Assembly (NCBI GenBank): GCA_029776205.1
Contig: JAKOTQ010000077.1
Span: 1-45,712, forward strand
Source: Bacillota bacterium
Lineage (GTDB): Bacteria; Bacillota; UBA4882; UBA8346
Direction of reading: 5' to 3'
Length of the DNA: 45,712 nucleotides
Shown here in pieces: positions 1-45,712 of this stretch. Every line of letters starts with the position of its first letter. Position 1 is the first letter of the stretch. The notes below the pieces were generated by a model. The model saw only the letters and a list, made by a program, of their open reading frames with translations. It ran no database searches and was not told the DNA's origin. Made by a program: the position numbers and the translations under genes.

Positions 1-273
1 ATAAGAAGAAGCGACGCTTTTTAAAGCGATCATCACCGCCGCTATTTCGGCTTCAGTTAAAATGTTTTTATCGATCCTAAAACCCTCAGCGATCCCAATA
101 CCGCCTCCAGCCCCTTGATAACTGACAACAGGAATCCCCGCCTGATTTAGTGCAGCAATATCCCGGTAAATGGTCCGTATCGAAACCTCAAACCGCTCCG
201 CCAGTTCCCGAGCCTGAACCCGGCGCTTATTCGCCAAGATCATTAAAATGGAGATCATTCGATCCAATTTCAT
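1..273 (-). CDS. YafY/WYL-type HTH regulator, C-terminus off the window
   Basis: DNA-binding transcriptional regulator. The 91 visible codons, read from the ATG at 273, begin MKLDRMISILMILANKRR and contain a DeoR/HTH_11-type winged helix, including the recognition stretch ELAERFEVSIRTIYRDIAAL. This is followed by the GIPVVSYQGAGGGIGI wing typical of YafY-like regulators, whose missing C-terminal half is normally a WYL ligand-sensing domain. The frame stays open to base 1, so the gene continues outside the window. An extended -10 lies about 32-40 bases upstream. The target cannot be told from the sequence; such regulators often control themselves or a neighbour, and the other neighbour is not visible. 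Confidence 0.85.
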   Translation of the reverse strand, partial: MKLDRMISILMILANKRRVQARELAERFEVSIRTIYRDIAALNQAGIPVVSYQGAGGGIGIAEGFRIDKNILTEAEIAAVMIALKSVASSY

Positions 274-304
274 GGTAGGTTCCTTCGCTTCCAGATTTGG
301 GAAT

Positions 305-313
305 ATTATACCA
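305..313 (-). promoter_or_regulatory. Extended -10 promoter of the YafY-type regulator
   Basis: On the minus strand the sequence reads TGGTATAAT, a perfect TATAAT with an extended TGn. No good -35 stands 16-18 bases upstream, which extended -10 promoters tolerate. The spacing to the ATG at 273 is suitable for a short leader. Confidence 0.5.
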
Positions 314-396
314 TATTTCAAAGATAACAACCGCTACATCTCCATCATTGGTAAAAAGAGCAGTAACCCATTTAACAGAAGAAAACACTAAATTAC

Positions 397-418
397 ATCC
401 CCTCCATATGGAGGGGAT
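397..418. repeat. Perfect 22-bp palindrome in a 310-bp intergenic gap
   Basis: The half-site ATCCCCTCCAT is followed at once by its exact reverse complement. Neither side has a U-tract, so it is not an ordinary terminator. It lies about 85 bases upstream of the regulator's -10 and about 125 bases beyond the terminator of the toroid gene. The rest of the gap (274-583) holds the regulator promoter and that terminator; I see no gene there. It could be an operator or a stable RNA hairpin. Confidence 0.6.
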
Positions 419-540
419 CTTATTAAATTTACCTATAATATTTGTCATGTAATAAGCGGAGGAGATGAACGACCGAGCTGATCTCGACAGGTTATGAAAC
501 CAATCCTTTAATCTTCTGTCCTTTCCGAACAATCAATTCT

Positions 541-563
541 CAAAAAACCTCCCGAAGGAAGTT
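541..563 (-). terminator. Terminator of the alpha/alpha-toroid gene
   Basis: On the minus strand AACTTCC, a TTCG tetraloop and GGAGGTT form a 7-bp stem (one G-U pair) followed by a run of T. It starts about 20 bases after the stop codon at 584. Confidence 0.75.
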
Positions 564-583
564 TCATTTTATATCCTTCCGCT

Positions 584-1489
584 TTACCATTGGATTTTAT
601 CATAAAAACCGCCAGTATATTGGGTCAAGGGCATGTCATACTGCTTCATGCCGATAAATTCGTAACAAGCGGACCGGATCCGCAAGGCCTGGGTACCGGC
701 ATTCATATCGCCTTCCACCAAACCTTTCCCTAACGGAACGTTGTTCGGTATCTCCAGCGAATGCTCCACATGCCGGGAAAAGCCGCCGTCAGGCTTCAAA
801 TACCGTTTCAAATTCCTATATGTAATTTCAATAATCTCCTCCACGTCTTCAGAGGGATAAGAGCCGATCACCGGTTTTAAAGCGCACAATAGATCCATGG
901 GATTCCGGGTCCAGCACATATCTTCGGAATCATCCTCCCGAAGAGTATATAGAAGATATTGATAAATTCGTTCCGGCCGGGGCAGCGTTTTTTGGAAACT
1001 TCCATATAACAAGGCTAGTTTAAAGGTACCTGATATTTTTATATACGGCCGGCCGTCGCCCCACATCCCAGTTTCCGGATCTTGATGTTCCTCCAGATAC
1101 CTCCATAAATAATCCAAATATTCCCGCTGTTCATCTTCGGGAAGCTGCCGCAGGAAAACTCCAGCTGCCTGAAGATTGTCACAAGCCATCCAGGCATAAT
1201 CCCACGGGCGCTCATCGATCCATTGCTTAAAAGCAGCCAATGATTGTAAATGCGGAGGCAACGACTGACTCCCGGAACTTCCGGGAAGGGGATAAAGAGG
1301 TTTTGCACCTAACAGTCGCAAACTACCAGCGCTGTACATGACTGCCCGTCCCACCATCCGGTCAACCTCCCGCATCCGGTTATGGGGATCATAGAAATAC
1401 CCTTCCGGCGTCTGCCGTTTTTGAAAAAAGGCGATTAACTGCTGCCGCATCTGCTCCGGCATACTCTCTAACAATTGCGACCGTTGCAA
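584..1489 (-). CDS. Alpha/alpha-toroid (terpene-cyclase-like fold) protein of unknown function
   Basis: A 301-residue protein without signal peptide or membrane segment. The sequence has the repeated helix pairs and G-G/W patterns of alpha/alpha toroids, for example DPETGMWGDGRPYIKISGTFK near residues 137-157 and LKPDGGFSRHVEHS near 232-245. Proteins of this shape include squalene-cyclase-like and glycosidase-like families, but I see no catalytic motif that settles a reaction. The start chosen is the TTG at 1489; the frame is open a little further upstream but has no ATG. The gene is divergent from the zinc-ribbon gene, and the -35 of that gene's promoter overlaps this start codon. It ends in its own terminator. 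Confidence 0.6.
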   Translation of the reverse strand: MQRSQLLESMPEQMRQQLIAFFQKRQTPEGYFYDPHNRMREVDRMVGRAVMYSAGSLRLLGAKPLYPLPGSSGSQSLPPHLQSLAAFKQWIDERPWDYAWMACDNLQAAGVFLRQLPEDEQREYLDYLWRYLEEHQDPETGMWGDGRPYIKISGTFKLALLYGSFQKTLPRPERIYQYLLYTLREDDSEDMCWTRNPMDLLCALKPVIGSYPSEDVEEIIEITYRNLKRYLKPDGGFSRHVEHSLEIPNNVPLGKGLVEGDMNAGTQALRIRSACYEFIGMKQYDMPLTQYTGGFYDKIQW

Positions 1490-1512
1490 AATGCTCTTTT
1501 CGGTTATATAAT
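1484..1512 (+). promoter_or_regulatory. Promoter of the zinc-ribbon gene
   Basis: TTGCAA (1484-1489), a 17-base spacer and a perfect TATAAT (1507-1512), about 30 bases before the ATG at 1542. The -35 overlaps the first codon of the divergent toroid gene. Confidence 0.7.
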
Positions 1513-1541
1513 GAAATCAAAAGTAAAAGGAGGACAACTTT

Positions 1542-1805
1542 ATGGAGAAATTCAATCAATGCCAAAGCTGTGGCATGCCGCTCACAGAGGAGTCTTTTTA
1601 CGGTACAGAAAAAGATGGTTCGAAAAATGCAGACTATTGCAAATATTGTTATGAGAACGGGGAGTTTAAACAGCCGAATATTACGATGGAGGAAATGATC
1701 GACATATGTGTGCCGTTTATGATTCAAAAGGGAATGAATGAAGAAGAGGCCAGAACGCTTATGAATCAGCACCTGCCTCATTTGAAACGCTGGAAGAAGG
1801 AATGA
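1542..1805 (+). CDS. Small zinc-ribbon protein (Zn_ribbon_2 type)
   Basis: An 87-residue protein. The N-terminal half carries CQSCGMPL (Cys 7 and 10) and DYCKYCYENG (Cys 33 and 36), a four-cysteine zinc ribbon of the kind known as 'putative zinc ribbon domain' proteins. The C-terminal half is a charged helical segment (ITMEEMIDICVPFMIQKGMNEEEART) common to this family. A strong AAAGGAGG ribosome binding site precedes the ATG. The gene has its own promoter and terminator, so it is monocistronic. Its function is unknown; members are often associated with small-molecule or metal stress, but nothing here shows that. Confidence 0.85.
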   Translation: MEKFNQCQSCGMPLTEESFYGTEKDGSKNADYCKYCYENGEFKQPNITMEEMIDICVPFMIQKGMNEEEARTLMNQHLPHLKRWKKE

Positions 1806-1811
1806 AATGAA

Positions 1812-1856
1812 GGGGTTGCAAGCCATCAAACTGATGGCAATGCAACCCCTTTTTTA
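1812..1856 (+). terminator. Terminator of the zinc-ribbon gene
   Basis: GGGGTTGCA pairs with TGCAACCCC and encloses a second helix GCCATCA/TGATGGC with an AAC loop; a run of seven T follows. It starts seven bases after the stop codon. The next 107 bases (1857-1963) hold only a weak imperfect inverted repeat near 1934-1972 that overlaps the following gene's stop. Confidence 0.9.
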
Positions 1857-1963
1857 TGTGCGTAATACGTCAGTATAGGGAGTTACGTCCGGGACCCCAT
1901 CGATAACTTCTTGCATCGCCTTAAAAGCGCTACATCCGTCAGAGGCTACGAATCATCCTCTGA

Positions 1964-2809
1964 TCAACGGATTGCCAGTTTCGTTAGGACATTTTGGATA
2001 TGACCGGCACTTTCCATAATAGTATCCGGCTTGTTATCTTCGACTAGGATCTCAAGATAAGGTTTTTGTCGCAAAATTTCTTTGAGAACATATTCCCAAT
2101 CCATTAAGCCCCGGCCGATGGGAACCGTCTTTTTACTGCCGTTTTCGATGGCAAAGTCTTTGGCATGGAGTACAAATATCCGGTCACCGAACAACTCAAG
2201 GGATTCCTGGAGGATTGTCTGGTAGGACTGGGGATTGTCTGCCGGAGTCAGGTTTACCGGATCGAACAACACCTGCAGGTTGGGAGAATCTATGGCCTCT
2301 AAAACCTGACGAATTTTTTGGGGAGTGGACATGGTATGATGGGTAACTCCTTCGATACAGACAAAAACTCCGAATTTTTCGGCTTCTTCCACCAGTTGGG
2401 CCACATTGCCGATGAGTTCCTGCAGCATTTTAGGGCTGGGGTTGTCCGGATGGAAAGAACAATCGGCATTGGCGGAACCGGTTTCCGTGGCTACGATGCT
2501 GCAGCCGAAATCCCGTGCCATCCGGATATGTTCTTTAAACCGGGCCAAAACTTTCCGGCGTTCATCGGGGTCGGGATGAACCGGATTGATGTAACATCCC
2601 AGGACTGCGATGTGAATCCCGTGTTTGTGGAAAGTTTCGCCGATATAGTTAGCTAGGCCCGGGCTGAGCCTCCCCAGGGAAGTGTCGATATTGGGAATGG
2701 CCTTGGCCAGTGCCAGCTGGATACTGGTAAAACCTTTTGCGGCGATGGCGGCCGCCAATTCCTCCACGGGGAGTTTGCCAAAATCATGGGCGCGTACGCC
2801 TAATCTCAT
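1964..2809 (-). CDS. Sugar phosphate isomerase/epimerase (AP-endonuclease-2-like TIM barrel)
   Basis: A 281-residue TIM barrel of the xylose isomerase-like/IolE-IolI superfamily. Candidate metal or substrate residues fall at the usual strand ends: VATETGS, FVCIEGVTHHTMS, VLFDPVNLTP, FVLHAKDF and LEILVEDNKPD. The length is normal for the family and no signal peptide is present. A good AAAGGTGA ribosome binding site precedes the ATG at 2809. The gene stands alone, so its substrate, probably a sugar, inositol derivative or hydroxypyruvate-like compound, cannot be inferred. Confidence 0.8.
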   Translation of the reverse strand: MRLGVRAHDFGKLPVEELAAAIAAKGFTSIQLALAKAIPNIDTSLGRLSPGLANYIGETFHKHGIHIAVLGCYINPVHPDPDERRKVLARFKEHIRMARDFGCSIVATETGSANADCSFHPDNPSPKMLQELIGNVAQLVEEAEKFGVFVCIEGVTHHTMSTPQKIRQVLEAIDSPNLQVLFDPVNLTPADNPQSYQTILQESLELFGDRIFVLHAKDFAIENGSKKTVPIGRGLMDWEYVLKEILRQKPYLEILVEDNKPDTIMESAGHIQNVLTKLAIR

Positions 2810-2967
2810 GTGAAATCACCTTTCAATTTTTCATCGGATTAAAACCCGTCTAACTAATATTAACATTTAATTCCCGGGTTTAAAAGTTAAAAAATCTGCG
2901 ATTAAAGTCAAATAAAATGAAAACAATCAAAAAAATATTCTATATTTGCGTCCTTTTGAAACGTTGG

Positions 2968-2996
2968 TTGCGGTAAACTGAAGTCTGTAGTATGAT
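2968..2996 (+). promoter_or_regulatory. Promoter of proA
   Basis: TTGCGG (2968-2973), a 17-base spacer and TATGAT (2991-2996). The -10 overlaps an upstream in-frame ATG at 2992, so that codon would be untranscribed and the proA start must lie downstream. The upstream gap also holds a separated inverted repeat AAACCCG/CGGGTTT (about 2842-2883). Confidence 0.5.
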
Positions 2997-3024
2997 GATT
3001 ATAAAAATGAGACATGGTGATATG

Positions 3025-4320
3025 ATGAACATTGAACAATTGGCACAGAAGGCGAAACAAGCGTCGTTTCAACTGGCAGCAGTCCCGACTGAAGTTAAAA
3101 ATAAGGCGTTGAAAGAGATCGCTGCTTTGTTGGACCAACGCCGCTTGGAAATTTTTCAAGCCAATGAGGCGGATGTGGAACAAAGCTGTCGGGAAAATTT
3201 GGCGATGCCCCTCCAAAAACGGCTGAAGTTCGATGGGCGGAAACTGGATGATGTGATTGACGGGATTGAAAGCCTGATCCGGCTGCCGGATCCTGTGGGC
3301 AATACCCTGATGGCGACGGAACTGGACCAAGGTTTGGAATTGTACCGGGTTAGCTGCCCCATCGGCGTCATTGGCGTTATCTTTGAGTCCCGGCCGGACG
3401 CTTTGGTCCAAATATCCACATTATGCTTGAAAAGCGGCAATGCCGTGTTGTTAAAAGGCGGCAGTGAAGCGAAACGCACTAATCGGATTTTAACCGAAAT
3501 TATCCGGGAGGCCAGTGAAGGTGCAGGCATACCCGCCGGATGGATTCAATTGCTGGAAACCCGCGATGATGTCAATGAACTGTTAAAACTGGACCAGGAA
3601 GTGGACCTGATTATCCCACGGGGTTCCAACGAATTTGTCCGTTATATCATGGACCATTCCAATATTCCGGTATTGGGCCATGCCGACGGTATTTGCCATT
3701 GTTATGTGGATGAGGCGGCTGATTTGGAGATGGCGGTCAGGATTGTGGTGGATGCGAAAACCCAATATGTGGCTGTATGTAATGCCACAGAAACGGTGCT
3801 GGTCCATCGGGAAATAGCTGCGTCGTTCCTGCCGAAGCTTAAAGCGGCGTTGGATGTAAAAGGGGTAGACATCGTCGGCTGTCCGGAGACCAGGCGGATT
3901 ATCCCGGTAGGCGATGCTACGGAAGAGGACTGGCGAACCGAATATTTGGATTATAAACTCTCCATCCGGGTTGTTGACAACTTGGAACAGGCCATCGAAC
4001 ATATTAATACCTATGGCTCGGGCCATACCGATGCCATTATCACCGAAAATGCGGCTGCGGCCGGTAAGTTTATGGAGCTGGTGGATTCGGGCAACGTTTT
4101 TTGGAACTGTTCCACCCGGTTCAGCGACGGCTTCAAATACGGGCTGGGGGCGGAAGTAGGCATCAGCACCAATAAGATCCATGCCCGGGGCCCGGTGGGC
4201 TTGGAGGGATTGGTTATTTACAAATATAAATTAATCGGCCACGGCCACATTGTTGAAGACTACGCCAATAAGACGAAACGGTTTACCCATCGGAAACTGG
4301 AGAAAGAGTTTCAGGTATAA
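3025..4320 (+). CDS. proA: Gamma-glutamyl phosphate reductase
   Basis: Catalyses NADPH-dependent reduction of gamma-glutamyl phosphate to glutamate-5-semialdehyde, the second step of proline synthesis. The 431-residue protein shows an aldehyde-dehydrogenase fold with IGVIFESRPDALVQI, the cofactor-site segment LLKGGSEAKRTN, the catalytic cysteine in AVCNATETVLVH (Cys252) and a C-terminal KIHARGPVGLEGL. The start is set at the ATG at 3025, with GGTG six bases upstream; the ATG at 3022 is equally possible. Earlier ATGs (2992, 2995) overlap the promoter. The usual partner proB (glutamate 5-kinase) is not next to it, so proline synthesis must be completed by a gene elsewhere. Confidence 0.95.
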   Translation: MNIEQLAQKAKQASFQLAAVPTEVKNKALKEIAALLDQRRLEIFQANEADVEQSCRENLAMPLQKRLKFDGRKLDDVIDGIESLIRLPDPVGNTLMATELDQGLELYRVSCPIGVIGVIFESRPDALVQISTLCLKSGNAVLLKGGSEAKRTNRILTEIIREASEGAGIPAGWIQLLETRDDVNELLKLDQEVDLIIPRGSNEFVRYIMDHSNIPVLGHADGICHCYVDEAADLEMAVRIVVDAKTQYVAVCNATETVLVHREIAASFLPKLKAALDVKGVDIVGCPETRRIIPVGDATEEDWRTEYLDYKLSIRVVDNLEQAIEHINTYGSGHTDAIITENAAAAGKFMELVDSGNVFWNCSTRFSDGFKYGLGAEVGISTNKIHARGPVGLEGLVIYKYKLIGHGHIVEDYANKTKRFTHRKLEKEFQV

Positions 4321-4342
4321 GATATGGCGGACATCAGTCAAT

Positions 4343-4371
4343 AAAAAAATCCCCTTGCGGGGAGTTTTTTA
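4343..4371. terminator. Bidirectional terminator between proA and potD
   Basis: A TCCCC/GGGGA stem with a TTGC loop is flanked by A7 on the left and T6 on the right, so it can serve both converging genes. Confidence 0.8.
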
Positions 4372-4372
4372 T

Positions 4373-5413
4373 TCAGTGAGATTTAACTTCGGTCCAAATC
4401 CGGTCGAATTCTTTGAGAATACTGCCGAGGTCAACGAAGACTTCGCATTTTTTCAAGTCTTCCTCCTGCGGATAGGCATGACGGCTGGAAGTGATCTCTT
4501 TCGGAAGACGTTTGACCGCTTCGGTATGGGGCGAAGAATATCCGATATAATCGGCGTTCCGATAAGCAATGTCGGTTTCACAAAGGAAGTTGATGAACAT
4601 TTCGGCTTCTTTTTTATGTTGCGTGCCTTTGGGGATGACGATAGCATCGAACCAAAGGTTTGATCCTTCTTCCGGTATCACATAATCGAGATCCGGATTT
4701 TCCCTGATGCAGTAGACGGCATCGCCGGACCAGACGACGGCCAGGGCGGCTTCGCCGGCAATCATTTTATCTTTCACTTCGTCGACGACATAAGCCAAAA
4801 CTAACGGTTTTTGTTCGATCAAAGCCTGTTTCGCTTGTTCGAGTTCATCAGGATTTTTGCTGTTTAAGGAATAACCCAGCATTTTCAAAGTGATCCCGAT
4901 ACTGTCCCTTTGGCTGTCCATCATCAGGATTTGCTTGGCATATTTTTTATCCCAAAGCACTTTCCAACTGGTCGGTTTTTCACTGACCATTTTCTTGTTA
5001 TAGAGGATGCCGACAGTGCCCCACATATAAGGCACGGAGTACTCGTTGTTCGGGTCATACTCCAGATTTTTAAATTTGCTGTCAATATATTTGTAATTGG
5101 GGATGTTAGACATATCCAGCTTTTCCAACATACCTTCATCGATCATGCGTTTAATCATGTAATCGGATGGGATCAAGATATCATAGTGGCTGCCGCCGGC
5201 TTTCACTTTAACATACATGTCTTCGTTGGTGGTAAATGTGTCATAGTTGATCTTGATGTTGTATTTTTTCTCAAATTCCTGGAGCACGGATTCGTCGATG
5301 TAGTCACCCCAGTTGTACACATTGAGCTCCACCTGATTTTTTTTGCCGCATCCTACGGCAAGGACAGAAATGCAGAGAACCACCATTAAAATCCTGAAAA
5401 ACCCTTTTTTCAA
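4373..5413 (-). CDS. potD: Spermidine/putrescine-binding lipoprotein
   Basis: Extracytoplasmic binding protein of the polyamine ABC importer. The 346 residues start with a lipoprotein signal peptide: KKGFF, a hydrophobic stretch, then the lipobox LAVGC (Cys22). The mature protein begins with the PotD hallmark ELNVYNWGDYIDESVL and has the family segments YDILIPSDYMIKRM, VPYMWGTVGILYNKK and AALAVVWSGDA. The start is a TTG at 5413 with AAGGAGG ten bases upstream. It is the last gene of the minus-strand potABCD operon, and the 39-base gap to potC suggests independent translation. Polyamine specificity rests on family similarity and operon context. Confidence 0.93.
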   Translation of the reverse strand: MKKGFFRILMVVLCISVLAVGCGKKNQVELNVYNWGDYIDESVLQEFEKKYNIKINYDTFTTNEDMYVKVKAGGSHYDILIPSDYMIKRMIDEGMLEKLDMSNIPNYKYIDSKFKNLEYDPNNEYSVPYMWGTVGILYNKKMVSEKPTSWKVLWDKKYAKQILMMDSQRDSIGITLKMLGYSLNSKNPDELEQAKQALIEQKPLVLAYVVDEVKDKMIAGEAALAVVWSGDAVYCIRENPDLDYVIPEEGSNLWFDAIVIPKGTQHKKEAEMFINFLCETDIAYRNADYIGYSSPHTEAVKRLPKEITSSRHAYPQEEDLKKCEVFVDLGSILKEFDRIWTEVKSH

Positions 5414-5452
5414 AATGACACCGCCTCCTTAGATTTTTGGAATGTATTTTAT

Positions 5453-6256
5453 TTATAAAACTTCTTTGGATTCTTTCTCTTTTGAATTTTTTTGCCTGGA
5501 CATCATCAGGTTGATAATGACCAACAGGGTCAGGATGCTGACGAACATCAACGTGGACAAGGCATTGATTTTGGGATTGATGCCCCTCCGGGCCATGGAG
5601 TAAATGGTAATCGACAAAGTGGATACGCCGGACCCGGTATTGAAGAAGCTGATGACGAAATCATCCAGAGACAAGGTGAAAGCCAACAATAATCCGGTGA
5701 TCACACCGGGCATAATCTCCGGAAGAACGACTTTACGAAAGGCGACTGCCGGTGTGGCTCCCAGATCCAAAGCGGCTTCATACATGTTTTTGTCTAATTG
5801 TTTGATCCGGGGTAGTACCGATAAGATCACATAGGGAATATTGAACGTGATATGCGATAGTAATAGCGTAATAAACCCCAGTTTTAAACGGATAAAAATG
5901 AATAACAGCATAAATGATATTCCGGTGACGATATCCGGATTAAGTACCGGCAAATAAGTGAGGTTCATCACCGTTGTCCGGGGCAGTGTTTTCATATTAT
6001 TGATACCAAAAGCGGCCATCGTTCCGATAATTGTCGCCACGACGGACGAGATAATCCCGATAACCAGGGAGTAATAAAGGGAGGTCAGGATTTGACGATC
6101 CTGAAACATCTGAATATACCATTTCAACGAAAACCCATCCCAGGTTCCCCGGGAACGGGAACTGTTAAACGAATAAAACGCCAGGACGATGATGGGTGCA
6201 TACAGGAAAGCATAGAGCAGAAAAAGGTAACCACGTTTGAGAAAGTATTTTACCAT
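5453..6256 (-). CDS. potC: Polyamine ABC transporter permease PotC
   Basis: Inner-membrane permease, 267 residues and about six hydrophobic segments, of the binding-protein-dependent transport family. The cytoplasmic EAA loop that docks the ATPase is visible as EAALDLGATPAVAFRKVVLPEIMPG (about residues 160-184). Its N-terminus (YLFLLYAFLYAPIIVLAFYSFN) is typical of PotC. It overlaps the end of potB by 7 bases, so the two permeases are probably translationally coupled, and it is followed by potD. Confidence 0.93.
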   Translation of the reverse strand: MVKYFLKRGYLFLLYAFLYAPIIVLAFYSFNSSRSRGTWDGFSLKWYIQMFQDRQILTSLYYSLVIGIISSVVATIIGTMAAFGINNMKTLPRTTVMNLTYLPVLNPDIVTGISFMLLFIFIRLKLGFITLLLSHITFNIPYVILSVLPRIKQLDKNMYEAALDLGATPAVAFRKVVLPEIMPGVITGLLLAFTLSLDDFVISFFNTGSGVSTLSITIYSMARRGINPKINALSTLMFVSILTLLVIINLMMSRQKNSKEKESKEVL

Positions 6257-7074
6257 AATCCACCGCCCTCCTGTTCTTTTTCATAGCGTGAGGTGAATCC
6301 CATACCGATGAGAATAATCAACATCATCATCAGGGATATGGCTGACCCGAAGTTCCAGTCGCCGACGGTTAAAAATTGTTGTTCGATCAAGTTGCCGATG
6401 AGGGTGTATTGTCCGCCCCCCAACAGCCGGGAGATAACGAAGGTAGTGACCGCCGGCATAAAGACCATGGTGATGCCGGACATGACGCCGGGAAGGCTTA
6501 ACGGAAGCCGTACCTTTAAAAAAGTTCTGAGCGGATCGGCGCCCAAATCTTCGGCGGCTTCGATTAAACTGTGATCGATTTTGCTGAGGACAGAATAAAT
6601 CGGCAGCACCATAAAGGGGAGGAAGTTATAGACCATCCCCAGAACGACGGCAAAGTCGTTATAAAGCAGGTTCAACGGGGGGATGCCGATTTTCCCGAGA
6701 AGCGTGTTGATCAAACCTTTCCGCTCCAGCAACGTCAACCAGGCATAGGTTCTCAGCAGGAAGTTCATCCACATGGGAAGAACCATCAGCAGCACCATGG
6801 TATTTTTGTGGCGTAAATCCCGGCTGGAAAGAAAAAGAGCCGCCGGATACCCGAGCAATAAGCAACAAACGGTGCTGATGGCGGCCAACGTTAACGAACG
6901 GGCCAAGACTTTCAGGTAAATGGGCTCGGTGAAACGTCGAAAGTTGTCCATGGAAATAATCGTTCCTGTCGGGGTTTTCACGGTAATGCTGAAATATATC
7001 AACAACCCCATAGGAACGATGGTGAAAATGATGATCCAAAATATATAGGGATAAGCGGCCCAGGTTTTTTTCAT
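6250..7074 (-). CDS. potB: Polyamine ABC transporter permease PotB
   Basis: First permease of the importer, 274 residues with about six membrane segments. The EAA loop reads EAAEDLGADPLRTFLKVRLPLSLPG (about 172-196). The ATG shares one base with the TAA stop of potA (TAATG), which indicates tight coupling. PotB and PotC are expected to form the heterodimeric channel on which PotA acts. Confidence 0.93.
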   Translation of the reverse strand: MKKTWAAYPYIFWIIIFTIVPMGLLIYFSITVKTPTGTIISMDNFRRFTEPIYLKVLARSLTLAAISTVCCLLLGYPAALFLSSRDLRHKNTMVLLMVLPMWMNFLLRTYAWLTLLERKGLINTLLGKIGIPPLNLLYNDFAVVLGMVYNFLPFMVLPIYSVLSKIDHSLIEAAEDLGADPLRTFLKVRLPLSLPGVMSGITMVFMPAVTTFVISRLLGGGQYTLIGNLIEQQFLTVGDWNFGSAISLMMMLIILIGMGFTSRYEKEQEGGGLW

Positions 7075-8117
7075 TATCCCCTCACCTTTTTCATGATGTG
7101 TATATCGTACGGGTCCACCTTTAAACCAACATTGGCGGCAACCGGACGTGAACGGGTACTGTGAATGATCCAGTCCACGCCGTGGGCTTCGACCATCATC
7201 TCATAATGGACGCCTTTGAAGGTTACGGATTTGACGACGCCGTTGAAAATGCCTTGGTCTTCATCGACGATCTTTAGGTCCTCTGGGCGGATGACCACAT
7301 CCACCGGTTCATTTCTGTCAAAGCCTTTATCGGAACAGGTAATCGCTTTGCCGAGGATGTCGACTTTGAAATCTTCGAGCATGATGCCGTCGACGATATT
7401 GCTTTCGCCGATAAACCCGGCCACAAAGGAATTGACCGGTTCATTATAAATGGATTCCGGTGTTCCGGCCTGTTGGATCCGGCCCTTATTCATGACCACG
7501 ATGGTATCGGACATAGTTAAGGCTTCTTCTTGGTCGTGGGTTACATAGATAAAAGTAATCCCCAGCCGTTTTTGCATGGCTTTCAATTCCAACTGCATGT
7601 CCTTGCGAAGTTTCAAGTCAAGGGCACCCAAGGGCTCGTCCAACAGTAAAACTTCAGGTTCATTGACCAGGGCTCTGGCAATGGCAATCCGTTGCTGTTG
7701 GCCGCCGCTTAAGGAGTTGACAGCCCGCCGTTCATAGCCGGAGAGACTGACCAATTCTAGCATACGGCCGACTTTCTCATCGATCTCCCGTTTTTCTAAC
7801 TTTTTTATTTTCAACCCAAAGGCAATGTTTTCATAAACATTCATATGCGGGAAAAGAGCATATTTTTGGAATACGGTATTCACCTTACGCCGATAAGGCG
7901 GAAGTTTATTGATATTCACACCGTCGAATAAGATATCCCCTTTGGTGGGGTATTCAAAACCGCCAATAATCCGAAGCGTGGTCGTTTTACCACACCCGCT
8001 GGGGCCGAGCATGGTTAAGAACTCGTTTTTGCGGATATGCAAAGTGATATCTTTGATGGCTTCAGTGCCGTCATAGTCCTTGGACACGTTGATTAAGCTG
8101 ATCTGATACTCGGCCAT
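7074..8117 (-). CDS. potA: Polyamine ABC transporter ATP-binding protein PotA
   Basis: The 347-residue ATPase of the importer, first gene of potABCD. Walker A is GPSGCGKT (residues 38-45), the ABC signature is LSGGQQQR (about 136-143), and Walker B is [11 protein letters not shown] followed by the switch histidine in [11 protein letters not shown]. The C-terminal third (from about 240) is a TOBE-type regulatory domain containing [12 protein letters not shown]. The start at 8117 has the ribosome binding site GGAGGG six to seven bases upstream. A TATAAT (8154-8159) lies about 40 bases upstream. Confidence 0.95.
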
Positions 8118-8153
8118 TCTATTCCCTCCGCAAAAAAAAATAAAGCGAAATCA

Positions 8154-8159
8154 ATTATA
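8154..8159 (-). promoter_or_regulatory. Possible -10 of the potABCD operon
   Basis: A perfect TATAAT on the minus strand just after the stop of the upstream RMD1 gene. A TTGACA lies 21 bases upstream of it, longer than the ideal spacer, so the pairing is uncertain. Confidence 0.35.
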
Positions 8160-8162
8160 TAA

Positions 8163-8981
8163 TCACATATTTGCCAAGAATGTCAATATTTTTGGGACAA
8201 TTAATTTTAAGAGATGGGGTAGGGGAAATAAGGAAAGCAAAAAAACTTCCATCATAATTAAGCGCCGCTCTTTTTGGGCATGGTTTAATTTCTGGTAGGG
8301 CGTCAAAATGCCATGGAGTTCATCCAGTTTTCGTTGAATGATGGCAAACCGTTTGTGCAATTCATATTCCTCACTGGTTTCATCATAGCGCCGCCGTAAT
8401 GCCATATGGGCATCGTATTCGGTGGGGCGGTCCAGAATACGCAAGCTGTGAAGGATTTGCAGCTGATACCGGACCATTTGGACAGTTGTGCTTTTTAGCA
8501 GGCTGTTATCGGAATTAAACCATCCTTTGTGAAGTTCGTTAATGAAGATTTCAGAGCGGTCAAATTGGGCTGCCAACGTGTCTTCCATGTATTTTAATTC
8601 GGTGGATTTTGCCAGGATATGGGCATAAACGGAAGCTGTTTCCGGTTGAAGGTCGGCGGGACCATCTTCTTCCACTAGATGACTTTCGTTATAGGTCGAA
8701 AAAAGATGGTAGTCCACTTCACAGGTGGATTCGAGAAATTTCAGGAAACGGTAAATCTCCATAGGTTCGAAGTTCATCAAGCAAATGCAGCCATAATGGA
8801 ACAGCCATACATATTTGTCGGAGGCATGTTCCTTCAAGACCGTCCGGATGGCATCGGGGGCCAAGGCTAAATAATCGGAACCACGTGAGAAGGGTAGGTT
8901 GAAAAAAGCCGCAACCCGCGAGAGTTCCGGTTGAGTTGAAAATTTAAAACAATGGAGATGCAAATGGGGTTTCATGTTCAT
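8163..8981 (-). CDS. RMD1/DUF155 family protein, divergent copy
   Basis: A 272-residue protein of the RMD1 (DUF155, YagE-like) family, whose biochemical role is not known. Family features are the core strand YVWLFHYGCICLMNFEP, the helix AHILAKSTELKYMEDTL, the segment YQLQILHSLRILDRPTEYD and a hydrophobic C-terminus likely to anchor it in the membrane (LSLFPLPHLLKLIVPKILTFL). It has the same order of motifs as its neighbour at 8991-9827 but is much diverged, so the two look like an old tandem duplication. The ATG at 8981 is preceded very closely by AGGAAAG; the ATG at 8975 has better spacing and may be the real start. Confidence 0.75.
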   Translation of the reverse strand: MNMKPHLHLHCFKFSTQPELSRVAAFFNLPFSRGSDYLALAPDAIRTVLKEHASDKYVWLFHYGCICLMNFEPMEIYRFLKFLESTCEVDYHLFSTYNESHLVEEDGPADLQPETASVYAHILAKSTELKYMEDTLAAQFDRSEIFINELHKGWFNSDNSLLKSTTVQMVRYQLQILHSLRILDRPTEYDAHMALRRRYDETSEEYELHKRFAIIQRKLDELHGILTPYQKLNHAQKERRLIMMEVFLLSLFPLPHLLKLIVPKILTFLANM

Positions 8982-8990
8982 CTTTCCTAA

Positions 8991-9827
8991 TTACTGAAAT
9001 AAATCAGCAACCATCAGAAATACTTCGATTAAGATTAGGGCGACGATCAGCCATTCAACGAATAAACCGCGGATGGAATGGCTGATGGATGAGAAGTTAT
9101 CGATGATGACGTTGAGGATATCGGTCTTGGTTTTAATAATTTCGTATCGATCGTTTAATTCGAAGAAATCGGCCATCTTTTCATAGAAAAGGGCAGCATC
9201 GCTATTGCTCCAGGTAATATCCGGTTTATCCAGGATCATGATATAGGCAATAGTGTTATATTCATGGCGAATGATCTTAGCAGTAGTTTTTGCTAGTTCT
9301 TTATCGCTGATTCGTAACTTTGCTTTCTCCAAACGATCAATGAGATTTTCCAGGGAGTCAAGGATTTTTTCCATTTGAGCTTCAGTTTTTTCGAGAGCCA
9401 CGGATTTGGCGATCACGATGGCGATTAGTTCCGCATGGAACGTTTCGATCTTTGGAACGATGGCATATTCATCGGTGAATATCAGATCGAGTCCTTCCTC
9501 ATCGGTTTCGATCTCCGGGTTTTCGCGGAGTTCATAGTCATCGCTGTAAAGGTTGTAATTTTTCGGGACAAGTTCAGGTTTGATGGTTTTCAAATAAGTA
9601 AGAACCTGATTTTCATCGTCGGAGTTGCTATTAATAAAAACAATACTTCCGAATGAAAAAATCATTACCCGCTGTTGCATTTCAGGGGGGTGCCCTAAAA
9701 TGGCGGCCAACGTATCCCCGTGCAAAATCAATGGCTCTTCCCAAGTATATTTTTTAGGGATATTACATTGGGCTGCGATGATGTTGAGATCGATTTCATT
9801 GGCTATAGCATAGGCTTTAAACTTCAT
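8991..9827 (-). CDS. RMD1/DUF155 family protein
   Basis: A 278-residue protein starting MKFKAYAIANEIDLN. It shows the RMD1 hallmarks more clearly than its neighbour: RVMIFSFGSIVFINS, LIAIVIAKSVALEKTEAQMEKIL, IMILDKPDITWSNSDA and a single C-terminal membrane segment after RGLFVEWLIVALILIEVFLM. An upstream in-frame ATG at 9854 lies inside the promoter -10; the ATG at 9827 has GAGGTGATAACC just upstream and is preferred. It is transcribed first, nine bases ahead of the second RMD1 gene. Its function is unknown; yeast RMD1 family members act at mitochondria or in meiotic division, which gives little guidance here. Confidence 0.82.
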   Translation of the reverse strand: MKFKAYAIANEIDLNIIAAQCNIPKKYTWEEPLILHGDTLAAILGHPPEMQQRVMIFSFGSIVFINSNSDDENQVLTYLKTIKPELVPKNYNLYSDDYELRENPEIETDEEGLDLIFTDEYAIVPKIETFHAELIAIVIAKSVALEKTEAQMEKILDSLENLIDRLEKAKLRISDKELAKTTAKIIRHEYNTIAYIMILDKPDITWSNSDAALFYEKMADFFELNDRYEIIKTKTDILNVIIDNFSSISHSIRGLFVEWLIVALILIEVFLMVADLFQ

Positions 9828-9852
9828 GGTTATCACCTCAATTCCCAGGTTC

Positions 9853-9861
9853 ATTATAACA
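9853..9861 (-). promoter_or_regulatory. Extended -10 promoter of the RMD1 pair
   Basis: On the minus strand TGTTATAAT: perfect TATAAT with an extended TG. It overlaps the more upstream in-frame ATG (9854), which decides the start at 9827. The rest of 9862-10012 holds no gene; a TATAAT at 9986-9991 may serve the glycosidase gene but lacks a clear -35. Confidence 0.6.
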
Positions 9862-10012
9862 TAATTTGGGTCGGGATATGTAATCTCTTCAAAGTAGTGG
9901 AGGAAGCCCTATGTTAAGCAGCGGAAGGAGAGCACCTCTACCCTTTTTAATGGGGGCGTGATATGCTAAGGGTGTTTAATAATATTATAATTGCAAAAAT
10001 GAGAGGATACTT

Positions 10013-11662
10013 ATGATACGACGTCGCTGGATTTACTGTTTTTTGATAGGATGGATAATGATGATGCTCGTTGGGACGGATAGTTTTCCGGCTCAAGCTT
10101 TTCCAAACAACCGTCCTGAGGTGCGGGCACTATGGGTTGATGCCTTCCGAGACGGGTTTAAAACCCCGGACCAAGTGGAGCGCTTGATCCAAGATGCAGT
10201 TCGGAGCAATATCAATACCTTGATCGTCCAGGTCAGACGGCGCGGTGATGCGTACTATAATCACACTATAGAGCCGCGCACTGAAGATCCGGTATTGGAA
10301 GCGGGATTTGATGCTTTGCAATATCTGATCGATCGTGCCCGGCCACTAGGTATCGAAATCCATGCCTGGCTTAATACGTTGGTGGCATGGAACAGCCCAG
10401 TTCCTCCACAGGATCCCAATCATATCTGGAATGTTCATGGTCCGAAGGCCGTTGGCCGCGATAATTGGGTTTCGTATTATCGCACCTATGATAAAACCAA
10501 AAAAGCATGGTCGGATCAACTGACTCCTTCCTATTATTTGGATCCGGGCCATCCTGATGTCCAGGATTATACGGCAGCGGTGTATTTGAATGTCATCAAG
10601 CAATACCAGGTGGACGGGATTCATTTGGATTATTCCCGTTATGCCGGGTTAGGGTGGGGTTTCAATCCAACCAGTATTGAACAGTACAATTACCAGTTCG
10701 GAACAAGCGGTTTGCCAAGTCCTGATGATCCCCGTTGGCAGCAGTGGCGGCGAGAGCAGACGGCAAATCTGGTCCGGAAGATTTATCTGAAAGCGTTGGC
10801 CATCCGTCCAGATATAAAAGTTTCGTCAGCGGTTATTACCTGGGGTGACGGGCCGGTGAACGATGGAGATTGGGAGAAATCCCGTGCTTATGTCGATGTC
10901 GGCCAGGATTGGAGGAGTTGGTTGGAAGCCGGAATGATCGATATGGTGATTCCGATGAACTACTTCAGTGAATGGAATACCACTCAACAGCTTTGGTATA
11001 ACCGCTGGATTGAGTGGGAAAAGAATCATCAATACGGACGGCAAATCGTGATCGGCCCCGGTATTTTCATGCAATATATTGAAGATAGTCTGGAACAAAT
11101 CCGCCGGGCTCAGGCGCCGTCAGCTCTGGGCAACCGGGCGGCGGGAGTGGCGCTTTTTTCATATGGAGCCGCTCATTTATATAGTACGGATGATTTTAAA
11201 AACTCGAAGACATTGCCCAGACAGCCTCATCAATATTTGCCGGAGAGCAATGGTTGGTTTTTTGATGTGTTGGCTAAAGAAGGCGGGTATGTTGATCCCG
11301 TTTGGCAGACCTTTGTCCCAACTCAACCGGTATTTCCAACGCCGGTTCCTGTTCCGGATATGCCTTGGAAAACCCAACCGGTCACTGGATATATGATGGG
11401 GACGGTGGTTGATCGGGATGGCCAGGCTGAAATCTTCCGGCGTGTGGTGGTCGAACGACTGGTTGAAACAGGGGCTGAGGCCCAAACCAAAGAAACTACC
11501 AATATATGGGAAGTTTACACGGATGGCAGCGGCTGGTTCGGCCTGACGCAACTTCCGCCTGGTAAGTACCGGGTGAAAGTCGAAGGGGAAAAAATGGATT
11601 ATCTAAGTGAAGTGGAAGTCATGCCCGGCCGGGTTGCCGAGGTCTATTTCCCCGAATATTGA
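10013..11662 (+). CDS. Exported family-10-like glycoside hydrolase (GHL10/DUF187)
   Basis: A 549-residue secreted protein. The signal peptide runs over about residues 1-29 (hydrophobic WIYCFLIGWIMMMLVG, likely cleaved after PAQA). The domain from NRPEVRALWVDAFRDGFKTPDQVERL to about residue 400 is a GHL10 TIM barrel as in YngK-like proteins, with IEIHAWLNTLVAWN, VDGIHLDYSRYAG and MVIPMNYFSEWN at the expected strand ends. The last 80 residues (VTGYMMGTVVDRDG to the end) look like a carboxypeptidase-regulatory-like beta-sandwich, a common binding module. It probably acts on a cell-surface or peptidoglycan-related polysaccharide; the substrate is not known. The ATG at 10013 follows GAGAGGATACTT. 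Confidence 0.85.
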   Translation: MIRRRWIYCFLIGWIMMMLVGTDSFPAQAFPNNRPEVRALWVDAFRDGFKTPDQVERLIQDAVRSNINTLIVQVRRRGDAYYNHTIEPRTEDPVLEAGFDALQYLIDRARPLGIEIHAWLNTLVAWNSPVPPQDPNHIWNVHGPKAVGRDNWVSYYRTYDKTKKAWSDQLTPSYYLDPGHPDVQDYTAAVYLNVIKQYQVDGIHLDYSRYAGLGWGFNPTSIEQYNYQFGTSGLPSPDDPRWQQWRREQTANLVRKIYLKALAIRPDIKVSSAVITWGDGPVNDGDWEKSRAYVDVGQDWRSWLEAGMIDMVIPMNYFSEWNTTQQLWYNRWIEWEKNHQYGRQIVIGPGIFMQYIEDSLEQIRRAQAPSALGNRAAGVALFSYGAAHLYSTDDFKNSKTLPRQPHQYLPESNGWFFDVLAKEGGYVDPVWQTFVPTQPVFPTPVPVPDMPWKTQPVTGYMMGTVVDRDGQAEIFRRVVVERLVETGAEAQTKETTNIWEVYTDGSGWFGLTQLPPGKYRVKVEGEKMDYLSEVEVMPGRVAEVYFPEY

Positions 11663-11749
11663 CCTTCGGTGTCAGGAACATTTAGCCTTAAAGTCTTTGT
11701 AATCTCTCTTTTTCTTGTCAGGATAATCGGGGATGCAAAGGTATTGTTC

Positions 11750-11880
11750 AGCATGGTTTAATTATACAATGTTCACTGTTTACAGTATACTGTTTAGGCA
11801 TGAGGCTGAGTATAGTTTTCAGTTGACAGTTTACATTGTACAGTTCTTTGATCGGGTGCATAGTACACAGTTCACGGTTC
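11750..11880. repeat. Word-based degenerate intergenic repeat, copy 1
   Basis: The 216-base gap 11663-11878 has no gene. Its second half is built from variants of a few words: ACTGT/ACAGT with T-C-A-C or T-A-C flanks (TTCACTGTTTACAGTATACTG, TTGACAGTTTACA, GTACACAGTTCAC) and GGCATGAGG. The same words, mostly in the opposite orientation, fill 44052-44345. No stable unit length can be given. Confidence 0.6.
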
Positions 11881-12871
11881 AATATTCCCAAAACATCCGT
11901 TGGATTTCGGCGGTATCGTTGGTCTTGATTAATGCCAAGGCAAGAAGAATGCTTGCTTTTTGGGGATTTAAAGTGTCGGAGACGATGAAATTGCTGAGGT
12001 CGTCATTGATGGCACCGTTTCGGGTGACAACGCCGTTGCTTACTCGGGTGCTCCGGACGACGATGACTCCTTGGTTTTGGATTTCCTCAAAGGCAGTTCG
12101 CATGGCTGTAGACATATTGCCGTTTCCCAGCCCGGCATAGACCAATCCTTTAGCGCCGGTGGCGACAGCAGCTTGTGCCAGGGTGCTTCGGTTATCGACA
12201 TGGCCGTAAATAATCTCGACCAGGGGGAGTTCAGTAAGGCCGTCGACGGTGAATTCGCTCATATAGGTATGCTTACGGGTGGGTTCCCGATAAAAGTGAG
12301 GCCTGCCATCGATGATATAACCCAGGTACCCCAGCTCAGGGGCTTTGAAACTATCCTGGAGCGAGGTGTTGGTCTTGGTTGCGTCCCGGCTGGAATTGAT
12401 GGCGTTGTTTAAGGTGATCAACACCCCTTTACCGGATGCTTCTTCACTGGCGGCCAGAATAACGGCATTATAGAGATTGATGGGTCCGTCCGAACTGAGG
12501 GCCGATGCCGGCCGCATGGCTCCCACCACTACGACCGGTTTGGAGCTTTTTACTACCAAGTTAAGGAAATAAGCAGTCTCTTCCAATGTATCGGTACCGT
12601 GAGTAACCACAATGCCGTCAACAGAAGGGTCAGCCAGCAGGGTGTTGATGCGATTGGCCAGCGTAAACCAGATTTGGTGGGTCATTTCCGCACTGTCGAT
12701 TTGGGCAATCTGTTCGCTGGAGATCCGAGCGATTTGATTGAGCGGCCCGTCAATACCGTGAATAATCTCCTGAATCGGCAGTATGGCAGGGTGATAGCTT
12801 GCGGTGTCGGTTATGGACTCTGAAATCCCGGCAATAGTGCCGCCGGTGGCCAAAATAACGATGTTTTTCAT
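11879..12871 (-). CDS. L-asparaginase, type II-like sequence without signal peptide
   Basis: Hydrolyses L-asparagine to aspartate and ammonia. The 330 residues contain the complete catalytic set of the bacterial family: Thr12 in ATGGTIAG, Tyr26, Ser60 in QIDSAEMT, Thr90-Asp94 in VVTHGTDTLEET and a lysine in SRDATKTNTS. The order and spacing match the secreted type II enzymes, but the protein starts directly with MKNIVILATGGTIAG and has no signal peptide, so it should be cytoplasmic. It is monocistronic; a TATAAT (12910-12915 on the minus strand) with no clear -35 lies in the 139-base gap shared with the divergent selO gene. Confidence 0.93.
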   Translation of the reverse strand: MKNIVILATGGTIAGISESITDTASYHPAILPIQEIIHGIDGPLNQIARISSEQIAQIDSAEMTHQIWFTLANRINTLLADPSVDGIVVTHGTDTLEETAYFLNLVVKSSKPVVVVGAMRPASALSSDGPINLYNAVILAASEEASGKGVLITLNNAINSSRDATKTNTSLQDSFKAPELGYLGYIIDGRPHFYREPTRKHTYMSEFTVDGLTELPLVEIIYGHVDNRSTLAQAAVATGAKGLVYAGLGNGNMSTAMRTAFEEIQNQGVIVVRSTRVSNGVVTRNGAINDDLSNFIVSDTLNPQKASILLALALIKTNDTAEIQRMFWEY

Positions 12872-13010
12872 GGTGCCCTCTCTTAAAGTTAAGTTTTTGA
12901 TGGTCCTGGATTATATTTTCGGGATCATTGTAAATCCTTGTTATGAAAAAAGCAAGTATAAGGCATTTTTGGGTATACTATATCATTAAAATACCCTGGA
13001 AGAGAAACGA

Positions 13011-14486
13011 ATGGTACAGATCAATAATACCAGCTTAATGGGATGGAACTTCGATAATAGTTATGCCCGGTTGCCCAAAATTTTCTACAGTATTCAAAAT
13101 CCGGTACCGGTGGCTTCACCCCAATTGGTGATTTTCAATGATGCTTTGGCAGAGACTTTGGGCTTGAATGTTCAGGCCTTGCGAAGCCAGGAGGGCGTTG
13201 AGATATTGGCCGGGAATCGGGTACCCGAAGGAGCTTTGCCGCTGGCTCAAGCTTATGCCGGTCATCAGTTTGGGCACTTTACCATTTTGGGAGATGGCCG
13301 CGCTTTGTTACTCGGCGAGCAGTTGACACCTGCCGGAGAGCGTTTTGATATTCAGCTAAAAGGATCAGGGCCAACCCCCTATTCTCGCCGGGGTGATGGC
13401 AGGGCCGCTCTCGTCCCCATGCTTCGCGAATATATTATCAGTGAGGCTATGTATGCCTTGGGAATTCCGACGACTCGTAGTCTGGCCGTAGTAGCCACTG
13501 GGGAATGGGTATACCGGGAAACGCCGTTGCCGGGTGCTGTGTTAACCCGGGTGGCTGCCAGTCATATACGGGTCGGCACCTTTGAATATGCGGCCTACCG
13601 TGGTTCGACAGAGGACCTTCGGGCACTGGCGGATTTTGCGTTAAGGCGGCATTATCCGGAGCATCTGCAGGCTGAAAACCGGTATCTGGCGTTATTTCGG
13701 GAAGTGATAAAGCAGCAGGCGCAGCTTATTGCCAAGTGGCAGCTGGTCGGTTTTATTCACGGGGTTATGAATACCGATAATATGGCCATCAGCGGCGAAA
13801 CCATTGATCTCGGGCCTTGCGCTTTTATGGACGCCTATGATCCGGCCACGGTGTTCAGTTCCATCGATGTCCAGGGACGGTATGCGTATGGAAATCAACC
13901 TTCGATGGCGGAGTGGAATCTGGCCCGTTTTGCCGAAACGTTATTGCCGCTCCTGGATCAGGATGAGGGAAAAGCATTGGAGTTGGCGGAAGCGGCCCTT
14001 TCGGAGTTCGCTACTGAATACCGGCGCCATTGGTTGGACGGTATGCGTTCCAAATTAGGATTATTTGGTGAAGAAAGCCAGGATGAAGAGTTAATCTCCG
14101 AGCTTTTGCGGATGATGGAGATATATCGGGCCGATTATACCAATACCTTTCGGGTGCTGACGTTAGGCCGGGCCGATACCTCCGTTTTGTTTGGAACTTC
14201 GGAATTTGAAACATGGTACTCTTTATGGCAAGCCCGGTTAAGCCGTCAACGGGAGTCCCGGGAAGCGGTGGAGCGGTTGATGAAAACCAGTAATCCGGCC
14301 ATTATTCCCCGGAACCACCGGGTGGAAGAAGCGCTGGAAAAAGCCGTCAATGAGGGCGACTATGGTGTAATGGAACGCTTGTTGAAGGTTCTGGCCCATC
14401 CCTATGCCTATCTCCCTGAGCAAGACGAGTATGCGGCTTTGCCGCCGGATTCTTTCGGTAACTATCGGACTTTTTGCGGGACCTAA
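13011..14486 (+). CDS. selO: Protein adenylyltransferase SelO (YdiU/UPF0061)
   Basis: Pseudokinase-fold enzyme that transfers AMP from ATP to serine, threonine or tyrosine of target proteins, linked in E. coli to redox homeostasis. The 491 residues carry the family landmarks [11 protein letters not shown], the nucleotide-binding segment [19 protein letters not shown] (about 112-130), [27 protein letters not shown] with the inverted active-site Asn/Asp residues (about 247-273) and the C-terminal YRTFCGT that replaces the CxxU tail of eukaryotic SelO. The ATG at 13011 follows GGAAGAG. No operon partner is seen. Confidence 0.95.
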
Positions 14487-14517
14487 TTTAGGAGGGATGT
14501 TTTTTATCTCAGTCTGC

Positions 14518-14546
14518 TTGCCAAGGTTTTCAAAATTTGATATACT
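14518..14546 (+). promoter_or_regulatory. Promoter of the ABC-F gene
   Basis: TTGCCA (14518-14523), a 17-base spacer and TATACT (14541-14546) preceded by an extended TGA. Transcription from here gives a leader of about 220 bases before the ABC-F start, far longer than needed for translation. Confidence 0.75.
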
Positions 14547-14688
14547 GTAACCATCGTTCATATGTCAAGAATAGTATAGAGTTGAGAAAGGAATACGGGC
14601 TTACGGACATGCGCTAATTATCCTCTTTTTAACAATTTCCAGCATTAACCGGTACACTTGGGGAATCTCGGGTGGATTTGGTATACGT

Positions 14689-14781
14689 ATGGGATTGTAA
14701 AGGGGATGACCATTAACGCGTGTTTTTTTATGCCTGTTTGTGCGGTCTACCCCTATCCAAAAGGAGGGGTTTTTTTTGTTG
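14689..14781 (+). promoter_or_regulatory. Probable attenuator leader of the ABC-F gene
   Basis: Two mutually exclusive hairpins share the CCCC at 14750-14753. One pairs GGGGATGACC (14702-14711) with GGTCTACCCC (14744-14753), eight of ten bases. The other pairs ACCCC (14749-14753) with GGGGT (14766-14770) and is followed by seven more T, giving an intrinsic terminator whose 3' arm overlaps the Shine-Dalgarno AAAGGAGGGG. A minimal ORF ATG GGA TTG TAA (14689-14700) ends just before the first hairpin, and an even shorter ATG CGC TAA lies at 14609. This is the layout of ribosome-mediated attenuation known for vmlR- and lmo0919-type ABC-F genes. How a stalled ribosome would tip the balance is not clear from the pairing alone. 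Confidence 0.6.
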
Positions 14782-16416
14782 TTATCCTTGGAAAATATCG
14801 TTCATTATGTGCAGGATCGTTGTCTGTTAAATATCGAAAACCTGAAAATCTTTGAAGGCGATCGGATCGGAGTCGTTGGCCGCAATGGCATTGGTAAATC
14901 GACGTTGTTGGGAATCATGGCCGGGACGGTTAAGCCTGATGCAGGAAGAGTTACCCGAAATGGTGCCTGTTCCTATCTGCAGCAGTTTGGTGCGGGGATG
15001 CAGTCAGATGGGGAAGTGGATGGAGTCTTGTTCAAAAAGTTTGGGACCCAGCAGGAATATCATGAGGCCATGAGCGGCGGAGAAAAGATGCGTTATCGCC
15101 TGGCTGTTGCGTTAAGTGAGGGAAATCCGTTGCTATTGGCAGATGAACCCACTGCGAATTTAGATATTAATGGGACAGAGTTGCTCCAAGCCATGTTGCA
15201 GGAATATCCGGGAGCATTGGTGCTTGTATCCCATGACCGCCAATTGCTGGATGCAGTATGTAACATCATCTGGGAAATTACAGACGGCCGTTTGAAGGTT
15301 TATCCCGGTAATTACAGCGACTATTATCGTCAAAAAGAAGTGGAGCGAAGACAGGAAGAACGGGAGTATGAAAATTATATCCGCGAAAAGGAACACCTGG
15401 AACAGGCTATTGCAGAACGGAAATCCCGGAACGTGTCAATGCGAAAGACACCGAAACGGATGGGTAATTCGGAAGCGCGCCTTCATAAGATGGGAAATCA
15501 AAAGGCTAAGGCTAATTTGGATAAAGCAGTTAAAGCTATTGAATCACGATTGGCTAAATTAGAGGTCAAAACCAAGCCCAAGGAGGCACCGGCGGTTAAT
15601 TTTGAACTCAATGCCGCTGAGAGCGTATTTAGCAAAATAGTCATCCGAGGGGAGAATATTCATAAAAACTTCGGAGAACGGGTTTTATTCCGCGATCTGA
15701 ATTTCAGTATTCAACGAGGCCAAAAAGTGGCCTTGTTTGGGAAAAATGGCTGCGGCAAGACGACGCTGTTGAAGATGATCGCCAATGGCGATGACGGGAT
15801 TTATGTGTCGCCCAATGCCAGGCTGGGCTATTTCGATCAGGAGCTGCAAAATCTCGATCCTGACAAGTCCATCTTGGCCAATGTGATGGCTGACAGTGTA
15901 CGGGATGAGGGCTTTGTTCGAAATTTCCTTGCCCAGTTGTTATTCCGCCGCGACGATGTCTATAAAAAAGTGGCAGTTTTAAGCGGCGGAGAACGGGTGC
16001 GCGTCGCTTTGGCCAAAATCATGGTGGGAGAAGCCAATGTGTTATTATTGGATGAACCTACTAACTTCTTGGATTTACCGGCGATCGAAGCGCTTGAAAC
16101 CGTACTTTCTGAATATGACGGGACCTTGCTTTTTGCCTCCCATGACCGGCAGTTTATGAATAAGGTTGCTTCGCACCTGATGGTTTTTGACTATGAAGGA
16201 ATTGAAGTGTTTGAGGGAAGCTATGAACAGTACCGGGAAGCTAAGCAGAGGAAAACGAGAAAGCATGATCTGAACCTGGAAGAGCGGATGATGCTCGAAA
16301 ACCGTCTGGCTGAAGTGATTGGAAAACTTTCCGTTGTCACGGACCGGGATGAATATGCCCGCTTGGATGAGGAATATCGCAGGTTGCTCAGCATGAGGGG
16401 TGGTAGCAGGAATTAA
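14776..16416 (+). CDS. ABC-F family ATPase, probable ribosome-protection type
   Basis: A soluble protein of 546 residues with two ABC ATPase domains and no membrane segment. P-loops are GRNGIGKS (residues 35-42) and GKNGCGKT (322-329); signatures are MSGGEKMR and LSGGERVR; both Walker B motifs (LLLADEPT, LLLDEPTNFLD) are intact with catalytic Glu and a following SHDRQ. The interdomain linker (about 180-275) is long and basic, with RKSRNVSMRKTPKRMGNSEARLHK, as in ABC-F proteins that displace ribosome-bound antibiotics. The start is the TTG at 14776, eight bases after GGAGG; a GTG at 14740 lies upstream of that site. The attenuator-like leader supports drug-inducible expression. The resistance spectrum cannot be read from sequence, and a housekeeping ABC-F role remains possible. 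Confidence 0.85.
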   Translation: MLLSLENIVHYVQDRCLLNIENLKIFEGDRIGVVGRNGIGKSTLLGIMAGTVKPDAGRVTRNGACSYLQQFGAGMQSDGEVDGVLFKKFGTQQEYHEAMSGGEKMRYRLAVALSEGNPLLLADEPTANLDINGTELLQAMLQEYPGALVLVSHDRQLLDAVCNIIWEITDGRLKVYPGNYSDYYRQKEVERRQEEREYENYIREKEHLEQAIAERKSRNVSMRKTPKRMGNSEARLHKMGNQKAKANLDKAVKAIESRLAKLEVKTKPKEAPAVNFELNAAESVFSKIVIRGENIHKNFGERVLFRDLNFSIQRGQKVALFGKNGCGKTTLLKMIANGDDGIYVSPNARLGYFDQELQNLDPDKSILANVMADSVRDEGFVRNFLAQLLFRRDDVYKKVAVLSGGERVRVALAKIMVGEANVLLLDEPTNFLDLPAIEALETVLSEYDGTLLFASHDRQFMNKVASHLMVFDYEGIEVFEGSYEQYREAKQRKTRKHDLNLEERMMLENRLAEVIGKLSVVTDRDEYARLDEEYRRLLSMRGGSRN

Positions 16417-16517
16417 TGAGGGTATTTAATGGCTGAAAGTTTATAAACGTAGCAGATGTTTTATGATAAGATACATTTATGCGGATTCATAATTCATAGA
16501 ATTTCAGTTTTGATATG

Positions 16518-16546
16518 ACGTTCCGTATCGTATCGAAACGTTTTTT
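16518..16546 (+). terminator. Possible terminator or attenuator hairpin before the NadX-like gene
   Basis: ACGTTCCG and CGAAACGT form an 8-bp stem with one mismatch and an eight-base loop, followed by TTTTTT. It may end the ABC-F transcript (stop at 16416) or act in the leader of the next gene. The remaining bases of 16417-16614 show no gene. Confidence 0.4.
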
Positions 16547-16614
16547 AAATGGAAAGATGAAACCGCCTGTGTAACTTATCGAGTAAAGAATTGAAAACTG
16601 GAAAGAGGGGCATC

Positions 16615-17400
16615 ATGAGTAAAATCAAATTAGCACTTATCGGTTGTGGTTATCTCAATGAAATTGTAGCCAATGCCATGGCTGACGGATTTTTGCCAGA
16701 GTATGAGCTGGTCGGGGTATTGGACAGGAATCCTGAACAGGCCAAAGGATTTGCAGAACGTTTTGGTTGTAAAGCCTGTACTGACATTGATGATTTAATG
16801 GCATTGCAGCCGGAGTATACGGCAGAGGCGGCATCGGTCCAGGCGATAAGGGACTTTGCGGAAACGATCCTGAAGGGCGGTTCAAACCTGGTGGTATTGT
16901 CCATTGGCGCCTTCGCTGACCGGGAATTTTACGACCATATCAAAGATGTAGCTGTTCAACATCGGCGCCGGGTCTATATTGCCAGTGGCGCGGTAGGCGG
17001 TTTTGACGTGTTGCGGAGTGCAGCGTTGATGGGCCCGATTACCGCTTCTATCGGGGCTCAGAAAGCACCGGCTTCATTGAAAAATACTCCTCTGTTTACG
17101 GACCAATTAATGGAGATTACCCAACCGCAGCAGGTGTTCACTGGTACAACCAAAGAGGCGATTGGGCTTCTGCCAACCAAAGTTAATGTGGCTATTGCTA
17201 CTGCTTTAGCCAGCGCCGGCCCTGAAAATACGGCCATGGATATTCAGGTGGTGCCGGGTTTCAAGGGTGACGAATACCGGATTGAGGTTAAAGGGGAGGA
17301 AGTCCGTGCTGAGTTAAATATTTACTCCAGAACCAGCGCTATTGCAGCTTGGAGTGTCATCGCTGTGCTGCAAAATGCCATAGCACCTATTGTATTCTAG
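16615..17400 (+). CDS. Aspartate dehydrogenase-like oxidoreductase (NadX family)
   Basis: A 261-residue NAD(P)-dependent oxidoreductase resembling L-aspartate dehydrogenase, which makes iminoaspartate for NAD synthesis. Family features are the N-terminal Rossmann strand IKLALIGCGYLNEIVANAMADG, the active-site segment VYIASGAVGGFDVLRSAALMG and LLPTKVNVAIATALASAGPENT. In the dinucleotide motif the usual third glycine of GCGxxG is Asn (GCGYLN), so the cofactor fit may differ. The start is the ATG at 16615 with AAAGAGGGG upstream; the in-frame TTG at 16591 precedes that site. No nadA or nadC is nearby; the next gene is a 2-hydroxyacid dehydrogenase-like protein 15 bases downstream, so they form a two-gene operon. 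Confidence 0.7.
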   Translation: MSKIKLALIGCGYLNEIVANAMADGFLPEYELVGVLDRNPEQAKGFAERFGCKACTDIDDLMALQPEYTAEAASVQAIRDFAETILKGGSNLVVLSIGAFADREFYDHIKDVAVQHRRRVYIASGAVGGFDVLRSAALMGPITASIGAQKAPASLKNTPLFTDQLMEITQPQQVFTGTTKEAIGLLPTKVNVAIATALASAGPENTAMDIQVVPGFKGDEYRIEVKGEEVRAELNIYSRTSAIAAWSVIAVLQNAIAPIVF

Positions 17401-17415
17401 TTCCAGGAGGATGCC

Positions 17416-18318
17416 ATGTTTAAAAAGTTAGTGGCGATTGAACCGGTCAGCCTGATTCCGACGGCTGTCCAAAAGCTTTATGATTATGCCGGAGAAGTTG
17501 TGTTGTATGAAGATATCCCCAAAAGTAACGCTGAAATTATCCGGCGGATTGGGGATGCGGATGGGGTGTTGCTCAGTTATACCAGTCAAATCGATAAAGA
17601 AGTGTTGGAGGCCTGTCCCAATATCCGGTATATCGGGATGTGTTGCAGTTTATATTCGGAGGAAAGCGCCAATGTAGATATTCGTACAGCCCGGGCTAAA
17701 GGGATTACGGTCTATGGTATCCGGGATTACGGCGATCAGGGCGTAGTTGAGTATGTCATCAGTGAGTTGGTCCGGTATTTACATGGTTTCGGCGGGAAAC
17801 AATGGCAGGATCAGCCGGTGGAACTGACGGATCTAAAAGTCGGTATCGTTGGTTTGGGTACGTCAGGCCAGATGATCGCTGCCGGTTTGCAGGCCTTGGG
17901 AGCGGATTTATATTATTTCAGCCGTACCCGAAAACCTGACCAGGAGGCTAAGAACATCAAATACCTGCCGTTGCGGGAGTTGCTGCCTGTGGTGGATGTG
18001 GTTTGCACCTGCCTCAACAAAAATGTGATCTTATTTTATGATGAGCAGTTTGAATGGCTGGGCCATCATAAAATCATGTTTAATACGTCGATTGGGCCTT
18101 CCCATGATGTATCCGCTTTGGCTCGATGGCTCGATCATGGAGATAATGAATTTTTCTGTGACTCGGCCGGTGCTCTCGGGGATGAGAAATTATTAGCCCA
18201 TCCCCATGTGAATTGCATGAATGTATCCTCAGGCCGGACCAAGCAGGCTTTTGTCCGTTTGAGTGAGAAAGTGCTGAAAAATATCGAGACTTTTCTGGCT
18301 GAACATAAGCTGGGTTGA
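17416..18318 (+). CDS. D-2-hydroxyacid dehydrogenase-like protein lacking the catalytic residues
   Basis: A 300-residue protein with the two-domain fold of D-isomer-specific 2-hydroxyacid dehydrogenases. The NAD-binding glycine motif VGIVGLGTSGQMIAAGL (about 140-156) is intact. The canonical catalytic Arg in NTARG is replaced (MFNTSIGPSHDVSAL), no Glu-Pro follows in FFCDSAGALGDEKLL, and the TPH histidine position reads CMNVSSGRT. It therefore probably binds NAD and a ligand but may use another chemistry or none. AGGAGG six bases before the ATG gives a strong start. Co-transcription with the NadX-like gene suggests a shared substrate or cofactor link, which is only inference. Confidence 0.75.
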   Translation: MFKKLVAIEPVSLIPTAVQKLYDYAGEVVLYEDIPKSNAEIIRRIGDADGVLLSYTSQIDKEVLEACPNIRYIGMCCSLYSEESANVDIRTARAKGITVYGIRDYGDQGVVEYVISELVRYLHGFGGKQWQDQPVELTDLKVGIVGLGTSGQMIAAGLQALGADLYYFSRTRKPDQEAKNIKYLPLRELLPVVDVVCTCLNKNVILFYDEQFEWLGHHKIMFNTSIGPSHDVSALARWLDHGDNEFFCDSAGALGDEKLLAHPHVNCMNVSSGRTKQAFVRLSEKVLKNIETFLAEHKLG

Positions 18319-18420
18319 ACACGTTATCAGCTTTCAGCAAGGACAAGCGGCTCCATTTAAGGAGTTGAGTTTACGGTTGTGGGCTTTGTGCTATTGCGTG
18401 TTAAGGTTTATCGATAGTTA

Positions 18421-18450
18421 AGGCAGGCGTGGGGCGCCTGCCTTTCCTTG
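18421..18450 (+). terminator. Terminator after the 2-hydroxyacid dehydrogenase-like gene
   Basis: A perfect 9-bp stem AGGCAGGCG/CGCCTGCCT with loop TGGGG, followed by TTCCTTGTT. It lies between convergent genes and abuts the stop codon of the glutathione peroxidase gene. Confidence 0.75.
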
Positions 18451-18990
18451 TTATAAATATTTTTCGATAACGGGGGCAATCGCTTCCGGCTCGGTGGTGG
18501 GTTCAAAGCGGTCGACGACGTTTCCTTCCCGGTCGATCAGGAATTTGGTGAAGTTCCATTTAATATCTTTATTTTCCAGGTATTCGGGGTCATTTTGGAG
18601 GATTTCAGCCAGTTTTGGGCCGATGGGATGTTTCATGTCCAATCCTTTAAAGGGCACTGCCGAACTTAAATACTTAAACAGGGGATGGGCTTTTTCGCCC
18701 CGGACGTCGACCTTTGCGAACATTGGGAAGGATACGCCGAAATTGACGGAGCAAAATTGCTGAATTTCACTGTTGCTGGCCGGTTCCTGTTCAAATTGAT
18801 TGGATGGGAAACCGAGCACTTTGAAGCCTCGATCATGATATTTTTGGTAGAGTTTCTGTAAGCCTTCGTATTGGGGCGTAAATCCGCATTGACTGGCGGT
18901 GTTGACGATGAGCAGTACCTTGCCCCGAAAATCTTCCAGGGATCTTTCCTGGCCGTCAATGGTTTTGACTTTGAAATCATAGATGTTCAT
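18451..18990 (-). CDS. Glutathione peroxidase family (thiol) peroxidase
   Basis: Reduces hydroperoxides; bacterial cysteine members mostly use thioredoxin rather than glutathione. The 179 residues show the peroxidatic cysteine in VNTASQCGFTPQYEGLQ (Cys35, Cys in place of Sec), the Gln of LGFPSNQF and the Trp of IKWNFTKFLIDREG, which complete the catalytic triad. It is about 20 residues longer than common members because of an insertion around PFKGLDMKHPIGPKLAEILQ. Its ATG overlaps the stop of the upstream DUF6512 gene (ATGA), so they form an operon. Cytoplasmic; role in oxidative stress defence. Confidence 0.93.
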   Translation of the reverse strand: MNIYDFKVKTIDGQERSLEDFRGKVLLIVNTASQCGFTPQYEGLQKLYQKYHDRGFKVLGFPSNQFEQEPASNSEIQQFCSVNFGVSFPMFAKVDVRGEKAHPLFKYLSSAVPFKGLDMKHPIGPKLAEILQNDPEYLENKDIKWNFTKFLIDREGNVVDRFEPTTEPEAIAPVIEKYL

Positions 18991-19625
18991 TGTCTTAATC
19001 TCCTCGAAAGTATAGATTTTTTGGAGTATATGATATTTTCGGGGAAAATATTTATGGAAGTTTTGGAGCGGGGAATACCATATTGGCCGGTAGTATGGTC
19101 TAAAAATAAAGGAATTTTAGGCGGGGCGAAGGTGAAGATGATAAATATCACAATGAGGCCGATAAAGGCGGCTATCGACCAGACTGCCGGGATATTTACG
19201 CTTTCCCGGTAACAGTAGAGGGCCAGGGATTGGCCTACGGCAATGGTGAAGAGGAAGATCAGGATATCAATCCACATGAGTTTAATCCCGAAAGCCTGTG
19301 TATAAAAATAATAAAGCAGGGGAACGGTGATTAGCGATGTGACGAGCGCTATCAACGTACAGGTGAACCATATATCTTTGTCCAGCCCATAGGCCATCCC
19401 TTTGACAATATAGTACAGAGCCCACCAGCCGATCACTGGCAGCGGAAGCATTTTCAGATGTTCCCAGACGCTTTGGTTGACCGGGGCAATGAGGCCGATC
19501 AACAGGTTTCCTTTGGATAGATCGAAACAAAAATGGAGCAGGGAACCGATGCAAAATATAAAGGGAATCCCTTTCAAAATCCATTTTTCCGGTAAGGATA
19601 AGGCCTGATAATCCATGGCTTTCAC
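18987..19625 (-). CDS. DUF6512-type integral membrane protein
   Basis: A 212-residue membrane protein with about five hydrophobic segments, including IPFIFCIGSLLHFCFDL, ALVTSLITVPLLYYFY, WIDILIFLFTIAVGQSLAL and IGLIVIFIIFTF. Loop motifs PVNQSVWEHLKMLPLP and FAPPKIPLFLDHTTGQYGIP are typical of this uncharacterised family. After that motif, where many members end, there is a basic tail ending KKSILSRRLRQ that may reflect loss of the original stop. It is the first gene of the two-gene operon with glutathione peroxidase (4-base overlap). No function is known. Confidence 0.75.
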   Translation of the reverse strand: MKAMDYQALSLPEKWILKGIPFIFCIGSLLHFCFDLSKGNLLIGLIAPVNQSVWEHLKMLPLPVIGWWALYYIVKGMAYGLDKDIWFTCTLIALVTSLITVPLLYYFYTQAFGIKLMWIDILIFLFTIAVGQSLALYCYRESVNIPAVWSIAAFIGLIVIFIIFTFAPPKIPLFLDHTTGQYGIPRSKTSINIFPENIIYSKKSILSRRLRQ

Positions 19626-19669
19626 CTCGTCTGTTATTTTAAACGTACATATAATTTATAGCCCAAATC

Positions 19670-19698
19670 TTGACAAAAAATTCGGCCGAACCTATAAT
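19670..19698 (+). promoter_or_regulatory. Full-consensus promoter of the T-box operon
   Basis: TTGACA (19670-19675), a 17-base spacer and TATAAT (19693-19698), both perfect. The spacer contains the perfect 10-bp palindrome TTCGGCCGAA (19681-19690). Confidence 0.88.
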
Positions 19699-19721
19699 AG
19701 GCTACAAAGTAAATAACTGTA

Positions 19722-19966
19722 AATGCGATGAAGAGGAAGAGTAAACAAGGACTCAGCCGATAGAGAGCCCATGAGGGTGGAAATTGGGCGGTTCGAACTT
19801 GTTGAAGAGGCCTTGGAGCAGTGGCCGAAATCGAAGTAAGCCAACTTTCCCGTTATTGAGGAGGAATCAGGATCGTTTGATTCCAAAAGCGGAGCTATGC
19901 TCAATGTAGGTGGTACCGCGGAAGTTAACCTTTCGTCCTTAGGGATGAAAGGTCTTTATTTTTATA
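19722..19966 (+). promoter_or_regulatory. T-box leader, specifier probably GAG (Glu)
   Basis: tRNA-sensing transcription attenuator. Stem I is recognisable: AAGAGGAAGAGTA, the helix AACAAG (19744-19749) pairing with CTTGTT (19798-19803), and the distal AGAGAGCCCA...GGGTGGAAATTGGGC. Directly after the conserved GAA comes GAG (19807-19809) in the specifier position, followed by GCCTTGGAGC; this reads as Glu. The T-box core TGGTACCGCG is at 19911-19920, with the UGGN position U, predicting an A discriminator base. The terminator pairs ACCTTTCGTCC (19928-19938) with GGATGAAAGGT (19943-19953) and a T-rich tail. Such leaders sense uncharged tRNA and turn on the downstream genes. Specifier assignment is from pairing by eye. 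Confidence 0.85.
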
Positions 19967-19974
19967 GGGAAGAG

Positions 19975-20200
19975 ATGATCATCCGGGTTGCGTTGACCAA
20001 CCGGCGAACGACTCCGGAATTATACCAAATCATACGGATCATAGGGGAGAAACGGGTAAGGTATCGATTGGAGCGGTGTTTGGAGATGCTGAAGTGATTT
20101 TAATTCTTTACTGACTATCGTGGAGGAGTCAACGGATTATCTTCGTGTTGATATGAAAGGGCGTTTGGATGAGATTGGGTTTAAAGGAGGCAAACTCTGA
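19975..20200 (+). pseudogene. Small T-box-controlled ORF with an apparent frameshift
   Basis: From the ATG at 19975 the frame encodes 40 residues (MIIRVALTNRRTTPELYQII...CLEMLK) and stops at 20097. In the +1 frame the sequence continues without interruption as FNSLLTIVEESTDYLRVDM...GRLDEIGFKGGKL and stops at 20200, overlapping the ATG of the LUD gene by one base. The second part has no good start of its own, and the stop/start overlap is typical of a coupled operon gene. The simplest reading is one protein of about 75 residues with a one-base insertion near 20094-20098, or a real frameshift at AAG-TGA-T. I do not recognise the family; it is the first gene behind the T-box. Confidence 0.5.
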
Positions 20201-20841
20201 TGGTTTATGATATGAACCCACAAATGAAAGAACGGATTGAACGGACGATCCGTAACCTTGAAAAACATAATATCCATGGCCTTTTTGTCGCTGATGAAAA
20301 CGAGTTGCGCATGAAGCTCCAGGAATGGATACCTGAAGGGTCAACCGTAGCCGTGGGGGACTCCATGACATTATCTGAAACGGGAATCATTGAGATGTTG
20401 CGTAACGGGAATTACCATTTTCTCGATAAATACCGGCCTGGAATTACCCGTGCCGAAAAACAGGATATTTACAGGCGTAGCTTTAGTGCTGACACCTTTT
20501 TGTGCAGTACCAATGCACTGACAGAAACAGGTGAACTTTACAATGTGGACGGCAATGGCAGCCGGGTGGCAGCGATGATTTACGGTCCTGATCAGGTGAT
20601 TGTGGTTGCAGGCATCAACAAGATCGTTAAGAATCTGGAAGAAGCGGAAGAGAGGGTTCGTAAGACTGCCGCGCCGCTGGATGCGAAACGGTTGCAGAAG
20701 AAGACGCCCTGTGTTTCATTGGGGTATTGTGTGGATTGTCAAAGCGATGATCGGATTTGCAACGATGTTGTCATCATTAAACGGCAATTCGTTAAAGGAC
20801 GGATCAAAGTGATTATCGTTGGGAAACCCCTAGGTTATTAG
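20200..20841 (+). CDS. LUD domain protein (LutC/YkgG-like)
   Basis: A 213-residue soluble protein of the LUD family, related to the LutC/YkgG subunit of lactate-utilisation complexes. It shows VAVGDSMTLSETGIIEMLR, the segment TFLCSTNALTETGELYNVDGNGSRVAAMIYGP with the family's T/N-rich active pocket, and VIVVAGINKIV. The C-terminal cysteine cluster TPCVSLGYCVDCQSDDRICND is common in stand-alone LUD proteins. AAAGGAGG precedes the ATG, which overlaps the preceding small ORF's stop. No LutA/LutB partners are present, so an isolated role is likely; the T-box suggests expression when an aminoacyl-tRNA, probably Glu, runs low. Confidence 0.85.
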   Translation: MVYDMNPQMKERIERTIRNLEKHNIHGLFVADENELRMKLQEWIPEGSTVAVGDSMTLSETGIIEMLRNGNYHFLDKYRPGITRAEKQDIYRRSFSADTFLCSTNALTETGELYNVDGNGSRVAAMIYGPDQVIVVAGINKIVKNLEEAEERVRKTAAPLDAKRLQKKTPCVSLGYCVDCQSDDRICNDVVIIKRQFVKGRIKVIIVGKPLGY

Positions 20842-20888
20842 GTTGGAATTTCTAGCAAAGAAATTTACCAAAATTTTTAAAAAATGGG

Positions 20889-20918
20889 TTGACAGAAAAG
20901 TTTGTCCTGGTGTATATT
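20889..20918 (+). promoter_or_regulatory. Promoter of the sulfate assimilation operon
   Basis: Perfect TTGACA (20889-20894), an 18-base spacer and TATATT (20913-20918). Transcription should start near 20925, giving a leader of about 150 bases. Confidence 0.85.
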
Positions 20919-20930
20919 GCATATATAAGT

Positions 20931-21035
20931 AAACAAGTAGGAATAATAATAATTTTAAAATAAAGTGAGTCTCCGATTACCTCTATAGGTAACAAGGATA
21001 TTCACTATTTTCTTACATACAATTCCTACTTATTT
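20931..21035 (+). promoter_or_regulatory. Structured leader with inverted GGAAT operator-like motifs
   Basis: The sequence AAACAAGTAGGAAT (20931-20944) returns inverted at 21022-21035 with one change. Between the arms are nested complements: AAAAT-AGTGAGT (20957-20970, two-A bulge) with ATTCACTATTTT (21000-21011), TCC/GGA, and TTACCT/AGGTAA (20977-20982, 20987-20992) closing a CTAT loop. As RNA this makes one long nearly continuous hairpin starting about 6 bases from the transcription start. No U-tract follows, so it is not a terminator. As DNA the two arms resemble CymR/Rrf2-type cysteine-regulator sites (GGAAT core). It matches no riboswitch consensus that I can recall (SAM, FMN, TPP, cobalamin). 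Confidence 0.6.
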
Positions 21036-21073
21036 GATCGAAATACTAAATAATTATTAAGGAGGAATGAAAG

Positions 21074-22090
21074 ATGAAGAGGAAAATCGGTTTACTATTT
21101 GCCCTGATTTTGGTTTTAACGTTGGGTTTGGTTTCGGTGTCTGCTGCTGACCGGCCGATTACGTTACTGAATGTTTCCTATGATCCAACCCGTGAATTGT
21201 ATCAGGATTATAACGCGGCTTTTGTGAAGTACTGGAAAGCCAAAACCGGCCAAACTGTGACCATTCAGCAGTCCCATGGCGGATCGGGAAGTCAGGCCCG
21301 CGCAGTCATTGACGGATTGGAAGCGGATGTAGTGACCTTGGCATTAGCCTACGATATTGATGCCATTGTCGAAAAGGCGAAATTAATCCCGGCCCAATGG
21401 CAAAAACGGTTGCCGGATAACAGTGCGCCTTATACCTCAACCATTGTTTTCTTGGTCCGTAAAGGAAATCCGAAAAACATCAAAGATTGGGACGACTTGG
21501 TTAAACCGGGCATTACGGTGATTACTCCGAACCCTAAAACTTCCGGTGGTGCCCGTTGGAACTATCTGGCTGCTTGGGGATATGCTTTAAAGAAAAACGG
21601 CAATAATCAACAAAAGGCCCAGGAGTTTGTCACCAAGCTCTTTAAGAATGTGCCGGTGCTGGATTCAGGCGCTCGGGGTTCAACCAATACCTTCGTCCAA
21701 CGCGGCATTGGCGATGTGTTGCTCGCTTGGGAAAATGAGGCTTTCCTTGCCCTCAACGAGTTGGGAAAGGATAAATTTGAAATTATTGTTCCGTCGATCA
21801 GTATCTTGGCTGAGCCTCCCGTAACTATCGTCGATAAGGTGGTCGATAAACGAGGAACACGTAAATTGGCTGAAGAGTATCTCAAATATCTTTATTCCAG
21901 GGAAGGTCAAGAAATCGTAGCCCGTAACTATTATCGGCCCCGGTTGAAATCCGTTGCGGAGAAGTATGAAACCCAATTTCCCAAGGTCAAACTTTTCACC
22001 ATCGATGAAGTATTTGGCGGTTGGCAGAAAGCGCAAACCATTCACTTTAACGACGGAGGAATTTTTGACAAGATTTATCAGGCGAAATAA
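21074..22090 (+). CDS. Sulfate/thiosulfate ABC transporter substrate-binding protein
   Basis: Extracytoplasmic sulfate-binding protein (Sbp/CysP family), 338 residues. The signal peptide [20 protein letters not shown] is followed by SVSAAD, a signal peptidase I type site, and there is no lipobox cysteine. The mature protein begins with [19 protein letters not shown] and has [32 protein letters not shown], the oxyanion-binding core, and [19 protein letters not shown]. It is the first gene of the 16-kb operon, with GGAGG eight bases before the ATG. Sulfate rather than thiosulfate or molybdate is inferred from family motifs and the cysDN genes downstream. Confidence 0.95.
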
Positions 22091-22148
22091 TTCACGTATA
22101 TGTTTGTGAATCAACATACCATTTTTCTGTTGAAAGCGAGCGCGTGAC

Positions 22149-22976
22149 ATGAGGAAAACCCAAAGTATCCTGCCGGGCTTCGGCCCGGCCCTCGGTTATA
22201 CCCTTACCTATATCAGCCTGGTATTATTGATCCCCTTGGCCATGGTTTTTCTGAAGACCTTGACGATGAGTTGGGAAACATTTTGGAGAACAGTCACTGA
22301 CCCACGGGTACTTGCATCCTATCGGTTGAGTTTTTTGGCTTCCTTTTTGGGGGCGTCAATTAACGGAATTTTCGGGTTGTTACTAGCTTGGGTGTTAGTA
22401 CGTTATCGATTCCCCGGGCAACGGATCATCGATGCTTTGCTGGATTTGCCCTTTGCCATGCCGACGGCAGTGGCTGGGATTGCCTTAACGACCCTTTATT
22501 CGACCAATGGCTGGTTTGGCCGGTATCTAGAGAATATCGGGATCAAGGTAGCATATACGCCGCTGGGAGTCGTGGTCGCGTTAACTTTTATCGGGTTGCC
22601 CTTCGTGGTTCGGACGATTCAGCCGGTATTGCAGGATTTGGATAAGGAATATGAGGAAGCGGCGGCCAGTTTGGGTGCAAGCCGGTGGCAGACCTTTTCA
22701 CGGGTCATTTTTCCGGCACTGGTGCCCAGCTGGCTCACAGGTTTCGCCTTGGCCTTTGCCAGAGCTTTGGGAGAATATGGTTCGGTCGTTTTTATTTCGG
22801 GGAACATGCCGATGCGGACGGAGATTACGCCGCTATTGATCCGGACCAAATTGGAACAGTTTGATTATACGGGTGCTACGGCTATCGCTCTGGTGATGAT
22901 GATCATCTCGTTTATCCTGTTGCTTATCATCAATTTGCTACAAAACTGGAATCGCCGACGAATGGCGTCGCATTAG
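22149..22976 (+). CDS. cysT: Sulfate ABC transporter permease CysT
   Basis: Inner-membrane permease (also called CysU), 275 residues and about six membrane segments. It begins [26 protein letters not shown] as in CysT and carries the EAA loop [25 protein letters not shown] (about 170-194). The motif [17 protein letters not shown] is a sulfate/molybdate permease hallmark. The gene follows the binding protein by 58 bases with only a weak ribosome binding site. Confidence 0.94.
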
Positions 22977-22991
22977 GATGGGAGTGAGAGG

Positions 22992-23900
22992 ATGAAACGT
23001 TTTAGAGGGATCCGAAAAGGTCAAAACGAGGGAAGTATCATTACTGAGCCGATTTGGCTACAGAGGATGCTCATCGGCGTAGCGGTTGGATTTGTCATCG
23101 TATTCTTAATTGCTCCGTTGCTTATTGTGTTCGGGCAGGCCTTGGCCAAAGGATGGGACGCCTATTGGGAAGCTATCCGGGAACCGGATACCTTTAAGGC
23201 GATTCAATTAACATTGCTGACAGCGGCAATATCCGTCCCTCTCAATTTGATCTTCGGTGTGGTGGCTGCTTGGCTCATTGCGAAGTTTGATTTTTGGGGT
23301 AAGAACTTTTTATTAACCTTGATTGATTTGCCCTTTGCCATCTCCCCGATTATTTCCGGACTTATCTTTGTATTACTCTTCGGATTGCAGGGATTGTTAG
23401 GACCTTGGCTCAGCCAATACAATATCAAAATCGTCTTTGCAGTGCCCGGTATCATTTTGGCGACCATCTTTGTGACGTTCCCTTTTGTGGCCCGGGAGCT
23501 GATACCGGTGATGCAAAGTTTGGGAAATGAAGAAGAGGAAGCTGCGATCGTACTTGGTGCCAATGGTTGGCAAATGTTTTTCAAAGTAACTTTACCCAAT
23601 ATCAAGTGGGGGTTGTTATATGGCGTTATCTTGTGTAATGCCCGGGCTATGGGCGAATTTGGCGCTGTCTCGGTGGTTTCCGGCCATATTCGCGGCCAAA
23701 CCAATACGATTCCGCTGCAAGTCGAGATCCTGTACAACGAATATAATTTTACCGCTGCCTTTGCGGTGGCTTCATTACTGGCTTTACTGGCATTAATAAC
23801 GTTAATTGTGAAACATGTGGTCGAGTGGAAAAGCGGCCGACATCATTCCAATAGCGTTCAAATAAATCGGTTTAAAGAAGGAATAAGTCATGAGTATTAA
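22992..23900 (+). CDS. cysW: Sulfate ABC transporter permease CysW
   Basis: Second permease, 302 residues, forming the channel with CysT. The EAA loop reads [49 protein letters not shown] is the CysW-type hallmark after it. The N-terminus has a charged extension of about 30 residues before the first membrane segment. The end overlaps the start of cysA by 11 bases. Confidence 0.94.
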
Positions 23901-24969
23901 GGTTGAGCATATCACAAAAAATTATGGAGATTTTCAGGCGCTTAAAGATTTGAGCCTGGATATTCCCGGCGGTGAACTGGTTGCCTTATTAGGGCCGTCA
24001 GGGTCCGGGAAGACCACGTTACTCCGGATCATCGCCGGATTGGAGCAGCCTGACAGCGGAAGGATCACGTTTCATGGGGAAGACGCGACCAGCCAAAGCG
24101 TTGGTAAACGTCAAGTCGGCTTCGTATTTCAACATTATGCCCTCTTTCGAAATATGACAGTATTTGAAAATGTGGCATTTGGACTCCGGGTTAAACCCCG
24201 TCGGGAGCGTTTGCCGGAGTCGGTAATTCGTGCTAAAGTCCATCAACTGTTGAAGCTGGTTCAGATGGAGTGGTATGCAGACCGGTATCCTTCCCAGCTT
24301 TCTGGTGGGCAGCGCCAGCGGATTGCATTGGCCAGGGCGCTTGCCGTGGAACCGAAAGTATTACTTTTGGATGAACCCTTTGGAGCGTTGGATGCCAAAG
24401 TGCGCAAGGAACTGCGGCGTTGGATCCGGCAGTTACATGATGAAATCCATATTACCAGTATTTTTGTAACCCATGATCAGGAGGAAGCCCTGGAAGTCGC
24501 TGACCGGGTCGTCGTTATGAACAACGGCAGGATCGAACAGATCGGTACTCCCGAAGAAGTTTATGAACATCCGGCCAACTTGTTTGTTTATCAATTTCTG
24601 GGCGATATTAATTTGTTTCAGGGGCGGGTGGATGGCAACCGGATTAAGGTTGGCAACAGCGAGGTGGCATTTCCGGAACTGGCGGGAATGGCAATTCCCG
24701 ATGATAAAACGGCCATCGCTTATGCCAGACCCCATGAGCTGGAGGTTTATGGCGAATCTCACGGAGAAAATGCCATTGAAGCTGAAGTGCGGCATGTTCG
24801 GGTTATCGGTCCTACGGTCCGCTTGGAGTTGCGGCGCCGGGACAACGGGGGTTATCTGGACGCAGAGCTGTCCAAAGAGCGTTTTCATGAGCTCAAGGTG
24901 AGAGTCGGGGAACGGGTCTTTGTTGAATTGCGCAATCTAAAGATTTTTGTTGAAGACTATCAGATTTGA
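23890..24969 (+). CDS. cysA: Sulfate ABC transporter ATP-binding protein CysA
   Basis: ATPase driving sulfate import, 359 residues. Walker A GPSGSGKT (35-42), signature LSGGQRQR, Walker [23 protein letters not shown] and switch His in [12 protein letters not shown]. The C-terminal 120 residues form a TOBE-like domain ([16 protein letters not shown]). The ribosome binding site GAAGGAATA lies in the end of cysW. With the binding protein, CysT and CysW it completes the importer. Confidence 0.95.
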
Positions 24970-24988
24970 AAGGGTGAAAGACAGAATC

Positions 24989-25201
24989 ATGAAGCTTTTC
25001 ATCAATGGTCAAGAAGAAACTGTCTCATTGGAAGAGGCCTCCATCGCGGAATTGCTCAGTCACAAAAGGGTGGAAATGCCGGAGATGGTTTCTGTGGAAT
25101 ATAACGGCCGTTTTTTGAGACGGGATGAGTATGAAAGGATTCGGGTGAAGGATGGAGACCGTATCGAATTTCTGTATTTCATGGGCGGAGGTTCGAACTG
25201 A
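24989..25201 (+). CDS. ThiS/MoaD-like sulfur carrier with a C-terminal tail after Gly-Gly
   Basis: A 70-residue beta-grasp protein: MKLFINGQEETVSLEEASIAELL at the start and VKDGDRIEFLYFMGGGSN at the end. ThiS and MoaD end exactly in Gly-Gly, whose carboxylate is adenylated and then thiocarboxylated. Here two residues (Ser-Asn) follow the glycines at 66-68, so it must be trimmed before it can be activated. The E1-like gene and the JAMM protease next door are the expected partners. The organisation equals the HcyS/HcyF/HcyD thiocarboxylate route described for homocysteine synthesis in Wolinella. The start is the ATG at 24989, not an upstream in-frame codon inside cysA. Confidence 0.85.
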   Translation: MKLFINGQEETVSLEEASIAELLSHKRVEMPEMVSVEYNGRFLRRDEYERIRVKDGDRIEFLYFMGGGSN

Positions 25202-25271
25202 CGTTATATCAAGATAAATCCATGAGCTTCAGGCGAAGGCGTTTGAAAAACGCTGACGGAGGGATGAGAAA

Positions 25272-26087
25272 ATGAATCTTACGGAAGAACAGATTGAGCG
25301 GTATAGTCGGCACATTATTTTGAAAGACGTGGGTGGCGCGGGACAGGAGAAAATCCTCCAAGCCAAAGTGCTGATCATTGGAACCGGAGGGTTAGGGGCT
25401 CCGGCTGCTTTATATTTAGCTGCAGCCGGCGTTGGAACCATTGGCCTGGTTGACGGGGATACCGTTGATCTTTCCAATTTGCAGCGTCAGGTGATTCATT
25501 TCACGGCGGATGTGAAACGATTGAAAGTAGACTCGGCCAGGGAAAAAATCGAAGCTCTCAACCCGGATGTTAAGGTGGTTACATACCCCGAGCGGGTTCA
25601 TGCGGAGAATATCGCCGCGATTATTAAGGATTATGATTTTATCATTGACGGGACGGATAATTTTCCGGCGAAGTTCCTGATCAATGATGCTTGTGTCTTA
25701 CATAGCAAACCCTTTTCCCATGGTGGGATATTGCGGTTTGACGGGCAGACCATGACGTATTTGCCGGGCAGTGCCTGTTATCGGTGTGTTTTCAATTCGC
25801 CGCCGCCTAAAGGAGCGGTGCCAACCTGCAGTGAAGCCGGGATCCTGGGGGCGGTGGCCGGGATGTTGGGGACCATCCAAGCGGCAGAAGCCTTACGTTA
25901 TATCCTTGGAAAAGGAAAGTTGCTTACAAACCGTCTGCTGATTTTTAATGCATTGGATATGGAATACCGTCAAGTGAATATCCGGCAGAACCCGGAATGT
26001 CCTATCTGTGGGGAGCGCCCGATCATTACCAAATTAGTCGATTATGAACAGCCGGTCTGCGACTTAAGGAGTCGGTATCATGCTTAA
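25272..26087 (+). CDS. ThiF/MoeB/HesA-like E1 enzyme (HcyF-type sulfur carrier adenylyltransferase)
   Basis: Activates the C-terminal Gly-Gly of the carrier with ATP. The 271 residues show the family start LTEEQIERYSRHIILKDVGGAGQEKI, the nucleotide motif GTGGLGAP (37-44), the Arg/Gln segment LSNLQRQVIHF, DGTDNFPAKFLIND, two zinc-binding pairs CYRC (169/172) and CPIC (243/246), and the catalytic cysteine VPTCSEAGILG (Cys186). It has no rhodanese domain, so the sulfur must come from another donor, here probably the sulfite reductase. A 70-base gap before the gene contains a small perfect hairpin GCGTTT-GAA-AAACGC (25239-25253). Confidence 0.92.
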   Translation: MNLTEEQIERYSRHIILKDVGGAGQEKILQAKVLIIGTGGLGAPAALYLAAAGVGTIGLVDGDTVDLSNLQRQVIHFTADVKRLKVDSAREKIEALNPDVKVVTYPERVHAENIAAIIKDYDFIIDGTDNFPAKFLINDACVLHSKPFSHGGILRFDGQTMTYLPGSACYRCVFNSPPPKGAVPTCSEAGILGAVAGMLGTIQAAEALRYILGKGKLLTNRLLIFNALDMEYRQVNIRQNPECPICGERPIITKLVDYEQPVCDLRSRYHA

Positions 26088-26484
26088 AATCAAACAAAGT
26101 GTACGGGATGCCATGATTCGTCTGGCGAAAGCCGAAAGCCCGATTGAAGCCTGTGGTTATTTGGCCGGTATTGACGGGGAAGCTCGCTTGTTGATCCCGA
26201 TGACCAACGTAGATCATAGCCCGGAGCATTTTTCATTCGCGCCGGAAGAACAGTTTAACGCTTTAAAACAAGCTCGGGATGCCGGACTCAGGCTAAATGC
26301 TGTCTTTCACAGCCATCCGGCCACGCCGGCCCGGATGTCGGCTGAAGATATACGGTTGGCCCATGATCCGGATATGGTCTATATCATTGTGTCGCTCATG
26401 GAAGCGGAACCGGTGATCCGGGGATATCGGATGGAGGGCCGACAGCCAGTGGAAATCATGCTGGAAATTACGGAGGATGCATAA
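26080..26484 (+). CDS. JAMM/MPN+ metalloprotease, probable trimmer of the sulfur carrier
   Basis: A 134-residue zinc protease of the Mec/HcyD type. The JAMM set is complete: Glu23 (IEACGYLAG), HSHP (His77, His79), Ser87 and Asp90 in ATPARMSAED. Enzymes of this family remove residues after the terminal Gly-Gly of ThiS-like proteins or cleave amino acids off the charged carrier. The neighbouring carrier ends GGGSN, so removing Ser-Asn (or Gly-Ser-Asn) is the likely job. It overlaps the E1 gene by 8 bases and is followed by the sulfite reductase after two bases. Confidence 0.92.
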   Translation: MLKIKQSVRDAMIRLAKAESPIEACGYLAGIDGEARLLIPMTNVDHSPEHFSFAPEEQFNALKQARDAGLRLNAVFHSHPATPARMSAEDIRLAHDPDMVYIIVSLMEAEPVIRGYRMEGRQPVEIMLEITEDA

Positions 26485-26486
26485 AT

Positions 26487-27371
26487 ATGGCTCAATCAAA
26501 CTTGGATTTGGTTGCTTTAAAGAAAGTTGGAATGATCCAGCAAAAACAGAAGGATTTCTTTGCGTTACGCCTCCATGCGGTGGGGGGCGATTTTACAGCC
26601 GAACAATTGCGGAAGATCGCCGAAGTATCCGAGAAGTACGGCAGAGGACAGATCCATGTTTCCACACGGCAAGGGATGGAGATCCATTTTGTCCATTTTT
26701 CTCAATTGGAAAAAGCCCGGTTGGAGCTGGAAGAGGCGGGCATTGCTATGGGAGCCTGCGGCCCGCGGGTCCGAATCGTAGTGGCTTGCCCGGGTGAATC
26801 CACTTGCCGTTGGGGAATTATCGATACGAAAAAAATAGCTAGATATTTGGATCAGGCCTATTTTCGCCAGGATACGCCTCACAAGTTTAAGATGGGGGTG
26901 ACCGGTTGCCCTCATAATTGTGCGAAAGCCACTGAAAATGATTTGGGCGTGATGGGCGGTATTTTACCGGGTTGGAAGAGAGAAAACTGTACCGGTTGCG
27001 ATCTCTGTGTCTCAAGCTGCCCGGTGGGAGCCATCGCTCAGGTCGACGGAGAGTATCGCTTGGATGAATCCAAATGCATTTATTGCAGCATTTGCACTTC
27101 CAACTGTCCGACAGATGCATGGTATCCTGCAAAGAAAGGATATATCCTGTGGATCGGCGGTACTATGGGTAAGGTTCCCCGTTTGGGGACGAAATTGAAG
27201 AAGCTCATTGATAGCGAGGATGAATTATACGAGACCATTGAGAAGGTCATTCGGTACTACCAACAGCATGGCAGGAAGCGGGAGCGTTTCGGCCATATGA
27301 TCGAACGTCTCGGCGAGGACAAAGTGAAGGAGGATTTGCTGGATGGGTCAGGAGATCAAAAAAAGCCTTGA
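26487..27371 (+). CDS. Small siroheme/4Fe-4S sulfite reductase with ferredoxin clusters
   Basis: A 294-residue nitrite/sulfite reductase family protein. After the N-terminal ferredoxin-like half (GQIHVSTRQGMEIHFVHF) the siroheme-[4Fe-4S] cysteines appear as CPGESTC (101, 107) and TGCPHNC (141, 145). Two bacterial [4Fe-4S] ferredoxin motifs follow: CTGCDLCVSSCP (168-178) and CIYCSICTSNCP (197-207). It is half the size of CysI-type reductases and closest in plan to AsrC or Fsr C-terminal cores. It should reduce sulfite to sulfide with ferredoxin-level electrons. No AsrA or AsrB is present. Position between the protease and TusA genes suggests that the sulfide is handed to the carrier. Confidence 0.9.
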   Translation: MAQSNLDLVALKKVGMIQQKQKDFFALRLHAVGGDFTAEQLRKIAEVSEKYGRGQIHVSTRQGMEIHFVHFSQLEKARLELEEAGIAMGACGPRVRIVVACPGESTCRWGIIDTKKIARYLDQAYFRQDTPHKFKMGVTGCPHNCAKATENDLGVMGGILPGWKRENCTGCDLCVSSCPVGAIAQVDGEYRLDESKCIYCSICTSNCPTDAWYPAKKGYILWIGGTMGKVPRLGTKLKKLIDSEDELYETIEKVIRYYQQHGRKRERFGHMIERLGEDKVKEDLLDGSGDQKKP

Positions 27372-27579
27372 TTTGCATGGGGTGGTTTGCCCGTTGAATT
27401 TTGTCAAAACCAAACTGGCTCTGGAAACGTTGAATTCCGGGGAATGGCTCGAAGTGATCCTGGATGAAGGGGATGCCATGCTCAATGTGCCCCGGAGCCT
27501 AAAGGAAGAGGGCCATCGGATCGTTAAGGTGACACCGCTTGGTCAGACTTACAGTGTCATCGTTGAAAAAGGGGCCTGA
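27343..27579 (+). CDS. TusA/SirA-like sulfurtransferase
   Basis: A 78-residue protein with the TusA fold: SLDLHGVVCPLNFVKTKLALE, where Cys16 in the CPxN motif is the sulfur-carrying residue, and a C-terminal VTPLGQTYSVIVEK strand. The usual motif is CPxP; the CPLN variant is found in proteins encoded with sulfur assimilation genes. It overlaps the sulfite reductase gene by 29 bases. A role in moving sulfur between the reductase and the carrier is likely but not proven. Confidence 0.88.
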   Translation: MGQEIKKSLDLHGVVCPLNFVKTKLALETLNSGEWLEVILDEGDAMLNVPRSLKEEGHRIVKVTPLGQTYSVIVEKGA

Positions 27580-27605
27580 ACTTTTAGCGGAAAGGAGAAG
27601 GCCGG

Positions 27606-28382
27606 ATGAAAGAGATCGTTGCCGACTTACAGGAACGGTTTGCCGGAAGCAGTATTGAAGAACTGTTAGAGTATTTTTTAAAGGGATATGGGAACCGGAT
27701 TGCGCTGGCGTCCAGTCTTGGTGTAGAAGATCAGGTCCTGACCGATTTGGTGCTAAAGGTTAAGCCGGATGCCCGTATTTTTGTATTGGATACCGGGCGG
27801 CTGCCCCAGGAAACCTATGCAACTTTAACTGCAACCCGAAAACATTATGGGCGTAACTTTGAAGTTTATTTTCCGGATACGGCGGCTGTTGAAAAGATGG
27901 AAAGTGAAATGGGGCCGGACTTTTTTTATGAAAGTGTGGCGAACCGTCTTTATTGCTGCAATGTCCGGAAAGTGCAACCGTTAAAGAGGGTGCTTGGCAC
28001 CTTGGATGTCTGGATCACCGGACTGCGCAGGGAACAGGCGCCGACCCGTTCCGGGCTGCAACGGATCGAATGGGATGAGACCAACGGATTGCTTAAGTTA
28101 AATCCGTTGATCGATTGGAACACCCAACAGGTTTGGGATTATATCCGTGACCATCAAATTCCCTATAATCCGTTACATGATCAGAATTATCCCAGTATTG
28201 GCTGTGCTCCCTGTACCCGGCCAGTTGCTCCGGGAGGGGACCTTCGATCCGGCCGGTGGTGGTGGGAGGAACCGGAACATAAAGAATGCGGTTTACATTT
28301 TCACCATGGAAAATTGATACGGAGGAACGCTCATGAATCAACTGGAGAAGCTGGAGAGTCAAAGCATTTATATCCTGCGTGA
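27606..28382 (+). CDS. cysH: Adenylylsulfate (APS) reductase, 4Fe-4S type
   Basis: Reduces APS to sulfite and AMP with thioredoxin-like donors. The 258 residues show [17 protein letters not shown] (adenylyl-binding loop), [12 protein letters not shown], and the iron-sulfur cysteines CC (117-118) plus CAPC (200-203), which mark APS- rather than PAPS-specific enzymes. The redox cysteine is in KECGLH (Cys228). After this motif a tail of about 25 residues overlaps the start of cysD by 50 bases. With APS specificity no APS kinase is needed, which fits the broken kinase domain of the CysN gene. Confidence 0.94.
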
Positions 28383-29214
28383 AGCCTATCGGGAATTTAA
28401 ACATTTGTGTATGTTGTGGTCCATCGGTAAGGACAGCACAGTCCTTTTGTGGCTGGCCCGCAAGGCTTTTTTTGGCCATGTACCTTTCCCCTTGGTTCAC
28501 ATTGACACGTCTTATAAGATTCCGGAGATGATCGCTTACCGGGACCGGCTGGCCCGGGAATGGAACCTAAAGATGATTGTCGGGTCAAACCGACAAGCTA
28601 TTGAGGCGAAAGAGACTTTTCCCGATGGCCGGGTTGACCGGATTGCCTGTTGCCGAAGTTTAAAGGCGGAAGCGCTAAAACGCACTTTATCAGGAGAATG
28701 GCCCCGGTTACGGTATAATCAACAAACAGAGCAATATGAACCCGAGCAGTATCAGGAAGCCTATACCGGAGTCATTGTGGGGGTAAGGGCTGATGAGGAA
28801 GGCAGCCGCTCCAAAGAACGATACTTTTCTCCTCGCGATCAGGAAAATGAGTGGGATGTGGGCGATCAGCCGCCGGAATTATGGAATCAGTTTAAAACCG
28901 ATTTTGCGCCCGGGACCCATATTCGGATTCATCCGCTGTTAGATTGGACAGAGTTGAATATCTGGGAATACATTCAAAGGGAGAATATCCCGGTAACATC
29001 TCTGTACTTTGATCAGGGCGACGGGAAGCGATACCGTTCCCTGGGCTGTTACCCTTGTACCAAACCGGTGGAATCTACTGCCCGGAATGTGGCTGAAATT
29101 ATTGAAGAACTGAAAAGCGGCAAATTTGCCAATATTGCGGAACGTTCCGGCAGGGAGCAGGATCGGGAAGATGGAGGAACATTAGAGACTTTACGACGGG
29201 ATGGGTATATGTGA
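28333..29214 (+). CDS. cysD: Sulfate adenylyltransferase subunit 2
   Basis: Catalytic subunit of ATP sulfurylase, making APS from sulfate and ATP together with CysN. The 293 residues contain the PP-loop type nucleotide motif [42 protein letters not shown], the [12 protein letters not shown] segment and the [18 protein letters not shown] loop. The ATG has GGAGG eight bases upstream inside the end of cysH. The TGA stop overlaps the ATG of cysN. Confidence 0.96.
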
Positions 29215-30998
29215 TGAAGCAAGAACGGGAACAGATGAGTATTGTGATTGTCGGCCATGTGGATCATGGAAAAAGCACAGTTATCGGCCGTTTATTGGCA
29301 GATACCGGATCTTTGCCTGAGGGGAAATTGGAACAGGTGCGGCAACATTGTGCTCGGAATGCCAAACCTTTTGAGTATGCTTTTTTGCTAGATGCATTAA
29401 AGGATGAACAGGCTCAGGGCATTACCATTGATACAGCCCGTTGCTTTTTCAAGACGGCAAAGCGGAATTATATCATCATTGATGCACCGGGACATATTGA
29501 GTTTTTAAAAAATATGATCACCGGTGCAGCCCGGGCGGAAGCTGCCCTCTTGGTGATCGATGCCAAAGAAGGTATTCAGGAAAATTCGCGGCGTCATGGA
29601 TTTATGCTCTCGCTGTTAGGCATCGATCAAGTGGTAGTGTTGGTCAACAAAATGGACCTGGTCAATTATGAGCAGCGGGTCTTTGAAGATGTGGTAAAGG
29701 AATACCGGGATTTTCTTAGACAGATCAAGGTGGACCCCATCGCTTTTGTTCCGATTTCAGCCCGGGAAGGTCATAATTTAGCTTCCTGCTCAAAAGAGAT
29801 GCAGTGGTATGAAGGGCCTTGTGTGTTAGAGCTTATCGATAGCCTAAAAAAAGAAAAAAACCTGACGGAGCAGCCATTTCGCCTGCCGGTTCAGGACATA
29901 TACAAGTTTACCGAAGCCAATGACGACCGGCGGATTGTGGCCGGGACGGTTGAAACCGGGAAGGTGAAAGTCGGTGATGAGGTGATTTTTCTACCGTCAT
30001 CGAAACGGGCGGTGATCCAGAGTATTGAAGGCTTCAATGAGCCAGTGAAGCGTGAAGTCGGTGCCGGGTATGCCACTGGGGTGACGTTGGCACCTCAGAT
30101 ATATATTAAGCCGGGTGAAATCATGTGTCGTACCGGAGAACCGCTACCGGTGGTCGGGAATACCTTCCGAGCCCATCTGTTCTGGTTGGGCCGCCATCCG
30201 ATGGTAGCCGGGAAAAAATATAAGCTGAAGTTGGCCACGCAGCGGGCTACGGTTTACTTGAAACAGATCGAACGGGTATTGGATGCGGCTGAATTGTCCG
30301 TTGATACCCAAAAAGATCGGATCGAACGGCATGATGTGGCGGATTGCATTTTGCAGACTGTGAAACCCATCGCTTATGATTTGTCCCGGGATATTGCAGC
30401 GACAGGCCGCTTTGTCATCATTGATCATTATGAGATTGCAGGCGGCGGTATTATTACCGGGAGTATCGCTGAAACAGACTATATCAAAACCCATGTGTCA
30501 GAGCGGGAAGTGGCTTGGGAGAAAAGCAATATTTCCCCGGAACAACGAGCTTCCCGTTTTGGGCAACGTCCCAAATTCATCGTAATTACCGGTACTTTCG
30601 ATGGGCTTCAGGCCAATGTGGCCAAAGGGTTGGAAGAAAAGTTATTCCGTAACGGCCACAATGTTTACTACCTGGCTATCGCCAATTTGTTACACGGGCT
30701 GTTCGATGCCGGGTTAGGCCGCGGCGAAGAGGAGCGGGAAGAGGATATCCGGCGTTTGGGAGAATTGGCTAGGATATTTACTGATGCAGGACTGATTTTT
30801 ATCACGGATATTCCGAGGCTGGATTCATATGAAATTGACATTTTAAAGGCATTGAACCAACCTAATGAGATTTTAGTAATTGATTTGGATGAATATGTCT
30901 CGGCCAGTGATACGGCCGGGGAGAGTTTAGAGATACTCCTGAAACAGATTGAAACCGTGTTGTATCAGCGAGACATTGTGTGGGATTATTCCATTTAG
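29214..30998 (+). CDS. cysN: Sulfate adenylyltransferase GTPase subunit with a degenerate APS-kinase domain
   Basis: GTPase partner of CysD. About 594 residues. GTP motifs are intact: [16 protein letters not shown] effector region, DAPGHIEF and VNKMD; elongation-factor-like beta barrels follow to about residue 430. From about 450 the sequence is clearly CysC-like ([40 protein letters not shown]), but the P-loop GLSGSGKST is replaced by GTFDGLQAN and the GDN-RHG motif by AIAN-LHG. The kinase domain is therefore expected to be inactive for PAPS synthesis. Start at the ATG overlapping the cysD stop; a GTG at 29211 and an ATG at 29235 are alternatives. Confidence 0.92.
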
Positions 30999-31013
30999 AA
31001 AGCTGGGGAGAGA

Positions 31014-31634
31014 ATGGCGGAGTTTTTACCGGTGATGCTGAAGACCACTGGGCTCCCTTGCCTGGTGGTGGGCGGAGGAAAGGTGGCTTTGCGAAAGGTC
31101 CTGGCCGTGTTGCGTTTTGGAATAAGCGTGACGGTGGTTGCCGAGGAACTGGCACCGGGATTGCGTAAACTGGTTGAGCGCCGTTGGATCCGATGGCGAC
31201 AGCGAAAGTTTTCTCCCGTGGATTTGCTTGGGACGAAAATGGTGATAGCCGCTACCGATGATTCACAGGTCAATCGGCGGGTTGCCTGGTGGGCCCGGCG
31301 ATTGAACCTTTATTATAACACTGTAGACCATATGGAGTTATCCAATTTCATCTTCCCGGCGGTTTATCGTTCCGGTGCACTTACAGTAGCTGTTTCCACC
31401 CAAGGGTACTATCCGGCGGCCGCCCGGAAGATCAAGCGGGAGTTCGCTCGTAACTATGGGACGGTTTATCGCGAATATTTAGAAAAGTTGAGAGGATACC
31501 GGGAGCGGATTAAAAAAGCGGAGCCATGTCCGAAGCGACGCCGTGCCATTTTAAATCAGCTTCTGAATGTGAGCGTTGAACAAGTGATTCACTGGAGCGA
31601 AGCGGATTTTGGAGTGTGGTTGGAACGTGAGTGA
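31014..31634 (+). CDS. Precorrin-2 dehydrogenase (CysG N-terminal/SirC type)
   Basis: Oxidises precorrin-2 to sirohydrochlorin with NAD, toward siroheme. The 206 residues start EFLPVMLKTTGLPCLVVGGGKVALRKVLAVL, the glycine-rich NAD motif of the family, followed by KMVIAATDDSQVNRRVAWWAR and FIFPAVYRSGALTVAVSTQGYYPAAARKIKRE, where the last segment forms the dimer/active cleft. CysG-like members can also insert iron; no separate SirB/CbiX chelatase is in the window, so this protein may do both. It follows cysN by 15 bases and overlaps hemA by 8. Confidence 0.93.
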   Translation: MAEFLPVMLKTTGLPCLVVGGGKVALRKVLAVLRFGISVTVVAEELAPGLRKLVERRWIRWRQRKFSPVDLLGTKMVIAATDDSQVNRRVAWWARRLNLYYNTVDHMELSNFIFPAVYRSGALTVAVSTQGYYPAAARKIKREFARNYGTVYREYLEKLRGYRERIKKAEPCPKRRRAILNQLLNVSVEQVIHWSEADFGVWLERE

Positions 31635-32655
31635 TAATGTTGATTTACATGTGTTAGGGATAGATTTTAACAGTGCTCCACCGGAGATTCGGGCCCGGTT
31701 TCACTTAACCTCATCACAAATCGCTGAGGTCTATAACCTTCATGTAATACCTGTGCCCATGATGATTCTATCAACGTGCAACCGGACGGAGTGTTACATG
31801 ATGGGTTCCGAAACGACGGAGAAATCCTTTGCTCATCTGGAAAAAGTTTTTGATGAGTCTATCGAGCGGAGGTATTTTTACCATTATGCCGGCACAGAAG
31901 CCTGGCTGCACCTTTTAGAGTTGGCGGTCGGGTTGAAGTCGATGTTAATTGGTGAAACGGAGATTTTAGGCCAATTGCAGGATGCGATTCAGTGGAGTGT
32001 GAATCATGGCGGGATGACCCGGGAACACCAACAGGTGTTGGGGCAAATTGTGGCCGCTGCCCGCCGTATCCGGCATCAAACGAAGATTGGCGGGTTTAGT
32101 TCTTCTTTGTATACTCTGATTCTTCGGGAGTTAAAAGAGAGTCAAAAGAATCTGGATGGATTGAGAGTATTGACATTGGGTAATGGAGTCATCGCCCGAA
32201 ATTTGGTGCAAGCTTTGTGTCATCACGGAGTATCGACCACCATCTTAGCTCGGAATGGCGGAAAAAAGCATGGCAAACCCCAACCGGTGATTCCCGGGGT
32301 TCGGATCGTATTTGGCTATGATCATCTCCCTGGTCTGCTCCGGGAACATCAGGTGATTGTGACGGCAACAGCTGCCCCTCATTATCTGGTGAAAGCAGAG
32401 CATCGGGAATTGCTGCAGGGAAAATGCCTTATCGATCTTTCCTTTCCACGGAATATCGATCCGCTGCTCGGAAGGAACGGGGGTTGTCAGTTGTTGGATT
32501 TGGAATATTTCGCTTGTCTTTCTGCAGCAAACCGATTGCACAAAGCCCAGGCTGTTATTGATGCCAGAAATCAGTGTTTAGCCTCTTTGAATCGGATAAT
32601 CTTAAAATTATACCGGAAGTCGAAAGAACCGGTTCGCGCCGGATTGACCGGGTGA
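31627..32655 (+). CDS. hemA: Glutamyl-tRNA reductase
   Basis: First step of C5 tetrapyrrole synthesis: NADPH reduction of Glu-tRNA(Glu) to glutamate-1-semialdehyde. The start is taken as GTG at 31627; TTG at 31609 is possible. Motifs: VLGIDFNSAPPEIRARF, catalytic Cys51 in LSTCNRTECY, LKSMLIGETEILGQLQDA, and the NADP motif LTLGNGVIARNLVQAL. At 342 residues it is shorter than most HemA (about 420-450): the C-terminal helical dimerisation domain is reduced to roughly 50 residues. Its place directly after the siroheme gene indicates that it feeds siroheme. Confidence 0.93.
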   Translation: MSDNVDLHVLGIDFNSAPPEIRARFHLTSSQIAEVYNLHVIPVPMMILSTCNRTECYMMGSETTEKSFAHLEKVFDESIERRYFYHYAGTEAWLHLLELAVGLKSMLIGETEILGQLQDAIQWSVNHGGMTREHQQVLGQIVAAARRIRHQTKIGGFSSSLYTLILRELKESQKNLDGLRVLTLGNGVIARNLVQALCHHGVSTTILARNGGKKHGKPQPVIPGVRIVFGYDHLPGLLREHQVIVTATAAPHYLVKAEHRELLQGKCLIDLSFPRNIDPLLGRNGGCQLLDLEYFACLSAANRLHKAQAVIDARNQCLASLNRIILKLYRKSKEPVRAGLTG

Positions 32656-32683
32656 CGAAACGGATAGGATCTGAGGGAGAAGG

Positions 32684-33607
32684 ATGAACCGATTATTGAA
32701 GATAGGTACTCGCGAGAGTAAGTTGGCGTTGTGGCAAACGGAATATGTGCGGGCGAGTCTGAAGAGGGTATTTCCCGAATTGGAATGTACCGTCCATTGT
32801 ATTAAAACGCTGGGGGATCGCCAACCGGACCTTAATCTCCTGGAAAACCAGGGTAAAGGGGTTTTCTGCAGTGAGTTGGAACAGGCTTTGCAACGGGGTG
32901 AGATCGATCTGGCCGTTCACAGTGTGAAGGACCTGCCAGGGCAATTGGCTGACGGCCTTGTTTTAGCCAGCTTTCTGAAACGGGAAGATCCCCGGGAAAC
33001 ATTGGTAGCTCGGGATGGACTTTCCCTGAGTGATTTGCCGCCCGGTGCGGTCATCGGAACCAGCAGTATCCGCCGGCAGGTTCAATTGGCTAATATCCGT
33101 CCGGATTTACGGTTTGAACCGATTCGGGGCAATGTGGAAACCCGGATCCGGAAAGTCCTGGATGGCCAATATGATGCGACGATCCTGGCGTTAGCCGGGT
33201 TACGCCGGTTGGGATTGGAACATTATATCACCCAAGTGTTTGAGTTATCGGAGATGGTTCCTGCGCCGGGACAGGGCTGTATCGGTGTGGAGATCCGGGA
33301 AGACGATGGGGAATTGGCTGCTCTACTACGGCAGATATCCGATGTTGAGACAGAGACCGTCGTCCGGGCTGAACGGGCCTTTTTAAAAGGAATGGGGGGC
33401 TATTGCCGCTTACCTTATGGAGCGTACGGCGTTCTAAAAGAAGGCGAACTGGAGTTAACCGGAATGTTCGGAGAAAGGGAATACCTTTCGATGATGACAT
33501 TGAAAGCTATGCCCGCTGAAGCGGAAATTTTGGGTGCCCGATTGGCCGAAGCGTTATTGGAAGGGAAGAGGGATGAACCATGTTATCCGGTTACGTATGC
33601 TTGTTAG
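32684..33607 (+). CDS. hemC: Porphobilinogen deaminase (hydroxymethylbilane synthase)
   Basis: Joins four porphobilinogens into hydroxymethylbilane. The 307 residues show KIGTRESKLALWQTEYV, the active-site aspartate in DLAVHSVKDLP (about Asp83), TSSIRRQVQL, the Arg-rich IRGNVETRIRKV and the dipyrromethane-cofactor cysteine Cys241 in GGYCRLPYGAYG. GAGGGAGAAGG precedes the ATG. The end overlaps the cobA-hemD fusion by 28 bases. Confidence 0.96.
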   Translation: MNRLLKIGTRESKLALWQTEYVRASLKRVFPELECTVHCIKTLGDRQPDLNLLENQGKGVFCSELEQALQRGEIDLAVHSVKDLPGQLADGLVLASFLKREDPRETLVARDGLSLSDLPPGAVIGTSSIRRQVQLANIRPDLRFEPIRGNVETRIRKVLDGQYDATILALAGLRRLGLEHYITQVFELSEMVPAPGQGCIGVEIREDDGELAALLRQISDVETETVVRAERAFLKGMGGYCRLPYGAYGVLKEGELELTGMFGEREYLSMMTLKAMPAEAEILGARLAEALLEGKRDEPCYPVTYAC

Positions 33608-35133
33608 GGGCTGGTCCGGGAGATGCGGGGTTGATCACCCGGATTGGGCTGGAATATTTGAAACGGGCCGATGTGGTACTTTATGATCACCTGATCCCTG
33701 CCCAATTACTGTTGGAGACCTGTCCGGGCTGTCAATGGATACCGGTGGGGAAACGCTGCGGTATGCCTTCTATGGAGCAGGCAGAGATTAACCGGTTGTT
33801 GATTGCAAAAGCCAAAGCCGGTTATTTTGTAGTTCGGCTTAAGGGAGGGGATCCCTTTTTATTCGGCCGGGGCGGAGAGGAAGCCGAAGCTTTGGCCCAG
33901 GCGGGAATCCCTTATTTTGTGGTTCCGGGGATTTCATCGAGCCTCAGTGTCCCAGCAGCTGCCGGTATTCCGGTCACCCACCGTAAGGTGGCTCACAGCG
34001 TCACGATCCGAACTGGGCACTATGGTGACTTTTACCAGACGGAAGGCCGACCGACGCAAGTGGTATTGATGTCTTTGAATTCACTGTCTGAGGTAAGCGA
34101 CACACTTATTACCGAAGGTTATCCGCCGGAGACCCCGGCGGTGGTTATTTCCAGGGGAACGACTCCTTTTCAGAAAGTAGTTTCAGGGACTCTCGGTACC
34201 ATCCCAACATTAGCAAAGGCAGCCGGTTTGCAGGCACCGGCATTATTGGTGGCCGGAGAAGCAGCAGCGTTAAACGAAATCTTGTATTGGAAATCCAATC
34301 TGCCACTAAACGGAAAACGCATTTTGTGGGCCGGGGTGCAATCGGGAGACGATCTCGCCAGTCTGGAAGACCTGAAAATGCTCGGGGCAGAGGTTATTTA
34401 CTTGCCGGTACTAGCGGTCCGTCCGATGACTATGTCTAAATTAGCCCAGATATTGGCGGAAGTTGTTGACTATTCTTGGCTGCTATTTACCAGCCAAAAC
34501 GCAGTAAGGATATTTTTTGAGGCCATGTTGGCCGAAGGTAAGGACTGGAGTTGGCTGGCGTCATCCCGGATCGCCGTGGTCGGTGACAAAACGGCCGCGG
34601 CGTTAAAACAGCGGGGACGAAACCCGGATATGATCGCTTCGGGAAACAGTCGGAGTTTATTGGAGCGGTTAATACCATTGCTCAGTCCCGGCGATCGGGT
34701 GGCTTTATGCCAGGCTGAGAAGACGTTGCCCTATTTAGCCGATGGATTGAATCGATTCGGGGTTAATTACCGTCCCTTTGCCCTTTATTGCTTGGAAGGT
34801 CTGGAGTATCCGGAAGATTTGATCAGAAAGCTTTGTGGCGAAACCCTGGATGTCGTGGTGTTTACTGCACCGTCAGTGGTGGTTCAGTACTTTGCATTAC
34901 TTAAACTCCATGGACTCAAACCGGATCCGGCTGCCCGTTATGTGTGTCTCGGCCAGGAGACGGAAGGGCAACTAGGCCAATCCGGTTATTCAGTTTGGTT
35001 TACACCGACAGAACCCAATAGGGAACAATTGATAGCGCAATTAATTGAGAAGTTAAGGAGTGAATGTCATGTTTCCAACCACCCGTCTGCGCCGGTTGCG
35101 GCAAACTCCTTCATTGCGGAAGATATTGGCTGA
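33580..35133 (+). CDS. cobA-hemD: Fused uroporphyrinogen-III C-methyltransferase and uroporphyrinogen-III synthase
   Basis: A 517-residue bifunctional protein. Residues 1 to about 240 are SUMT (CobA): LLGAGPGDAGLITRIGLEYL, VVRLKGGDPFLFGRGGEEAEAL, VPGISSSLSVPAAAGIPVTHR and a late VLMSLNSL; it methylates uroporphyrinogen III to precorrin-2 using SAM. Residues about 250 to 500 are HemD (GKRILWAGVQSGDDLASLEDLKMLGAEVIYLPV, WLLFTSQNAVRIFFEA, VVFTAPSVVVQYF), which cyclises hydroxymethylbilane. Such fusions are common in Firmicutes and Actinobacteria. The tail overlaps the start of hemB by 65 bases. Confidence 0.95.
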   Translation: MLSGYVCLLGAGPGDAGLITRIGLEYLKRADVVLYDHLIPAQLLLETCPGCQWIPVGKRCGMPSMEQAEINRLLIAKAKAGYFVVRLKGGDPFLFGRGGEEAEALAQAGIPYFVVPGISSSLSVPAAAGIPVTHRKVAHSVTIRTGHYGDFYQTEGRPTQVVLMSLNSLSEVSDTLITEGYPPETPAVVISRGTTPFQKVVSGTLGTIPTLAKAAGLQAPALLVAGEAAALNEILYWKSNLPLNGKRILWAGVQSGDDLASLEDLKMLGAEVIYLPVLAVRPMTMSKLAQILAEVVDYSWLLFTSQNAVRIFFEAMLAEGKDWSWLASSRIAVVGDKTAAALKQRGRNPDMIASGNSRSLLERLIPLLSPGDRVALCQAEKTLPYLADGLNRFGVNYRPFALYCLEGLEYPEDLIRKLCGETLDVVVFTAPSVVVQYFALLKLHGLKPDPAARYVCLGQETEGQLGQSGYSVWFTPTEPNREQLIAQLIEKLRSECHVSNHPSAPVAANSFIAEDIG

Positions 35134-36046
35134 AAATGAATGGAACTTTAAAGATCTGATCGTACCTCATTTTGTGGTTGAAGGGAGCGATATCCGGGAA
35201 GCTGTCCCATCTATGCCGGGAATATACCGTTATTCCATCGACCGGTTGCTTGAAGAATTGGGCAACCCCCTGTATCGAGAAGTGGCTGGGATTTTATTGT
35301 TTGGCATTCCTAAGCATAAAGATATACAGGGGACGGGTGCTTGGGCTGAAGATGGTATCATCCAGCGGGCCTGTCAACGGATTAAATCGGAATATCCCGA
35401 TTTGATCGTGATCACTGATGTATGCCTGTGTGAGTATACTTCCCACGGCCATTGCGGCATCGTTGACCAGGACGGTCGGGTGGATAACGATCGGACCTTG
35501 GAGATATTGCAACGGATTGCGGTAGCACAAGCCAAAGCCGGGGCCGATATTATTGCGCCGTCGGATATGATGGATGGCCGGGTTGCAGCTATCCGGGATG
35601 CATTGGATAAAAATGGTTTCAATGACCGTATGATCCTATCGTATGCTGCTAAATTCGCTTCCGCCTTTTATGGCCCATTTCGGGAGGCGGCCGATTCGGC
35701 GCCGCAATTTGGAGATCGGAAAAGCTATCAGATGCCGCCAGCCAACCGGCGTGAAGCTTTACGGGAACTGGCTGAGGACGCCCGGGAGGGAGCGGATATG
35801 CTGATGGTTAAACCGGGATTACCCTATTTGGACATTCTTCGCGATGCCCGGGAACGTTTTGATCTGCCGTTGGTGGTTTATAATGTCAGCGGCGAATATG
35901 CCATGGTAAAGGCGGCAGCTGTCAACGGCTGGATCGACGAGTCAAAAATCGTATCTGAAATTATAACCGGCTTTAAACGGGCTGGTGCGGATTTGATCAT
36001 TACCTATCATGCCATGGACTTATATCGCTGGTTGCAGGAGGGATAA
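35069..36046 (+). CDS. hemB: Delta-aminolevulinic acid dehydratase (porphobilinogen synthase)
   Basis: Condenses two aminolevulinates to porphobilinogen. About 325 residues. The metal site VITDVCLCEYTSHGHCGI has the three-cysteine zinc-type pattern. Active-site lysines are in LSYAAKFASAFYGPF and MLMVKPGLPYLDI, and a PGIYRYSIDRL segment is near the N-terminus. The start is the ATG at 35069 with AAGGAG nine bases upstream; a GTG at 35060 overlaps that site. Confidence 0.96.
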   Translation: MFPTTRLRRLRQTPSLRKILAENEWNFKDLIVPHFVVEGSDIREAVPSMPGIYRYSIDRLLEELGNPLYREVAGILLFGIPKHKDIQGTGAWAEDGIIQRACQRIKSEYPDLIVITDVCLCEYTSHGHCGIVDQDGRVDNDRTLEILQRIAVAQAKAGADIIAPSDMMDGRVAAIRDALDKNGFNDRMILSYAAKFASAFYGPFREAADSAPQFGDRKSYQMPPANRREALRELAEDAREGADMLMVKPGLPYLDILRDARERFDLPLVVYNVSGEYAMVKAAAVNGWIDESKIVSEIITGFKRAGADLIITYHAMDLYRWLQEG

Positions 36047-36047
36047 T

Positions 36048-37319
36048 ATGGCATTAAGCTATTGGGAACGGGCTCAAGCGGTAATCCCAGGTGGTGTCAA
36101 CAGTCCAGTGCGCTCTTTCGCCAACGTGGGAATGGATCCGGTTTTCATCGAAAAGGCGGAAGGCGCTTATATTTATGATACTGAAAGAAAATGCTATATC
36201 GATTATATTACTTCTTGGGGAGCGTTGATCTTCGGTCACGGGTACCGACCGGTGGTGGAGGCAGTGGCATTACAACTCCAATCCGGCGTAAGCTATGGAT
36301 TGGCGACGCAGCTGGAGGTTGATTTTGCGGAAATGTTGGTGGCGGCCGTACCTTCGCTGGAAATGGTCCGTTTGGTTAATTCCGGGACGGAAGCGACCAT
36401 GAGTGCTCTCCGACTGGCCCGAGGGTTTACCGGGCGGTCGAAAATTTTGAAATTTTCAGGATGCTATCATGGCCATAGCAATGAGCTGCTGGTGGCGGCG
36501 GGGTCTGGCGCATTGACTTTCGGTGTTCCGCAAAGTGCCGGTGTTACGGAAACAACTGCCCAGGATACGTTGGTCTGTCCATATAATGATTTGAATGCTG
36601 TGGCAGAGATTTTTGCAGCATATGGTGAGGATATTGCCGCGGTTATCGTTGAACCGGTAGCTGCCAACATGGGTTTGGTGCTCCCGCAGGAAGGATTTTT
36701 AGAAGGGTTACGGCATTTGACACGGGTTTACGGGGCTTTGCTTATCTTTGATGAGGTAATTACCGGATTTCGATTGGCCTATGGTGGAGCTCAGGAATAC
36801 TATGGCGTGATACCTGATCTGACTTGCTTAGGAAAGATTATCGGCGGCGGTTTTCCGGTGGCTGCTTACGGCGGCCGACGGGAGATTATGCAATATGTCT
36901 CACCCCTGGGGCCGGTGTATCAGGCTGGAACCCTTTCGGGCAATCCGGTAGCGGTTACCGCTGGAATAGCCATCCTTAAACAGTTGCAAGACGGAGAGGT
37001 CTATCGGAAATTATCTGGGTTGGGAGAGGCGTTTCGTGATGGATTGCGTCAGATTGTGTCAAATCGGGGAATTGCTTTACAAGTCACGGGTGTCGGCTCT
37101 CTGACCGGAGTGTTTTTTGCGGATCATGAGATCAATCGTTTTGAACAGATTCCCCGAGTCAATCAAGAAATGTATCAGCGGTTTTTCAGGTTGCTGTATC
37201 AGGAAGGGATTTTGTTCCCGCCGTCTTCCTTTGAAACGATCTTTATTTCGGCAGCTCATTCTATGGCGGATATCGAACGGACCCTTAGTGCGGTGGAAAA
37301 AGCTTTTAAAAGATGGTAA
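36048..37319 (+). CDS. hemL: Glutamate-1-semialdehyde 2,1-aminomutase
   Basis: PLP enzyme converting glutamate-1-semialdehyde to 5-aminolevulinate, the step after HemA. The 423 residues begin ALSYWERAQAVIPGGVNSPVRSF and show MVRLVNSGTEATMSALRLARG, FSGCYHGHSNELL, LLIFDEVITGFR and the PLP lysine in TCLGKIIGGGFPVAAYGG. The start is ATG 36048 with GGAGGG five to six bases upstream; an earlier in-frame ATG lies inside hemB. It is the last gene of the operon and is followed by a strong terminator. No hemE-hemH genes follow, so the tetrapyrrole genes here stop at the siroheme branch. Confidence 0.96.
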   Translation: MALSYWERAQAVIPGGVNSPVRSFANVGMDPVFIEKAEGAYIYDTERKCYIDYITSWGALIFGHGYRPVVEAVALQLQSGVSYGLATQLEVDFAEMLVAAVPSLEMVRLVNSGTEATMSALRLARGFTGRSKILKFSGCYHGHSNELLVAAGSGALTFGVPQSAGVTETTAQDTLVCPYNDLNAVAEIFAAYGEDIAAVIVEPVAANMGLVLPQEGFLEGLRHLTRVYGALLIFDEVITGFRLAYGGAQEYYGVIPDLTCLGKIIGGGFPVAAYGGRREIMQYVSPLGPVYQAGTLSGNPVAVTAGIAILKQLQDGEVYRKLSGLGEAFRDGLRQIVSNRGIALQVTGVGSLTGVFFADHEINRFEQIPRVNQEMYQRFFRLLYQEGILFPPSSFETIFISAAHSMADIERTLSAVEKAFKRW

Positions 37320-37343
37320 GCCATAAAAACAGGAAACAAGAAA

Positions 37344-37373
37344 AAATCCCCGCTTTATATGGCGGGGATTTTG
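37344..37373. terminator. Bidirectional terminator between hemL and metQ
   Basis: AAATCCCCGC pairs with GCGGGGATTT around an eight-base loop, with A6 before and TTTT after the stem. It ends the 16-kb operon and also lies behind the convergent metQ. Confidence 0.88.
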
Positions 37374-37397
37374 ATATTTGGTTGAAGGTAGGTTATC

Positions 37398-38198
37398 TCA
37401 GAAAGCTGGTACGATACTGCCTTGGTAGGTTTTGGTGAGATAGGCTTTGACGGTATCGCTGTTAAGTGCTTTGGCCAGCTTAAGCAGAGCTGGGTTGTTT
37501 TTATCCTTGGCGCGGACGGCCAGAACATTGGCGTAAGGCGATTCTTTGCCTTCGATAAATAATGCGTCTCTCACAGGGATCAGATTGATGGTTAAGGCAT
37601 AATTGGTATTGATCACCGCCAGATCGACATCGGCCAGAACCCGCGGAAGCTGAGCGGCTTCAAGGGCTTTAATTTTAAGGCCTTTCGGGTTTTTGGCAAT
37701 ATCCAGTTCGGTAGCAGTCAGGCCTACGCCTTTCCGTAATTCGATCAAGTTCGCTTGTTGAAGGAGAAGCAGAGCCCGCCCTCCGTTGGTGGGGTCGTTG
37801 GGAATTGCGACAGTAGCTTTGTTTTTTAAATCTTTTAAAGATTTGATCTTTTTGGAATAGACGCCCATGGGTTCAATATGGACTTTCGCGATAGAGACCA
37901 AATCCAGTTTCCGGTCTTTGCAGAATTGCTCCAGATATGGGATGTGTTGAAAGAAATTGGCATCTAATTCGCCTTCGGCCAGAGCCAAGTTGGGTTGGAC
38001 ATAATCCTGAAATTCGATGATTTTCAAGGTGATGCCTTCTTTAGCTAGCAGGGGTTTAACGGATTCCAAGATACCCACATGGGGCGTTGGCGATGCGCCG
38101 ACCGTCAATACTGTGTTGGCAGCGCTTACGGTTAGGCTGCTGATGAGCAGGGAGATAAGTAATGCAGTGAGAAGAATCAATGAGAGATTTTTCTTCAT
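37398..38198 (-). CDS. metQ: Methionine ABC transporter substrate-binding protein
   Basis: Binding protein of the methionine importer (NlpA/MetQ family), 266 residues. The mature part has LTVGASPTPHVGILESVKPLLAKEGITLKIIEFQDYVQPNLALAEGELDANFFQHIPYL, the family hallmark, and VAIPNDPTNGGRALLLLQ. The signal peptide ends LLISSLTVSAANT with an AxA-type site and no lipobox Cys, unlike most MetQ of monoderm Firmicutes and unlike potD in this window. GGAGG stands eight bases before the ATG. It is the last gene of metN-metI-metQ; specificity for methionine rests on family and operon. Confidence 0.93.
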   Translation of the reverse strand: MKKNLSLILLTALLISLLISSLTVSAANTVLTVGASPTPHVGILESVKPLLAKEGITLKIIEFQDYVQPNLALAEGELDANFFQHIPYLEQFCKDRKLDLVSIAKVHIEPMGVYSKKIKSLKDLKNKATVAIPNDPTNGGRALLLLQQANLIELRKGVGLTATELDIAKNPKGLKIKALEAAQLPRVLADVDLAVINTNYALTINLIPVRDALFIEGKESPYANVLAVRAKDKNNPALLKLAKALNSDTVKAYLTKTYQGSIVPAF

Positions 38199-38294
38199 GA
38201 TACATCCTCCTTTAATTTTATATTTTATTTATGAATTGTATAAACCGTGGAATTTGAGTGGGACACGGTTTAAAACTTCTTGAGGAAGCCTTTG

Positions 38295-38951
38295 TTACTT
38301 ATGATTGAGTTTTCGGGCCATCCAGTCGCCCAGTGATTGAATGCCTTGGACCAGGATGACCAGAACAATAACGGTGGCTAACATGACATCGGGTTGGAAA
38401 CGCTGATAGCCGTAACGAATGGCCAAATCTCCCAAACCACCGCCACCAACGGCACCGGCCATGGCTGAATAACTGATGAGGCTGACAGCACAGTTAGTGA
38501 TGCCCAAAACTAGGCCGGACTTAGCTTCCGGAATCAGTACTTTGCCAATAATTTGCCAAGTGGTGGCGCCGATAGCCTGGGCGGCTTCGATAATACCGCT
38601 GTCTACCTCGAGCAGGGTTGTTTCAACCAGTCGGGCAAAAAACGGAATTGCACTGACGGTAAGTGGTACGATTGCTCCCAACGTTCCGATGGAAGTCCCT
38701 ACCACCAGTCGAGTGAAAGGGACGATCGCCACCAACAAGATGATAAAGGGTAAGGAACGCCCGATATTAACGATGATGGAAAGGGTCGAATGAATGGCCG
38801 GGTGAGGCTTGATGTGGCCAGGGCCGGTAATCACCAGCAATACGCCTAGCGGCAAACCGAGCAGAGTGGCAATGACCAAAGAAACACCCACCATGTAAAG
38901 GGTCTCCCATAAACCGTTAATCAGCAGATTGAAGAGTTGTGGATTCCACAC
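38295..38951 (-). CDS. metI: Methionine ABC transporter permease
   Basis: A 218-residue permease with about five membrane segments. It begins MWNPQLFNLLINGLWETLYMVGVSLVIA, typical of MetI, and has the EAA loop IEAAQAIGATTWQIIGKVLIPEAKSG and ISYSAMAGAVGGGGLGDLAIRYGYQRF, a signature of this permease type. The start overlaps metN by 35 bases. The 96 bases to metQ hold that gene's ribosome binding site and nothing else that I can identify. Confidence 0.95.
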   Translation of the reverse strand: MWNPQLFNLLINGLWETLYMVGVSLVIATLLGLPLGVLLVITGPGHIKPHPAIHSTLSIIVNIGRSLPFIILLVAIVPFTRLVVGTSIGTLGAIVPLTVSAIPFFARLVETTLLEVDSGIIEAAQAIGATTWQIIGKVLIPEAKSGLVLGITNCAVSLISYSAMAGAVGGGGLGDLAIRYGYQRFQPDVMLATVIVLVILVQGIQSLGDWMARKLNHK

Positions 38952-39981
38952 CGTTTAACACCTCGATTCGACATCCTAGTTCCTGTAGGTAGGCCATGGC
39001 CGTCTGGACATTGTCGTCTGTTCCGTTGAGGTCGACGATGAGTGATCCAAAGGGCGTATCCTGTATAAAGTCGAGTTTAGCATATAAAATATTGACATCC
39101 AAATTAAAACGGCGGATCAACGAAGTAATCACCGGTTCTTTAGCGGCTTCGCCCTGAAAGAAGATGCGTACCAGGTTTCCTTCGCCGGGATTGGAATGAA
39201 TTAATGTTTGTAGATTTTCCGGGATTTTATCATGAGTAGCCGTCCGGATGAACTCCCGGGCGATTTCCGTCCGGGGATTGGCAAACAATTGAACGACGGG
39301 CCCACATTCGATGATCTGGCCGTTTTTAATGACAGCCACTGAATCGCAGATTTCTTTAATAACCTGAATTTCGTGGGTGATCAAAATAATGGTCAAACCC
39401 AGCCGTCGATTGACATCCCGCAATAGTTGAAGAATCGAATGGGTGGTCTGGGGGTCCAGGGCTGAGGTGGCTTCGTCGCACAGTAAAATTTCGGGATGAT
39501 TGGCTAAAGCCCGGGCAATGCCGACTCGTTGTTTTTGGCCGCCGGAGAGCTGTGCCGGATAATTGTTTAATTTATCGGAAAGGCCGACCAACTCGGCTAA
39601 TTCCAATACCCGTTTTTTGATCTCTGCCGGAGGTGTTCCGGCAACTTCCAACGGAAAAGCGATATTTCCGTAAACGGTACGGGAAGAAAGCAAATTGAAA
39701 TGCTGAAAGATCATGCCGATTTTCCGGCGGGCCAGGCGGAGATTTTTACCGGTTAAAGTGGTCATCTCCGTATCTCCAACGATAATGCTTCCGGACTGGG
39801 GGATTTCCAGACGGTTAATGCTGCGTAGTAATGTACTTTTGCCGGCTCCGCTGAGGCCGATAATTCCGAAGATTTCGCCCCGTTTTATTTCAAGGTTAAT
39901 ATTGCGGAGGGCGGTAACCGTTTGATCCTTGGAACGGTATGTTTTGGTTACATTGTGAAATTTAACAATAGCCGTACCCAC
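38917..39981 (-). CDS. metN: Methionine ABC transporter ATP-binding protein with NIL domain
   Basis: ATPase of the importer, 354 residues. Walker A GLSGAGKS (42-49), signature LSGGQKQR, Walker B LLCDEATSALDPQTT (with Asp-Glu-Ala as usual in MetN) and LTIILITHEIQV. The last 80 residues (GNLVRIFFQGEAAKEPVITSLIRRFNLDVNI...) are the NIL domain, which binds methionine and inhibits transport in known MetN. It is the first gene of the operon, preceded by GAAAGGAAGGTG. A promoter and a GGAAT-type operator-like site lie upstream. Confidence 0.95.
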   Translation of the reverse strand: MGTAIVKFHNVTKTYRSKDQTVTALRNINLEIKRGEIFGIIGLSGAGKSTLLRSINRLEIPQSGSIIVGDTEMTTLTGKNLRLARRKIGMIFQHFNLLSSRTVYGNIAFPLEVAGTPPAEIKKRVLELAELVGLSDKLNNYPAQLSGGQKQRVGIARALANHPEILLCDEATSALDPQTTHSILQLLRDVNRRLGLTIILITHEIQVIKEICDSVAVIKNGQIIECGPVVQLFANPRTEIAREFIRTATHDKIPENLQTLIHSNPGEGNLVRIFFQGEAAKEPVITSLIRRFNLDVNILYAKLDFIQDTPFGSLIVDLNGTDDNVQTAMAYLQELGCRIEVLNGVESTTLQSAD

Positions 39982-40039
39982 AGGCGGTCACCTTCCTTTC
40001 GTAAGTATGATATATGATATAAAACAAAAACAATACCAA

Positions 40040-40056
40040 CTAATTATATTGGAATA
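40040..40056 (+). promoter_or_regulatory. CymR/Rrf2-like operator motif upstream of metNIQ
   Basis: CTAATTATATTGGAATA agrees closely with the published CymR box form TAAATWWNATNGGAATT. It lies about 10-25 bases downstream of the expected metN transcription start, the same geometry as the GGAAT motif in the sulfate operon leader. A second TATATTGG copy is at about 40085-40092 between the -35 and -10. Confidence 0.45.
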
Positions 40057-40072
40057 ATCGGATTTAATATGA

Positions 40073-40102
40073 ATTCTACTATTTATATTGGTAGCGTGTC
40101 AA
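40073..40102 (-). promoter_or_regulatory. Promoter of metNIQ
   Basis: On the minus strand a perfect TTGACA (40102-40097), an 18-base spacer and TAGAAT (40078-40073). No S-box or other known riboswitch is visible in the roughly 85-base leader. Confidence 0.65.
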
Positions 40103-40147
40103 TATAAAAGTCAACTCTTTCTTCAAAATTAACAAACCTTTCACCGA

Positions 40148-40176
40148 TTGACGAATTGTTTGGGTTGCATTAACAT
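40148..40176 (+). promoter_or_regulatory. Promoter of coaBC
   Basis: TTGACG (40148-40153), a 17-base spacer and TAACAT (40171-40176), about 40 bases before the coaBC start. The intergenic region holds the two divergent promoters. Confidence 0.5.
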
Positions 40177-40214
40177 AAAACCAGTAAATTTGAATTTTGT
40201 AAAGGATTGAACCG

Positions 40215-41405
40215 ATGATGCAAGGTAAAAATATCGCAATCGGCATTACCGGAGGAATCGCAGCATATAAAGCCTGCGATCTGGTTAGCCGCCTCAAACA
40301 AATGGGCGCCAATGTTAAGGTCGCCATGACCCAGGCAGCCACCGAATTTGTAACGCCGTTGACTTTGCAGAGCCTAAGCGGGAATCCGGTGGTGACCGGA
40401 ATGTTTGACCGCCCGGCCCAATGGGAAATCGAACATATTGCCATGGCCAAATGGGCAGATCTATTTGTAGTGGCGCCGACTACTGCCAATCTTATCGGCA
40501 AATTGGCTGCTGGTATCGCTGATGATTTTCTTTCGACTACATTATTGGCAACCCGGGCTCCGATCTATCTGGCACCGGCTATGAATACGCAAATGTATAC
40601 CCATCCGGTGGTCCAAGCCAACATGCAAAAATTGCGCGAGCTGGGTGTTCAATTTATTGAACCTGTTACCGGACGGTTAGCCTGCGGTGATGTCGGCCCA
40701 GGGAAAATGGCGGATGTGGATGTGATCCTAACTACATTGGAAAACGCTTTCGAGCGGGTTCAGGATTATTTGGGCCGCCGGGTTTTAATTACGGCTGGTC
40801 CGACCCGGGAAGCCATTGATCCAGTGCGGTATCTTTCGAATCACTCTTCGGGGAAAATGGGGTATGCCTTGGCCAGAGCCGCTGTCCGGCGTGGTGCAGC
40901 CGTTACCCTGATTTCCGGTCCGGTTGCCCTGGAGCCGCCTGCCGGATTGGAGAAATTGATTCGCGTTGAATCTGCTGATGAGATGTATCGGGCTGTTATC
41001 GATCATTATCAAGAGCAGGATTTCGTGATCATGGCGGCGGCGGTGGCCGATTATAAACCGAAAACCCTTTCCGGGCAAAAAATTAAAAAGACCGCAGAAC
41101 CTTTTGTCATTGAATTCGTTAAAAATATCGACATCTTAGCCGAATTAGGCAAGAGTAAAATGCAGCAAAAATTAATCGGGTTTGCTGCTGAAACTCAAAA
41201 TCTTGAAGAGTATGCCCGGGCTAAACTGCTTCAAAAAAATCTGGATCTTATTGTCGCCAATGATTTGACTCAGGAAGGCGCCGGATTCGGAGTGGATACC
41301 AATATCGTCAAATTGATCGACCGATACGGTAAAATCGAAGATGTACCGTTAATGAGTAAGTCAGATTTAGGCGATTTTCTTCTGGATAAGATTAAGCAAC
41401 TCTAA
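40215..41405 (+). CDS. coaBC: Bifunctional phosphopantothenoylcysteine decarboxylase/phosphopantothenate-cysteine ligase
   Basis: Coenzyme A synthesis: the C-terminal half joins 4'-phosphopantothenate to cysteine, the N-terminal flavoprotein half decarboxylates the product. The 396 residues show GKNIAIGITGGIAAYKACDLVSRLKQMG, EHIAMAKWADLFVVAPTTANLIGKLAAGIADDFLST with the active-site His, PAMNTQMYTHP, Cys in GRLACGDVGPGKM, then the CoaB half RVLITAGPTREAIDPVRYLSNHSSGKMGYALA and MAAAVADYKPK. Two adjacent ATGs (40215, 40218) follow AAAGGATTG. Monocistronic. Confidence 0.97.
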   Translation: MMQGKNIAIGITGGIAAYKACDLVSRLKQMGANVKVAMTQAATEFVTPLTLQSLSGNPVVTGMFDRPAQWEIEHIAMAKWADLFVVAPTTANLIGKLAAGIADDFLSTTLLATRAPIYLAPAMNTQMYTHPVVQANMQKLRELGVQFIEPVTGRLACGDVGPGKMADVDVILTTLENAFERVQDYLGRRVLITAGPTREAIDPVRYLSNHSSGKMGYALARAAVRRGAAVTLISGPVALEPPAGLEKLIRVESADEMYRAVIDHYQEQDFVIMAAAVADYKPKTLSGQKIKKTAEPFVIEFVKNIDILAELGKSKMQQKLIGFAAETQNLEEYARAKLLQKNLDLIVANDLTQEGAGFGVDTNIVKLIDRYGKIEDVPLMSKSDLGDFLLDKIKQL

Positions 41406-41430
41406 GGTTTTAAATTCATCGGCTAATATT

Positions 41431-42378
41431 TCATCGGCTGGTAAGGAAAAGAGTATTGGCAGCGTTAACGCTGTTGGAGATGGCTTCTAAAAGTGCATCG
41501 GCTGCTGCCAATCCTACCAGGTCCACCAGGACCGTATCGGGAAGGGATGGTTCAAGACGTTCGCCCTCCAAGGAGGAAAGAGCGAAGATCACATCGCCGT
41601 CCAAATTGGTGTGGACCGGATAAATGGACCGGGCCATGCCGTCATGGGCTAGTTCCGCGACTTTCATCAATTGGATCTTGTCCATCCGTACATTGGTGGC
41701 GATAACGGCAAGAGTCGTATTTTGCGAAGCTAGGTCCATCAATCCGGAGAAACGTTTAAAATCATTCATGTCCATATCAGCATATAATGAGGCCGGAAGC
41801 TCTTTTTGGGGAACGATGATATTTCCCAGAGCGTTAGTGACGACGAAAGCGGCAACAACGATGTCCTTTGCCAGTGTTTTGGCAGCGATACCGAAGCCGC
41901 CTTTCATTTTTCGGCCGCCGAACCATTTGCCGATGGTTGCTCCGGTGCCAACCCCGATATTACCTTGGTGCAGATTGTCATAGGAACTGTTGCATGCCGC
42001 TTCCCGGCCTGCCTCTTTTGTCGGTCGGCGATCGCTACCGGTCCCTAGATCATAGATAACTGCACCGGTGATTCCGGGAATGGCTTTTCCCAACTTGTTA
42101 TTGCCTATCCCTTGTCCTTCCAAATATTCCAATACGCCGAAAGCCGATTCTAAACCAAAGATGCTGCCGCCGGTTAACACGACAGCGTGGACGATTTTTC
42201 CGGATGATTTAGGGTCGTATGCTGGAGTGTTTAGGGTACCGGTGCTGGAACCGCGAATGTCAATACCGATATCGGCGCCCTTCTCTGCGATAAATACAGT
42301 AAGTCCGGTCTGGTTTTGAATATCGGTATAATGGCCGATTTTCAAGCCCACTTTGCGTAACAACATGTCTGGGATCAT
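41431..42378 (-). CDS. P1 family (DmpA/peptidase S58) autoprocessing aminopeptidase
   Basis: An N-terminal nucleophile hydrolase, 315 residues. Family features are LKIGHYTDIQNQTGLTVFIAEKGA, AVVLTGGSIFGLESAFGVLEYLE, the GNIGVGTGATIGKWFGGR loop, KGGFGIAA and the segment SQNTTLAVIATNV (about 218-230), where the proenzyme is expected to cut itself between Asn220 and Thr221, exposing the Thr nucleophile. HTNLDGDVIFALSS (about 257-270) supplies the DGD motif. Relatives include DmpA-type aminopeptidases and nylon-oligomer hydrolase NylC; the natural substrate here is unknown. No signal peptide. AAAGGATT lies upstream of the ATG at 42378. Confidence 0.88.
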   Translation of the reverse strand: MIPDMLLRKVGLKIGHYTDIQNQTGLTVFIAEKGADIGIDIRGSSTGTLNTPAYDPKSSGKIVHAVVLTGGSIFGLESAFGVLEYLEGQGIGNNKLGKAIPGITGAVIYDLGTGSDRRPTKEAGREAACNSSYDNLHQGNIGVGTGATIGKWFGGRKMKGGFGIAAKTLAKDIVVAAFVVTNALGNIIVPQKELPASLYADMDMNDFKRFSGLMDLASQNTTLAVIATNVRMDKIQLMKVAELAHDGMARSIYPVHTNLDGDVIFALSSLEGERLEPSLPDTVLVDLVGLAAADALLEAISNSVNAANTLFLTSR

Positions 42379-42617
42379 GCATGGAATCCTTTCATCAGGA
42401 GTAGATTATAATCCGTAGTTTCAGGGTTTTATTCATACTAGCATAGATTGCTTGGGGGTTCAAGGCATCGGCGAAAGAGTTTGGAAATCAGTTACAAAGC
42501 CTTGATGTGATTTACGCAGGTAGTGTTTGGCTCGTCATCGGTTTCAAAGGATTGTCGGTGTCCTGCCGAATGCAACGTGATTGCTGAAAGGTTTACTCAT
42601 TGTTCATGGAAATCCGA

Positions 42618-42667
42618 TTGACTTTAATGGCCATAATCGGTAGAATTCTACAGTTAGAATTCAATTC
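42618..42667 (+). promoter_or_regulatory. MATE promoter with tandem palindromic operator-like sites
   Basis: TTGACT (42618-42623), a 17-base spacer and TAGAAT (42641-42646). The -10 is embedded in the perfect 12-bp palindrome GTAGAATTCTAC (42640-42651), and a second imperfect copy TTAGAATTCAA follows 14 bases later. A dimeric repressor could cover the -10 and start site. The rest of the gap (42379-42617) shows no gene. Confidence 0.6.
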
Positions 42668-42684
42668 AGATTAAGGAGTATATA

Positions 42685-44051
42685 ATGGATCGATCGCGAG
42701 AACTCGGAGAAGGCAGAATTACACATTTATTGATTAAATTTTCGATTCCAGCCATTGTCGGAATGATGGTGAATGCTTTATACAATGTGGTGGACCGAAT
42801 CTTTGTCGGCCAGGGCGTCGGTTCGATGGCTATCGCTGGGATTACCATCGGATTTCCGATGATGATTGTCTTGATGGCCTTTGGAATGTTAATCGGGCAA
42901 GGGGCCAATGCTTTAATCTCCATTCGGTTGGGAGAGGGCAAGCGAGAAGAAGCCGAGCTGATTATGGGGAATGCCATGGTATTATTGGCTGTGTCCTCGC
43001 TGATTTTAACCGTTTTGGGGTTAATTTTCATGGATCCGTTGTTGCGGTTGTTCGGTGCCAGTGAGGCGGTCTTGCCTTTCGGTCGGGCTTATATGAAAAT
43101 TATTTATTTTGGAGCTGTTTTTCAGGGAATCGGGTTTGGTATGAATAACTTTATTCGGTCTGAAGGCAATCCTAAGATTGCTATGATGACCATGTTGATT
43201 GGGGCTGTATTAAATACGATCCTTGACCCAATTTTTATCTATACCTTTAAAATGGGATCGAGGGTGCGGCTTGGGCCACCATTTTGTCACAGGCGGCTTC
43301 GGCAGTATGGGTAGTCTGGCATTTTATCGGGGGCCGCAGTGTTCTCAAACTGCGGGTCAAAAACTTTCGAATGAATTGGCCGGTTATTTTGCCGGCGTTA
43401 GCCATCGGGCTTGCTCCCTTTTCTATGCAATTGGCTTCCGGTTTGTTAAATTCCATCTTAAACCGGCAGTTAGTGAACTATGGCGGGGATTTGGCTGTAT
43501 CTGTCATGGGGATCGTCGGCAGTATCGCGACCCTGATTGTGATGCCGATCTTCGGAATTAACCAGGGAGTTCAACCGATTATCGGGTATAATTATGGGGC
43601 GCAAAAATTTGATCGGGTGAAACGGGCCCTTTGGGGCGCAGTATTGGCTGCAACTGCTGTGGTTGTAATTGGATTTATCTTGATTCAACTTTTCCCAGCC
43701 TGGCTCATTGGGTTCTTTAATCGGGATCCTAAATTGCTTGCTTTGGGGACCCGGGCGTTACGGATTTTTAATACCATGTTGCCGGTCATCGGTTTTCAAA
43801 TTGTCAGTGCTGCGTATTTTCAATTCGTCGGTAAACCGCGGCAGGCGATGTTTTTGAGCTTATCCCGGCAGCTCCTGTTATTGATTCCGGCGCTGCTCAT
43901 CTTGCCCCGGTTTTGGGGGATCGACGGGGTTTTCTATGCAGGCCCTGCGGCAGACTTGGGTTCTGCCATTTTGACCGGGATTTGCTTATATAAAGAACTC
44001 CAACATCTCGAAGATCGGCACTTGGAAGGATTGGCGCTCGAAGAAGCATAA
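42685..44051 (+). pseudogene. MATE family multidrug/Na+ antiporter, interrupted by one frameshift
   Basis: Together the two reading frames give a full MATE exporter of about 455 residues and 12 membrane segments: LLIKFSIPAIVGMMVNALYNVVDRIFVGQGVGSMAIAGI at the start, then NNFIRSEGNPKIAMMTMLIGAVLNTILDPIFIYTFKMG. At about 43255 the frame breaks: the sequence AAAATGGGATCGAGGGTGCGG lacks one base relative to the expected Met-Gly-Ile-Glu-Gly-Ala-Ala-Trp reading. In the other frame it runs on as ATILSQAASAVWVVWHFIGG to the stop at 44051. The first frame alone stops at 43314. Either the gene is inactive or the base is missing from this sequence. AAGGAG precedes the ATG. Confidence 0.85.
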
Positions 44052-44345
44052 CAAAATAGTTGACTTGACAGTGGGGCAGTTGACAGTTAAAAAGTTTAAA
44101 ATGTAAAGGGAAAAGTAGAAAATTAGAAGACAGAATACAATAGACAGGAGTCAGAAGAAAAACTGAAACTTTACTCATGCCTCATGTCTAATTTGTACAT
44201 TGCGAACTGTGTACTGTGAACTACCCGAAAAAAGAACTGTCCACTGTACACTGTAAACTCTACTCATGTCTCATGTCTCACGTCTCATGCCTAATCTGTG
44301 TACCGTTCATCGTGCACTGTGTACCCTTAAGTATAAGCTGGAGGA
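44052..44345. repeat. Word-based degenerate intergenic repeat, copy 2
   Basis: About 290 bases without a credible gene, largely assembled from variants of two words: ACTGT/ACAGT with TAC or GAAC spacers (TTGCGAACTGTGTACTGTGAA, GTCCACTGTACACTGTAAAC) and CTCATGTCTCATG (ACTCATGCCTCATGTCT, CTCATGTCTCACGTCTCATG). The first 100 bases also hold TTGACAGT copies and an A-rich stretch. It resembles the smaller copy at 11750-11880. Confidence 0.7.
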
Positions 44346-44349
44346 TTCG

Positions 44350-45567
44350 ATGAAACGCCCTGAACTGTTAATACCGGCCGGGAATTTGGAAAAGTTACGT
44401 ACGGCTCTGTTATATGGCGCAGATGCGGTATATGTCGGGATTGAGGGATTGAGCCTTCGGGCTGCTTCGGCGGAATTCCCCATGAATGACTTGGAGAAAG
44501 GGATTCGAGAAGCTCACCGTCGTGGGGTTAAAGTCTACGGGGCGATGAATTTATTTGCCCGAAACGAGGATTTGGAGAGGGCAGCAGCGATCGTCCCAGA
44601 TTTGGAATCGATGGGAATCGATGCTTTGATTGTCAGTGATCCCGGCATGATTCGTTTAGTGCGGCAGCTTGCTCCGAAGCTTCCGTTGCATTTGAGCACT
44701 CAGGCCAATACGACCAATGCTGCGGCAGTACGTTTCTGGGCAGAGCAAGGGATTTCCCGGGTAGTGCTGGCCAGGGAGTTGACTCTGGCCGAGATTGCGG
44801 AGATCGCTGCGGCTGCACCGGAAACCGAGTTGGAACTGTTTGTTCATGGAGCTATGTGTATGGCCTATTCAGGCCGTTGTTTTCTCTCGGCCCACTGGAA
44901 CCGGCGCAGTGCCAATCAAGGGGATTGCACTCAACCCTGTCGGTGGGATTACTATCTGGTGGAGGCTTCCCGTCCGGATCAACCTTTAATACTGGGAGAG
45001 GATGCCCGCTATTCATACCTGTTAAGCTCAAAGGATCTGTGTATGATCGAATATATACCGGAGATTTTGGCCGCCGGTGTTTCCAGTTTGAAGGTTGAGG
45101 GAAGGATGAAATCCGTCTATTATGTAGCGGCTGTAACTCGGGTTTACCGTCAGGCTATCGATGCGTATCTCGCCGATTCGGCTCATTTCCGGGTGGAACC
45201 TGAGTGGTTGGATGAACTACGCAAAATTAGTTATCGCGATTATACTACTGGCTTTTATTTTACCCAGGAGAAAATTAACGAGGTCAACCCGGACGTGAAT
45301 TATTGGCAAACTTATGATTTGGTGGGTACGGTTCTTGCGTATGATGCTGAAAAATCTCGAATTTTGGTTGGAGTTCGCAATGGGTTGTGGGAAGATGATA
45401 CCATCGAATTGTTGTTGCCTCAGGAGACAGTAACGCTCAATCCGGCGGTCATGGTCGATGAAGCAGGTGTACCGTTAAAAGCAGCGCATAATGGTTATCG
45501 GGTTTATTTGCCCGTTGCGACGGAAGTTCCGGTGGGAGCTGTCATCCGTCGTAAAATGAAAAAGTAA
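44350..45567 (+). CDS. U32 family peptidase-like protein (tRNA hydroxylation TrhP/YrrO type)
   Basis: A 405-residue protein starting MKRPELLIPAGNLEKLRTALLYGADAVYVG, the TIM-barrel start of the U32 family. Four cysteines in the family's iron-sulfur pattern lie at 170, 177, 193 and 197 (HGAMCMAYSGRCFLSAHWNRRSANQGDCTQPCRW), followed by SSKDLCMIEYIPEILAAGVSSLKVEGRMKSVYYVAAVTRVYR. Bacterial relatives help hydroxylate uridine 34 of tRNA; others act in ubiquinone synthesis or as collagenases, so the exact role is open. The start is the ATG at 44350 after GGAGG; the 28 in-frame codons before it are translated repeat sequence. Confidence 0.9.
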   Translation: MKRPELLIPAGNLEKLRTALLYGADAVYVGIEGLSLRAASAEFPMNDLEKGIREAHRRGVKVYGAMNLFARNEDLERAAAIVPDLESMGIDALIVSDPGMIRLVRQLAPKLPLHLSTQANTTNAAAVRFWAEQGISRVVLARELTLAEIAEIAAAAPETELELFVHGAMCMAYSGRCFLSAHWNRRSANQGDCTQPCRWDYYLVEASRPDQPLILGEDARYSYLLSSKDLCMIEYIPEILAAGVSSLKVEGRMKSVYYVAAVTRVYRQAIDAYLADSAHFRVEPEWLDELRKISYRDYTTGFYFTQEKINEVNPDVNYWQTYDLVGTVLAYDAEKSRILVGVRNGLWEDDTIELLLPQETVTLNPAVMVDEAGVPLKAAHNGYRVYLPVATEVPVGAVIRRKMKK

Positions 45568-45579
45568 ATCCGATGTCAT

Positions 45580-45608
45580 TTGACGTTATTGGTTTTTAAC
45601 TGTACAAT
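45580..45608 (+). promoter_or_regulatory. Promoter of the terminal ferredoxin-like gene
   Basis: TTGACG (45580-45585), a 17-base spacer and TACAAT (45603-45608), about 45 bases before the ATG. Confidence 0.7.
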
Positions 45609-45652
45609 GAGAGTATCGGTTACCAATTAGAACAAAATAATGAGGTGGAGTT

Positions 45653-45712
45653 ATGAAACCAGTAACGGTTCAAATCTGTGTTGGGACCCATTGTACAATG
45701 ATGGGGGCAATG
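45653..45712 (+). CDS. Thioredoxin-like [2Fe-2S] ferredoxin (NuoE/HydC-like), 5' end only
   Basis: Twenty codons are visible: VTVQICVGTHCTMMGAM follows the first three residues. The pattern C-V-G-T-x-C is the first half of the 2Fe-2S site of NuoE-like thioredoxin-fold ferredoxins. A strong GAGGTGGAG ribosome binding site lies upstream of the ATG at 45653. The remainder is beyond the window, so whether it belongs to a hydrogenase, formate dehydrogenase or NADH-dehydrogenase complex cannot be said. Confidence 0.65.
   Translation, partial: MKPVTVQICVGTHCTMMGAM

Follow-up and report, generated by a model that had tools for sequence, protein, structure and literature searches.

Paired CymR-type operator boxes as the probable origin of a riboswitch-like stem in a sulfate operon leader

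Two operator boxes of the CymR/Rrf2 type probably make up the outer arms of a nested hairpin in the leader of a sulfate-assimilation operon, with a genus-specific hairpin between them to which we would assign a role in mRNA stability or spacing. We read the arms as a pair of DNA sites for a CymR-type cysteine repressor in preference to a new riboswitch, and judged from its sequence the leader appears ordinary in kind, combining paired operators of a known type with a hairpin particular to one genus. In this little-studied class of bacteria, a CymR-type cysteine repressor acting through paired boxes would thereby probably control a large operon for sulfate assimilation and siroheme, and the conserved inner hairpin would be a small candidate RNA element.

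The leader lies in a window of 45,712 nucleotides, the whole stretch of Bacillota DNA analysed, and its features are collected in Table 1. The original prediction had placed it at the 5' end of an 18-gene transcript, which is plausible given the sulfate ABC transporter, sulfate activation and reduction, and siroheme genes of the operon. The promoter, in a block conserved in the sister species G001, puts the predicted RNA start near 20925, with the hairpin stem beginning at about +11 and arm 1 spanning about +11 to +20. Farther upstream, a T-box leader (100.8 bits, 19719-19943) precedes a LUD-domain gene (20200-20841) that stops 48 bp short of the sulfate promoter; at the same place in G001, the T-box survives as a degraded remnant and the LUD gene is shortened.

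Table 1. Positions of the leader elements and related sites in the window.
Feature	Coordinates	Strand	Basis
Promoter TTGACA-18-TATATT	20889..20918	+	consensus scan, 11/12 matches; consensus match only
Predicted operator box 1, CymR/Rrf2 type; core AGTAAACAAGTAGGAATA at 20928-20945	20922..20945	+	matrix rank, conservation
Outer arm 1, AAGTAGGAAT	20935-20944		predicted fold
Outer arm 2, ATTCCTACTT	21022-21031		predicted fold
Helix AAAAT/ATTTT	20957-20961 / 21007-21011		predicted fold
Inner hairpin AGTGAGT-C-TCC-GA-TTACCT-CTAT-AGGTAA-CAA-GGA-T-ATTCACT	20964..21006	+	genus-specific conserved stem-loop
Helix AGTGAGT/ATTCACT	20964-20970 / 21000-21006		predicted fold
Helix TCC/GGA	20972-20974 / 20996-20998		predicted fold
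Helix TTACCT/AGGTAA	20977-20982 / 20987-20992		predicted fold
Predicted operator box 2, near-perfect 23-bp dyad ATTCC-N13-GAAAT	21022..21044		matrix on both strands; dyad
Ribosome-binding region of first gene, AAGGAGGAAT	21059..21068	+	9/10 complementary to arm 2
Sulfate ABC transporter substrate-binding protein, first gene of operon	21074..22090	+	NF008022, 578 bits
Further predicted box, ATACC-N13-GGAAT	40033..40055		rank 2 of window (40037, 23.9 bits); exact dyad match

A hairpin of more than 25 pairs had been proposed for this leader, and we recovered it in place with its outer arms and all four inner helices. It contains 31 pairs at -27.2 kcal/mol (z = -5.78, with no shuffle equally stable; z = -5.24 for its 97-nt core). 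The description of an almost continuous stem did not hold, as the stem is interrupted between its outer arms and inner part by a 12 x 10-nt internal loop. The AAAAT/ATTTT helix is absent from G001, and with the ribosome-binding site in the folded segment the predicted ensemble gives the outer arms a pairing probability of only 0.04-0.06 here and 0 in G001. The inner hairpin is the sole part that is stable across all fold calculations. The leader has no terminator, and an Rfam search of it returned no credible match (S-box, T-box or others) at the gathering threshold or at E up to 10, in agreement with the original statement that it resembled no known riboswitch.

We then compared the arms with operator models trained on other sites. 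With a 28-bp matrix built from 13 sites in sulfate-transporter leaders of other genomes only, box 1 ranked first among the 91,370 window positions (28.5 bits) and box 2 ranked third (16.5 bits, plus strand) and fourth (14.0 bits, minus strand); a second matrix, from five other sites of the same genome, gave the identical top four sites of the window. Arm 1 is the right half of box 1, which lies over the predicted transcription start. The box 1 core has its only exact genome-wide match here, and since its left half is poor the dyad test for this box rests on the right half and core. Arm 2 is the left half of box 2 (ATTCC-TACTTATTTGATC-GAAAT), which has the 23-bp layout of a CymR-type operator with ATWCC-N13-GGWAT-like halves and departs from a perfect ATTCC-N13-GGAAT dyad by a single mismatch. 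The right half of box 2 falls outside the hairpin, so RNA pairing offers no explanation for it, and in G001 the box reads ATTCC-TACTTTTAAGATT-GGTTT with unchanged spacing. The earlier suggestion of paired operator arms thus gained strong support from the matrix ranks (1, 3 and 4), from the occurrence of the motif at sulfur promoters, and from a box 2 dyad that continues beyond the hairpin.

Box 1 is kept in G001, G005, G006, G008 and other Firmicutes. Counterparts of arm 1 follow the promoter of the same gene in genomes of the same family (AGTAAATTGATAGGAATACTTGG in G005, AGTAAATTGGTAGGAATACATGG in G006 and TTAAATTTATAGGAATACTT in G008), and counterparts of box 1 occur farther off in Paenibacillus (ACTAAACAGGTAGGAATAATG) and Acetivibrio (ACTAAACTGGTATGAATACTT) leaders. 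G005 and G006 retain box 1 after the promoter with neither arm 2 nor the fold. The original prediction had held that homologous leaders keeping both outer arms and losing the inner pairing would indicate DNA operators rather than an RNA fold; G005 and G006 agree with this insofar as operator 1 is retained and the inner pairing gone, but arm 2 is missing there too, and G001 retains the inner hairpin.

Elsewhere in the genome, the promoters of rrf2-metY, nifS and a sulfonate-type ABC operon are each followed immediately by the motif, with a pair of boxes spaced 75 bp in the last case, and cysK also has it upstream. The second-ranked site of the window lies upstream of a methionine-type ABC transporter on the minus strand (MetQ-type protein 37398-38198, NIL-domain ATPase 38917-39981). 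With the sulfate operon itself, the sites are therefore found at sulfur and cysteine promoters, as for a CymR-type operator. Genome-wide counts are not specific by themselves, either for motif sites with two mismatches (12 versus 11 in the control) or for the dyad pattern alone (17 versus 11), so the evidence lies in the position and quality of the best sites, that is, in which promoters carry them. Spacing between paired boxes varies (64, 65, 68, 73, 75 and 100 bp), and we therefore claim no fixed helical phasing. Several overlapping box matches fill 40033-40072, between the methionine-type ABC transporter and a pantothenate-metabolism flavoprotein gene.

Two Rrf2 proteins are encoded in the genome; both have CymR as their best match in NCBIfam, at scores below the family cut-off (132 and 151 versus 195 bits), and are related to the solved CymR structures 2y75 and 3t8r. 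Their C-termini, PMFYI and PMYYI, both end in Tyr-Ile. The C-terminus of CymR, which has a penultimate Tyr, has been modelled as the anchor into CysK (PMC11487621), and the shared ending is no more than suggestive of CysK-mediated control by cysteine or OAS. The two paralogues are encoded on contig C73 of the source genome (G000), at L028:2410-2859 (+) and L027:1721-2161 (-). Only the former carries a set of three cysteines, C-X9-C-X5-C, which makes an iron-sulfur cluster or role conceivable for that protein; it may be a CymR/IscR hybrid.

Like the CymR operators of B. subtilis and other Firmicutes, the boxes here accompany sulfur and cysteine genes and share the ATWCC-N13-GGAA layout of the B. 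subtilis cysK site, which contains ATACC-N13-GGAAA (PMC11487621), and the CymR-like proteins with the Tyr-Ile end adjoin cysK and metY genes. They differ in the consensus of the right half and flank (AGTAAAnnRRTAGGAATA), which is unlike the B. subtilis site, and in the presence of two predicted boxes that are spaced 100 bp and enclose a hairpin. The B. subtilis cysK site scores only -7.2 bits under our asymmetric matrix, and the CymR identity consequently rests on dyad layout, regulon and proteins. CymR and IscR motifs are alike in Clostridium (PMC3828012), and the box upstream of nifS and the protein with three cysteines also recall IscR-type Rrf2 systems; most sites here, however, stand at sulfur uptake and cysteine or methionine genes, not at iron-sulfur assembly genes.

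In the mechanism we propose, a CymR-like repressor, probably together with CysK, would bind the boxes when cysteine is plentiful and turn the sulfate-assimilation operon off. The predicted box over the transcription start would hinder initiation, and the other, centred 100 bp further on, might cooperate with it as a second contact or act as a roadblock. The apparent outer stem would be the right half of box 1 facing the left half of box 2, complementary since the boxes are dyads, and any leader with a pair of them will contain complementary arms without any RNA function. Paired dyad operators in a single leader can therefore mimic a riboswitch stem, and caution is warranted in reading such folds. 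The inner hairpin is not needed for this operator model.

That hairpin (-17.1 kcal/mol; z = -4.0 for the region between the arms, both here and in G001) is probably kept as a structure, judging from the two sequences compared. Its AGTGAGT/ATTCACT and TCC/GGA helices are unchanged in G001 and thus uninformative about selection on pairing. The terminal helix has changed at several places in G001 with pairing retained and one G-C pair gained; with two sequences, double-sided substitutions are uncountable, although the changes preserve pairing. Random edits in similar number reached the stability of the G001 hairpin in 0.4-0.6% of trials (p about 0.005) and that of the hairpin here in 3-4%. The original prediction had looked to a covariance search of related genomes for support of an RNA; a model built from G000 and G001 matched no further member among 29 genomes of the class and only the source genome in a 398-genome sample of the phylum, and searching the class for the operon's first gene yielded no leaders outside the family. 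Conservation across lineages with covarying stems, as expected of a riboswitch aptamer, was accordingly not found, G000 and G001 being the only genomes to match the model. We consider the hairpin a candidate RNA element of one genus, most likely stabilising or spacing the 5' end of a long mRNA, and for this part of the leader the original reading as a stability element is plausible. A short GTG-started frame inside it (GTG AGT CTC CGA ...) was rejected, as it has no ribosome-binding site.

Selection might instead have acted on the whole nested hairpin because it stabilises the 5' end of a very long mRNA, with arm 2 kept for RNA pairing and box 1 as the sole operator, an alternative we regard as unlikely. 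Stabilising hairpins at the 5' ends of long mRNAs exist, such as the Bacillus ermC and aprE leaders, which resemble this one in having a stable stem near the 5' end and no terminator and differ from it in that the internal-loop sequence here is conserved between two species. The position and stability of the stem, which begins about 11 nt from a 5' end that is itself predicted, are compatible with such a role, as is the retention of the inner pairing in G001. Arm 2, however, resembles the operator on both strands and, in each of the two species, forms a dyad with a partner beyond the hairpin, and folds that include the ribosome-binding site scarcely pair the arms. At the same place, G008 (z -2.6) and three Acetivibrio-like leaders (z -3.6 to -5.0) do carry nested hairpins, unrelated in sequence, which lie between paired boxes or over them, whereas G005 and G006 lack the fold, and G002, most Paenibacillus leaders and the sulfonate-type operon of the same genome show no excess structure.

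Arm 2 can also pair with the ribosome-binding region of the first gene, as it does when the full leader of either species is folded; when the leader is forced into one state or the other, the energies differ by 2.7 kcal/mol here and by about 5 kcal/mol in G001. Shuffled blocks paired equally well with the ribosome-binding site in 121 and 269 of 2000 cases (6-13%; p about 0.06-0.13), so we count this pairing as weak evidence. Were the operator halves reused as RNA, with arm 1 and the ribosome-binding site competing for arm 2 and the inner hairpin acting as sensor, one sequence would be both a repressor operator and part of a translational switch, and the unrelated nested hairpins of G008 and the Acetivibrio-like genomes would be parallel solutions; we find such dual use improbable. 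Least probable is a genus-specific translational riboswitch or sensor, in which the inner hairpin would sense a sulfur metabolite and arm 1 would displace the ribosome-binding site from arm 2 and expose it: the 9/10 complementarity to AAGGAGGAAT, the energy difference between the forced states, and the identity in both species of the inner internal-loop sequence and of a 24-nt block (21008-21031) speak for it, but shuffles pair as well, arm 2 is a perfect fit to the operator but an imperfect one to the ribosome-binding site, and the hairpin is small for an aptamer and has no homologue outside the genus in the class and phylum samples.

S-box and T-box leaders are likewise structured leaders of Firmicutes sulfur-metabolism operons; the sulfate leader differs in having no Rfam match to either and no terminator or antiterminator. 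The ligand-binding element first envisaged drew no positive support, being confined to one genus, without Rfam match or terminator, and with a ribosome-site pairing not clearly beyond chance.

Leaders of other genomes yielded further observations. In the Acetivibrio-like leaders L040, L041 and L045, two boxes 65-68 bp apart flank a hairpin; two of the three carry AGTGTG/CACACT and the third AGTATG/CATACT, a possible compensatory change, and the best predicted fold of L045 does not contain this helix. Paenibacillus and relatives (L091, L102, L103, L105, L109 and L096, at about 2700-2800) share a strongly conserved CGACCGGACGAACCGGAG just past the operator, an element of sulfate-transporter leaders without an Rfam match, and in L096 a terminator-like hairpin and its T-run follow further downstream. 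In G005 (L006), a perfect ATTCC-N13-GGAAT dyad between the substrate-binding-protein gene and cysT suggests an extra box ahead of cysT.
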